From contig JAFZOW010000068.1 of NCBI GenBank assembly GCA_017552715.1, forward strand, positions 1 through 40,683: DNA of 40,683 nucleotides. Reading direction: 5' to 3'. The notes below the pieces were generated by a model, which had not been told where the DNA came from, searched no databases, and was given only the letters and a program-made list of their open reading frames with translations. Position 1 is the first letter of the stretch; each line of letters opens with the position of its first letter. The DNA is from Lachnospiraceae bacterium (GTDB lineage: Bacteria; Bacillota; Clostridia; Lachnospirales; Lachnospiraceae). The translations under genes were made by a program, and so were the position numbers. This document shows positions 1-40,683 of this stretch, piece after piece.

Positions 1-322
1 ATTCCGGAACATGGTTGTAACATAAAGATTCCGAGACTCCGATTTTAAATACTCCGGACGGGATCTGCTCATCAGATAGATCAAGATGAATCTCCCGCTC
101 CAGCTGAAGCATTTTCTCTGCATAAGCGACGAGCCTCTCCCCTTGGGAAGTAAGCACAATTGTCTTTCCCAGCCGGTCAAACAACCTGCAGTCAAGCTCT
201 TCCTCGAGCTGCTTAATTTGCGTCGTCACCGTTGACTGTGCATATCCCAGACTGCTTGCTGCCGCCGAGAAGCTGCCCTTTTCGGTAATATTTAAAAATG
301 TTTCCAGTTGTGTAATCGTCAT
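1..322 (-). CDS. LysR-family transcriptional regulator (partial, C-terminus outside window)
   Basis: The reverse strand reads 107 codons from an ATG at 322 to the window edge. The product starts MTITQLETFLNI and has the classic LysR winged helix-turn-helix: FLNITEKGSFSAAAS, then AQSTVTTQIKQLEEEL, then LFDRLGKTIVLTSQG (residues about 2-60), followed by the linker helix. The effector-binding domain begins near residue 90 and is cut off. LysR proteins are dimeric one-component regulators, often of a divergently transcribed neighbour. The effector and targets cannot be told from this fragment. No strong ribosome binding site precedes the ATG. The divergent neighbour is a DinB-like gene, with a gene remnant between them. 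Confidence 0.85.
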   Translation of the reverse strand, partial: MTITQLETFLNITEKGSFSAAASSLGYAQSTVTTQIKQLEEELDCRLFDRLGKTIVLTSQGERLVAYAEKMLQLEREIHLDLSDEQIPSGVFKIGVSESLCYNHVPE

Positions 323-349
323 ATTTATGCCCAGCCCTTCGTGGTTGTG

Positions 350-493
350 TCAATCCGTTTCATCTATTATGTACTCTTCACCCACAAAGCGTTTCAGATA
401 ATCTTCTACCCCTGCCCAATCTATCCGACGCTTACTGCTGAATATGATCCTGACAACCTTCTGTCCTTTTTCATTCACTATGATGTCCGGCAT
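350..493 (-). pseudogene. Truncated remnant of a small mobile-element-type protein
   Basis: A 47-codon frame from ATG 493 encodes a protein with VRIIFSSKRRIDWAGVEDYL and ending IIDETD. I recognise this N-terminal motif (acidic start, RRIDW..VE.YLKR.VG) from longer proteins carried by clostridial conjugative elements, which continue well past the point where this one stops. The frame could extend upstream to 679, but those residues are hydrophobic, low in complexity and unlike the family. The fragment sits in the AT-rich gap between lysR and the DinB-like gene. I read it as a decayed leftover of a past insertion. A genuine 47-residue protein cannot be excluded. Confidence 0.4.
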
Positions 494-611
494 ATTCTTC
501 GCTTTTCCTTCAGTTATTATGAATATTTTATTCAAATATTTCAATTTTACTGATATTAATTTTGATGCTATTATACGTTCATAGATAATATTAATCAAGG
601 AGAAATACCAA

Positions 612-1130
612 ATGAATGAACTATGTATGATCATCAAGGATACTGTAAAACCCAATTTCCTGAATATAAGGACTTCCATACGAGCCTATGATCGTGACGC
701 CGACTGTCTTGGTGCTCCCTGCTGGCGTTGGGCATATCATGCACTGCACTCAGCCGACAAATGGTTTATCAACCCTTTCGATTACGTAGAACCTTCTTTC
801 CATGTAGAAGGATTGGACAACCCTGATAATCCGAGTAATGTAATACTATCAGACGAAGAACTGCTGGCATATCTTGATTCCATTGAAAAGAAAACACTTG
901 ATTATCTTGATACATTGACGGACCAAATGCTCTATGAAAAACCGGACGGCTGTAAATATACCAGATTGGAACTGGTGCTCCGTCAATACCGGCATCTCTC
1001 CTTCCATACCGGTATGCTAAACGGTCAAACCGCCCTTACCACCGGAAAGTTTCCGATGTGGGTATCAGAAACCGATCAGTATCTGGATGATGGCATCCTT
1101 TTTGGCAGATACCGCAAATATAAGGTGTGA
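612..1130 (+). CDS. DinB-like superfamily protein
   Basis: 172 residues. The start ATG at 612 follows AAGGAG at 598-603. The protein resembles the DinB/YfiT-like four-helix bundle family: a first helix with H43 and H46 (YHALHSADKW), a long acidic middle helix, and a last helix with RQYRHLSFHTGMLNG (about residues 124-138). Histidines spaced across helices are the usual metal site in this family, which includes thiol-dependent transferases and stress-induced proteins of unknown substrate. A specific reaction cannot be assigned. It is a single gene on the plus strand with its own terminator, and its base composition is more AT-rich than the operon to its right. Confidence 0.7.
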   Translation: MNELCMIIKDTVKPNFLNIRTSIRAYDRDADCLGAPCWRWAYHALHSADKWFINPFDYVEPSFHVEGLDNPDNPSNVILSDEELLAYLDSIEKKTLDYLDTLTDQMLYEKPDGCKYTRLELVLRQYRHLSFHTGMLNGQTALTTGKFPMWVSETDQYLDDGILFGRYRKYKV

Positions 1131-1147
1131 TTGTCTTAATTCAATTA

Positions 1148-1180
1148 CTCCCCGCTTTTTTCGAGCGGGGAGATTCTTTT
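1148..1180 (+). terminator. Intrinsic terminator of the DinB-like gene
   Basis: CTCCCCGCT at 1148-1156 pairs perfectly with AGCGGGGAG at 1164-1172 (9 bp, 7-nt loop) and is followed by ATTCTTTT. It lies 17 bases after the DinB-like stop and faces the end of the convergent rlmD gene. Confidence 0.8.
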
Positions 1181-1202
1181 ATGCATCAAAATAATGCTTT
1201 CC

Positions 1203-2696
1203 CTATCTACCCGTTTCACTGCCTTCTGCGTCTTTGATACGATAGTAGTCTTCCATCTTAACGCTAAGTTTCACGTAAGAATCCGCTTTTCGGTTGCTCA
1301 CGCGCTCAAGAAGCGCGGCAACTTCCACATGGCTTGTTTGCGGGAACATATCGCAGGCCCTGTATTTCTCCAGATGGTAGCCGCCTTCCGTAAAACGGTG
1401 CAGATCGCGGGCGAGGGTGGCAGGATCACAGCTGACATAAACGATACGCTGCGGTGCTGCGGAAAGGATCGTCTCCAGACAGGCACTGTCCAGGCCCTTG
1501 CGGGGAGGATCCACCACGACCACATCCGGACGTGCCCGCAGAAGCAGCTCCGGCGCAAGCTCTTCGGCAGCGCCGCAATGGAATTCCGCATTTTCGATCC
1601 CATTGTGTACGGCATTCTTCCGGGCATCCTCTATAGCCTGGGGTACGATCTCCACACCGTAAACCTTTCCCGCTTTCTTCGCCATAAACAGGGATATGGT
1701 CCCTATGCCGCAGTACAGATCCCAGACCACTTCGTTACCCGTAAGCCCGGCGTATTCCAGCGCTGTAGCATAGAGTTTCTCGGTCTGCAGGGGATTGACC
1801 TGGTAAAAGGAAAGGGGAGATATGGCATACTCGATCGTATCTTCCGAAACCTCATCGCCCTTCTGTACCGAGCAGCGAAGGCCGTCCGTGATACGTTCCT
1901 CTCCCCACAGCGTACAGCTGCTCTCTCCCATGATCACATTTGTCTGCTCCATGTTCACGCTGTACGAAATACTGTGCATCCCCGGGATACCGGCAAGTCC
2001 GCTTACCAGCTCCTTCTCCCTGGGAAGAGACGTATCGTTGATCACAAGGCAGACCATGAGCTGCCCCTTTGTGTGGCTTTTCCGTATCAGCACATGACGC
2101 AGCAGTCCCGTTCCCTTTTCTTCATCGTACGGAGCGATAGCATATTCTTCCATCCATTTCCTGACAGCCGACAGTACGGGCCGGCTCTCATCCGCCCCCA
2201 GGAGACAGTCTTCGCAGGGAACTATGCGGTGACTGTGTGTTGCATAAAAACCGAAGACCGTATTCCCATCACGGTCACTCCCAAAAGGATACTGGGCCTT
2301 ATTTCTGTAGCGCATGGTCTCATCGGCTGCAAGGATCGGTCTGTGGGCCTGTTCCAGGAGCTTTTCATCCAGGCCGCCGATACGCCGTAACACGTCGCGG
2401 ACCTTCTTTTCCTTATAACGCAGCTGAGCTTCATAACTCAAATGCATCAGCTGACAGCCGCCACAGCGCCCGAATGCGGGACAGGCTGGCTCCACACGGT
2501 CCGGAGAGGGCGTAAGTATCCGAAGGATACGGGCATAACCGTATGTCTTTTTCAGCTTGGTTATACCGGCCTCGATCACATCTCCTGCCAGAGCACCTTT
2601 TACAAAAAAAGGAAAGCCATCGAGCTTTCCGATGCCTTCCCCTTCCGATCCCAGATCGCTTATACTTAATTGTATCACATCATTCTTTTTATACAT
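1203..2696 (-). CDS. rlmD: 23S rRNA (uracil-5-)-methyltransferase, RlmD/RlmCD type
   Basis: 497 residues. The N-terminal TRAM domain (about 1-60) binds RNA. Cys72, Cys78, Cys81 and Cys164 (CPAFGRCGGC and PCEDC) match the [4Fe-4S] ligands of this family. The SAM-binding motif DLYCGIG is at 325-331 and DPPRKG at 395-400. The catalytic cysteine is in VSCDP at about 422. These enzymes make 5-methyluridine in 23S rRNA, and Gram-positive members often modify two sites. The C-terminus carries an extra 35 or so residues (DSYVKLSVKMEDYYRIKDAE) typical of clostridial homologues. It is the third gene of the htrA-like, yhaM, rlmD operon: only three bases separate it from the yhaM stop, and its ribosome binding site is weak, which suggests translational coupling. 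Confidence 0.93.
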   Translation of the reverse strand: MYKKNDVIQLSISDLGSEGEGIGKLDGFPFFVKGALAGDVIEAGITKLKKTYGYARILRILTPSPDRVEPACPAFGRCGGCQLMHLSYEAQLRYKEKKVRDVLRRIGGLDEKLLEQAHRPILAADETMRYRNKAQYPFGSDRDGNTVFGFYATHSHRIVPCEDCLLGADESRPVLSAVRKWMEEYAIAPYDEEKGTGLLRHVLIRKSHTKGQLMVCLVINDTSLPREKELVSGLAGIPGMHSISYSVNMEQTNVIMGESSCTLWGEERITDGLRCSVQKGDEVSEDTIEYAISPLSFYQVNPLQTEKLYATALEYAGLTGNEVVWDLYCGIGTISLFMAKKAGKVYGVEIVPQAIEDARKNAVHNGIENAEFHCGAAEELAPELLLRARPDVVVVDPPRKGLDSACLETILSAAPQRIVYVSCDPATLARDLHRFTEGGYHLEKYRACDMFPQTSHVEVAALLERVSNRKADSYVKLSVKMEDYYRIKDAEGSETGR

Positions 2697-2699
2697 ATC

Positions 2700-3632
2700 T
2701 TAAGTCCGTCGCACATTACTGTCCAGGAATTTGGAAAAACCGAGCCATCCGTCACGATCGTTATTCTCCAGAAGCTCCGTAAAGGTTTCTATCTTGGCGT
2801 CCAGATTGTCCGCCATGGAAAGAGCCAGGGCTTCGATCAGGGCAGGCTTTTTCGGTGAACCGAATTCCAGTTCGCCGTGATGGGCCAGGATGCAGTGTTC
2901 CAGATCGGTACGCAGCTGATCCGGGAAACCTTCAATGGCCTTGGACTTTTCATTCACCAGCATGGCTCCCATAACGATATGACCCAGCAGCTGCCCTTCG
3001 TCGGTATAGTCGTTAGCCGGGAAAGCGGAAATCTCATCGATCTTTCCTATATCATGCAGCATGGCGGCAGAAAGCAGCAGGTCCCGCTTAAGGATGGGAT
3101 ACTTCGTACACAGATGATCACAGAGAGATGCCACGCTTAAGGAATGCTCCAGAAGACCGCCGATGAAACCGTGATGCACGGTCTTGGCAGCGGAAGCTTT
3201 CCTGAACTTTTCGGCAAAACTCTCATCCTCAAAAAAAGCCTTCAGCAGCTGTTTATAATAGGGATCCTCTACCGAATCCACCAGGGCCAGCAGCTGCGTA
3301 TACATCTCGTCGATGTTCTTTTTTGTCATGGGCATATAATCTGCCGGATCGTACTCCCCTTTATGACACTTCCGGATACGGGTCAGCTTGCCCTGCTTGG
3401 CATTATTGAAGATCACCACTTCTCCGGCAACATCAATGAAATCCCCGGCCTCGTACTCACCGATCCCTGCACTGTTGGGATCCCATACCTTGGTATCCAG
3501 TGTACCTGTCCGGTCCTGAAGGATCAGGCTGTCATAAGGCTTTCCGTTCTTGGTTACCGTAGAAGTCTTGGATTTGCAGAAATAGATATCCTGCAGCCGG
3601 CTTCCTTCTCCCAGATCTTTGATATAACGCAT
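2700..3632 (-). CDS. yhaM: 3'-5' exoribonuclease YhaM family (OB-fold plus HD domain)
   Basis: 310 residues. An OB-fold nucleic-acid-binding domain covers about residues 15-95 (SLILQDRTGTLDTKVW). An HD phosphohydrolase domain follows, with metal ligands H163 (GGLLEHSL), H193-D194 (MLHDIGK) and H251-H252 (ILAHHGEL). The size and order match Bacillus YhaM, a metal-dependent 3'-5' exoribonuclease that trims short RNA and may act on DNA. The start ATG at 3632 follows AAGGAGAAGAAAC. It lies 13 bases after the htrA-like gene and 3 bases before rlmD. An RNA-processing enzyme beside an rRNA methyltransferase fits a housekeeping RNA operon. Confidence 0.92.
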   Translation of the reverse strand: MRYIKDLGEGSRLQDIYFCKSKTSTVTKNGKPYDSLILQDRTGTLDTKVWDPNSAGIGEYEAGDFIDVAGEVVIFNNAKQGKLTRIRKCHKGEYDPADYMPMTKKNIDEMYTQLLALVDSVEDPYYKQLLKAFFEDESFAEKFRKASAAKTVHHGFIGGLLEHSLSVASLCDHLCTKYPILKRDLLLSAAMLHDIGKIDEISAFPANDYTDEGQLLGHIVMGAMLVNEKSKAIEGFPDQLRTDLEHCILAHHGELEFGSPKKPALIEALALSMADNLDAKIETFTELLENNDRDGWLGFSKFLDSNVRRT

Positions 3633-3645
3633 GTTTCTTCTCCTT

Positions 3646-5148
3646 TTATCTGCTGCCGGGGCTTAACTGTACTTCCATCTCGCGGTAGGCCTGCCCGTCA
3701 TATCTGGCAAAACGCACCGTCGTTTCTTCTTCCGGCTTCATGGCTTCTATGGCTTTCGTATAATCCGTGGGGCTGGGGGTTGCACTCTCTCCGATCTGCA
3801 GGATGATATCCCCGCGGGAGATCCCTGCACCCATGGCCGGAGAATCCATCTCCACCCGGCTTACATATACACCCCGCGGGATAGACAGAGCCGTCGCCGC
3901 TTCCGGCAGCACTTCGCCTATCTGCAATCCCAGATATGCACGTTCATGCCCGTTTGAAAGATCCTCGATCAGCTTACGTATACTGCTGATACCGTAAGCA
4001 TGGATCATGTTCTCCATACCCGCTTCGTTATATGACTGACAGATAAAACCTGCCACCTGTCCGCGTATGTTAACGATCACACCGCTTGCATCCGCACTTC
4101 CGTATATATCCGTGGATAGAAGCTGATAAGATGCATCCGTCATATTCACCATACGGTCCGTGCTGGTCACGGCTCCGTAACAGATAGACGTGCTTCCCAG
4201 AGGCCGACCTACCGCCATCACCGCATTTCCCAGTATGCTGCTGGTATAAGAGCTTCCCAGGATCACAGCCGTTGCGCTCCCCTTGGTGTCCTCATCCAGT
4301 TCGGATAAAGGTATGCCGTAGATCGCAAGATGAGTATTCTCATCTACTGCTTTTTCCCGCAGAACACCCCGTTTGCCGTTACTGAAGCTGACCTGCACTT
4401 CCTTACCTGCAGAGAGACGGGATGAATCAGCCAGGATCAGAAGCTCATAGCCGTTATCGGCAACCACCATTCCCACGGTCTGATAATCGCTGGCTGCCGT
4501 TTCAAAGGACCAGTCCACATCTTCCGGCACGGAGGTTATCGTGACCAGACTTCGGGTCACATCCTGTGAAAGGGCATAAAGCTTACGATACAGCTGACGG
4601 TAATCCTCCAGCTCCAGGGGCACCTGCTCATAGACCACGGTGGTTTCGGGCACGGGTGTGGGCTGGGGTTCTGTCTGCTGCGCATCGTTATCGCTGGCGC
4701 TGTCCTCCTCGGCTCCGGGAACATCGGCATCGCTCAGGCTCATCTCCTCAAGAGGAGTTTCGATCACCAGCTGTTCCGGTTCTTCCTCCTCGGAGGGCTG
4801 GACATGTTCATCGTATTGTACTTCTTCCTCACGGTTCTCGGGCAGACTGACCACCTTCAGCTCCATATCCTCTTCGGAGGACAGCCAGCGGCTGAGAAGG
4901 GGTTCCAGCACCAGAATGGTAAGACAGGCTACCAGACCAAAAAAGATCGCCAGACCGGCAGTGAGTATAAAACGCCCTACCAGCTTTTTCCGATCGATGG
5001 GACGCTCTCTTATCTGTTCCCGGATAAAATCAAAATCACTGGTTGCCTCGGGCTTTTTCAGCTCTTCCTTTTTCTCTTTTTCGGGATCGGCGGACTCCTT
5101 TTTGAGCTCCTTTTCCTCTTCCTTTTTTTCTTCTTTTTCAGGCTTCAT
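3646..5148 (-). CDS. HtrA/DegP-like membrane protein with PDZ domain, catalytic triad apparently degenerate
   Basis: 500 residues. There is a highly charged Lys/Glu-rich cytoplasmic start (1-57) and one membrane segment (about 59-82). An acidic Pro/Glu-rich spacer leads to a trypsin-like S1C domain (about 185-400) and a PDZ domain (about 410-495, LGLQIGEVLPEAA...GDIILQIG). The layout is that of membrane-anchored Gram-positive HtrA. The catalytic pattern is not. The usual TN.HV His region reads LLILADSSRL, the usual D..TDLA reads DENTHLA, and the GNSGGP Ser loop reads DASGVIV. His and Asp look lost, so this may be a non-proteolytic scaffold or sensor. It is the first gene of the operon. The start codon sits at the predicted transcription start, and no ribosome binding site is visible. 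Confidence 0.8.
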   Translation of the reverse strand: MKPEKEEKKEEEKELKKESADPEKEKKEELKKPEATSDFDFIREQIRERPIDRKKLVGRFILTAGLAIFFGLVACLTILVLEPLLSRWLSSEEDMELKVVSLPENREEEVQYDEHVQPSEEEEPEQLVIETPLEEMSLSDADVPGAEEDSASDNDAQQTEPQPTPVPETTVVYEQVPLELEDYRQLYRKLYALSQDVTRSLVTITSVPEDVDWSFETAASDYQTVGMVVADNGYELLILADSSRLSAGKEVQVSFSNGKRGVLREKAVDENTHLAIYGIPLSELDEDTKGSATAVILGSSYTSSILGNAVMAVGRPLGSTSICYGAVTSTDRMVNMTDASYQLLSTDIYGSADASGVIVNIRGQVAGFICQSYNEAGMENMIHAYGISSIRKLIEDLSNGHERAYLGLQIGEVLPEAATALSIPRGVYVSRVEMDSPAMGAGISRGDIILQIGESATPSPTDYTKAIEAMKPEEETTVRFARYDGQAYREMEVQLSPGSR

Positions 5149-5155
5149 ACGCTAT

Positions 5156-5184
5156 AGTATAGCGGAAAGCGGGACCGTTGACAA
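5156..5184 (-). promoter_or_regulatory. Sigma-A promoter of the htrA-like/yhaM/rlmD operon
   Basis: TTGTCA (5184-5179), a 17-bp spacer, then TATACT (5161-5156) on the minus strand. The ATG at 5148 is seven bases beyond the -10 box, so transcription should start at or just before the start codon (leaderless mRNA). Confidence 0.75.
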
Positions 5185-5207
5185 GTCTCGTCCGGGTATG
5201 GTAGAAT
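5178..5207 (+). promoter_or_regulatory. Sigma-A promoter of tRNA-Ala
   Basis: TTGACA (5178-5183), an 18-bp spacer, then TAGAAT (5202-5207), ending 11 bases before the tRNA. The -35 box overlaps the -35 of the divergent htrA-like promoter by five bases. Confidence 0.75.
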
Positions 5208-5218
5208 ATACGCTGTTT

Positions 5219-5291
5219 GGGGATATAGCTCAGTTGGGAGAGCGATGCGTTCGCAACGCATAGGTCAGGGGTTCGAGTCCCCCTATCTCCA
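5219..5291 (+). tRNA. tRNA-Ala (anticodon CGC)
   Basis: 73 nt without the CCA tail. The acceptor stem is GGGGATA/TATCTCC with the G3:U70 wobble that defines alanine tRNAs. The D arm is GCTC...GAGC. The anticodon stem ATGCG/CGCAT holds the loop TTCGCAA, giving anticodon CGC for codon GCG. The T arm is AGGGG-TTCGAGT-CCCCC, offset by one pair. The discriminator base is A at 5291. The last 24 bases are part of the prophage attachment core, so the functional 3' end is now supplied by phage-restored sequence. Confidence 0.95.
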
Positions 5292-5296
5292 TTTTT
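5268..5296 (+). repeat. attL core, inside the tRNA-Ala 3' end
   Basis: A 29-bp sequence identical to 29876-29904. It spans the T arm and acceptor 3' strand of the tRNA plus A and five T's. Identity stops immediately on both sides, which sets the limits of the repeat. Confidence 0.95.
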
Positions 5297-5297
5297 C

Positions 5298-5324
5298 AGC
5301 CCATCCGCGCAGGATGGGCTTTTT
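5298..5324 (+). terminator. Phage-borne terminator serving tRNA-Ala
   Basis: AGCCCATCC (5298-5306) pairs perfectly with GGATGGGCT (5312-5320), followed by TTTT. It lies just inside attL. The host terminator now beyond attR has the same CCCATCC/GGATGGG stem core, so the phage carries a near copy of the element it displaced. Confidence 0.85.
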
Positions 5325-5417
5325 CACGCAAACCCGCGCCAGTATTGCGTTTCAGTCGTTTTTATTCTTGTACGATATTCTAACATTTTGCACGATTTTA
5401 CACCGATTTTTACCACC

Positions 5418-5513
5418 ATTCCACACGAAATTCCACACGAAATTCCACACTTCGTTCCAGCATCTGCTTTGCATTATTGCCTTTTCTTATATCTATCTAT
5501 TCCACACACCACG
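5418..5513. repeat. Integrase arm-type sites, left arm
   Basis: ATTCCACAC occurs at 5418, 5430 and 5442 with an exact 12-bp period (ATTCCACACGAA twice, then ATTCCACACTTC), and again at 5499. The same 12-mer occurs twice at the other phage end (29807, 29819). This is the arrangement expected for arm-binding sites of a tyrosine integrase. The 5325-5575 stretch holds no gene. It contains only these repeats and the terminator at 5520. Confidence 0.7.
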
Positions 5514-5519
5514 TGCAAA

Positions 5520-5543
5520 GAGCCCCCGGTTTCCCGGAGGCTC
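5520..5543 (-). terminator. Terminator of the phage late operon
   Basis: On the minus strand GAGCCTCCGG pairs with CCGGGGGCTC (10 bp with one G-U) around a GAAA tetraloop, then TTTG. It lies after the last lysis gene, before the left attachment arm. Confidence 0.7.
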
Positions 5544-5575
5544 CTGCTATAAGGAAGGCCCATACAATGATAATG

Positions 5576-5647
5576 TCATAAGTCATCCGCAAGTAGTGCC
5601 ATAATGATTATCAGTAATGCTATTATGACAAACACAATCGCTTTCAT
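5576..5647 (-). CDS. Tiny membrane peptide (23 residues) at the end of the lysis cassette
   Basis: The frame runs from ATG 5647 to TGA 5576, and the ATG overlaps the amidase stop (ATGA). AAGG lies six bases upstream, inside the amidase gene. The product begins MKAIVFVIIALL and ends LLADDL. It is one continuous hydrophobic helix of about 17 residues with Lys2 at one end and two Asp at the other. Its size, hydrophobicity and coupling to the endolysin suggest a lysis accessory or small holin-like peptide. No family is recognised and it could be spurious, but the ATGA overlap and ribosome binding site support translation. Confidence 0.5.
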   Translation of the reverse strand: MKAIVFVIIALLIIIMALLADDL

Positions 5648-6354
5648 TCTGCCTTCAGTTCGATCTTATTACCCCTGACCGTTTGTTCAATCCTGGTATT
5701 GAGCCAATATGAGAAGCTTCCGTACTGGTCAGCCAGCAGCTCCTGCGTCTTCTTGTCAATCAGCATATTCGCATTCTTTTTTGCCCTCAGATAGTTCCAT
5801 ATCTGTTCCTCTGCCGTTTGCACCGGTGCAATCTGCTGCTCTCCCATTGCGTTCAATATATCCCTTTCGATATTCCCGTTTGCATGGAGGTTTTTGAGAT
5901 ATGGGCCCGGGCAGGCGGTAGCCTGGAACATATAGTGACACGTCAGCGTTCCTTCCTTTGTCCCGGTAAAATGCGGAGTGATTCCGTATCTCTTACATAT
6001 ATCCGCCGCAAGCGCTATCATGGACTTATACGCCTTGTCTGAAATCTCCCAATTCGGCTCTCCCTTGCAGTTTGCGACCTCAAAGGTTATTGCTACATAG
6101 TCCTGACTGCTGCCGCTTGTCCACGCTCTCCGATCTTCGGAAACACCACCACAAATCGTGCCGTCATTTCCTATATAGTAGTTAGCCGAAGCCTGCTGAG
6201 AACCGTCACGATGACCTCTTGCCACCGTAGCCGCATCTGCTCCAACAACAGCCATATGATGGATCGTGATCTTCGTTATAGGTTCCATTCTCGGATTGCT
6301 ATTCTTTGTGCCGAAATCCACAATCTGCGTTGCCAGTGATGAATATATGCTCAT
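5644..6354 (-). CDS. Phage endolysin, N-acetylmuramoyl-L-alanine amidase (Amidase_2)
   Basis: 236 residues. The Amidase_2/PGRP fold begins ITKITIHHMAV with zinc ligand H32 or H33. It continues with ANYYIGNDGTICGGV and E92 (ITFEVAN), and ends with TCHYMFQATACPGPYL giving H140 and C148 as the other metal ligands. It cleaves the bond between MurNAc and L-Ala in peptidoglycan at the end of the lytic cycle. The C-terminus (about 170-236, IWNYLRAKKN...) is probably a cell-wall or oligomerisation segment. It overlaps the preceding fused tape-measure/membrane gene by four bases and the following 23-residue peptide by four. Both overlaps are typical of a tight late operon. No signal peptide is visible, so export needs a holin-type partner. 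Confidence 0.93.
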   Translation of the reverse strand: MSIYSSLATQIVDFGTKNSNPRMEPITKITIHHMAVVGADAATVARGHRDGSQQASANYYIGNDGTICGGVSEDRRAWTSGSSQDYVAITFEVANCKGEPNWEISDKAYKSMIALAADICKRYGITPHFTGTKEGTLTCHYMFQATACPGPYLKNLHANGNIERDILNAMGEQQIAPVQTAEEQIWNYLRAKKNANMLIDKKTQELLADQYGSFSYWLNTRIEQTVRGNKIELKAE

Positions 6355-7712
6355 CCTTTTGCTCCTCCGTTATTCTGTGGAAAATCCTGAAATTCCTCCG
6401 TCATCGTCAGTTGCTGTTCTCCCATAAGCGCCTTGAGCTTGATCATATTCTCCGCACGCGCCTTCCAATAATAGAAACCGGTCGCTGATGCCAATTCTGC
6501 AAAAATCCCCGGAACAATGTAAGCCAGCGGTGTCAGATCCATTGTTTTGAACATCAGAACAAACGATGCCACCACAATAGCAATTGTCGCCAATGCTACC
6601 ACCGCAAGGATTACTTTTGAAAATTCCGGCTTCTGTGCTGTCTTGGCCATCTCATCGATATACTGGTCAAGATCCGATGTTTCCATTCCCAGAGCCGCCA
6701 TTGCATCCGTGACCATATCCGACGCTGTAGCCAGATCCATTCCACCTGCTGCTGCCAGATCCAATACCTTCGGTAATGTTTCAGCCGATTTTGCTGCGTC
6801 ATATCCCGCTAGCGCCAAATAATTCAGTGCTTCTGCCGCTTCCGATGCTGAATATTTCGTTGTCTCGCCGCACTTTTTAGCAGCTGCTTCCAATGTCTTA
6901 TAATCGTTTGATCCGTTTCGGATCGCGTCCGAAGTGATCCCCATTGTCGCAGCCACCTGGCTCATGGACGCTTCAAACTCTTCCCCTGTGCCCACAGCCG
7001 CGCTCGCTATTTCTTTGATTCCATTTGCAAGTGCTTTTATACCTGAAATGATCGCCTGTGATGCCACGGTTGCATCGATTACTTTTCCCAGATCAGCTAC
7101 ATCGCCGCCTGTCGTTCTGGCAGCATTTCCTATCCCTAATAATCCCCTGGCGCTTTTTTCACTTTCCGCGGTGACCCTATCAAGCTCTTTGTCTGTCTCT
7201 GCCAGTTCTCCGCTCAACTTAAAAAGGCCTGCTTCCGTATTGTTCGCTTCTGTATTATATTTCTGTATTGCCCTTCCAGCAGCTTCATACTGCGCCTCGC
7301 TCTTCTCGATCGCCCTCCTTAGTTCATCAGTCGAATTAACATGGACGTCAACTGCTTCCGCAGCTTTTTTCTGTTCTTCCGTCAGCTTCCCTGTTCCCTC
7401 TTTTGCCTCTTCCAGGATCTTTTTCAGCTTCTCTGTTGTATTTCCATACTTTTGCTGCGCTTCCGAAGCGTTTTTGACCATGTTCTTCTGCTCTGCAAGT
7501 TTTGATTTTTGCAGTTCAATCTCTCTCGAGAGCAGCTCACTTTTCTTTTTAAGAGCATCAGCGCTTTTCTCAGCCCCTTTGAATTGAGCCTGAGTTTTTT
7601 TCATTTCACTTTGTAGTTCTTTTTCTGCAGCGGATATATCCTTTATTGCTTGTTTGTATTCCGGTGCACCGTCTACAGATATGCTTACTCTTACATTTCC
7701 TTTTTTCGCCAT
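6351..7712 (-). CDS. Tape-measure protein N-terminus fused in frame to a two-helix lysis-region membrane protein
   Basis: 453 residues in two unrelated parts. Residues 1 to about 360 are the start of a TP901-type tape-measure protein: a long coiled coil (about 15-190), then the conserved SQVAATMGITSD...TKYSASEAAEALNYLALAGY block. Full proteins of this family go on for several hundred more residues. From about residue 361 the sequence becomes KPEFSKVILAVVALATIAIV, with two membrane helices and a polar tail. This resembles small membrane proteins placed beside the endolysin in clostridial prophages, whose usual start is similar (KPEFSKVI). The join is near 6625-6640. The simplest reading is an in-frame deletion that removed the rest of the tape measure and all tail-tip genes. 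A functional chimeric protein is possible but unproven. It overlaps the amidase by four bases. Confidence 0.85.
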   Translation of the reverse strand: MAKKGNVRVSISVDGAPEYKQAIKDISAAEKELQSEMKKTQAQFKGAEKSADALKKKSELLSREIELQKSKLAEQKNMVKNASEAQQKYGNTTEKLKKILEEAKEGTGKLTEEQKKAAEAVDVHVNSTDELRRAIEKSEAQYEAAGRAIQKYNTEANNTEAGLFKLSGELAETDKELDRVTAESEKSARGLLGIGNAARTTGGDVADLGKVIDATVASQAIISGIKALANGIKEIASAAVGTGEEFEASMSQVAATMGITSDAIRNGSNDYKTLEAAAKKCGETTKYSASEAAEALNYLALAGYDAAKSAETLPKVLDLAAAGGMDLATASDMVTDAMAALGMETSDLDQYIDEMAKTAQKPEFSKVILAVVALATIAIVVASFVLMFKTMDLTPLAYIVPGIFAELASATGFYYWKARAENMIKLKALMGEQQLTMTEEFQDFPQNNGGAKG

Positions 7713-7715
7713 CTC

Positions 7716-7946
7716 TTACCTCAACTCATCCAAACTGCTTTCTTCTTCCTGTTCGTCAATAGTAAAAACTGCTCTCTTGATCTGCATATTGTTCCATTTC
7801 TTATATTCTTCAAACATGTCCCTGAACTGACCCAAATACAAAAAACCGGCCTGTTCCAGAGTCATCCCCATACGCAGCGCCGTCACTTTGAACCAGGCGA
7901 AGTTGAGCGCCTTTTGCTCTTCCCATTTTCCTCGCCTGGTATAGAT
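7716..7946 (-). CDS. Tail assembly chaperone T region, read by -1 frameshift from gpG
   Basis: This frame has no convincing start of its own; the only candidate is a TTG at 7964 without a ribosome binding site. It overlaps the gpG-like gene and is exactly the -1 frame relative to it. From the A AAA AAA site at 7946-7952 it runs about 76 codons (IYTRRGKWEEQKALNFAW... ending SSLDELR). The fused product would be about 206 residues. In lambda-like and many Gram-positive siphophages the tail chaperone pair G and GT is made this way and coats the tape measure during tail assembly. The gene lies immediately upstream of the tape-measure start, as expected. Confidence 0.85.
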   Translation of the reverse strand: MYTRRGKWEEQKALNFAWFKVTALRMGMTLEQAGFLYLGQFRDMFEEYKKWNNMQIKRAVFTIDEQEEESSLDELR

Positions 7947-8335
7947 TTTTTTACAGATTGGCAACGCTCCATTTCCCGATTGATAATGTTTAACATGTAA
8001 TTCTTTTCAATCTCGCATTCCATCAATATCTGTTCAGGATCCATCGGATCATATGGCTTTTTCTGTTCATATGCTTCCGCTTTCAGCCCTTCATTGATCA
8101 TAAGCGGCAGAATAAAATTCATTGCCTTCATTGACGGTTTTGTTATCTCCGGGATGGGTTTTCCTTCATCGTCATACTCATACTTTCCATCGTCCATTCT
8201 CTTCCATCGGAATCCAAGCAGCTCCATTCGGAATCTTTCCAGCGTTTCAAATTCCTCCTCAATCTCCTCGATCACGTTGTAATCAATTCGGATCGGGAGA
8301 TCCCTGTCTCCGATTCGGATCCTCTCCAGTTTCAT
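7883..8335 (-). CDS. Tail assembly chaperone (gpG-like)
   Basis: 150 residues from the ATG at 8335, which follows AAGGAGAACAGAAT. An in-frame ATG at 8377 lies upstream but lacks a ribosome binding site and falls inside a hairpin. The product starts MKLERIRIGDRDLPIRIDY and is acidic and helical with no membrane segment. Its position between the major tail protein and the tape measure, and the overlap with a -1 frame open reading frame at a slippery A7, identify it as the G-type chaperone. The unshifted product ends SPGSK. A minority of ribosomes would shift to give the GT form. Confidence 0.85.
   Translation of the reverse strand: MKLERIRIGDRDLPIRIDYNVIEEIEEEFETLERFRMELLGFRWKRMDDGKYEYDDEGKPIPEITKPSMKAMNFILPLMINEGLKAEAYEQKKPYDPMDPEQILMECEIEKNYMLNIINREMERCQSVKKSIPGEENGKSKRRSTSPGSK
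7892..7952 (-). promoter_or_regulatory. Programmed -1 frameshift signal (slippery A7 plus stem-loop)
   Basis: On the minus strand A AAA AAA (7952-7946) is in the correct phase, with gpG codons AAA AAA. Five bases later ACCAGGCGA (7940-7932) pairs perfectly with TCGCCTGGT (7900-7892) across a 31-nt loop, which itself holds GAGC/GCTC. The site leads exactly into the T frame. Confidence 0.85.
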
Positions 8336-8359
8336 ATTCTGTTCTCCTTCTTCAAAGAT

Positions 8360-8393
8360 GCCTGCAGGTGTTATCAAAGTGTCACCTGCAGGC
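8360..8393 (-). terminator. Perfect hairpin between major tail protein and gpG (possible attenuator)
   Basis: GCCTGCAGGTG and CACCTGCAGGC form an 11-bp perfect stem with a 12-nt loop. No long U-run follows on the minus strand, so it is more likely a partial terminator or RNA-stabilising hairpin. It would lower chaperone expression relative to the tail tube protein. Confidence 0.5.
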
Positions 8394-8414
8394 GTTTATT
8401 GGGGGCTACAATGG

Positions 8415-9110
8415 TCAGCTGGCTTCGTAATAAGTCTTCTGAGCATCCACAGTCGTGTCTGTGGTCAGCGTGTAGGTATAATTCGGATCCGTCCCGGATC
8501 TCTCATACCATCCCAGTGCCTTCGGGTTATCGCCCGATGCCGGAACCACTGCGGTATAGGTCAGATCGATGCCGAGCTTCGTCTTCAGCCATACCTCAGC
8601 TTCACGCACGGTATCGTACTTCGGGCTGCTGATCTGCCAGTCGCCGTTTGCCTTTGCTGTCGCAGATCCGGAAAGAGTCGGAGTTGCAAAGGTGATATTC
8701 TCGCCCTTAGTCTGGAAAGATGTCTGACCCTCGGTGAACTTCACCTTGTAAAGCAGGCAGCCCTGATACTTCTTGACACCATCCTCCATGGATGCCTGCC
8801 AGAAGCCATACCCTACGTACTTGGAGCTGTCGTTCGAGTTCTTCACTTCCTCTCCGCTTCCATTCGTGGTGTGACCGAAAAGGATAGGACCTGCCGCTGC
8901 AGGGATCCTGTCAGTGCCTACCTCTACGGCAGCATTTACGAACTCGTCCACACGCTCCGCCTCGCTGTTGTCAGCGTACAGAGAAGCTGTGGAGTAGTTC
9001 GGAGTGATGCTCGTGCTGATTGCCTTACCAAGCTTCATACCGTTGCTGTACGTTTCCGCATCGGCATCGAACTGAGCAATGTAAGGACTTGAAAGACCAA
9101 AATATGCCAT
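8415..9110 (-). CDS. Major tail (tube) protein, phi13 type
   Basis: 231 residues beginning MAYFGLSSPYIAQFD. This start, the KLGKAISTSITPNYSTASLYADN segment (about 27-50) and the GYGFWQASMEDGVKKYQGCLLYKVKF segment match the phi13-like major tail protein family of Gram-positive siphophages, which polymerises into the tail tube around the tape measure. The C-terminal 50 residues (ALGWYERSGTDPNYTYTLTTDTTVDAQKTYYEA) look like a separate small surface domain, found on many clostridial tail and cell-surface proteins. A ribosome binding site (AGGAGG region) precedes the ATG. It is followed by a strong hairpin before gpG. Confidence 0.9.
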   Translation of the reverse strand: MAYFGLSSPYIAQFDADAETYSNGMKLGKAISTSITPNYSTASLYADNSEAERVDEFVNAAVEVGTDRIPAAAGPILFGHTTNGSGEEVKNSNDSSKYVGYGFWQASMEDGVKKYQGCLLYKVKFTEGQTSFQTKGENITFATPTLSGSATAKANGDWQISSPKYDTVREAEVWLKTKLGIDLTYTAVVPASGDNPKALGWYERSGTDPNYTYTLTTDTTVDAQKTYYEAS

Positions 9111-9125
9111 TTTTCATTACCTCCT

Positions 9126-9476
9126 TTAGTTATCTGCTCCCGTATAATAACAGGAGAATATTGTACGTCTTGCGCGATCCGTCCCGGCCGCCACATCGTC
9201 CAGCCAGGTCTCTATATGTTCAACAGTAAAACCCTGATCCTTCAAGGCCTGCTTAATAAGTTTTTTGTCGGCAAAATAGTTGTACTTCTGTGGGGTTATG
9301 AACTGCACCTGGATCTTGACGGTGATCTCTTCCTCGTCATTGTCCGCATAGTATGATGCTCTTTCGTCCTCGTATGAGAATACGAGGAACTTGTCCTCTT
9401 TCCCCTCATAGATATCCTGCTTGCACGGATATCCGACTGCCTCGCCGACTGCTTTCATCATGGGATTGATATTCAT
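9126..9476 (-). CDS. Tail terminator/tail completion protein
   Basis: 116 residues, alpha/beta, no membrane segment (MNINPMMKAVGEAVGYPCKQDIYEG). Genes of this size and style, between the HK97-gp10-like protein and the major tail protein, encode the tail terminator that caps the tail tube where it meets the head. The family call rests mainly on gene order and the IQVQFITPQKYNYFADKKLIKQAL segment, which resembles DUF3168-like terminators. Its ATG overlaps the stop of the gp10-like gene by four bases, so translation is probably coupled. Confidence 0.7.
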   Translation of the reverse strand: MNINPMMKAVGEAVGYPCKQDIYEGKEDKFLVFSYEDERASYYADNDEEEITVKIQVQFITPQKYNYFADKKLIKQALKDQGFTVEHIETWLDDVAAGTDRARRTIFSCYYTGADN

Positions 9477-9910
9477 TCGCCCACCCTCTTATCAAAGACA
9501 TCCTGCATTGCATCCAAGGCTTCCGTCTCCGCTGCTGCCGTTGCCTGCTCAATGAAAGGCTGTGCCGGTATTCCCCTGGAAGGGATCCCGTACTCTTTCC
9601 ATACCGCTTTCAGCGCATTGGACACAGCATATTTCCCCCGGTGCGTTTTCGTGTGCCTGTATGTCTTTGTCTTTGAGCTCCCCTTGAAGTAAGCGGATAC
9701 TATAAAGTCTCCCCACTTTCCTTTCTTCGGTTTGCTCATCGTCACTGATTTCACGAGTTCTGATTCTCCCTCGTGTCTCACGACTCCCTGCACAGCTTTC
9801 TTTGTCTTTTCTACGAGTATCGGGCCTGCCGCCTCTACCATCTCGATACCGACCTCATCGATATCCGGCATCATATCTGAAAGTCCTGAAAACTCAAATG
9901 TCATGCCCAT
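9473..9910 (-). CDS. HK97 gp10-like head-tail/tail component
   Basis: 145 residues. The sequence MTFEFSGLSDMMPDID, followed by a helical segment (EMVEAAGPILVEKTKKAVQG) and the basic strand-rich part with RHTKTHRGKYAVSNALKAVWKEYGIP, matches the HK97 gp10-like family. The conserved C-terminal PAQPFIEQAT.AAETEA is also present. These proteins act in the neck or tail of HK97-type siphophages. The ATG at 9910 follows GAGGAGGCAGACC and overlaps the end of the upstream head-closure gene by 17 bases. Confidence 0.8.
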   Translation of the reverse strand: MGMTFEFSGLSDMMPDIDEVGIEMVEAAGPILVEKTKKAVQGVVRHEGESELVKSVTMSKPKKGKWGDFIVSAYFKGSSKTKTYRHTKTHRGKYAVSNALKAVWKEYGIPSRGIPAQPFIEQATAAAETEALDAMQDVFDKRVGE

Positions 9911-10244
9911 GGTCTGCCTCCTCAGCGGACAGCTCTACCTCTCCCATGTCTGTCCTGTACTGACGCACTATCCTGTACCGTATCCCGTCGTACTCTACAG
10001 CCCACGGCCGGATGATCCGTCCTCGTACATCTGTCCTGTTTGCAAGTGCCAGGTCGTCACGATCCACACAGAAGATATATTTCAGCTCCATCCCTTCGGT
10101 ATATGCCTGGTAGAACTCGGAAGATCGGACGGATTTCACTCTCGCCCATATCTCCGTTTCATCCTCCAGCTCATCCGTCGGAAATCCGCTTTCATCTTCT
10201 GTGATCCCTGTTTTTGTAATCAGCCTGATCAGTTCGTCTCGCAT
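9894..10244 (-). CDS. Head closure (head-tail adaptor) protein
   Basis: 116 residues (MRDELIRLITKTGITEDESGFP...). The small beta-barrel pattern with EIWARVKSVRSSEFYQA and IRYRIVRQYRTDMGEVEL resembles SPP1 gp16/HK97 gp9-like head closure proteins that bind below the connector ring. The start ATG follows CGGAGAATACAG and lies inside the end of the preceding connector gene (16-base overlap). Gene order (connector, closure, gp10-like, terminator, tube) is canonical. Confidence 0.75.
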   Translation of the reverse strand: MRDELIRLITKTGITEDESGFPTDELEDETEIWARVKSVRSSEFYQAYTEGMELKYIFCVDRDDLALANRTDVRGRIIRPWAVEYDGIRYRIVRQYRTDMGEVELSAEEADHGHDI

Positions 10245-10525
10245 CTGTATTCTCCGCTCAGGCTCATCGCATCCCGAAGCTTCTCAAAGCTCTGCTGATA
10301 CTGTGAGCCTTTGCCGTTGTAATCCTCCGCTGCCATCACATGGTAACGGATTGCCGTCAGGATCAGCTCATCATCCCTGATCTCGTTCTCCTCATATACG
10401 GAGACGCCCGCCCTTGTCAGTTCGAGCGTCCCCGCATTGATATCATCGGTGATGGTATCATCCAGAGCATTATGCCGTATCCTCATGTAGTTCTTTATTT
10501 TCGTCAATAATGCCGCTGCAGTCAT
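10229..10525 (-). CDS. Head-tail connector (gp6-like)
   Basis: 98 residues, mostly helical. It opens MTAAALLTKIKNYMRIRHNALDDTI, the signature of the HK97 gp6/SPP1 gp15 connector family (an N-terminal helix, then D.I...I.....). Twelve or thirteen copies form a ring beneath the portal. The ATG at 10525 follows GGAGGTGGCTG and overlaps the stop of the HeH-repeat gene, so the two are coupled. Confidence 0.8.
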   Translation of the reverse strand: MTAAALLTKIKNYMRIRHNALDDTITDDINAGTLELTRAGVSVYEENEIRDDELILTAIRYHVMAAEDYNGKGSQYQQSFEKLRDAMSLSGEYRCETN

Positions 10526-11052
10526 CAGCCACCTCCGGAATTCTCTCCTGCTGCCGCCTGTGCCGCAAGGAACGATGTGATCAGGTCTGCTTTTGTGCTT
10601 CCGCTGATCGTGTACCCCAGGCTGGCCGCCAGCTTCTTGATCTCTGCTATCGTGAGCGCTCCAAGCTCTTCGGCATCATAGTCGCCGCTGCTGTCCGAGT
10701 CTGCTCCTGATATGTCTGCCTCCTGCTTCGTTGTCTGCGCTGTCAGGAAACTCGTGATCAATGCTGCTTTCGTATCGCCTGTGATAGTGTATCCCAGCGT
10801 TGTCGCAAGCTCTTTGATCTCATAAATTGTCATCGTCTCGAGCTCCGCCTTCGTGTATTCCTCATCGGCGTTCGCATCTGCTGCCGCTTCATCAGCCGCT
10901 TCTGCGGTGCTCTGCGCGCTCAAAAAGCTCGTGATCAGTTCGGCCTTTGTGCTTCCGCTGATCGTGTATCCGTTACGCTCGGCCAGCGTCCGGATCTGGA
11001 TCTCAGTCAGGGCGGACAACTCCTCACTGGAGAAGTGTCCGTCCTTATTCAC
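10525..11052 (-). CDS. Protein with three HeH/SAP-like repeats, probably a frameshifted C-terminal extension of the capsid protein
   Basis: 175 codons from a GTG at 11052. The GTG has no convincing ribosome binding site. The reading frame stays open upstream (KKLVVAD before VNKDGHFSSEEL) into the capsid gene, and it is exactly the -1 frame at the A AAA AAC site there. The protein has three copies of a helix-extended-loop-helix unit. Each starts EEL.ALT or AELETMT and goes on through IKELA..LGYTI.G.TKA.LITSFL.AQ, at about residues 9-47, 71-108 and 129-166, joined by acidic Ala-rich linkers. HeH/SAP/Rho-N-like units bind nucleic acid or serve as small surface domains. Separate genes with one such unit are common after capsid genes. 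As an extension it would give a minor capsid form of about 573 residues. Confidence 0.7.
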   Translation of the reverse strand: MNKDGHFSSEELSALTEIQIRTLAERNGYTISGSTKAELITSFLSAQSTAEAADEAAADANADEEYTKAELETMTIYEIKELATTLGYTITGDTKAALITSFLTAQTTKQEADISGADSDSSGDYDAEELGALTIAEIKKLAASLGYTISGSTKADLITSFLAAQAAAGENSGGG

Positions 11053-11060
11053 GTCAGCGA

Positions 11061-12245
11061 CTACGAGTTTTTTACCGTCAGAGTGACCAGACTGTTGTTG
11101 TCGATCACCTTGCCATCAGCAAGCATGATGCATTTGGTCACTTCGTCATCGGTATCCTCATCGGTATACTTCTTCACGGTGGGCTGCATGTTCGTGTTGA
11201 GCATGTAGTCCTTCATGCGGAAGAGGAATGCCACGATCGTGTCAGCTGTCACGGTACCGCCGATATATGCAGCTACCTGGGTAGTGAACTCGACATGGCG
11301 GCCAAACAGGGTATATGCAGGCTTGCCATCAATACCGCTGTCGATCCTTGCGATCGGCTGACCGTTGTCATCTACCATGCCCAGGACCTGAGAAACGAAT
11401 GTCTTCTTGTTCATGACATAGATGGCATCGTCATATCCTTCCGGAAGCAGAGCTTCCATACCGATCAGGTTTGCATAGGTGATTGCATTCTCCTCCGTCA
11501 CGTTCACGTTCTGGCCTGAAATGAGGTTGCTGGACTTCAGGATACCTTCGGGCTCGTGATAGGTAGTGGTGCCACGACCGTTGATGATTGCACTGTCCAG
11601 AGCTCTTGCGATAGCCTCGGACAGCTGATTGATCAGTGTACGCTCGAAGATATCCAGCGTCACCACGCTCACCTCAAGGGATACAGCCACCTTTACCTTC
11701 AGCTTGTTGTATGCGAATGTCACGGATCCGGTTGTCTTCTCCTGGGAGTCAACATCACCACGCTCTGCCACCCAGCTTGCAGTCGGCTTTGCTGAAGAGG
11801 TAGGCACTACCACACCGCCCTTGTAGTAGGTGCGGGTAACAAGGTTCAGGATGTTCCCGACCTTCTCGATCTTTTCCACGATCCGGTTCAAAACCGTCTG
11901 AGGAATGACCGCTCCCACTTCGCTGGTGGTCGTCACTTCGTCCGTGTTCTTCATGATCGGAGTCCCCTTCATGACGTAATTCATGAAGGCCATACGATAC
12001 TCCAGCTCCTTGTCGTTGCCGTCCTTGGACACAACGCTCTCCGAAGCCATGGCGACCGGAGGCTTCACTGCACCCTTGAGGGCATTCAGATCAGCCTGCT
12101 GCTGTGCGCTCTTCTCGAACTTTGCATCCAGGTCTTCCACCTCTTTGGCCTTGGCCTCGTAGGTCTCGGAATCGCCGGCCTCAATAGCTGCCTGAGCAGC
12201 TTCGAGAAGCTCGTTGCGTTTCTTCAGATACTCTTCTCTGTTCAT
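11061..12245 (-). CDS. Major capsid protein, HK97 fold
   Basis: 394 residues. The first 100 or so residues are a charged coiled coil (EEYLKKRNELLEAAQAAIEA), the delta/scaffold domain normally removed by the prohead protease encoded just upstream. The shell domain follows with GAVIPQTVLNRIVEKIEKVG, PTSSAKPTASWVAERGD, then ISLEVS-like KVAVSLEVSVVTLD and the ALDSAIINGRGTTTYHEPEGIL loop. All are standard features of HK97/phage_capsid family members from Firmicutes. Four-base overlap with the protease gene. The last codons contain a slippery A AAA AAC, so an extended minor form is likely. Confidence 0.95.
   Translation of the reverse strand: MNREEYLKKRNELLEAAQAAIEAGDSETYEAKAKEVEDLDAKFEKSAQQQADLNALKGAVKPPVAMASESVVSKDGNDKELEYRMAFMNYVMKGTPIMKNTDEVTTTSEVGAVIPQTVLNRIVEKIEKVGNILNLVTRTYYKGGVVVPTSSAKPTASWVAERGDVDSQEKTTGSVTFAYNKLKVKVAVSLEVSVVTLDIFERTLINQLSEAIARALDSAIINGRGTTTYHEPEGILKSSNLISGQNVNVTEENAITYANLIGMEALLPEGYDDAIYVMNKKTFVSQVLGMVDDNGQPIARIDSGIDGKPAYTLFGRHVEFTTQVAAYIGGTVTADTIVAFLFRMKDYMLNTNMQPTVKKYTDEDTDDEVTKCIMLADGKVIDNNSLVTLTVKNS
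11067..11073 (-). promoter_or_regulatory. Slippery heptamer A AAA AAC near the end of the capsid gene
   Basis: The capsid frame reads GTA AAA AAC TCG TAG, so the heptamer is in the zero phase needed for -1 slippage. After the slip the frame continues AAA AAA CTC GTA GTC into the HeH-repeat frame without a stop. A nested hairpin (CGGACA/TGTCCG with inner CTCC/GGAG, 11041-11013) lies about 25 bases downstream. That is further than usual. Confidence 0.6.
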
Positions 12246-12958
12246 AAAACTTTACCTCCTTTTAGTTTGAGCAAGTTCAGCCTTGCCTGTGCCTTCTGGC
12301 TGTCGAATTCCGGGCTTTTCTTCCCGGCAAACTCCAGCCTGATCTTTTCTTTCACCTCGTCGCTTATGATAAAAGCGCCGTGGGCGTTGTATATTGAGAT
12401 CGGCCGCGCAAGGCTGCCGTTGTCTCCTATGATCTCGTCGATGAATCCATATTCCTTTGCTTCTTTGGCGTCCATCCACTTTCCCATGTTTCCTGTTCCG
12501 GTAGACATCATCCCCAGGATGGTCTTTTCATCCAAGCCGGTCTTCTGCTGATATACATTAGCCACAGACCTGTCAGCTGCTTTCAGAACACTAGCCATGG
12601 TTTCCATGTCGCGGTGGTCTCCGCCCTGCCATGTGCTGACATTATGGATCATATACTGGATCCCGGCGTTTGCTCTCACCGTATCAGCTCCACAGCATAT
12701 AACTGTGGCCGCACTCGCAGCATACCCTGTGATCTCGGCCACCGTCTTACCCTTGTATCGCTTCAGAGCCGAATAGATCTCATTTCCTGCATCGAGATCC
12801 CCGCCTCCTGAATTGACCAGGACCGTCACATCATCCTCACCTGCATCCTGCAGCGCTTTGATAATGTCCTTCGGACAGCAGGATTCCACCTCAAACCAGT
12901 CATATATCCATTTGTCATCATTACTGACGATCGTTCCGTTTATTGTGATCTCTTTCAT
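12242..12958 (-). CDS. ClpP-like prohead maturation protease
   Basis: 238 residues. The ClpP/S14 fold is recognised by VLVNSGGGDLDAGNEIYSAL (about 47-65), the nucleophile S82 in GYAASAATVI, and H105 in QYMIHNVSTWQGG. It then carries WMDAKEAKEYGFIDEIIG, the usual end of the catalytic domain. It cleaves the capsid delta domain during head maturation. The ATG follows AGGAGGTGAGAACGA and overlaps the portal stop by four bases. The downstream capsid gene also overlaps by four bases. Confidence 0.93.
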   Translation of the reverse strand: MKEITINGTIVSNDDKWIYDWFEVESCCPKDIIKALQDAGEDDVTVLVNSGGGDLDAGNEIYSALKRYKGKTVAEITGYAASAATVICCGADTVRANAGIQYMIHNVSTWQGGDHRDMETMASVLKAADRSVANVYQQKTGLDEKTILGMMSTGTGNMGKWMDAKEAKEYGFIDEIIGDNGSLARPISIYNAHGAFIISDEVKEKIRLEFAGKKSPEFDSQKAQARLNLLKLKGGKVL

Positions 12959-14151
12959 TCGTTCTCACCTCCTTCCGATCTGTCATCTCCCATGTATCCT
13001 GTATCTTTACGGAGCAGTGCCACATCGCCGCCCGGGATCGGCACCAGATTCAGGTATCCTCTCACCTCATTCGGTGTCATGATCCCTCTGTCAACAAACT
13101 GCACCAGCTCCAGCTTGCTCTTCATGCTTGCAAAAGTCAGTGCACTCGACTCAAACACGATCTGATTGCCGCGGCTCCTCTCAAGTCGGGAAAACAGTTT
13201 CCTGCTGTACTCCCGCGACATCTGCGCCGCGATGGGCTCTACGGCCTGCTCGTAGTATGAGATCCACTCGTCTTCCGTGTAGGTCGAGTGCACGATTTTT
13301 TCATTCGTCCCAAAATACGCATATATACGTTCAATCTGCTCCTTCGTCTGAGCAGCATTCGGTACATAATCATGCGGAGTGACCTGTATGGCTTCCGCTT
13401 TGGCATCTGTTGCCGCTACACCCAGGCCTCCGCTCTCAACGCTCAGATAGTCTTCTGCAAAGCGTTTCGTCGCTTCTTTCATGTCTTCAGGTCTGAGCGC
13501 TGATGTGAATTTGAGCAGCCATCTGACCACGGAGCTGTTCTTTATCGCATTCTTCATCCCCTGGTCCGACGTGTTCACAGAATCCATGATATCCGCCAGG
13601 GATTCCTGCGGTACTTCCCCGAACAGGTCATTGTTGATATAGTCTTCCCGGATGTGAATGATATCTTCATACCGGAAGGAATCATTCCTCCCGTTGTCGT
13701 AGTAGAATTTCAGCCACAGTTCATCATATTCGTCATACTTTGCTTCTACCGTTGATGCCGGGATCGGATACAGACCTGCCGGGACGCCATTTGCATCCCG
13801 CATGATCAGGATGAATGCGTTCCCGTTAAGTGACAGCTGGTTCGCTACCTTCTCCTGCATCATCTGGCCGGACATGTACTTGTTCGGTTCTTCCAGCAAA
13901 AAGCGGATATTGACTACAGGATTGACCTCCACCTTTTTTTCCGTTCCGTTATCTCCCTGCACCACTGTTGTCCTGACATGCTTTGCCACGCATTTTCCCA
14001 GCGCCTTTGTCCTTGGCTTGATGCAGGCTCTCACGATGTCAGAGTGATACAGTTTCCCGTTCCAGGAATAAAACCCGTTTCCACGGTCCACCACCATACG
14101 GTATATAGTCTTCTCTTCTTTGCTTTTCGCTTTTTTCTTGAATAATCCCAT
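12955..14151 (-). CDS. Portal protein, HK97 family
   Basis: 398 residues. Features are a basic N-terminus (MGLFKKKAKSKEEK), then YHSDIVRACIKPRTKALGKC, SLNGNAFILIMRDANGVPAGLYPIPA, the clip region with IIHIREDYINNDLFGEVP, and the stem/wing region with MSREYSRKLFSRLER and VQFVDRGIMTPNEVRGYLNL. This order is typical of the HK97 portal (phage_portal). Twelve copies form the DNA channel and terminase docking site. It lies 27 bases after the large terminase. That gap contains a perfect 12-bp palindrome. Confidence 0.95.
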   Translation of the reverse strand: MGLFKKKAKSKEEKTIYRMVVDRGNGFYSWNGKLYHSDIVRACIKPRTKALGKCVAKHVRTTVVQGDNGTEKKVEVNPVVNIRFLLEEPNKYMSGQMMQEKVANQLSLNGNAFILIMRDANGVPAGLYPIPASTVEAKYDEYDELWLKFYYDNGRNDSFRYEDIIHIREDYINNDLFGEVPQESLADIMDSVNTSDQGMKNAIKNSSVVRWLLKFTSALRPEDMKEATKRFAEDYLSVESGGLGVAATDAKAEAIQVTPHDYVPNAAQTKEQIERIYAYFGTNEKIVHSTYTEDEWISYYEQAVEPIAAQMSREYSRKLFSRLERSRGNQIVFESSALTFASMKSKLELVQFVDRGIMTPNEVRGYLNLVPIPGGDVALLRKDTGYMGDDRSEGGENE

Positions 14152-14163
14152 GGCCTTACCTCA

Positions 14164-14175
14164 TGCACCGGTGCA
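14164..14175. repeat. Palindrome TGCACCGGTGCA (one of three copies in the prophage)
   Basis: A perfect 12-bp palindrome between terL and portal. Exact copies also lie at 5819-5830 (amidase gene) and 20899-20910 (DUF3102-like gene). The two genic copies encode the same residues (Ala-Pro-Val-Gln), so part of the repetition could be codon use. Confidence 0.6.
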
Positions 14176-14178
14176 ATT

Positions 14179-15870
14179 TCACATGATCGTCTTGTACTCT
14201 TCCAGATATCTGTCCCGGATCACATATGCATCCAGGAGAGAAGCCACACCGTCGATTCTTCTTGTTGTCCGGCCTTCGTTGACCTTGGCCGGCTGTATAT
14301 TGTCATTCTTGTCCACATCCACGGAGGTGTTCGTCAGACACCACTTCAGGATTGGATTGTTGTTATATATGACCAGCTTCTTCGTTAAATCCGCTCCCAG
14401 GCTCTTCATCGGAGCACTCAGTGTTTTCTTTCCCTGGATGACCGGCTCCATTACTGTCTTGCCGAACTCATTTTCCATGTCATCCACAAAATACTTTGCA
14501 CTCCAGCTGTCGTATCCGCAGCGCCAGAGGTATATGTCCCTCTTCTCCTGCTGCTCCCTGAACCAGTCCACGATCAATCTGTAATTGATCTTGTTGCCTG
14601 GAGAGATCCTGCACCATCCCTGTTCGATCCAGATATCATACGGTATCTTGTCCTCATGGATCCTCTTTTCCAGATTGTCCTCCGGGATCCAGTACATCTG
14701 CTCCACATATAGCCGTTCGTCAGCTCTTACCTGGAAGAGCAGTGTCGCACATGTAAGATCCACACACGATGAAAGGTCAACGCCTCCCACTCCATAGCGA
14801 GGTTTCAATTTCCCGATATCGAACTTCTCACGGTTGTCCAGCTGTTCAAATGTCAGCCAGGCTTCGGCCGAAGTCTCACGAATATTGAACTGCTTGCACA
14901 CAAGGTTCTTCACAAGCAGCGGTTCCTGCATTGCTTTTTCCACCTCATGCCGCAATATATCAATGTTCTTTATGGTCCCAAGTCCCGGATTTGCCTTTTT
15001 CCAGCAGCTTTCATCCGTCCACTCTGCCCTTTTGTCAAGCTCGTAGACTATTACAAGCGTCCGTTCGTCTTTGTATCCGTTCGGATCGTCGTATCCATTT
15101 ACGATGCGCTCACACTGATCATAGACATCATCGTAAATATCATCCCGGACAGTTCCTGCAGTCGATGTGATGAATATCAGCGGCTGTTCCCTGGCTGAAA
15201 CACCGTCCGCTATAATGTCATACAGCGCTCTGCCGTTCTTCCACTGGTGGATCTCATCCATGAGTGCGCAGTGTATGTTTAGGCCGTCTAGGGTATTCGT
15301 ATCGCTTGCCAGCGGTTTGAATGTTCCGGCGTTAAAGCTTTCACTGGAAAGCTCTGCCACAAGCGGCTTGATCCTCTTCCGAAGCACCGGCGATTTATTC
15401 ACCATCCGTTTTGCCTCTTTCCAGATGATGCTCGCCTGATCTCTCTTTGTTGCCACCGCATACACTTCCGGTCCAGCTTCGCCGTCCCCGATCAGCATGT
15501 AATTTCCAACACCGGACGCCAGAAGACTCTTTCCGTTCTTTTTCCCAACAATCAGCACAACCCTTCTGTACTTCCGTAATCCGTTCTCATCTACGAATCC
15601 GAATGCTGCTGCCAGCATGGCCTTTTCCCAGAGCTCCAGGATCACAAGCTGTCCGCCTGCTTTTCCTTTGCTGTGATGGCAATAATTTTCAAAGAACTCG
15701 ATAACATGTTTTGCCCTCTTCGGGCTGTAGTGATATGTTCCCGGATGATCGAGCTCGTCAACGAGCATCTTATATGTCCTGCGCACCTTATCGCTTACAA
15801 CTTCCCGGCCATCGCATATCCGCTGATAATATGTCTTGATCGGGTTATAGTTCGCCGGATATCTAATCAT
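14179..15870 (-). CDS. Terminase large subunit
   Basis: 563 residues. ATPase domain: Walker A variant GKKNGKS at 109-115, Walker B with ALMDEIHQW (Asp205, Glu206), and the coupling motif FITSTAGT (about 233-240). Nuclease domain: acidic residues near D365 (GGVDLSSCVD), D454 (CGYDSWSAKY) and D540 (RRIDGVASLLDAY). This is the Terminase_1 layout of HK97-type cos phages. It translocates DNA into the prohead and cuts concatemers. The ATG at 15870 lies inside the end of the small-subunit gene (8-base overlap). Confidence 0.96.
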   Translation of the reverse strand: MIRYPANYNPIKTYYQRICDGREVVSDKVRRTYKMLVDELDHPGTYHYSPKRAKHVIEFFENYCHHSKGKAGGQLVILELWEKAMLAAAFGFVDENGLRKYRRVVLIVGKKNGKSLLASGVGNYMLIGDGEAGPEVYAVATKRDQASIIWKEAKRMVNKSPVLRKRIKPLVAELSSESFNAGTFKPLASDTNTLDGLNIHCALMDEIHQWKNGRALYDIIADGVSAREQPLIFITSTAGTVRDDIYDDVYDQCERIVNGYDDPNGYKDERTLVIVYELDKRAEWTDESCWKKANPGLGTIKNIDILRHEVEKAMQEPLLVKNLVCKQFNIRETSAEAWLTFEQLDNREKFDIGKLKPRYGVGGVDLSSCVDLTCATLLFQVRADERLYVEQMYWIPEDNLEKRIHEDKIPYDIWIEQGWCRISPGNKINYRLIVDWFREQQEKRDIYLWRCGYDSWSAKYFVDDMENEFGKTVMEPVIQGKKTLSAPMKSLGADLTKKLVIYNNNPILKWCLTNTSVDVDKNDNIQPAKVNEGRTTRRIDGVASLLDAYVIRDRYLEEYKTIM

Positions 15871-16414
15871 CGTCCCCGCGCTCCACTATGAAATCGTCAA
15901 ACTTATCATCCACCTCTTTGACTTCCGTCTTCGGCTGGCATTCAAGCAGGACCTTCATGGCAGCGTTCAGTTTCTGACTCATCTGCAGGTAACTGACTAC
16001 CGCAGGACTCTGTTTCGTTCCGTACTGGTTCTCCCCGTTCTTATACTCGACCTCAGTTCCTTCTTTTGCGATCTGATCACGGAGTTCCTGCATCGTGACA
16101 GTCAGGAATGCAGCATCTTCCACTGTGGCCTTTACCAGTCGCCGTTTTTCCGAGGGAATATCCTTCAGCGAATCACCCAGGCGCCGGATCTCGTTCTTGA
16201 TAAGCCTTTTCCGCTTCTTTTCCGAATCCTCCGACACCGTTTTCGCTGTCTTCGCATAGCGTTCCGCTGTCTTCTGTTCGTCTTTTCGTTTCTTTTCGGC
16301 GCTTTCGGTCTTCTTTTTTGTCGTTTTGGGCCGTGATTTCGTCACGGTTTTGGCCGTTTTTGTGGTCTTCGTTTTTTTGGCGTTAGTTGAAGGTTTCCTT
16401 CCGACTGCTGCCAT
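15863..16414 (-). CDS. Terminase small subunit, P27 family
   Basis: 183 residues from the ATG at 16414, placed 8 bases after AGGGGG. A GTG at 16423 is possible but lacks a site. The N-terminal 80 residues are extremely Lys/Thr-rich (KKTKTTKTAKTVTKSRPKTT), unusual even for a DNA-binding protein. The C-terminal half (LRDQIAKEGTEVEYKNGENQYGTKQSPAVVSYLQMSQKLNAAMKVL in pieces) is the P27 small-terminase signature, seen before HK97-type large terminases. It recognises the packaging site. Confidence 0.88.
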   Translation of the reverse strand: MAAVGRKPSTNAKKTKTTKTAKTVTKSRPKTTKKKTESAEKKRKDEQKTAERYAKTAKTVSEDSEKKRKRLIKNEIRRLGDSLKDIPSEKRRLVKATVEDAAFLTVTMQELRDQIAKEGTEVEYKNGENQYGTKQSPAVVSYLQMSQKLNAAMKVLLECQPKTEVKEVDDKFDDFIVERGDDD

Positions 16415-16536
16415 ATACCACACCCCCTATATGTGTGCCTGCGCGTTGAATCAACCTGCGGGGTCGGTCTGGAAGGGTCTGCCGCTGAGACCGGAACAGG
16501 GGGGAGGTATGCCTCCCATGTCGTGGTCAGGATCGC
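16415..16536. other. GC-rich gap between HNH nuclease and small terminase, candidate cos region
   Basis: 122 bases without a coding frame I can support. It contains GGGAGG-TATG-CCTCCC (16502-16517) and runs of G. In HK97-type phages with an HNH gene next to terS the cohesive-end site lies in or beside such a gap. This placement is inferred from position alone. The gap upstream of the HNH gene is the other candidate. Confidence 0.3.
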
Positions 16537-16872
16537 TCAAGCTCTGTCAATCTCCCGCAGCGAAACAGGATTACCTTCCTCGTCAAACGTACACCATGCT
16601 TTTGCTTTCCCTTTTCCCGCTGCTCCATGGCCCTCAAAGCTGTCATGACAACTCTTGCAAACATATTCCAGATTCTCAAAGTTCAAACTCACATTCAAAT
16701 CATTAACATTCTTTTCTGTCAGAATAATCTTGTGATGAACTATGAATCCCGGGCTGTGGTGGCACTCTTCGCAGAGTCCTCCATCAATCATCATTCTCGT
16801 CTTGATATATAGCTCTCTCGTCTTTACCCATGCGAGGGAGTTATAGAAGGGCCGGGCCCATGTCTGTGCCAT
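16537..16872 (-). CDS. HNH endonuclease (packaging associated)
   Basis: 111 residues. There are two CxxC-type zinc pairs (CEECHH at about 34 and CKSCHD at about 72). The HNH core is FIVHHKIILTEKNVNDLNVSLNFENLEYVC in pieces: His-His, then Asn, then the Cys-His of LEYVCKSCH. It opens MAQTWARPFYNSLAWVKTREL. Small HNH proteins adjacent to terS in HK97-type phages are needed for cos cleavage with terminase. The ATG at 16872 follows GGAGGAGAATAAGT. A strong hairpin lies in its 5' leader. Confidence 0.93.
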   Translation of the reverse strand: MAQTWARPFYNSLAWVKTRELYIKTRMMIDGGLCEECHHSPGFIVHHKIILTEKNVNDLNVSLNFENLEYVCKSCHDSFEGHGAAGKGKAKAWCTFDEEGNPVSLREIDRA

Positions 16873-16886
16873 ACTTATTCTCCTCC

Positions 16887-16916
16887 GTGCAGCTTCTGCA
16901 TCTGCAAAAGCTGCAC
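16887..16916 (-). other. Strong hairpin just upstream of the HNH gene
   Basis: GTGCAGCTT and AAGCTGCAC pair perfectly (9 bp), with inner TGCA/TGCA pairs. It lies 14 bases before the HNH start codon, partly next to the ribosome binding site. It could limit HNH translation or be part of the packaging site. The rest of 16917-16990 holds no gene I can support. Confidence 0.5.
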
Positions 16917-16990
16917 ATGCCCTGAAGAAAGGAGACGGCAGGAACTCGGCAGTGCCCTCCCGCTGATATCATCCTATCAAATTCAAACAC

Positions 16991-17021
16991 AAAAAAACGG
17001 CCATCTTTTCAGATGACCGTT
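16991..17021 (-). terminator. Terminator of the 43-residue membrane protein gene
   Basis: AACGGTCATCT and AGATGGCCGTT form an 11-bp stem (one G-U) with a GAAA loop, followed by five or more T's on the minus strand. A textbook intrinsic terminator. Confidence 0.88.
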
Positions 17022-17042
17022 ACTATCATTTTTATTTGTTTA

Positions 17043-17174
17043 TCAGATCAATGCAAGCAGGAAAAGTATTCCGAAGAAGGCTATTACCGGTATCAAATAC
17101 CATAGAAAATCGCCTTTTTGATACTGCTTTTTTATGCTCTTCTTTTGGGTCCTTATCGGATAAATGAAGATCAT
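17043..17174 (-). CDS. Small single-span membrane protein, autonomous transcription unit (moron)
   Basis: 43 residues from ATG 17174, preceded by GAGAGGGAAAGGAT. The first 24 residues are basic and polar (MIFIYPIRTQKKSIKKQYQK), then a hydrophobic helix LWYLIPVIAFFGILFLLALI to the end. It has its own promoter (17200-17228) and its own terminator (16991-17021). This sets it apart from the surrounding late and early operons and is the hallmark of a moron gene expressed in the lysogen. Topology by the positive-inside rule would put the N-terminus in the cytoplasm. No family is recognised. Superinfection exclusion or a toxin-like role are guesses. Confidence 0.65.
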   Translation of the reverse strand: MIFIYPIRTQKKSIKKQYQKGDFLWYLIPVIAFFGILFLLALI

Positions 17175-17199
17175 ATCCTTTCCCTCTCTTTCTGGCTAT

Positions 17200-17228
17200 A
17201 TTATATCACAGCGGCGGGCTGTCTGCAA
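17200..17228 (-). promoter_or_regulatory. Promoter of the 43-residue membrane protein gene
   Basis: TTGCAG (17228-17223), a 17-bp spacer, then TATAAT (17205-17200) on the minus strand. It begins 7 bases after the stop of the putative late regulator. It could alternatively be the late promoter acted on by that regulator, but the terminator 180 bases on would have to be bypassed. Confidence 0.75.
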
Positions 17229-17235
17229 TGATTTT

Positions 17236-17556
17236 TCATTCGATCTCACCCAGTTCCTTCCCGGTATAGCAGATCATCCGATAGCAGATCCTGCGCATCT
17301 GACGCGGCGAATATCCGGTGTCCCACATCTGTTCATAGCTCTTGTTCTTTTCCTGGTCCGTCCAGAAGCGTTCTGATATCACGGCCTGTTCCGCTTCACT
17401 GAAGAATGAGAATGCCATCTCCACAGCGTTGATCTCCCGGATCAACCTATCCCGATAGATTGACGCTTCACAACAGCTCTCCAGTTCTTTTTTGCACTCC
17501 GGATACTCCCGGAGGATCCTCTGGATAATGTTCCAGCGGTTTGGCGATATCCTCAC
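17236..17556 (-). CDS. Putative late transcription regulator, sigma-70 region 4-like (ArpU/RinA type)
   Basis: 106 residues from GTG 17556. An N-terminal helical region carries CCEASIYRDRLIREINAVEMA. The C-terminal half AEQAVISERFWTDQEKNKSYE then RQMRRICYRMICYTGKEL reads like a sigma region 4 helix-turn-helix. Small proteins of this type sit at the end of the early operon just before HNH and terminase genes in Gram-positive phages and switch on the late operon. The position and fold support this. The exact family is inferred. Confidence 0.65.
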   Translation of the reverse strand: MRISPNRWNIIQRILREYPECKKELESCCEASIYRDRLIREINAVEMAFSFFSEAEQAVISERFWTDQEKNKSYEQMWDTGYSPRQMRRICYRMICYTGKELGEIE

Positions 17557-17786
17557 TTTACTTCATTCCTCTTTCTTTTATGCCACTCATTTGCCCTGTT
17601 GCTGCACTCCGTACAGGTCTTCTTTCCCTGCCTTGCCGGTTTCTTTGCACATATTGAGCACAGCCCTTTTTCCTTTGCCGCTTCCCTTCTCTTCCGCTGT
17701 GCTATCCTGGAGATCGTCCTTCTGTACTCCATGAAGTCCTCTCTTGTCCAGTCATGTATTACTCCCTGCTTCGGTTTTTCGTTCAT
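17553..17786 (-). CDS. Small zinc-binding protein, paralogue of the product of 17958-18209
   Basis: 77 residues from ATG 17786 (GGTGGAGAGAAAAGC upstream). A longer frame to 17912 has no ribosome binding site. There is a basic helix (MEYRRTISRIAQRKRREA) and then a zinc ribbon C-x2-C-x2-KPA-x2-G-x3-C-x2-C (LCSICAKKPARQGKKTCTEC) and a basic tail HKRKR. The next-but-one gene has the same arrangement, so the two are likely duplicates. Probably a DNA-binding early protein. Function unknown. Its end overlaps the late-regulator start by four bases. Confidence 0.65.
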   Translation of the reverse strand: MNEKPKQGVIHDWTREDFMEYRRTISRIAQRKRREAAKEKGLCSICAKKPARQGKKTCTECSNRANEWHKRKRNEVK

Positions 17787-17961
17787 GCTTTTCTCTCCAC
17801 CTTTCGCATTCACTGTCTCCCGGTACTGCATCGCACCAGATGCATGTGCATCCATAGCACTTATCGTACTCTTTTGGCACATCATCCAGCATGTTGATCC
17901 ACTTGGGAACAACCGTACATAATACCGTGATCAGGATCATAGCCCACAAGATCAGGATCAT
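17752..17961 (-). CDS. Small membrane-anchored Cys-rich protein
   Basis: 69 residues from ATG 17961, overlapping the stop of the preceding zinc-protein gene by four bases (ATGA). The N-terminus is one membrane helix (MILILWAMILITVLCTVV). The rest is polar with CYGCTCIWC and a fourth pair completed by DSEC, a possible metal site. It overlaps the next gene by 35 bases. No family is recognised. Confidence 0.55.
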   Translation of the reverse strand: MILILWAMILITVLCTVVPKWINMLDDVPKEYDKCYGCTCIWCDAVPGDSECERWREKHERKTEAGSNT

Positions 17962-18209
17962 TTGACCCTCCCCGCCGCTCTCGCTATGAGATATTTCCCA
18001 TAGCTCATTCCTGCTTCCCTTGCCTTCCTGGCTATATCGTCAATACTCTCTTCCGGTTGTGACCGCATATTCTTCTCTGTCTTAACCGCTTCACGGCGCT
18101 TTCTCGCCTTGTGTGCCTCTTTCGTGCTCACATAGCAATCCCAGCACGTACTCATTCCCGGCTCTGCCGGTTTACTTTTGCAGCAGTTGCACATTTTTGT
18201 TGAGATCAT
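17958..18209 (-). CDS. Small zinc-binding protein, paralogue of the product of 17553-17786
   Basis: 83 residues from ATG 18209, chosen over ATG 18221 because AAGGTGA sits right before it. The zinc ribbon is C-x2-C-x2-KPA-x2-G-x3-C-x2-C (MCNCCKSKPAEPGMSTCWDC), followed by a basic helix ARKRRE and a Ser/Gln-rich C-terminus with GMSYGKYLIARAA, which looks like a small helix-turn-helix. Early phage protein, probably nucleic-acid binding. Function unknown. Confidence 0.6.
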   Translation of the reverse strand: MISTKMCNCCKSKPAEPGMSTCWDCYVSTKEAHKARKRREAVKTEKNMRSQPEESIDDIARKAREAGMSYGKYLIARAAGRVK

Positions 18210-18210
18210 T

Positions 18211-18570
18211 TCACCTTCCATTCTCTTTGAACTCCCCTCTTTCTATCCAACTCTTGTATGCTCCATTTGCAAGGCATTCCAGTGCGTACAGCCTTCGGTC
18301 CTTTTCCGTCCTTAACCACGGCTGCTCTTTTGCATGTTCCGTGAGCGCTTTCAGCAGATCCGTATCTCCGTTTTCAACTGCCCGCTCCTCGCACAGCTTC
18401 ATCCAGTCCTCGATCAGGATCTTCTTGCGGTTAATCTCAAAACATTCCACCATACGGTATTTCCTTTTCAGCTGTCCATTCCGACCTCTCGTGAATCCTG
18501 CCTCAACATAATCACAGCACCGGACGCCTGGCTCTATATCCGCATATCCGCCGAAAAAGAAGAAAAACAT
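18211..18570 (-). CDS. Hypothetical early phage protein
   Basis: 119 residues from ATG 18570, placed after GGGAGGAAAGTAAAC. The frame is open up to 18600. It opens MFFFFFGGYADIEPGV and continues with CCDYVEAGFTRGRNG and a helical C-terminus rich in charged residues (ILIEDWMKLCEERAVENGD). No membrane segment is likely despite the Phe run, which is short. I recognise no family. It immediately follows the HUH endonuclease gene (4 bases apart), so it may assist replication. Confidence 0.55.
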   Translation of the reverse strand: MFFFFFGGYADIEPGVRCCDYVEAGFTRGRNGQLKRKYRMVECFEINRKKILIEDWMKLCEERAVENGDTDLLKALTEHAKEQPWLRTEKDRRLYALECLANGAYKSWIERGEFKENGR

Positions 18571-18572
18571 GT

Positions 18573-19454
18573 TTACTTTCCTCCCGTAACCTTTCTCCAA
18601 AATTCACCTTTCCCGGGCGGGTACTCCATGTATCGCAGATATGACATCCCCGTGATCGCGTTCACTCCCTGATGCCACGACTCTTTGTCCACAACATATC
18701 CCTTCGTGCGGAATCTGTTCGGCTTAGTATTCATCCCTTCCGCCTGAAGCTCCAGAATGGCCTTCATTGTCCAATGCATGAATACCTTCTTCTCCGGGCA
18801 AGGTCTGATCAGATTGCGGCTGCTGCCGAAGTTCAGGATCTCCTTTACCTCTTCCTTGCTCAAAAGTGTCCCATCCTCGAGTTGCATAGGCTGCTCCTTT
18901 GCGATGTACTCCGCAAGCCTCTGACCATCCCCCACCTCACGAACGTGATCCAGATGAGCAAGACCATCCGCCGGGCAGAGTCCATCCTCCAGCATATCCT
19001 CCACCGGCGTCATCCCCCTGGCTCTCATCCATGCATCCGATATCATGAGATCCGCTTTCGGATCATTCAGTCTGTTCATCACAAGGTGGACATGTATCCC
19101 GCCCAGCTTCCCGATCTCGATGGAGTATATATACTTCATCTCCTCGCCTTCCTTGCGGAATCTGTCTCTCATCTTTCGGACGAACCTCTTGAAATCTTCC
19201 TTGACCTCCTGGATTGGCTTTCTCGTCCCTTTGGGATATTTCAGTGTCAGCCACAGATCCCCCTGCCTGAAGTTGAGCTGTATCGTCCTCCGGATGTAAT
19301 TCACCTTATTTCTGTGATTCTGCCTCTTGATCTGATCCGGAGTCGCCTTTGTCCTCTCTGCTCTCTTCTCTCCCTTTCCACCTCTTTTGCCTGCATAGGT
19401 GAAAACATGTTCTATTCCCCATGGCGATCTGTAAATGTATTCTGTAAAGGCCAT
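18573..19454 (-). CDS. HUH-type replication initiator/relaxase-like endonuclease
   Basis: 293 residues from ATG 19454. A TTG four codons upstream is less likely. Motif 1 is WLTLKYPKG (68-76). The metal-binding HUH motif is GGIHVHLVMNR with H121 and H123. The putative nucleophile motif is EYIAKE with Y183 and K186 (Y-x2-K). This is the order and spacing of single-Tyr Rep proteins that nick an origin and start rolling-circle replication. A Rep of this kind in a tailed dsDNA prophage suggests replication by nicking rather than by an O/P-type helicase loader. No helicase is fused or visible nearby. The leader (19455-19531) contains a small hairpin, GGCG-GATA-CGCC. Confidence 0.75.
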   Translation of the reverse strand: MAFTEYIYRSPWGIEHVFTYAGKRGGKGEKRAERTKATPDQIKRQNHRNKVNYIRRTIQLNFRQGDLWLTLKYPKGTRKPIQEVKEDFKRFVRKMRDRFRKEGEEMKYIYSIEIGKLGGIHVHLVMNRLNDPKADLMISDAWMRARGMTPVEDMLEDGLCPADGLAHLDHVREVGDGQRLAEYIAKEQPMQLEDGTLLSKEEVKEILNFGSSRNLIRPCPEKKVFMHWTMKAILELQAEGMNTKPNRFRTKGYVVDKESWHQGVNAITGMSYLRYMEYPPGKGEFWRKVTGGK

Positions 19455-19531
19455 CGTTCGTCCCAACTTTAATATGGTTAATAGTGCACTTAACGGCGTA
19501 TCCGCCTTTTTCTTCTTTTATATAGAAGAAA

Positions 19532-19912
19532 TCACAAATAACTCTTTCCGAAGATCTCCCGGAATTCTTCGTTCGCCTCTTCACTCTCGTGGAGATGCTT
19601 CGCGTATCGTCTCTCCCAGGCGTACTGTCCTTTTCTCTTCAGCCACAGGTCTGCGCCTGTGTTCGGATTGCTGTGCACAGCTCCGCTGCTGCCGTTTTCG
19701 TCTCCTGTATGGTGATATTTACACAGATATACCTTCAGGCCGTACTTCTCGGAGGCCTTCCTGTTTATCCCCTCGAATATGTGATGCTCTTCCAGGGCTC
19801 TGTGCGGATTCCCCAGCAGATCGTAGCGGATCTTCGGCGGTGTTGGTGCTGTTTCGTAATGCTTGCATATAAAGCACTGTTCTTCCCGCTTGTTCTGCAA
19901 TATGCTCTTCAC
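19532..19912 (-). CDS. HNH-like nuclease (DUF968/NinG-type, putative)
   Basis: 126 residues from GTG 19912 after AAGGAGTTTCGGT. An N-terminal CFIC pair is followed by RALEEHHIFEGINRKASEKYGL and YLCKYHHTG (about 40-70). This His-His...Cys...His-His pattern is that of HNH/treble-clef nucleases used by phages in recombination or junction processing. The C-terminal region is helical. The assignment to a named family is tentative. It overlaps the upstream gene by four bases and is followed by the HUH gene. Confidence 0.65.
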   Translation of the reverse strand: MKSILQNKREEQCFICKHYETAPTPPKIRYDLLGNPHRALEEHHIFEGINRKASEKYGLKVYLCKYHHTGDENGSSGAVHSNPNTGADLWLKRKGQYAWERRYAKHLHESEEANEEFREIFGKSYL

Positions 19913-20352
19913 ACCGAAACTCCTTCCTCCGTCACGGCAGTCCTCTTCATTTCGATCCCGCCCTTCGTTGTCCTTCTTGCCGATGCCTTTACAGAACCGT
20001 CTGCTGTTTCTACATTCAGGGATATTGCTTTCAGCTTTCCTACCGCAAGTCCTAATACAGATGTGCTGATCACCGCCTGTGCTTCCGGGAGATCTGCGAA
20101 AAGCTTTTTACATTCTTCCTCGGCCTCCTCAGCCTGCTTGATCCCTCTGCGATAATGCAGGCCTTCATTGCATGTACACTGTCTTGTTGCCTGTTCATTC
20201 AGGGCTTCCATCGGAGCCATCCCTTTTTTTATCAGTTCGAGCGCACAATCTCCGTTTTCGTATCCAATAACGTGGATCTGTTTACAAAACCTGCATGTCC
20301 CCGTATGCTCCTGCAATTCTTCAACCATTTCTTCAGATAATTCTCTTACCAT
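19909..20352 (-). CDS. Hypothetical zinc-binding early protein
   Basis: 147 residues from ATG 20352. N-terminal zinc knuckle of CRFCKQIHVIG and CTCNEG (about 20-62), then a helical stretch (GIKQAEEAEEECKKLFADLPEAQ) and a mixed C-terminus (LKAISLNVETADGSVKASAR). I do not recognise a family beyond clostridial prophage early genes. It overlaps the next gene by four bases and the preceding one by 20, consistent with a compact early operon. Confidence 0.55.
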   Translation of the reverse strand: MVRELSEEMVEELQEHTGTCRFCKQIHVIGYENGDCALELIKKGMAPMEALNEQATRQCTCNEGLHYRRGIKQAEEAEEECKKLFADLPEAQAVISTSVLGLAVGKLKAISLNVETADGSVKASARRTTKGGIEMKRTAVTEEGVSV

Positions 20353-20530
20353 TCTCTTTTATCCTTTCCGCCTCCTCTAAGGCTTCCTTTTTTGCGTACT
20401 TCCTTTTCGTCGTATGGAAGCACAGATCCTGGCAGGCTGTCTTGCTGCACTCTGTATTCTTTCCCGGATCGCAAATGTATATTCCCGGCAGCATTTCCTT
20501 GCTGTCATGGTACTTGATTGTCTTTTCCAT
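20333..20530 (-). CDS. Small hypothetical early protein
   Basis: 65 residues from ATG 20530, after GAGGAGGAAGCAG. The frame extends to 20551 without a site. Sequence MEKTIKYHDSKEMLPGIYIC, four cysteines (ICDPGKNTEC, CQDLC) and a basic helix at the end (KRKYAKKEALEEAERIKENG). Possibly metal-binding. It overlaps both neighbours (26 and 20 bases). No family is recognised. Confidence 0.5.
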   Translation of the reverse strand: MEKTIKYHDSKEMLPGIYICDPGKNTECSKTACQDLCFHTTKRKYAKKEALEEAERIKENGKRII

Positions 20531-21731
20531 CTGCTTCCTCCTCGATATCAATGATCAGCTTCACTGTCTGCAACATCTTCTCCAGCTTCGTACGCATGGC
20601 CTTATACTGCTTTTCATCATTCATTCGTTTCAAAGCGTTGATATCTGCTGTCAGCCCCGCCTTGTACCCTCTTATCGTTTCCTTGTTGATCCAGCTGCTC
20701 TTCTGTTCTTCGTCTTCTTCCTCTGCTGCCGGGATTGCATCTTCCGGTTCGTTCATGATGTCGTCCGCTGTCGGTTTTTGCTGTTCTTTGTCGTTTTTTG
20801 CCGATTCCTGCCTGTTTTTATCGGTCTTTGCAGCTTCTGGCTTCTTCTCCGTAGTCTTCTTTGCTGGCTTTGCGACCGATACCTTGCTCTCTTTCTTTTG
20901 CACCGGTGCATTTCTCGGGAATTCTTCCCCGTACAGCCTCTCCCATATCTCTTCCGAATCTTTTATCTCGTTGTCCGTCTTTTCGATCACCCTGTCCATT
21001 AGTAAGGCCAGGGCTTCGCCGATATCATCCTTTGAGAATTCCTGCCGTTCCGATGTGACCATGTTCGTGGCTGTAGCAAAACCGTTACGGACATTCAGCG
21101 TTATCCTGCCCATCCCCGGGATCCGGACCATATACAGTTTCGTCCCTGTCGGCGCCATTGTCTTCATGATCTTTGACTCGTCAGGCTTCAGCGTGAAACC
21201 TTCCTCCCGCAGGATCTCGGCCATCATCTTCGGCTCTGCTTTTCCGATCTCGAACAGGATCTTCTCCAGGTATCCCATCTCTGCCGTTTCGCCCGGATCC
21301 TCCACCATTCTCTCGATCGGTGTGATCTTTTCCTCTTCCCTTACCTCTTCCGCAATGGCCGTGATCTCTGCCTTCGTCATGTCCGGAGAGAGCTGGTCGT
21401 TGACATGATCCGGAAGTGTGAGCATGATCCCCAGTTTGGCCACGCCGTATTCCTTGAAATCGTCCCGCAACTCCTCCGGGTTCTCCGGCTTCGAAAATCT
21501 CTCGGATATCGCAATAAAGCGTGATACCTGTGACTCTTCCAAGTGGTATTCCGTCCGTGCGAATTCCGTATAGCTTTCATACGGCGATTCCTTCAGGATA
21601 TCCGTGTCTCTTGCCTGCTTCAACAGATATCCGATCCGCACAAAGCTGTTTGCCGCCCTGTTCAGCTCGTAATCCAGCTCTGTTTTGAACTGCTGATAAT
21701 TCTGCGTGTAGATGATAGCGTGCTCTTCCAT
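20505..21731 (-). CDS. DUF3102-like phage replication/partition-associated protein
   Basis: 408 residues from ATG 21731 (AAGGAGAC). The N-terminus has ANSFVRIGYLLKQARDTDIL, then YTEFARTEYHLEESQVSRFI. This is the helical pattern of DUF3102-like proteins, which resemble ParB/plasmid replication accessory factors with a helix-turn-helix (SQVSRFIAISERF). Residues about 190-260 form a second globular part. A long Lys/Glu/Ala-rich unstructured linker (about 280-345) follows, then a C-terminal coiled coil. It lies between the PcfJ-like gene and small early genes. A DNA-binding partner of the HUH protein is a reasonable guess. Confidence 0.6.
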   Translation of the reverse strand: MEEHAIIYTQNYQQFKTELDYELNRAANSFVRIGYLLKQARDTDILKESPYESYTEFARTEYHLEESQVSRFIAISERFSKPENPEELRDDFKEYGVAKLGIMLTLPDHVNDQLSPDMTKAEITAIAEEVREEEKITPIERMVEDPGETAEMGYLEKILFEIGKAEPKMMAEILREEGFTLKPDESKIMKTMAPTGTKLYMVRIPGMGRITLNVRNGFATATNMVTSERQEFSKDDIGEALALLMDRVIEKTDNEIKDSEEIWERLYGEEFPRNAPVQKKESKVSVAKPAKKTTEKKPEAAKTDKNRQESAKNDKEQQKPTADDIMNEPEDAIPAAEEEDEEQKSSWINKETIRGYKAGLTADINALKRMNDEKQYKAMRTKLEKMLQTVKLIIDIEEEADGKDNQVP

Positions 21732-21737
21732 GTCTCC

Positions 21738-23276
21738 TTACCCCACTTTCTTCTTTTTCTTTTCCTGCAGATGCTTCATGTATCTGTTCAGCCATGGTTG
21801 TATGCTCTTCCTGTCCGGCTGTTTGTCATAAGCTTCGTACCATTGAAGCACGGTTCCTTTCGATGAAAGCTCCACTGTGGCCAGCGGCTTCTCCGGCTCT
21901 TTCGCATTCCGCAGGAACAGGATGTAGCTCGTCCCTTTTGAGTGCTTCTGGAAGTATGTGTCTGATGATCCTACGCAATGATGCAGAACCCTGCCTTCCT
22001 CTACGATCTCCATGGCATTCATTGCCGGTCTGATCAGATATTTCCCGCTCTTATAGCTGTATTTTCTGTCCAGTTTATTGGACTTTTCCCTGATCTTCGG
22101 CCATTTCTTCTCCATCTGCTCCTTATACTCATCGTTTCTCTTCTTTTCCAGCATCCGGACCATCTCGTCATGCCTTCTCCTGAGATCCTTCGGGAAAAGA
22201 TACACCTCGTTGCTCAGATCGTACCCTGCCCTCTGTCTCATGCGGATATAATCCAGATATGTATGCTCGTATATATTCTTTTTTCGTTGTGATTCGATAT
22301 AAGCGAGCAGCTTATGGAGGTTCGTGTGCATTAAGATAAGTTCATAGGTCTTTCTGTCTGTCGGCCCGTGCTTTTTGGCCAGAAACAGCCTTTCTTCGAT
22401 CTGTTCTCTTGTGAAGCGTGTCTTGTTCTTCCTTTCTTCCTGGAAGATGTGGAGATATGTGAGATCCCCTTTTCTTTCCCGGAGTTCCTTCAGTCGGTCT
22501 TTGTTTACCCTCAGACGGTCCGCTATGGTCTTCCCCCTCGGGTTGATATTCGCCCCGTACTGGCAGAGCAGTGCATACATCAGATCCGTCATTCCTGCTT
22601 TCTGCACGAGTTCAAAATCCGGATATCTTGAAAAGGCCGAATAATAATAGATAAGGTCATATCTCTCCGGATCCCCGTATTTCAGCATCGGTGTCTTTTC
22701 GATCTCTTTCAGTGTTCCCGGCCAGTAATGGTTTCTGCTAATCTTGCATTCGCCGTACCAGGACGGGTTCCCTTCGTACCAGTATTCCTGTCCGTAATAA
22801 CTGCGGTGCCACCATTCCATTGCTTTCTTTCCTTTCGAGAGATAAATGCGGGCATATTCCGTCATCTCCTCCTCGTCTTTTAAGTTTTTCCTGCTCTTTC
22901 TCTTGATTGAGAAGGCTCGAAAAACAAAATCATCCCCCAGATTCTGCCCAACAACAAAATCTGTCCACTTCTCATAGGCGAAGCTCTTCACTCTACCTTC
23001 CGCCTTGTATATCCCCGGTGCTCCGCACTTCTCGCACTTCCCTTCGGTGTTGTGCATCGGCAGATCTATCACCTTCACAAGGCTCTTTTCGATCTCCATT
23101 GGCCGCTCTATAAGCCCTGTATATGTCTGTCCGCAGGCCGCACAGGTCACTGTCGCGCTTTTCCCAAAGCGCTTGTAATACAGATTGTGATGTGATGGCA
23201 GGAGGGAATGCGCATATTTTTCCACATCCTTCGGGACCGGTTTTACCTTTGGAGGCTGCTCCAGCGTCTTGCTCAT
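21738..23276 (-). CDS. PcfJ-like protein
   Basis: 512 residues. The N-terminal zinc-type pairs CAACGQTY and CEKCGAPG (about 44-85) come first. A long helical middle is rich in Tyr, Trp and Lys. The C-terminus carries the PcfJ signature: GKYLIRPAMNAMEIVEEG, LHHCVG, SYILFLRNA, ATVELSSKGTVLQW. PcfJ proteins are known from conjugative plasmids, integrative elements and phages, usually next to small PcfK-like partners and replication genes. Their activity is not established. The ATG overlaps the upstream gene by four bases. It is the longest early gene. Confidence 0.85.
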   Translation of the reverse strand: MSKTLEQPPKVKPVPKDVEKYAHSLLPSHHNLYYKRFGKSATVTCAACGQTYTGLIERPMEIEKSLVKVIDLPMHNTEGKCEKCGAPGIYKAEGRVKSFAYEKWTDFVVGQNLGDDFVFRAFSIKRKSRKNLKDEEEMTEYARIYLSKGKKAMEWWHRSYYGQEYWYEGNPSWYGECKISRNHYWPGTLKEIEKTPMLKYGDPERYDLIYYYSAFSRYPDFELVQKAGMTDLMYALLCQYGANINPRGKTIADRLRVNKDRLKELRERKGDLTYLHIFQEERKNKTRFTREQIEERLFLAKKHGPTDRKTYELILMHTNLHKLLAYIESQRKKNIYEHTYLDYIRMRQRAGYDLSNEVYLFPKDLRRRHDEMVRMLEKKRNDEYKEQMEKKWPKIREKSNKLDRKYSYKSGKYLIRPAMNAMEIVEEGRVLHHCVGSSDTYFQKHSKGTSYILFLRNAKEPEKPLATVELSSKGTVLQWYEAYDKQPDRKSIQPWLNRYMKHLQEKKKKKVG

Positions 23277-23773
23277 ATGTAATACCTCCTGATGATCTCC
23301 TTGGCCGTGGCCATCCCCGGCGCTCCGAATCCCACTTCATTCGGTACCCTTCCGCTTGGCGATTTGATCGAACCGGCAGCACTGCTTATCGCTCTATCGA
23401 TCATATACATATGCTCCGCAGACCACTTCAGGATCGCTCCCAGGCATCCCACGAGACTCTTGCTCTTCCTGCGGACCGCCTTGGCAAATTCTTCATCCTC
23501 CATGACTTCGCTCTCTATGTAATCGATCCAGTCCCCGATCAGCTCCGGAGCCTCGATCGCATTCTGTTCGATCACAAGCTTTCCGATCGCCGCCGTTGTC
23601 ACTGTAAAGAGCTGCGGCATCACTCCGTCCGCATAATCGAGTGCATCCATTTCGTCCAGCCCGTTCTCCGCTGCCAGGATCTTCAGGCTCTCGATATCCC
23701 CCTCTGCCTTCAGGCCCTCTGCTGATGCGTTAAGCTCTTCCGCACTTCCAAATTCTCCAAACTTATCAAACAT
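23273..23773 (-). CDS. Conserved hypothetical prophage protein upstream of PcfJ
   Basis: 166 residues from ATG 23773 (AAGGAGAAAAAGAA). Starts MFDKFGEFGSAEELNASAEG, acidic helical middle (EELIGDWIDYIESEVMEDEEF in pieces), then SKSLVGCLGAILKWS and a C-terminus GFGAPGMATAKEIIRRYYI. I recall similar proteins paired with PcfJ-like genes in clostridial prophages, but cannot name the family with confidence. The four-base overlap with PcfJ suggests the two work together. Confidence 0.6.
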   Translation of the reverse strand: MFDKFGEFGSAEELNASAEGLKAEGDIESLKILAAENGLDEMDALDYADGVMPQLFTVTTAAIGKLVIEQNAIEAPELIGDWIDYIESEVMEDEEFAKAVRRKSKSLVGCLGAILKWSAEHMYMIDRAISSAAGSIKSPSGRVPNEVGFGAPGMATAKEIIRRYYI

Positions 23774-24204
23774 TTCTTTTTCTCCTTCCTTCTTCTGTTC
23801 TCATCTTCCAGCCAGTTTGTGAATTCACCCTTATCTGCCGTATAAGTGATGATATGGCCTTCCGATCTGTCTGATATTGCTTTGTACCAGGGCGATACCT
23901 CCTCTCCTTTGGAATTCTTCCATCCGTTTTCCCGCCATGCCGGCATCCATTCCGTCAGTGCCGTGACTGTCTGCATGACATTCACATGGATCACGATCTC
24001 ACACTTCTCTCTGTATCTGTCCAGTGCCTGCGCGATCAGCATCAGCTCCGAGGTCGTCTTTGTGGCCTTCTTCAGCTCGCAGGTCTCGTCCATCGTTCCC
24101 AGCTGCCCGTTTGCCGCCTTGTAGACCAGCAGATATGTTCCGTATCCGTCTGCCGCCTTAATGGAACCCACTGCCGAATATATGTATATCTCCGTTTTCT
24201 TCAT
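23710..24204 (-). CDS. RNase H-like protein
   Basis: 164 residues from ATG 24204. The pattern IYIYSAVGSIKAADGYGTYLL (first strands), TTSELMLIAQALDR (helix with the conserved Glu), IVIHVNVMQTVTAL, and WMPAWRENGWKNSKGEEVS resembles RNase HI: beta strands, then an E-x5-ALxR helix, then a strand and the basic NGWK...G segment. The usual catalytic Asp of the first strand is not obvious, so activity is uncertain. The last 64 bases overlap the next gene in a different frame, an unusually long overlap for this operon. Confidence 0.6.
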   Translation of the reverse strand: MKKTEIYIYSAVGSIKAADGYGTYLLVYKAANGQLGTMDETCELKKATKTTSELMLIAQALDRYREKCEIVIHVNVMQTVTALTEWMPAWRENGWKNSKGEEVSPWYKAISDRSEGHIITYTADKGEFTNWLEDENRRRKEKKKCLISLENLEVRKSLTHQQRA

Positions 24205-24659
24205 CTGTGTCCCGGCGCCTTCTCCCTGTTCGCTGTAGCCTTCCTCACGCGTTCTGCGTACTCGTTCAGCACCAGCACGGCCATCTCCTGCGCCTCTCCG
24301 TTCAGCCTGTAATGAAAGCTATGCAGCATATTTGACACAAGATTTTCAAAGCGTCTCATCACTTCATCCTGCACCAGCTCTCCGTCCACTCTGGCTCTTG
24401 TCACTGCCTCTGCTGCCCGCGGGAATATCCCTTCGTTTTCTTCATCCCCTGAATACCACAGTGCATCCCTTCCGGTCAGGATCCCGATGTGCTGTGCAAA
24501 ATTGAATACCGCATCACTCGTATCCTTTATATAGGCGGCGGCCTGGTACTTGCCTTCTTCAAAGCGTTCCTTGAACTCCGCCGCATTGTCCGTGAGATAT
24601 CCTTTTGTTAAGACCCGGAGGTTGTTCATGATTGTGGGGCTTCTGATCTCGTCTTCCAT
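24201..24659 (-). CDS. Hypothetical early protein
   Basis: 152 residues from ATG 24659, which follows GGGAGGTGACC. A GTG two codons earlier overlaps that site. Soluble and helical: MEDEIRSPTIMNNLRVL, FKERFEEGKYQAAAYIKDTSDAVFNFAQHIG, and a Glu/Arg-rich C-terminus with MLHSFHYRLNGEAQEMAVLVLNEY in pieces. No motif I can assign. It shares four bases with the RNase H-like gene at its 3' end. Confidence 0.5.
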   Translation of the reverse strand: MEDEIRSPTIMNNLRVLTKGYLTDNAAEFKERFEEGKYQAAAYIKDTSDAVFNFAQHIGILTGRDALWYSGDEENEGIFPRAAEAVTRARVDGELVQDEVMRRFENLVSNMLHSFHYRLNGEAQEMAVLVLNEYAERVRKATANREKAPGHR

Positions 24660-24661
24660 GG

Positions 24662-25015
24662 TCACCTCCCGTCATCTTCCGTCAAATGTCTGCGAAAATC
24701 GTTCTTCGGGATTCCCATGTTGATGTCTGCCGGGATAGTCGGCTCTTCGTGCTCATATTCCGGTAGATCCGGATGATTCAGCAGCAGCTTCTCATCCTCG
24801 TCCAGGATATTCCGCAGCCGCTGTATGAGCTCCAGCTGATATATATACAGGCCTTTCTTGACGCCCTCCGTGAATGTCTCTACCTCTAAGATCTTCGAGA
24901 TCGGTGTGGTACCGCCTTCGTCCATTATGGCCAGCTCCGCACGTTCCTGGTGCAGGGCTTTCGCAAAGTATTTCACCGTCTTGTACTCGTCAAAGATATC
25001 GATCAGCTCCTTCAT
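24662..25015 (-). CDS. Hypothetical early protein
   Basis: 117 residues from ATG 25015, chosen because AAGGGGGGAAGCG precedes it. The open frame to 25129 has poor, Gly/Ser-rich codons. Starts MKELIDIFDEYKTVKYFAKA and is acidic and helical, with a Pro-rich end (HPDLPEYEHEEPTIPADIN). No recognised family. Confidence 0.5.
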   Translation of the reverse strand: MKELIDIFDEYKTVKYFAKALHQERAELAIMDEGGTTPISKILEVETFTEGVKKGLYIYQLELIQRLRNILDEDEKLLLNHPDLPEYEHEEPTIPADINMGIPKNDFRRHLTEDDGR

Positions 25016-25026
25016 CGCTTCCCCCC

Positions 25027-25302
25027 TTAATATGTCTCCGTTTCCATCTTCATTTCCCTGTACCAGTTCCTTTTTGTAAGGACCATATACAGTCCTGTAA
25101 TGATCCCGACTCCCAGCACCAGCCCCCACTCAAACTGCCCGTATCGGTATGAAAGGATCCACCATGCAAAAATGGAGAGGAGGCTGATCAGAGTGCCCGT
25201 GAGCTTCTGACGCAGCATCTCGTTTTTATAAAAAAGCCGGTCCTGCTTCTGCCTTGCCAGTGCATGCTCTATTTCTCTCAGTGTCCTCTCCCTGTTGTTC
25301 AT
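25027..25302 (-). CDS. Two-span membrane protein of the early region
   Basis: 91 residues. A basic cytoplasmic N-terminus (MNNRERTLREIEHALARQKQ) is followed by two hydrophobic helices (LISLLSIFAWWILSYRY and WGLVLGVGIITGLYMVL) joined by a short loop, and a basic/acidic C-terminus. Size and topology recall class II holins or small superinfection-exclusion proteins. Its early-operon position favours the second kind of role, but nothing in the sequence decides. The ATG overlaps the next upstream gene by four bases. Confidence 0.55.
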   Translation of the reverse strand: MNNRERTLREIEHALARQKQDRLFYKNEMLRQKLTGTLISLLSIFAWWILSYRYGQFEWGLVLGVGIITGLYMVLTKRNWYREMKMETETY

Positions 25303-25475
25303 ATCCTTCCGCCTTCCTTGTATATCCTGTACATCTTTTCTACAGCATCCAGCTGCTTTTCCTTCTCTCTTGCTACCATTCCGGCCATTCCGTACATGTC
25401 CGTCATTCTCTTCAGTTCATTCCGAAGGTCTGTTCTCATATCATTCAGCCCCTTGATGAATATATCTTCTTTCAT
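25299..25475 (-). CDS. Small coiled-coil hypothetical protein
   Basis: 58 residues from ATG 25475 (GGCGGGGGA upstream). Upstream codons to 25544 are shadow-like. MKEDIFIKGLNDMRTDLRNE and on to the end is one amphipathic charged helix. It overlaps its neighbours by four bases on both sides. No family is recognised. Confidence 0.45.
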   Translation of the reverse strand: MKEDIFIKGLNDMRTDLRNELKRMTDMYGMAGMVAREKEKQLDAVEKMYRIYKEGGRI

Positions 25476-25642
25476 TCCCCCGCCCATATCTTCCTCGCCT
25501 CCATTGCTATCACCAGTGCCTTTGTGGCTTCTTCCAGCTTGCATACCGCCAGATGGGCCACCATATAATCATCATTCGCCAGTGCCGTTTTATATGTCTC
25601 CAGAAGGCTCTCTATGTCTGCCCTTATCAGCTTCGGATCCAT
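25472..25642 (-). CDS. Small helical hypothetical protein
   Basis: 56 residues from ATG 25642, after GGAGGAATAGGA. MDPKLIRADIESLLETYKTA, then a second helix with CKLEEATKALVIAMEARK. Looks like a helical hairpin, possibly a dimerising antitoxin-like or regulatory protein. Nothing identifies a function. The longer frame to 25825 is a shadow of the exported-protein gene. Confidence 0.45.
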   Translation of the reverse strand: MDPKLIRADIESLLETYKTALANDDYMVAHLAVCKLEEATKALVIAMEARKIWAGE

Positions 25643-25644
25643 TC

Positions 25645-26235
25645 CTATTCCTCCACCCATTTGATATATACGTGATCCCCGTAAAGCCCTATCAGCTCCC
25701 ATGCTCTGTCCATATCGTTCCGGAATACATCTATCGCCTGTCCCGACATCAGCAGAGGATTGCTTCCTACATCGTGGCATTCCCATACGGCCACCACATT
25801 CAGATCCTTGTCGTACATGATGCATTTTTGCCCCATGTGTTCCCAGTTCGCCGCACAGATCCCTTCATATGGGATCGTTCCGTCCGCCGTACAGTTCCCG
25901 GTCGGCAGGTAACAGGAAAGCCGCACCCATATCAGACCGTGTTCTTCGATGAATCTCAGCTTCTCTTCATCCTGCGGCTCCGGCTGCCAGTTCATCACCG
26001 GAATACAGATTGTCGGTTCTGCCTCTTCCGTTGGTGCCGGCGTACATGTCGGCGTCGGTTCCGGTGCCTTGGTCGGTAACGGTGTTGGGATCCTTGTCGG
26101 AGTTGCCGCTGCTGCCGTTGGGATCACCTCTTCTTCCTCTATCACGATCTCCTGCTTTTCTTCCTGCAGAAGTACCGGAGCAAAGAACATGCCTGCCAAT
26201 ATCAGGATCACCGCTGCTATACTCAGATCATTCAT
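25645..26235 (-). CDS. Membrane-anchored protein with Thr/Pro linker and 3D/RlpA-like domain
   Basis: 196 residues. N-terminal signal-anchor (LSIAAVILILAGMFFAPVLL, about 4-23) and an acidic segment. A Thr/Pro-rich wall-spanning linker covers about 38-75. The C-terminal domain has SCYLPTGNCTADGTIPYEG, then WECHDVGSNPLLMSGQAIDVF. This pattern (cysteines, then D.G......G.AIDVF) is that of 3D/double-psi beta-barrel domains of cell-wall proteins such as RlpA and resuscitation factors. It should face the outside of the cell. An exported wall-acting protein in the early region is unusual and suggests a lysogen surface function, for example blocking infection. Confidence 0.65.
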   Translation of the reverse strand: MNDLSIAAVILILAGMFFAPVLLQEEKQEIVIEEEEVIPTAAAATPTRIPTPLPTKAPEPTPTCTPAPTEEAEPTICIPVMNWQPEPQDEEKLRFIEEHGLIWVRLSCYLPTGNCTADGTIPYEGICAANWEHMGQKCIMYDKDLNVVAVWECHDVGSNPLLMSGQAIDVFRNDMDRAWELIGLYGDHVYIKWVEE

Positions 26236-26584
26236 CTATTTCTTCCTCGAATACCAGCTTTGCGGCGCCTTCGCACGGATAGGATTCATTGAATACCATT
26301 CTGAAAGGCTTCTCCCATTCCACATGCAGCGCTTTTCCGTCCTCCAGCTCCTCCCACCAGGTGATGATCCCGCCGCCTTCCCTTCTCCATCCGATGATCC
26401 GTTCCGGCCTCTCCCGCAGTGCGTTGGCGATCCTCTCCACCTCTTCGATAGTCGGCGCGCATTTTCCGCTTTCAATCGTCCGCAAAACAGGCAGCGATAT
26501 TTCCGCTATGATGGCCAGCTGCCCCGGAGTGTACCCCTTCTTCTTTCGGAACATTGCTATGCTCCTTCCGATTTCGTTACGCAT
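26228..26584 (-). CDS. XRE-family helix-turn-helix regulator
   Basis: 118 residues. The HTH_3 domain covers about residues 5-65: IGRSIAMFRKKKGYTPGQLA, then LRTIESGKCAPTIEEVERIANAL. The C-terminal 50 residues (GGGIITWWEELEDGKALHVEW) form an added beta-rich domain, probably a ligand or dimer interface. It is the third regulator from the switch in the early operon and overlaps the neighbouring HTH gene by eight bases. Confidence 0.8.
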   Translation of the reverse strand: MRNEIGRSIAMFRKKKGYTPGQLAIIAEISLPVLRTIESGKCAPTIEEVERIANALRERPERIIGWRREGGGIITWWEELEDGKALHVEWEKPFRMVFNESYPCEGAAKLVFEEEIDE

Positions 26585-26786
26585 TCAGCACCACCTCCGC
26601 AATCTGCTCCGTGCTCATGTGCGTCACCCTGGCGATCTCCTGCAGCTCCCTCAGGGTCATGCTTCCGATGTTCTTCATGCGGTTGTACATGGTCGCCCTC
26701 TTTATCCCGGTCCTCCTGCTCAGATCCGGGATCGTGTTGATGCGCACTGCCGACATGCTGCATCTGATCGTTGTACATGCATCCAT
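26577..26786 (-). CDS. Small helix-turn-helix protein
   Basis: 69 residues from ATG 26786, after AAAGGAGAAGCAT. DLSRRTGIKRATMYNRMKN is a clear recognition helix pair and LRELQEIARVTHMSTEQIAE completes a four-helix HTH_3-like fold. Likely an early activator, anti-repressor or excisionase-like protein. It lies just after a cluster of three inverted repeats, which probably controls it. An overlapping frame from 26829 is His/Glu-rich and is a shadow. Confidence 0.7.
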   Translation of the reverse strand: MDACTTIRCSMSAVRINTIPDLSRRTGIKRATMYNRMKNIGSMTLRELQEIARVTHMSTEQIAEVVLNA

Positions 26787-26811
26787 ATGCTTCTCCTTTC
26801 TTCAGTGTTCT

Positions 26812-26841
26812 TTTACATATCCCTGTCAAGGGATATGTAAA
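26812..26841. promoter_or_regulatory. Perfect inverted repeat, probable operator
   Basis: TTTACATATCCCT, four bases, then AGGGATATGTAAA: 13-bp arms with no mismatch. No U-run follows, so an operator is more likely than a terminator. It contains possible -35/-10 hexamers (TTTACA, 16 bp, TATGTA) for the downstream HTH gene. Confidence 0.7.
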
Positions 26842-26866
26842 CCGTGATATCCGTAGGATAGCACGG
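26842..26866. promoter_or_regulatory. Second inverted repeat, directly adjoining
   Basis: CCGTGATATCC, three bases, then GGATAGCACGG: 11-bp arms with one mismatch. It abuts the first repeat and the operator copy at 26868, making a packed control region after the Cro-like gene. Confidence 0.6.
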
Positions 26867-26867
26867 G

Positions 26868-26884
26868 AACAAATTTAATTTGTT
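26868..26884. promoter_or_regulatory. Operator copy 2 (AACAAATTTAATTTGTT)
   Basis: A 17-bp near-palindrome identical to the one inside the lytic promoter spacer (27141-27157). It overlaps the last codons of the Cro-like gene. Likely a binding site for the repressor or Cro. Confidence 0.75.
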
Positions 26885-27087
26885 TCCTCTTGCATAAAAA
26901 TAATACGGTCGAGCGGGATACCGAAAAACGCTGCAAGTCTTCTAGCTTGAGATATCGTCGGCTCACTGGTGCCTTTTTCCCAGTTCACAACCGTATTCGG
27001 AGTTACATGAAGTTCTTTAGATACATCTGACTGCTTCAATCCGGCATTAACCCGTGCAGCCGCAAGTGAGATCTGGAAGTTGTCCAT
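26875..27087 (-). CDS. Cro-like XRE regulator
   Basis: 70 residues from ATG 27087, the most likely start (AGGAGGGAACAAGGAA upstream). The frame is open to 27135 but without a better site. The HTH_3 fold fills the protein: FQISLAAARVNAGLKQSDVS, then TVVNWEKGTSEPTISQARRL, then a hydrophobic end DRIIFMQEETN. A lone small HTH divergent from a larger repressor is the Cro position. It is the first gene of the lytic operon. Its last codons overlap an operator. Confidence 0.85.
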   Translation of the reverse strand: MDNFQISLAAARVNAGLKQSDVSKELHVTPNTVVNWEKGTSEPTISQARRLAAFFGIPLDRIIFMQEETN

Positions 27088-27133
27088 TTCCTTGTTCCCT
27101 CCTTCCTGTTCTATATTTTGTGGTGATATTTGC

Positions 27134-27162
27134 AATATAAAACAAATTTAATTTGTTGTCAA
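27134..27162 (-). promoter_or_regulatory. Lytic (PR-like) promoter with operator in its spacer
   Basis: TTGACA (27162-27157), 17 bp, TATATT (27139-27134). The 17-bp near-palindrome AACAAATTTAATTTGTT (27141-27157) fills the spacer, so bound repressor would exclude RNA polymerase. This is the promoter of the Cro-like gene and early operon. Confidence 0.85.
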
Positions 27163-27169
27163 TATCCAA

Positions 27170-27186
27170 ATCAAATTATTTTTGTT
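27170..27186. promoter_or_regulatory. Weaker operator in the switch
   Basis: ATCAAATTATTTTTGTT matches the operator at 13 of 17 positions, centred 29 bp (about three helical turns) from the strong copy at 27141. It lies between the two divergent promoters and suggests cooperative binding. Confidence 0.5.
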
Positions 27187-27193
27187 GTTTTTA

Positions 27194-27222
27194 TTGTTTT
27201 ATTTGTTTTTCTAGTGTATTAT
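27194..27222 (+). promoter_or_regulatory. Promoter of the repressor gene
   Basis: TTGTTT (27194-27199), 17 bp, TATTAT (27217-27222) on the plus strand, followed by GGGAGGTG and the repressor ATG at 27245. Its -35 lies in T-rich sequence next to operator half-sites. Confidence 0.7.
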
Positions 27223-27244
27223 GTGACTACGGGAGGTGATTGAT

Positions 27245-27637
27245 ATGACAGAATCCGAGCAGAAAAAGGTATTTGCAAATAATCTCCTCGATGAGCTGAG
27301 ACGCAGCAGAAAACAGCAAATTGATGTAGCAAAGGCTATCGGAGTGTCACAACAAACTTTCAATACATGGTGCCGCGGAATCGCTCTTCCTCGTATAGGG
27401 AAGATTGAGAAGCTTGCGCAGTATTTTCATATTCAGAAATCAGATCTTCTTGACCCTCATATTACTCCTTCCCACGCTGCGACACCTTTTGCTCCTGACG
27501 AAATTGCTCTGATCCGCGATTATAACAAGCTTAATGAACTCGGTAAGGAAGAGGCCCGGAAGCGCATCGCAGAACTGGCAGAGATCCAGAAGTATACTGA
27601 AGATGAATTTCAAAAAGACGCCAAAGTATCCGGATGA
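27245..27637 (+). CDS. Phage repressor (CI-like, XRE family, no peptidase domain)
   Basis: 130 residues from ATG 27245, after GGGAGGTGATTGAT. A GTG at 27236 is inside that site. The HTH_3 domain (about 8-65) has RKQQIDVAKAIGVSQQTFNT, then PRIGKIEKLAQYFHIQKSDL. A short C-terminal helix region (DEIALIRDYNKLNELGKEEA) is the dimer-type tail common in Gram-positive repressors. There is no S24 LexA-like cleavage domain and no ImmA-type protease gene nearby, so induction must work by another route. It is followed, after 60 bases, by the Abi gene on the same strand. Confidence 0.88.
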   Translation: MTESEQKKVFANNLLDELRRSRKQQIDVAKAIGVSQQTFNTWCRGIALPRIGKIEKLAQYFHIQKSDLLDPHITPSHAATPFAPDEIALIRDYNKLNELGKEEARKRIAELAEIQKYTEDEFQKDAKVSG

Positions 27638-27697
27638 TCCCAGCTATATAGTCAGTTCATTACATTATGTGATAATTAACCAATGGAGGTGTTTATA

Positions 27698-28657
27698 ATG
27701 AATGCTCACGATCAGCCACTACTCGATTCCAAACAACAAATTGAACATATGAAAGGTAAAGGTATACATTTCGATATTATTTCGGACGCTGATGCCGAAT
27801 CCTATCTTCGTGAAAATAACAATTATTTCAAAATCCGAGCTTACAGAAAAAATTTTGATAAATATGTCGGTGGTAAAAACGATGGCAAATATATCGATCT
27901 GGATTTTGCTGCATTGAAAGATCTCTCTATTATTGATATGCGCCTTCGCTATGCTGTGATCCATATGGCCCTTGATACAGAACATTTTTTGAAGGTAAAG
28001 CTTCTCCAGAAGGTAGAATTGAATCGTGAGGACGGATATAAAATTGTATCTGATTATTTTTCCGATCTCCAGAACAGAGATATGGCTAACGGAACACATT
28101 TTTACAATCAGCTTACCGATGAACTGAACCGAAATAAGAATAATCCCTATTGTGGCGGAATAATCAATGCATGTTCTGATGGTTATTCCGTATGGGCATT
28201 TATTGAAGTTATTCCCCTCGGCTCGTTACTTTCCTTTTACATTTTTTGTGCTAATCGCTTTCACGATCGAAGTATGGTCAATGACTACCACTTGATGAAA
28301 GATATTCGCGAGTTACGAAATGCTGCCGCCCATAACAACTGTATTCTTCACGATATGAAAGTCCACGATCAACGACATGCCCCAAATCTAAATATGCTTT
28401 CCGCTATTTCATCAATTTCAAAATCCACACGTCAAAAGAGACTTTCTAACGAAAGAATGCGACAGCTTTGCACCCTTTTATACGCTCACCGCATGTTAGT
28501 TTCCAGCCCTGGTGTTCTTGATCATACATCTACGGTATTGCATCAGCTCATTGACCGTATGTTTAAGCATAAAAACTACTATAGCCAAACATCTCCTGTG
28601 CTGGCAAGCTTTTCCTTCTTTCAAAAAATCGTAGAGATTTTTTACAAAAAAACTTGA
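27698..28657 (+). CDS. Abi_2 family (AbiD/AbiF-like) HEPN abortive-infection protein
   Basis: 319 residues from ATG 27698, placed after GGAGGTG. An in-frame ATG at 27683 lies ahead of that site. The N-terminus has the Abi_2 pattern SYLRENNNYFKIRAYRKNF (about 36-53). A HEPN RxxxxH motif is RNAAAH (R207-H212) in ELRNAAAHNNCI, and a second fitting motif is RYAVIH (R84-H89). Abi_2 proteins are phage-defence proteins. HEPN domains with RxxxxH usually act as RNases, so RNA cleavage on infection is inferred. The gene is more AT-rich than the rest of the phage, suggesting separate acquisition. The TGA stop lies within the -35 box of the next promoter. It is probably expressed in the lysogen with the repressor. 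Confidence 0.85.
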   Translation: MNAHDQPLLDSKQQIEHMKGKGIHFDIISDADAESYLRENNNYFKIRAYRKNFDKYVGGKNDGKYIDLDFAALKDLSIIDMRLRYAVIHMALDTEHFLKVKLLQKVELNREDGYKIVSDYFSDLQNRDMANGTHFYNQLTDELNRNKNNPYCGGIINACSDGYSVWAFIEVIPLGSLLSFYIFCANRFHDRSMVNDYHLMKDIRELRNAAAHNNCILHDMKVHDQRHAPNLNMLSAISSISKSTRQKRLSNERMRQLCTLLYAHRMLVSSPGVLDHTSTVLHQLIDRMFKHKNYYSQTSPVLASFSFFQKIVEIFYKKT

Positions 28658-28683
28658 CATAACATTATCGATTTACATATAAT
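28654..28683 (+). promoter_or_regulatory. Consensus promoter right after the abi gene
   Basis: TTGACA (28654-28659), 18 bp, TATAAT (28678-28683). Both hexamers are perfect. Predicted start near 28690. The abi stop codon is bases 28655-28657, inside the -35 box. Confidence 0.85.
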
Positions 28684-28689
28684 ACAGTC

Positions 28690-28754
28690 ACATGGAAAAA
28701 AGCGCAAGCTTTTTAAAGAGCGTGACTGTGCAAGCGGTCGTGCTCTATTTTTTT
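28690..28754 (+). ncRNA. Putative structured small RNA downstream of abi
   Basis: About 65 nt from the predicted start to the end of a seven-T run. Hairpin 1: AAAAAGC-GCAA-GCTTTTT (28697-28714). Hairpin 2: GAGCGTGAC paired with GTCGTGCTC (28718-28726 with 28737-28745, two G-U pairs), then TATTTTTTT, an intrinsic terminator. No start codon with a ribosome binding site lies inside. A consensus promoter, folded RNA and terminator next to a HEPN Abi_2 gene look like a toxin-antitoxin RNA pair. I recall that AbiF-type proteins have been reported beside structured RNAs and related to Cas13, but cannot check this here. It could instead be a leader or attenuator of the integrase gene. Confidence 0.6.
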
Positions 28755-28767
28755 GGGGGGTATTCAT

Positions 28768-29805
28768 ATGGCGAAAGCAAAGAAACTGAAATCCGGATCC
28801 TGGAGAGTCCAGGTATTCTCCCATTGGGAATATGTTGACGGCAAAAAGGTGAAGCGTCAGCGTTCTTTTACTGCCCCCACAAAGGCGGAGGCCGAAATGA
28901 AGGCGGCGAAGTTCGCCTCCGATAAAGACCGCTTCTCCTCCTGCTCTTATACCGTTGGCGAGGCCGTAGACATCTACATCCGTTCGAAGGGGGCTGTACT
29001 GTCTCCCTCTACGGTGCGCGGCTATAATGTGATCCGCCAGCGCCTCGGATTCATCGAGGACATCCGCGTTGACGCTCTCAGCAATGCCGATCTGCAGCAT
29101 TGGATCAGCACGCTCAGCTCCCAGGTATCTGCAAAGACCGTGAAGAACTCCTACGCCCTTGTGTCTGCTGCCGTGTCTGTCTTCTCTGATCGTGTCTTCA
29201 AAGTCACTCTTCCGACCCGTCAGCCGCTCCAGTACAATGTACCCACGGACGAGGATGTGCAGCACCTCATGGACGAGGCCCGCCCGGATCTCCGGCTTGC
29301 CATTGCCCTGGCTGCCATAGGCACTCTTCGACGCGGTGAGATCTGCGGCCTTAAATACAAGGATGTGCTTTACGACTTCAAGGCTGTATTTGTGCACACA
29401 GACATGGTGCAGGCTCTTGATAATTCATGGATCCACAAAGAGATACCGAAGACCTCCGATTCCGTCCGGCGTGTTGTTCTCCCGAAGGAAGTCATGGATC
29501 TGATCGGCGAAGGGGATCCTGAGGAATATGTCGTTAAATCTACCCCGACGGCTATCTCCCACGCATTTACCCGTCTTCGTAATAAACTTGGTCTGAAATG
29601 CCGTTTTCACGACCTGCGCCACTATGCAGCGTCCATCCTCCATGCGATCGGAATGCCGGACCAATACATCATGGAGCGCGGAGGATGGTCCACAGACGGA
29701 ACCCTGAAGGCCGTCTACCGGAATACGCTCTCCGACAAATCGAAGGCATATTCCGACAAAGCAAACGAGTATTTTGAGCAGAAACTGCTCCGAAAAACTG
29801 AATAG
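28768..29805 (+). CDS. int: Tyrosine integrase
   Basis: 345 residues from ATG 28768, after GGGGGG. An upstream GTG-like extension to 28753 is unlikely. N-terminal arm-binding domain (1-60), core-binding SAM-like domain (61-150), catalytic domain with R188 (GTLRRGEICGL), K228 (PKTSDSVRRV), H281-x2-R284 (FHDLRHYAA), W307 (GGWST) and nucleophile Y317 (KAVYRNTLSD). All six catalytic positions are filled (Trp in the His/Trp position). It lies next to attR, and two arm-type repeats begin two bases after the stop. A terminator directly ahead of its ribosome binding site means expression needs read-through. Confidence 0.95.
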   Translation: MAKAKKLKSGSWRVQVFSHWEYVDGKKVKRQRSFTAPTKAEAEMKAAKFASDKDRFSSCSYTVGEAVDIYIRSKGAVLSPSTVRGYNVIRQRLGFIEDIRVDALSNADLQHWISTLSSQVSAKTVKNSYALVSAAVSVFSDRVFKVTLPTRQPLQYNVPTDEDVQHLMDEARPDLRLAIALAAIGTLRRGEICGLKYKDVLYDFKAVFVHTDMVQALDNSWIHKEIPKTSDSVRRVVLPKEVMDLIGEGDPEEYVVKSTPTAISHAFTRLRNKLGLKCRFHDLRHYAASILHAIGMPDQYIMERGGWSTDGTLKAVYRNTLSDKSKAYSDKANEYFEQKLLRKTE

Positions 29806-29806
29806 C

Positions 29807-29830
29807 ATTCCACACGAAATTCCACACGAC
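29807..29830. repeat. Integrase arm-type sites, right arm
   Basis: ATTCCACACGAA and ATTCCACACGAC in tandem with a 12-bp period, matching the left-arm repeats at 5418-5453. Between here and attR the sequence includes a perfect 12-bp palindrome CCTGTTAACAGG (29865-29876). Confidence 0.7.
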
Positions 29831-29875
29831 GATTTTGAAACCGCGTATTTACAACGCATTGCAACCTGTTAACAG

Positions 29876-29904
29876 GGGGTTCGAGTCCCCCTATCTCCAT
29901 TTTT
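29876..29904 (+). repeat. attR core
   Basis: Exact 29-bp copy of 5268-5296. It carries only the 3' end of tRNA-Ala, without the rest of a tRNA, as expected at the far end of a tRNA-integrated prophage. Confidence 0.95.
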
Positions 29905-29906
29905 AG

Positions 29907-29933
29907 ACCCATCCTGTGCGGATGGGTATTTTT
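29907..29933 (+). terminator. Original host terminator of tRNA-Ala, now displaced
   Basis: ACCCATCC (29907-29914) pairs with GGATGGGT (29920-29927), followed by ATTTTT. Before integration it lay directly after the tRNA. Confidence 0.85.
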
Positions 29934-29938
29934 GTAAA

Positions 29939-29972
29939 AACCCGAAAATGCGCAGAGTACGCATTTCGGGTT
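29939..29972. terminator. Bidirectional terminator at the end of hflX
   Basis: AACCCGAAAATGCG and CGCATTTCGGGTT pair (13 bp, one bulge) with T-runs on both strands (TTTTT on the minus, TTTTCTT on the plus). It ends hflX transcription from the right. Confidence 0.8.
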
Positions 29973-30013
29973 TTCTTATAAAGCTTATCGTTCCTCTTCA
30001 TCCCGTTAAAGGC

Positions 30014-31252
30014 TCAGACTACAGCTCCCCGGATCGATACACCGTCGGGAATATAGGCCTTTATGCGTATCCCGTCCTCAGCGTATTCTTCTTCCAGCAG
30101 CTCACCGTATCGGCGAAGCTCCGCCAGGGCTTTTGCCTCGGTATAGGATATGGTGCATTCCACAAGACGGCGGTTTTTCTGAAGGATCACATCAATGCAT
30201 TCCAGCAGTTCCTCCAGCCGGTATCCGCTCTTTGCCGAGATCCTTATGCTTTCATCCGCATGATCGTCCCACAGCCGGGTATCTTCCTCCAGAAGGTCTA
30301 CCTTGTTAAAAGCCGTGATAATGGGCTTCCCGGAGATCTCCAGCTCACGAAGCGTCTCATAAACCACCTGCATATGCATCTCCAGCGCAGGATCCGAAGC
30401 ATCCGCCACATGCAGGATCACATCCGCATAGCGGGCTTCCTCCAGGGTACTGCGGAACGCATCGATCAGCTGATGGGGCAGTTTATTGATGAAGCCTACG
30501 GTATCGGTAAACAGCACTTCCTGCCCGCCCTTCAATACACAGGTACGGGTGGTGGGATCCAGCGTTGCAAAAAGCTTATCCTCCGAAAGCACCTCTGAAT
30601 CCGTCAGACGGTTTAAGAGGGTGGATTTTCCCGCATTCGTGTAACCCACGATCGCCACCACCGGGCGAAGGTTTCCCATACGCTTTTTCCGTGTGGTCAT
30701 ACGCACCCTCTGCATGTCCTTTATCTCGGAACCCAGGCGAGAGATACGTTTTCCTATCACTCTCCTGTCTGTTTCCAGCTTGGATTCACCGGGACCTCTT
30801 GTTCCTATACCGCCGCCCAGACGGGACATGGCTTTGCCGGCACCGGTCAGCCTGCTCACGCGATATTTCAGCTGTGCCATTTCCACCTGCAGCTTACCTT
30901 CACTGGTATGGGCATGCGCTGCAAAGATATCCAGGATCAGCATGGTACGGTCAATGACCTTTGCATCCAAAAGCTCCGAAAGATTCTTCATCTGGGCCGG
31001 GCTGAGTTCATCATCGCAGACGATACCGTCCGCCTCCCGGGCCGTCAGGGAGATCTTCAATTCCATTGCTTTTCCGCTGCCGATGTAAGTCGCCGGATCG
31101 GGATGGGCAAGCTTCTGCTTCATCCTGCCCACAGCTTCCGCACCTGCCGTATCCAGCAGTTCGGCCAGTTCATCCAGTGAGGCATCCGCTTCCTCTTCCT
31201 CACCGGAATATGCTATCAGTAAGATATATTTTTCTCTTGTATTTTCGTTCAT
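30014..31252 (-). CDS. hflX: Ribosome-associated GTPase HflX
   Basis: 412 residues. The N-terminal HflX nucleotide-binding domain (about 5-190) includes GIVCDDELSPAQMKNL and the Gly-rich GGGIGTRGPGESKLETDRR. The G domain has P-loop GYTNAGKST (203-211), DTVGF (250-254) and NKVD. A short C-terminal domain (about 365-412) completes the usual length. HflX binds the 50S subunit and rescues or splits stalled or stressed ribosomes. The start follows AAGGAGGAATGAACT. It is a single gene, ended by the bidirectional terminator next to the prophage. Confidence 0.95.
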   Translation of the reverse strand: MNENTREKYILLIAYSGEEEEADASLDELAELLDTAGAEAVGRMKQKLAHPDPATYIGSGKAMELKISLTAREADGIVCDDELSPAQMKNLSELLDAKVIDRTMLILDIFAAHAHTSEGKLQVEMAQLKYRVSRLTGAGKAMSRLGGGIGTRGPGESKLETDRRVIGKRISRLGSEIKDMQRVRMTTRKKRMGNLRPVVAIVGYTNAGKSTLLNRLTDSEVLSEDKLFATLDPTTRTCVLKGGQEVLFTDTVGFINKLPHQLIDAFRSTLEEARYADVILHVADASDPALEMHMQVVYETLRELEISGKPIITAFNKVDLLEEDTRLWDDHADESIRISAKSGYRLEELLECIDVILQKNRRLVECTISYTEAKALAELRRYGELLEEEYAEDGIRIKAYIPDGVSIRGAVV

Positions 31253-31672
31253 AGTTCATTCCTCCTTACGTAACTCCCGGGACTTCCTCAATGCCTGCCA
31301 AAAAAGCACAGGCACACTGTCCCTCCACAGAAACCGGATGATCAGGACCTCACATCGCAGGGATTCACGCTTTACGCTTCTCCCAGGGATGCTGTTTTCA
31401 ATTGGATCAGGGTAAAAAAATACCATGACTCACGCCACGGCTCAGATCGAACAAACGACTTTTTGACTGCTGATCAATACTTGAAAACCGAGGTCATCAT
31501 ACTTTTTTCATCTGTATTCTTTATTCTTATGATCCACATGATATGATTTCCTCTCTTTCTTCAGAATGATTACTTTTTGGATTCTACCAAAGCACTTGAT
31601 AAATGTCAACAGTTATTTCTCCTGATTAGACAAGCATATACGATTATGATATATTACTCAGCGAGGTGTTTC
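31253..31672. other. Divergent intergenic region (hflX / FkbM-like gene)
   Basis: 420 bases without a gene I can support. On the plus strand TAGACA (31627-31632), 17 bp, TATATT (31650-31655) is a plausible promoter for the FkbM-like gene. On the hflX side TGCCTG (31292-31297) and CAGGCA (31309-31314) form a small leader hairpin. I see no clear hflX promoter, repeat or RNA gene in the rest. Confidence 0.5.
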
Positions 31673-32743
31673 ATGAAGGATCTTTGGACATACATCAGAG
31701 AAGAACATGATAAAAAACGGCCTGTGGTCTTATACGGGACCGGTGACGGTGCGGATAAGATATACAGCAAGCTCCGCTCCGATAATGTTACTGTTTCCGG
31801 TGTCTTCGCAAGCGATGGCTTTGTACGGGACCGGTATTATAGGGAGATGAAAGTGGAATCCTTCCGGGCTGTCATGTCCCGTCTGAAAGACCCTGTCGTA
31901 CTTGTTTCTTTCGGTACAAGCCGGCCGGAAGTGATCGCGGCCATCGACGATATCGCAGCACAGGCAGAAGTTTATGCACCGGATGTTCCCGTATGCGGTG
32001 GAGAGATCTTCGATCTGGCTTTTTACGAAAAGCACAGAGAAGAACTCGACAGAGTCTCGTCTCTTCTGGCAGATGAGCTGTCCCGCCGCTGCATGGAAAA
32101 CATCATACTCGGAAAGATCAGCGGAAAGATCCCTTACCTTCATGCAGCCGAATGCACAAAAGAGGACATCTTCTCCCTTACGGAAACTCCCGAAGGCGCC
32201 GTATACTTTGACCTGGGCGCATATAACGGCGATACGGTAAAGGAGTATTCCTCACGATATCCTTCCATCAGCCGCATCGTAGCGGTGGAGCCGGAACCTC
32301 ATAATCAGCGGAAACTCAATGCTCTTAAAGATGATCCTTCCGTTAAAGCGGAGCTTATAACTTACCGCGCACTCATATCCGATTCCTGCCACGATTCCTA
32401 TATAAGCGCAGCAGCAAGAGGACGGGGAACCCGCGCCAATCCGGCTACGGAAGCTAAGACGATCCTGACTCCCGCTATGAGCATCGACAGGATCGCGGAA
32501 GAAACAGGACTCATCCCGGATCTCATAAAATTTGATATCGAGGGTTCGGAAATAGAGGGGATACGCGGCGCCGAGGCTGTGATCGCAGCTCACAGACCCA
32601 TGCTTCGGATCGCCGCTTATCACAGAAGTGCGGATCTGTTTGAGATAGCGGAAGCCGTCCTCAGGATCCGTTCCGACTACCGTATCTATATGCGTCATCT
32701 TCCGTCGATCCCGGCCTGGGATACGGACCTTATCTTTGTTTGA
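31673..32743 (+). CDS. FkbM-family SAM-dependent methyltransferase
   Basis: 356 residues from ATG 31673, after GCGAGGTGTTTC. The frame is open to 31577 but those codons are promoter sequence. Residues 1-160 resemble a nucleoside-diphosphate-sugar type alpha/beta domain (PVVLYGTGDGADKIYSKL). The C-terminal methyltransferase domain has YFDLGAYNGDT (178-188), VAVEPEPHNQRKL and IKFDIEGSEIEGI, the FkbM signature. Such two-part proteins usually modify sugars of surface polysaccharides or secondary products. The acceptor is unknown. It ends at a hairpin shared with the convergent cytidylate kinase-like gene. Confidence 0.85.
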   Translation: MKDLWTYIREEHDKKRPVVLYGTGDGADKIYSKLRSDNVTVSGVFASDGFVRDRYYREMKVESFRAVMSRLKDPVVLVSFGTSRPEVIAAIDDIAAQAEVYAPDVPVCGGEIFDLAFYEKHREELDRVSSLLADELSRRCMENIILGKISGKIPYLHAAECTKEDIFSLTETPEGAVYFDLGAYNGDTVKEYSSRYPSISRIVAVEPEPHNQRKLNALKDDPSVKAELITYRALISDSCHDSYISAAARGRGTRANPATEAKTILTPAMSIDRIAEETGLIPDLIKFDIEGSEIEGIRGAEAVIAAHRPMLRIAAYHRSADLFEIAEAVLRIRSDYRIYMRHLPSIPAWDTDLIFV

Positions 32744-32763
32744 TCTTTTTCGATGATGGAAAA

Positions 32764-32785
32764 GAGCTCCCTTTTACAGGAGCCC
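32764..32785. terminator. Hairpin terminator between convergent genes
   Basis: GAGCTCC (32764-32770) pairs with GGAGCCC (32779-32785), with one G-U. T-runs lie on both sides (TTTTCC on the minus strand, TTTG on the plus). On the minus strand it includes the last codons of the cytidylate kinase-like gene. Confidence 0.6.
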
Positions 32786-33403
32786 TTTGATATTCAGATA
32801 GCTTTCGATCACTTCCACACATTGTTCGTAGGAAAGCTCTCCGGTATTCAGACACAGGTCATAATTGTAAGGACTTTCCCAATCCTTTCCGGTGTGGTAG
32901 CGGTAATATGCCCGACGGTACTTATCCATGTCGGAGATATGCTTCTCCGCTTCCTTACGGCTGAGGTTCAAACGTTTCATCTCGGTCTGGATGCATTTCT
33001 CCAGAGGAGCATATACGAAGATACTCAGGACATTCGGGAAGTCACGTAACACATAGTCCGCGGCCCTTCCGATGCATACGAAGCTTTCCCGCTCCGCCAG
33101 CTCTTTGAGCACCTTGGCCTGAAAGGCGAAGAGATTATCGTTCTTTGTATAATCCGGACTCTCCGGAGGGATGATCTCTCCGCTATATACCTTCTGTGTA
33201 ACGCTGTAGAGCAGACTCTTTTTCGTCGTCTCGTCCGCCCGGGCGAAAAGCTCCTCACTGATGCCGGAATCGTCACTGGCCATACGCAGGATCTTCTTGT
33301 CATAAAAATCAACGCCATGCTTCTCGGCAAACATCTTTCCGAGAATGGTGGCTCCGCTGCCACAGGTGCGGGTCAATGCCAGTACAAAACGCTTTTCGCT
33401 CAT
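32774..33403 (-). CDS. Cytidylate kinase-like family protein
   Basis: 209 residues. The nucleotide site at residues 11-23 reads TRTCGSGATILGK, a form that lacks the canonical GKS/T and is typical of the cytidylate kinase-like family (cytidylate_kin2). It continues with VDFYDKKILRMASDDSGISE, FVCIGRAADYVLRD and FVYAPLEKCIQTEM. A HHTGKDW-like RYHTGKDWESPYNYDLCLNT (about 168-187) ends the kinase fold. True CMP kinases are usually encoded elsewhere, so the substrate is uncertain. It lies 20 bases after rsgI and seems to be in the sigI-rsgI operon. Confidence 0.85.
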   Translation of the reverse strand: MSEKRFVLALTRTCGSGATILGKMFAEKHGVDFYDKKILRMASDDSGISEELFARADETTKKSLLYSVTQKVYSGEIIPPESPDYTKNDNLFAFQAKVLKELAERESFVCIGRAADYVLRDFPNVLSIFVYAPLEKCIQTEMKRLNLSRKEAEKHISDMDKYRRAYYRYHTGKDWESPYNYDLCLNTGELSYEQCVEVIESYLNIKGLL

Positions 33404-33423
33404 ATACGCTCTCCGCTTTTTCT

Positions 33424-34689
33424 TTAGTCGCTTTCTTCGGTCCCGGGATTCGAATCCGCAGGAGTTGCCTCGGGTGTCGCCGTCGGCACTTCCGTGGGAG
33501 CCGCTGTAGGTTCGGGCACGGGTGTGACCGTCGGGATCGGGGTAGGTGTCATCACAGGCCCGTCATCGGGTGCAGGCGTAGGTGTAGGTGTGGTATCACC
33601 CGGTCCGTCTGCAGGTGCCGGTGTAGGCGTAGGTGTATTGGTAGGTTCGCTCGTCGGCGTAGGAGTGGAAGTGGCACTGGGCGTAGGAGTCGCTGTTGCC
33701 TTATCTTCGCCGGGCGTAGGCGTAGCCGTTGCCCTTGCTGCTGCTGTCGGAGTTGCGACAGGAGCACTTGTTACGCCGGGAGTGGGAGTCGCTTCCGGAT
33801 TCTCCGCAGGCTCATCCGTACCCTCTGTTCCTTCCTGATCTCCCCCCTCCGTCGGAGCAGCTGTTGCTTCCGGCTTTTTGGTGGGCTTTTTCGTAGGCTG
33901 CGGATCGGCCTGAGTTGCCGATGCCGTTGTTTCCGAAGGCACAGGCGTTTCCGTGGCATTTGCCGTAACGGTGGGAGTAACCACCACCTTGCTGATCTCG
34001 CTGCTTTCTACCAGTTCCTTTACGGAACCCTTTTCTATCTTTTCGGCATTTTCAGGCTCTGTGGCAGCCTGCTTCGTTGCCTCATAGCGGCCGGTGCTGA
34101 CACCCTTTTCCATGGCTTCCTTACGTTCGCTGATGGTAGCTTCCACCACATATACATCCACATCTTCGGATGCAGCCACGGTCTCAACCGCTGTTTTTAA
34201 CTCATCCCTCTGTTTTACATTATTACTGACCACCGAGATCAGCATGGTATTATCCTTTTCCTCACCCAGATATCCGCTCTCCATGAGCGCCACCTTGGTA
34301 CTGGCCAGGACCGTATCCAGTTTTCTTCCGCAGATCCCTTCCGCATTCAGGCTTGCCACGATGGCCTCCGCATCTGCATTCAGAGCGGAAACACGCAGCA
34401 CCTTGCTCTTGGCATTCAGGGCATACTCCAGGGAAGGGTTCACATCAACGGTAACATAAGCACATTCTTTTCCGTTCCTGCGATATCCGATACCCATACC
34501 GATAAGCAGCACAAAAAGCGCTGCAGCGGCGGCGATGTTACGGAACACGGGACGATATACCAGGCTGCGGGGCTTAAGCTCGATCTCCTGACCCACGGAA
34601 TAGCCGGCATTACGGATCTTCTCCATAGTACCGTCTGTCCGGAGTACGGCCGCATATTCATTTTTGATTTCCAGAACTACCGCTTTCAT
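33424..34689 (-). CDS. rsgI: RsgI-type anti-sigma factor with Thr/Pro-rich extracellular tail
   Basis: 421 residues. The N-terminal RsgI domain (about 1-40, MKAVVLEIKNEYAAVLRTDG) would bind SigI in the cytoplasm. There is one membrane helix (50-69). A conserved extracellular part follows (about 75-200, VTVDVNPSLEYALNAKSKVL). It ends in a tail of more than 180 residues of Thr/Pro/Glu/Ala repeats (TPTPTPAP units) at about 230-421. In Clostridium thermocellum RsgI proteins end in carbohydrate-sensing modules. Here there is none, only the wall-spanning repeat. It overlaps sigI by four bases. The repeats at DNA level (33560-33720) are prone to length change. Confidence 0.88.
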   Translation of the reverse strand: MKAVVLEIKNEYAAVLRTDGTMEKIRNAGYSVGQEIELKPRSLVYRPVFRNIAAAAALFVLLIGMGIGYRRNGKECAYVTVDVNPSLEYALNAKSKVLRVSALNADAEAIVASLNAEGICGRKLDTVLASTKVALMESGYLGEEKDNTMLISVVSNNVKQRDELKTAVETVAASEDVDVYVVEATISERKEAMEKGVSTGRYEATKQAATEPENAEKIEKGSVKELVESSEISKVVVTPTVTANATETPVPSETTASATQADPQPTKKPTKKPEATAAPTEGGDQEGTEGTDEPAENPEATPTPGVTSAPVATPTAAARATATPTPGEDKATATPTPSATSTPTPTSEPTNTPTPTPAPADGPGDTTPTPTPAPDDGPVMTPTPIPTVTPVPEPTAAPTEVPTATPEATPADSNPGTEESD

Positions 34690-35420
34690 TTTTTCAGATC
34701 CTTAAGATATTCCGCCAGCAGCGGAAAATCTCCCTTTAATATCTCCGTCACCGCAATGATGTACTTCCGGTGACGATCCATGAGCTTACGCGGCAGGCCT
34801 GTCCCGTCGCACAGCTCTCTGATCGGCAGGCTGTGGCTCTTCTGCATTTTGACATACAGTTCCTCAGCCTCCAGTAGTTTTCTCACAGCCCCGGCACAGG
34901 CTTCGCGTGTTTTGCGCGAATGCGGCGAGCATTCCGTCAGTTCAAAAAACGAGAAGGAATACTCCCCCAGGATATCCTGCATCGCTGCGATCTCGTCCTG
35001 GAGCGGGGTGGTGCCTGCGTTATCCGGACTCTGTGCATCCCCCTGTTTACGGATGCGGACGGCGATCTGCTCCTCACCGGCCTCGGTCTCATCTTCTTCA
35101 GAGAAGCCCTCGGTGAGAGTTTCAGGGCGTACGGGGATTTCCGCCCCGTAACCCACGCGACGCCGTTCCTCATCCAAAAGCCTGCGTTTGATCACAACAC
35201 CTGCAAAGGAAGAAAAATTCCCCTTGTTGGGGTTGTAAACGTTCACAGCTTCATGAAAAGCGATCAGTGCTACGGACCATTCATCGTCCGTTTCACGCAC
35301 GTAACGCTTCAGGCTTTTGGATGCACAGCCCAGGATAAAGCTTTTATTTTTCGCCGCAAAAGCATCGAAAGCTTCGTTGCTTTCCCTTGCCTGCAGCGCC
35401 TCGGCAGAAAAATCGTCCAT
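34686..35420 (-). CDS. sigI: RNA polymerase sigma factor SigI
   Basis: 244 residues from ATG 35420. Codons further upstream overlap the promoter. The sigma region 2 core is TDDEWSVALIAFHEAVNVYN, then KGNFSSFAGVVIKRRLLDEE, the SigI signature. An acidic linker (EEDETEAGEEQ) leads to the C-terminal SigI-C region with SRKTREACAGAVRKLLEAEEL and LPRKLMDRHRKYIIAVTEIL, a helix-turn-helix. SigI responds to heat or wall/polysaccharide signals, held by RsgI. The start codon lies at the predicted +1 of its own promoter, so the mRNA seems leaderless. Confidence 0.9.
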   Translation of the reverse strand: MDDFSAEALQARESNEAFDAFAAKNKSFILGCASKSLKRYVRETDDEWSVALIAFHEAVNVYNPNKGNFSSFAGVVIKRRLLDEERRRVGYGAEIPVRPETLTEGFSEEDETEAGEEQIAVRIRKQGDAQSPDNAGTTPLQDEIAAMQDILGEYSFSFFELTECSPHSRKTREACAGAVRKLLEAEELYVKMQKSHSLPIRELCDGTGLPRKLMDRHRKYIIAVTEILKGDFPLLAEYLKDLKK

Positions 35421-35426
35421 TCTGCC

Positions 35427-35455
35427 ATTATAATACGAAGACTGCCATTTGTAAA
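35427..35455 (-). promoter_or_regulatory. Promoter of sigI
   Basis: TTTACA (35455-35450), 17 bp, TATAAT (35432-35427). The sigI ATG begins at 35420, seven bases past the -10. The 35456-35577 stretch between this and the upstream glycosyltransferase gene holds nothing else I can identify. Confidence 0.75.
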
Positions 35456-35577
35456 TCTCTCCGCACCGGTGGCCCAATACCCGCGCATCGAAATGCACAA
35501 ACCGCCTTCTTCTAGTTAAATATTCGTAAAAAACGTGAAAAAAACTGGGGTAGCTGGAAAAAAAGACTAAAGATGCA

Positions 35578-36993
35578 CTAAAAACGGGGATATCCGATCC
35601 GTTCCCAGAGCCGGAAGGCGCGCTGACGGCGTTTTGTCTCCAGATAAGGCCGGAAAACCTCATATGTGGCATCGGAGGTCTCCAGAAAGACCTCGGCCTG
35701 GGGAAGAAGGCTTTCATCCATCATGATACGCTCTCCCATCAGATGACGGTAGAGCCACAGGTACCATCTTATAGAACGCCTGTAATAGCTGCTGCTGTTA
35801 AAACGCTCCGGCGGCGGTGTCATCCCGTGGTCCGCGGTAAAGCGCTGAAGCTCCGCCGTGTTCATGATCAGGCAGGGGCCGCCAAAGGCCTCTACCGGAT
35901 AAAGGGAGTAATGGGCATCCACATACTCTGCATTCAGATCCCGGATCACATCGATATTGGCCTGGTAGTCGTTTACATAAGCCTGACGCTCGATGATCTG
36001 CACTTTCGCCCCGGAGGGCACCAGCAGGGTATTATGTGCGCAGCTGCCGCTCTCCACGGCAACAACTTCCGCGTCATGCATAAGCGGGATCAGTTCCCGC
36101 AGGGAGGTACGTTCCGGGTAGATGATACGGTAGCCGTTGGAAGAAAAGTATTCGTCCAGCATATCCAGACCCCGTTCCCTGGGGCGGGTCCCCCCGTACC
36201 AGTGCTTCTTATCGTAAACGTGGCGGCGGGATAAGAAAAGTTTCCGCGAACATATTTCTTTCCGCGTTTCCTCGCAGGATCCGGCCCGGCTCGCTAAAAC
36301 GCTCCCGGCTCCGGATCCCGCCTCGTCCCGCGGGGAAGTTTCTTTCCGCGACCCGGAAATATTTCTTTCCTGCCCTTCAGCATCCGAAGCAGCGCTTCCA
36401 TGAACAGCCGCCCGGATCACGCGGTCGAATATGGCATTGTACTGAGGAGTGTGATAGTGAAGGAAGGAGTAGGACAGTTGGGGAAGGAGGACTTCGCGGA
36501 AGCGTGCGGGGGCATCCAGCAGCTCCACTTTATCCCATATGCCCAGCAGCTCCAGGAATTCACGGAAATTCCCGCCGACGGAAGTACCGCCGCCGGCATT
36601 GCCCACAAAGACATACTTATCCACCTCCGGTGCAGCCCCGGTGACCACAGGCCAGAGACGGGATACGCTCTCTAAAAGAAAATGCCCCCAGCCGAAGGAA
36701 AGATAACCGCAATACAATACGCGCTCATCCCTCTCTGCAGGGGTCTCATGTTCATAAATACCGCCGTAACGTTTCTCTATGCCGGAAGCTTCGATAAAGC
36801 TTCCCTCCGCATTCAGCAAGCCTCCCCGGCCGAAGAGCAGACCTTCCTCTTCGCCGAAATGCTTCAGGGGAAGAAAAGTCGCATGGGAAAAGCTCTCGAT
36901 GGAAAGCTCCTTCTTCTCCACCAGGCTGTGCTCATGCAGCTCCTTCAGGGCAGCCGCCTTTTTGGGACGCAGATATTTATACTCGATCCGCAT
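35578..36993 (-). CDS. GT61-family glycosyltransferase (DUF563)
   Basis: 471 residues. Early motifs YCGYLSFGWGHFLLESVSRLWP (in two pieces, about 93-115) and the C-terminal block RRHVYDKKHWYG...YPERTSLRELIPLMHDAEVVAVESGSCAHN are the GT61 signature (glycan capping transferases of surface polysaccharides). Residues about 197-252 are a low-complexity Ser/Gly/Glu insert with short DNA repeats, unlike the rest. The gene ends without a clear terminator. It begins directly after the patatin-like gene (no gap), so they share an mRNA. Confidence 0.85.
   Translation of the reverse strand: MRIEYKYLRPKKAAALKELHEHSLVEKKELSIESFSHATFLPLKHFGEEEGLLFGRGGLLNAEGSFIEASGIEKRYGGIYEHETPAERDERVLYCGYLSFGWGHFLLESVSRLWPVVTGAAPEVDKYVFVGNAGGGTSVGGNFREFLELLGIWDKVELLDAPARFREVLLPQLSYSFLHYHTPQYNAIFDRVIRAAVHGSAASDAEGQERNISGSRKETSPRDEAGSGAGSVLASRAGSCEETRKEICSRKLFLSRRHVYDKKHWYGGTRPRERGLDMLDEYFSSNGYRIIYPERTSLRELIPLMHDAEVVAVESGSCAHNTLLVPSGAKVQIIERQAYVNDYQANIDVIRDLNAEYVDAHYSLYPVEAFGGPCLIMNTAELQRFTADHGMTPPPERFNSSSYYRRSIRWYLWLYRHLMGERIMMDESLLPQAEVFLETSDATYEVFRPYLETKRRQRAFRLWERIGYPRF
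36232..36380. repeat. Short repeats in the glycosyltransferase insert
   Basis: TTTCTTTCCGCG occurs twice, with related TATTTCTTTCC copies and GC-rich spacers, within a stretch that codes the Ser/Gly/Glu insert. It looks like a small expanded or inserted repeat tract inside a conserved gene. Confidence 0.45.
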
Positions 36994-37854
36994 TCAGATC
37001 TCCAGATAATTCCGTATCACTTCCAGGTTCATGGCCGCATCGTGATAACCCTGCAGATAAAGGATCTTCAGCTTTTTCGGATCCTTTTCGATACGCTCGA
37101 TCTGTATCAGGGATTCGGGACGCAGTACCACGATCCTTCCCTCTCCCTCCAGACGCTCAATAAGATCGAGGGTTTTGTTGTAGATATAAGGTCTGCAATG
37201 CATGGCCCGGCGAAGATTCGGATACTTCGGATATTTCGCCAGCATCATCTCCGCATTGCTTATGGACTGGGGCTTCTTTCGATAGCCGGCAGGCCGGGTC
37301 AGCACCACGATGTTCTTCTTATTCCCGTCTTTCAGGGAGCGCCGCAGAGGAATGGAATCCGCCACGCCGCCGTCCAGATAGTACTTCCCTTCATATTCCA
37401 CATTGCGGGAGACCAGAGGCAGAGAAGCCGAAGCCTGTACCGCGGTGATGGAATGACGGGTATCCGTCATGGGCAGGTATTCCGCTTTACCGGTCTCGAT
37501 ATTGGTAGCCACGGCATAGGCCTTTCCGGGCCATTTGTCCGCAGTATCGTAGTCGTAAGGATCCAGCTCATTGGGAACACGATTATAGTTAAAATCCACA
37601 TTGAAGAGATCGCCGCTCTCCATCAGGCTCTTGAAGCTGCAATAGTAGGGCTCCTGCAGATAATTCAGGGCTATGCGTATGGCGCGGCCCGGCTGCTTCG
37701 AGATATAGCTGCACAGATGGCAAGCCCCGGCACTTACGCCGTAGGCGTGGTCGAACCACATCCCTTTCTCCATGAAGTAATCCAGCACACCGGCGGTATA
37801 GGCTCCCCGCATGCCTCCGCCTTCCAGTATGAGTCCTGCATGTATCATTTCCAT
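36994..37854 (-). CDS. Patatin-like phospholipase
   Basis: 286 residues. The oxyanion loop EGGGMRGAYTAG is at 11-22, the nucleophile motif GVSAG at 39-43 (Ser41), and the catalytic Asp in LDGGVADSIPL (about 166). This is the bacterial patatin family of lipid acyl hydrolases, with no signal peptide, so it acts inside the cell. It lies three bases after the dehydratase activase-like gene and directly before the GT61 gene. The last residue pairs, the single-domain length and the SLPLVSRNVEYEGKYYLDGG stretch are all typical. Confidence 0.92.
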   Translation of the reverse strand: MEMIHAGLILEGGGMRGAYTAGVLDYFMEKGMWFDHAYGVSAGACHLCSYISKQPGRAIRIALNYLQEPYYCSFKSLMESGDLFNVDFNYNRVPNELDPYDYDTADKWPGKAYAVATNIETGKAEYLPMTDTRHSITAVQASASLPLVSRNVEYEGKYYLDGGVADSIPLRRSLKDGNKKNIVVLTRPAGYRKKPQSISNAEMMLAKYPKYPNLRRAMHCRPYIYNKTLDLIERLEGEGRIVVLRPESLIQIERIEKDPKKLKILYLQGYHDAAMNLEVIRNYLEI

Positions 37855-37857
37855 GAG

Positions 37858-40683
37858 CTATGCAACCCTCCCGTTCATGATCAGCATCTGCAGACGGTTC
37901 TCGATATTTGCCCGGCTCACATCCGGATCGTAATCCAGAGGCAGCAGTTCGATATCCGGGAACATCTCCTTCAGCTTCTTGCATACACCGCGGCCGATCA
38001 CATGGTTCGGCAGGCAGCCGAAGGGCTGGAGGATCACGAAGTTCCGGCAGCCATGCTTGGCGTGGTGGATGATCTCGGCAGGGATCAGTATCCCTTCGCC
38101 TGTATCAAAGGTATGGTGGATGATGGGATCCGAATCCACGGAAAGGTCATCCATCAGTACGGCTTTCTCGTGCAGGGCAAAATCCTTTGCGATCTTGTCC
38201 GTCACCTTATGGGCATAAGCAAAGAACTTATTGGCCACCGCCGACCAGAAGCGGGTCTGGAAATCACGGTGCACCTTGAATTCCTTGATCTGCTTGCCCT
38301 GGCAGAAATAGGATTTCTGGATCACGTCCGTCATCCGGGCTTCGATGATCTCGAAGCCGTTATCCTCCAGATAGCGTTCGATCTCGCCGTTGGCACCGGG
38401 ATGGAAGTTCAGCAGATACTCACCGACGATGAGCACGGTGGGCTTCGGTCTGGAGCGGTCGTATTCCACGTCACAGATAGTCTTCATGGCCTTCTTGAAG
38501 CCCTTTATGGCTCCGGGGGTGCCGCCTTTGATCAGACCGTCGCAAAGCTGGTCCATGGCTTTATTGAAGGCCGCATCCGCACTGCCCTTCACCTTTTCGT
38601 AAGGACGGATCTTGTGCAGCATCTCCTCCAGCGTATCGATCATGGGCAGGCATACGGAGATACGCAGCAGCGAAGTTGCGTTGATCTTGAAGCCCGGATG
38701 CATGTCGTGCAGGTCCACATCATCATTGGTCATGATGGGCACGTAATCGTAGCCCGCATCATCCAGGGACTTGCGCAGTATGGTGGCATAATGGGGCAGA
38801 CGACAGCAGCCCAGGTATTTTGCCATGGCCACGGAGGTGTTGTGCGTATCGTACTTACCGCTGTTCAATGCTTCCAGGATCTCGCCGATGACGATCTGGG
38901 CCGGGAAGCAGATATCATTGTGGGTGTAACGTTTACCCAGACGTATGGCTTCCTCGCGCCCCACTTCCAGGGGAACGGTCTTGATATTCTGGGAACGGAA
39001 GGCTGCCGTCATGATGCGGCAGAAAGCGTGGGAGGAATTGGGCACAAGCACGATATGCTCCTTACGCTCCTTCTTTGTATATTTCACGGGATAGGGATCG
39101 GGCAGAGGCTTTACTTCCTTTTTGATCCCCAGACGGCGCTTACGGCGTATGGTCTCGATAAAGCTGCGCACACGGATACGCAAAGGTCCCTGGGCATCGC
39201 TTTCATCCACCTTCAGGATCAGGGGAGCCTTGCCGCTGATCTCCTTCATCATACGAACGATCTCGTCGGAGAGTACCGCATCATGGCCGCAGCCGAAGCT
39301 TACGATCTGTACATATTCCAGATGCTCGTTCTGGGCCGCCAGAATACTGCTGCCCAGCATACGTCCGTGGAAATTGTTCACGATATCGATACGGGAAGGC
39401 CGCAGGTTCACCTCCGGCAGCTCCGGAAGGGAATCGGCTGTAAGCACGGGCACACCCATGGAAAGGAGCAGTTCGGGCAGCTCGTGATTCACCAGGGGAT
39501 CGTTATGATACGGACGGCCCGCCAGCACCACTGCAAAGCTGTCTTCCTTCGTCACCTTATCCAGCACAGCCTGTCCGGCATTCTTTAATTCCCTGTCATA
39601 GCTCTTCTGGGCAGCGGAAGCCATCTCCACCGCCTGCTTTGTGATATCCGGCGCGATCTTATAGGTCTCTTCCATGTAATCACAGAGCTGTTTCTCCCGG
39701 TCCGCATCGCTGTACCAGTAGAAATAAGGCGAATCGAAGGGAATGCCGTATTTCGTCTCCGGATTATCGGAGTTCTTGATCACGATGGGATAACCCTTTA
39801 CCAGGGCGCAGCGGGAGAAGCTGGTGGGTTCCTTGTTTTCGGAAGGCATCACCACGATCTCGGGCATGAAGATGCGGTCTACGCCCATCTTCTTTAATTC
39901 CCGTATATGGCCGTGTACCAGCTTGGCCGGGAAACACTCCGTATCCGAGGGCACGGCATGGATGCCGCTCTCGTAAATGGCACGGGTGCTCACGGGAGAG
40001 AACTTCAGTTCAAAGCCCAGGGCCCGCCAGAAGGTATTCCAGAAGGGCATGCCTTCCCAGAAATTCAGTACCCTGGGGATACCGATGGTGATCCCCTGCT
40101 CTTCCAGCAGAGGTTCATAAGGATATTCCATGTTCTGCAGGCGCTTGCGCACCTCGTAGAGATTATCCGCCTTGTCGGCTTTCTTGCCCAGCTCCCGTAC
40201 TTTTTCCTGCACGGCTTTATCCTTCGGATCTCCCAGCACCTCACCGCGCTCGCAGCGGTTGTTGGTGACCCAGGACTGGCCGCTGGAGAAGGTAAGGATC
40301 GTGCGGCGGCAATGATTGGTGCAGTAAGGGCAGGGCGAATTGGCCTGCTGTGAATAAGTAAAGTTTTCCAGTTCTTCGCGGCTTAAGAATTCGGGCTTAA
40401 AGCCTTCCTCCGCTGCTGCCTCCTGGGCAGCCAGGGCACAGCCTATGGCTCCCATCAGTCCCGGATAAGGCGCACGGATCACTTCCTTTCCGGCATACTG
40501 CTCCATGGCCCGCAGCACCGCATCATTCTGGAAGGTGCCACCCTGGACCACGATACGGTCCCCAAGGGAGTCGATGTTCGGAACACGGATCACCTTGGTG
40601 AAAACATTTTCGATGATGGAACGGCAGAGCCCGGCCATGATATCATCCGGCTGGCTGCCGTTGCGCTGCTCGGTGATGATGGA
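37858..40683 (-). CDS. (R)-2-hydroxyacyl-CoA dehydratase activase-like protein, BadF/BadG plus DUF2229 (partial)
   Basis: 942 codons visible. The frame stays open to the window edge, so the N-terminus is missing. The visible start is the end of an ASKHA ATPase domain (VVQGGTFQNDAVLRAMEQYAG and PYPGLMGAIGCALAA), followed by a Cys-rich linker with CPYCTNHC. Then comes the DUF2229 domain (IGIPRVLNFWEGMPFWNTFW, AVPSDTECFPAKLVHGHI), and a long C-terminal half with GRPYHNDPLVNHELPELL, NDICFPAQIVIGE and the final LQPFGCLPNHVIGRG. Fused activase plus dehydratase-like proteins of about 1400 residues are common in clostridia. They hold [4Fe-4S] clusters, but their substrate is unknown. Upstream and coupled to the patatin-like gene. 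Confidence 0.9.
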   Translation of the reverse strand, partial: SIITEQRNGSQPDDIMAGLCRSIIENVFTKVIRVPNIDSLGDRIVVQGGTFQNDAVLRAMEQYAGKEVIRAPYPGLMGAIGCALAAQEAAAEEGFKPEFLSREELENFTYSQQANSPCPYCTNHCRRTILTFSSGQSWVTNNRCERGEVLGDPKDKAVQEKVRELGKKADKADNLYEVRKRLQNMEYPYEPLLEEQGITIGIPRVLNFWEGMPFWNTFWRALGFELKFSPVSTRAIYESGIHAVPSDTECFPAKLVHGHIRELKKMGVDRIFMPEIVVMPSENKEPTSFSRCALVKGYPIVIKNSDNPETKYGIPFDSPYFYWYSDADREKQLCDYMEETYKIAPDITKQAVEMASAAQKSYDRELKNAGQAVLDKVTKEDSFAVVLAGRPYHNDPLVNHELPELLLSMGVPVLTADSLPELPEVNLRPSRIDIVNNFHGRMLGSSILAAQNEHLEYVQIVSFGCGHDAVLSDEIVRMMKEISGKAPLILKVDESDAQGPLRIRVRSFIETIRRKRRLGIKKEVKPLPDPYPVKYTKKERKEHIVLVPNSSHAFCRIMTAAFRSQNIKTVPLEVGREEAIRLGKRYTHNDICFPAQIVIGEILEALNSGKYDTHNTSVAMAKYLGCCRLPHYATILRKSLDDAGYDYVPIMTNDDVDLHDMHPGFKINATSLLRISVCLPMIDTLEEMLHKIRPYEKVKGSADAAFNKAMDQLCDGLIKGGTPGAIKGFKKAMKTICDVEYDRSRPKPTVLIVGEYLLNFHPGANGEIERYLEDNGFEIIEARMTDVIQKSYFCQGKQIKEFKVHRDFQTRFWSAVANKFFAYAHKVTDKIAKDFALHEKAVLMDDLSVDSDPIIHHTFDTGEGILIPAEIIHHAKHGCRNFVILQPFGCLPNHVIGRGVCKKLKEMFPDIELLPLDYDPDVSRANIENRLQMLIMNGRVA

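Follow-up and report, generated by a model that had tools for sequence, protein, structure and literature searches.

A putative AbiF-type toxin-antitoxin module with a structured RNA encoded directly behind the toxin gene in a Lachnospiraceae prophage

A prophage of a Lachnospiraceae bacterium carries a gene of the AbiF family that runs into the promoter of a small structured RNA, and the pairing recurs with the same arrangement, RNA directly behind gene, throughout a clade of relatives. The relatives also keep the RNxxxH motif of the protein, the promoter and an RNA fold that is backed by covariation. Gene and RNA probably (at roughly 0.7) constitute a type III-like toxin-antitoxin or abortive-infection module, in which a HEPN ribonuclease of the AbiF family would be silenced by an RNA of 65 nt, and this module would represent a distinct branch of such systems. 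The whole stretch of DNA that was analysed, 40,683 nucleotides of contig JAFZOW010000068.1 (assembly GCA_017552715.1), is called the window below. A first-pass annotation, made from the letters of the window, had proposed a HEPN Abi_2 protein and a small structured RNA in the layout of an RNA-protein toxin-antitoxin pair. This proposal has held up, as fold, place and promoter are all kept beside relatives, and AbiF systems of this kind have been described (PMC12373285, in its accessible part).

The locus and its prophage setting

The features of the locus are collected in Table 1. Upstream of the module, on the minus strand, lie genes with matches to terminase, portal, major head, tape measure and replication initiator proteins; with the integrase on the other side, these phage structural matches agree with the prophage setting that had been read from the letters. 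The replication initiator (18573–19466, minus strand) shows a weaker match to rolling-circle initiators and adjoins tailed-phage genes. The GTPase gene beyond the integrase presumably encodes HflX.

Table 1. Features of the module and its neighbours in the window
Feature	Position	Strand	Basis
GGAGG, likely ribosome-binding site of the abi gene	27685–27689	+	sequence; 8 nt ahead of ATG 27698
AbiF/AbiD-type Abi_2 gene, 319 aa, putative HEPN RNase toxin; start ATG 27698, stop TGA 28655–28657	27698–28657	+	Pfam, PADLOC, PDB 8vz6 profile, RNxxxH; start and stop from sequence
Promoter of the RNA: −35 TTGACA 28654–28659, 18-nt spacer, −10 TATAAT 28678–28683	28654–28683	+	12/12; kept in relatives
Structured RNA of about 65 nt, putative antitoxin; 5′ end inferred from the promoter	28690–28754	+	fold, covariance model R2
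Hairpin 1: A-rich arm, GCAA loop, U-rich arm	28697–28714	+	fold; 72–83% of alignment cells paired in relatives
Hairpin 2: 13 pairs, GCAA loop, doubles as terminator stem	28717–28746	+	fold, terminator search, covariation
T-run of the terminator	28748–28754	+	sequence
Tyrosine integrase (int) of the prophage, neighbour outside the module	28768–29805	+	Pfam Phage_integrase
GTPase gene with HflX-like domains, beyond the integrase	30014–31252		domain matches

Eight promoter-like sites were counted between 27400 and 29100. Since shuffles give 4.2 of these, sites weaker than 12/12 carry little meaning, and the promoter of the RNA is the only one that agrees with the sigma-70 consensus at all 12 positions; the best site just ahead of the abi gene reaches 9/12. 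The stop codon of abi sits within the −35 box, exactly as first described, and the two hairpins with a terminator, delimiting an RNA of about 65 nt, were likewise recovered. The RNA folds with −24.2 kcal/mol (z −4.08), and none of 200 shuffles folds equally well. Covariance model R2, of which the window RNA is a training member, scores it at 56.1 bits (E 1.5e-9 for a search of the window). Hairpin 2, together with its T-run, is one of two terminator-like sites where 1.5 are expected, and it is because of the comparative evidence across relatives that the RNA is judged to be beyond chance.

A HEPN protein of the AbiF family

The window protein belongs to the Abi_2 family of Pfam (73.9 bits against a cut-off of 25.6, E 2.6e-20) and matches the AbiD model of PADLOC (E 1e-17). 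The first-pass annotation had named two HEPN motifs in it. One of them stood: within RNAAAH (residues 207–212), which contains the RNxxxH core, all 77 aligned sequences agree at R207, N208 and H212. The other, RYAVIH, did not, as R84 is matched by R in 75 of the 77 sequences but H89 by H in only 11. A profile of 37 relatives retrieved the PDB chain 8vz6, PbAbiF, at E 4.2e-6 and one further chain at 0.36, and a search of the PDB with the single window protein gave no match up to E 1. On this profile comparison the window protein is a distant homologue of PbAbiF, and ribonuclease activity and a part in phage defence may be expected of it by homology.

A structured RNA kept directly behind the gene

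Scans of genome contigs and viral contigs with the single protein returned no relatives, but a query built from an alignment found many; 277 of its 291 pattern matches in genome contigs and 52 of 63 in viral contigs are relatives. The best 80 of the 277 were analysed as genome-contig loci. Two detectors of the RNA were used on the loci. First, a strict detector, defined as an A-rich/U-rich hairpin, a short gap, a second hairpin and a T-run, was positive 3′ of the stop codon in 29 of the first 46 loci (48 less two duplicates) and in 0 of 920 shuffles. In a later set of 84 non-redundant relatives, obtained from 132 loci of which 117 passed checks of length and start and were then thinned to less than 80% identity, it was positive in 54; none of 840 shuffles and none of 82 upstream regions gave a signal. 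Second, covariance model R1, built from 14 RNAs with the pairs of hairpin 1 entered by hand, matched an RNA directly 3′ of the gene (E up to 1) in 66 of the best 80 of the 277 relatives. Once eight recognised training contigs are set aside, the count is 58 of 72 loci, which still includes near-copies of training RNAs on other contigs (L092, for example, is like L007). Such a search beside other Abi_2 genes was the check that the first-pass annotation had itself suggested, and a conserved fold beside homologues is what it returned.

Elsewhere in the 512,183 bases of the 80 loci, R1 has four matches, one of which lies behind a second, divergent Abi gene (L122). In viral contigs it places the RNA 3′ of the gene in 20 of 52 loci and gives three further matches by our own count; in one of these (L150, 4964–5455) a 3′ part of the gene is repeated and a second RNA follows the repeat. 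R1 misses 14 of the best 80 genomic loci and 32 of the 52 viral ones, and the strict detector misses 30 of 84; by eye, many of the missed loci retain promoter and hairpins, which were not seen in L041, L054, L114 and L131. A structured RNA kept beside the putative toxin gene is thus found here, as in type III systems.

Several loci vary the arrangement. In L005, similar RNA-like sequence stands on both sides of the abi gene (about 1330–1420 and 2370–2460). Viral contigs L178–L193 and a Vagococcus lutrae plasmid (L256) carry a downstream RNA lengthened by an additional hairpin ahead of the terminator, which R1 misses, and some BLAST-level kin of this subgroup are streptococcal satellite phages. 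In phage NatCom_18656 (L254), a relative of abi lies between the portal and terminase genes on the opposite strand and is followed by the RNA (R2, 26.2 bits). Plasmid pUC08C of Lactococcus lactis (L257) has an Abi family gene with TTGACA just ahead of its stop codon, a TATTAT-like −10 box and hairpin-prone sequence after it, with no R2 match.

A promoter that overlaps the end of abi

The overlap of gene and promoter is not peculiar to the window. In a set of 69 genomic and viral RNAs, from which near-identical and the weakest ones were left out, a promoter site of at least 10/12 stands just ahead of 57 RNAs, against 2.0% of 1380 letter shuffles, and one of at least 11/12 ahead of 42, against 0.14%. 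Five of the 69 are without a called abi frame; in 55 of the remaining 64 the −35 box begins while the frame is still open. In many relatives TTGACA encodes, in frame, part of (V/I)-(V/I)-D close to the C-terminus, an example being GTTATTGACAACTGG, V-I-D-N-W.

These data bear on two simpler explanations. Hairpin 2 with its T-run does score as a terminator, and it might be nothing else than the terminator of the abi transcript, with promoter and hairpin 1 incidental; this is very unlikely, since termination would require no conserved promoter across or past the stop codon, no hairpin 1, and no near-constant linker and start of hairpin 2. Alternatively, promoter, hairpins and terminator might form a leader or attenuator of the integrase gene, which in the window begins only 14 nt past the T-run. 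Against this highly improbable reading, a tblastn search with the window integrase was positive in the neighbourhood of abi in 4 of 84 loci (very divergent integrases would escape), the next open reading frame is on the opposite strand in 33 of the 49 loci where it is readable, and the RNA tracks the abi gene, not int. Transcription that reads on into int, raised at the outset as an outcome that would count against the pairing, is therefore not a general explanation of the RNA.

Covariation of the RNA fold

Covariation was counted in an alignment fitted to the structure by covariance model, for which 86 chosen loci were searched to give 76 matches and 74 distinct rows. It contains 164 double-changed cells in which pairing is kept, against 43.6 (sd 7.2) in shuffles. 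Such changes occur in 12 of 16 pairs, a number reached by 7 of 500 shuffles, and when the partners are slid, pairing falls from 89.9% to 44–58%. In hairpin 2, 98% of cells are paired and all 10 of 10 pairs show changes on both sides. In an unfitted MAFFT alignment of 14 RNAs, the 10 predicted pairs all belong to hairpin 2, and eight of them have both partners altered; on these data hairpin 2 is firmly supported. RNAalifold predicted hairpin 2 alone for 14 closer RNAs, and no structure for a MAFFT alignment of 34 divergent ones. Hairpin 1 forms in most RNAs folded singly, and its arms change together in many loci; as its pairs were added to R1 by hand, its presence in the models is partly our own choice, and it is less well supported than hairpin 2. 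The RNA consists of stem, loop and conserved linker almost throughout, and among relatives the linker and the start of hairpin 2 are near-constant.

The small size and stability of the RNA, its separate promoter and the putative toxin gene alongside would also suit control of type I kind, in which the RNA acts as antisense against the abi mRNA. The RNA, however, paired with the abi start region (−50 to +40) of its own locus no more strongly than with the start regions from elsewhere; the mean cognate rank over 42 loci was 0.504, where chance gives 0.5, and antisense control is accordingly most improbable.

Distribution of protein and RNA

Genomes with a relative of the protein, the window's own included, number 6 of 98 among relatives, 11 of 391 in the class, 30 of 397 in the family and 18 of 398 in the phylum; relatives also occur in 15 phage and 18 plasmid records. 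Judged by record titles, the carriers are mainly Bacillota with some Actinomycetota, such as Adlercreutzia and Olsenella. Named carriers include Acetitomaculum ruminis DSM 5522, [Clostridium] fimetarium DSM 9179 and Parasporobacterium paucivorans DSM 15970.

R2, run on the 397 family genomes, gave 41 RNA matches in 38 genomes. A protein match was recorded in 30 genomes, and 20 of them belong to these 38, where about 2.9 would be expected by chance (the two lists apparently come from the same draw of family genomes); the RNA occurs without a protein match in 18 of 38 genomes and the protein without an RNA match in 10 of 30. Some of the weak R2 matches in family genomes are probably due to chance. 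Viewed in their loci and sorted by hand, 30 R2 matches comprise 22 with a relative of abi and eight with none by HMM. The 22 genes are full length in 13 cases (window included), broken or partial in eight and cut by a contig end in one. In L224 and L258 the RNA is kept beside a decayed C-terminal end of abi.

RNA-model matches of 44–56 bits with no adjoining abi gene were observed in L206/L260, L218, L219 and L222, which are possible solo antitoxins or relics. The match in L206/L260 (G782:C21, 56 bits) has neither a gene remnant nor an evident promoter and may be a solo RNA. Those in L225–L227, all below 40 bits, may be chance matches.

Relation to the RF03085 abiF RNA

The RF03085 family, which reportedly goes back to Weinberg et al. 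in 2017, resembles the window RNA in being a short structured RNA adjoining Abi_2 genes. Its model is a single bulged hairpin of 37 positions, and where examined it lies upstream of the gene, whereas the window RNA lies downstream and does not match it: RF03085 found nothing in window positions 28600–28800 at E up to 10 or in the RNA of 17 relatives at E up to 1, and Rfam searches gave no family that accounts for the window RNA. The RF03085 matches that were examined for a neighbouring gene, in L062, L064, L228 and L229, sit just ahead of an Abi gene; L060 and L065 hold further matches. In L001, L230, L231 and others, Abi_2 genes have an upstream hairpin that resembles RF03085 by eye, with no Rfam match up to E 1. 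R2 found nothing convincing in these upstream-hairpin and RF03085 loci.

The proteins divide in the same way. In a quick tree of 51 chosen proteins, calculated without bootstraps and with groups taken from hand-read flanks, a branch with SH-aLRT 97 parts 14 upstream-side rows (10 with an upstream hairpin, three with RF03085, and PbAbiF) from 37 downstream-RNA rows that include the window. Long branches, which call for caution, belong to 8vz6 and L239 and occur where L240/L241 join; PbAbiF falls on the upstream-RNA side, on a long branch drawn from a fragment. L063 was left out, as no Abi frame was found there.

Three further observations belong here. L240 and L241 encode long-branched Abi_2 proteins with RNAVAH, and a promoter-like stretch and two hairpins lie downstream of the gene. 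At L001 (contig C88, about 2140–2275, minus strand), the window's own genome has a second Abi_2 gene (RNKCAH) with an upstream two-hairpin terminator-like RNA, for which a pattern scan of viral contigs gave no match. L052, whose abi gene is of the downstream type, has an RF03085-like hairpin some 750 nt downstream of that gene (694–731, minus strand; 34.6 bits, below the cut-off), which possibly belongs to a second AbiF gene past the end of the locus.

Comparison with known systems

RNA antitoxins of AbiF proteins were published in 2025. In the accessible text of that report, RCd22 of C. difficile neutralises the AbiFCd toxin in cis and in trans, and a terminator between RNA and toxin limits the toxin mRNA (PMC12373285). 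AbiFCd-RCd22, from the Clostridioides difficile prophage phi027, and the window have in common a prophage-borne Abi_2 protein with an RNxxxH motif and an adjoining small structured RNA with a SigA-type promoter and its own terminator. RCd22, however, is encoded ahead of the toxin, which is reached by read-through from the same promoter, and contains two RF03085 motifs, whereas the window RNA lies downstream, needs no read-through, has its own promoter overlapping the toxin end, and has two hairpins that do not match RF03085; toxicity and neutralisation, putative for the window module, were tested for AbiFCd-RCd22 (PMC12373285). The homologous PbAbiF, from a Prevotellaceae bacterium, is described in the accessible texts as an RNase held by a cis-encoded RNA antitoxin, AbiFr, and its structure with RNA has been published (PDB 8vz6; Zilberzwige-Tal et al., Cell 2025; PMC12737573; PMC12373285). 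By homology to these two pairs, the window protein would be an RNA-neutralised RNase toxin and the window RNA its antitoxin. Against this reading, the window RNA differs from the tested RF03085 antitoxin motif in sequence, fold and place.

A terminated short RNA also accompanies abiD1, an AbiD/F-type gene of Lactococcus lactis; this abundant 50-base transcript ends at a terminator just upstream of the gene, whereas the window RNA is downstream, and the available part of the paper treats the terminator as a regulator, with phage Orf1 and cold as activators of translation (PMC2661086). Type III systems of ToxIN type likewise join an RNase toxin with an inhibiting RNA partner, putative in the window, but there the toxin shares its transcript with an array of RNA repeats that precedes it, whereas the window RNA is a single downstream copy with its own promoter (PMC12373285, as far as accessible). 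No tandem repeats of the RNA were found at 27400–28900, neither in the manner of type III repeats nor as a Cas13-like array. To our knowledge, the toxin folds of ToxIN-type and AbiF systems are unrelated.

The same conserved pairing of gene and RNA would result if the RNA were a cofactor, guide or activator and the ribonucleoprotein the active defence complex, as in Cas13, of which AbiD/F proteins are proposed relatives (PMC12165695, in part). This is unlikely, as the locus has no repeat array, the RNA shows no evident variable guide stretch, and the tested relative RCd22 inhibits its toxin (PMC12373285); the lack of repeats also speaks against the RNA-guided RNase that the first-pass annotation had entertained.

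Proposed mode of action

For the toxin-antitoxin reading, we infer transcription, toxicity, RNase activity, binding, neutralisation, trigger and defence role as follows. The AbiF-family protein would be a HEPN ribonuclease that stops growth when free; by homology it would form a homodimer in which each subunit has one RNxxxH site. The 65-nt RNA would be made from the strong promoter, which shares part of its −35 box with the 3′ end of the toxin gene, would end at its own terminator, hairpin 2, and would bind and silence the protein. The RNA should be in excess, because its promoter scores 12/12 and the best site ahead of abi only 9/12. If the supply of RNA were lost, as might happen once host transcription is shut down or degraded by an infecting phage, the RNase would be freed, and the lysogen population might thereby be protected or loss of the prophage punished. 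We know of no experiment on the downstream-RNA branch of AbiF.

Significance

An AbiF protein with an RNA antitoxin is a known kind of system; what sets the window module apart, provisionally, is an RNA of another type, placed behind the gene instead of ahead of it. A search covering part of the literature found no report of a downstream AbiF RNA; within the accessible AbiF literature, the RNA is of the upstream RF03085 type or is AbiFr without a stated location. AbiF covariance models from Zilberzwige-Tal et al. are mentioned in the available text of PMC12804078, and the window RNA may therefore already be among the described AbiF RNAs.

Covariance models such as those used here can find these modules, and also solo RNAs, in unannotated genomes, and the named carriers make the module testable. 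We further propose, with slightly less than even confidence, that Bacillota, Actinomycetota (Eggerthellaceae and kin) and phages harbour an AbiF branch whose antitoxin RNA, unrelated to RF03085 or unrecognisable from it, lies behind the toxin gene with its promoter in the last codons of the toxin, so that the two could not be separated where the toxin gene ends and the antitoxin begins. Copies of the RNA would persist after the decay of their toxin genes and may serve on their own as antitoxins to AbiF elements that enter the cell. AbiF-RNA pairs have been proposed as ancestors of Cas13 (PMC12373285 and PMC12737573, whose accessible parts cite Cell 2025). A sister branch that differs in its RNA and gene order, and whose promoter lies within the toxin gene, would be a natural comparison for how HEPN ribonucleases gain or change their RNA partners.
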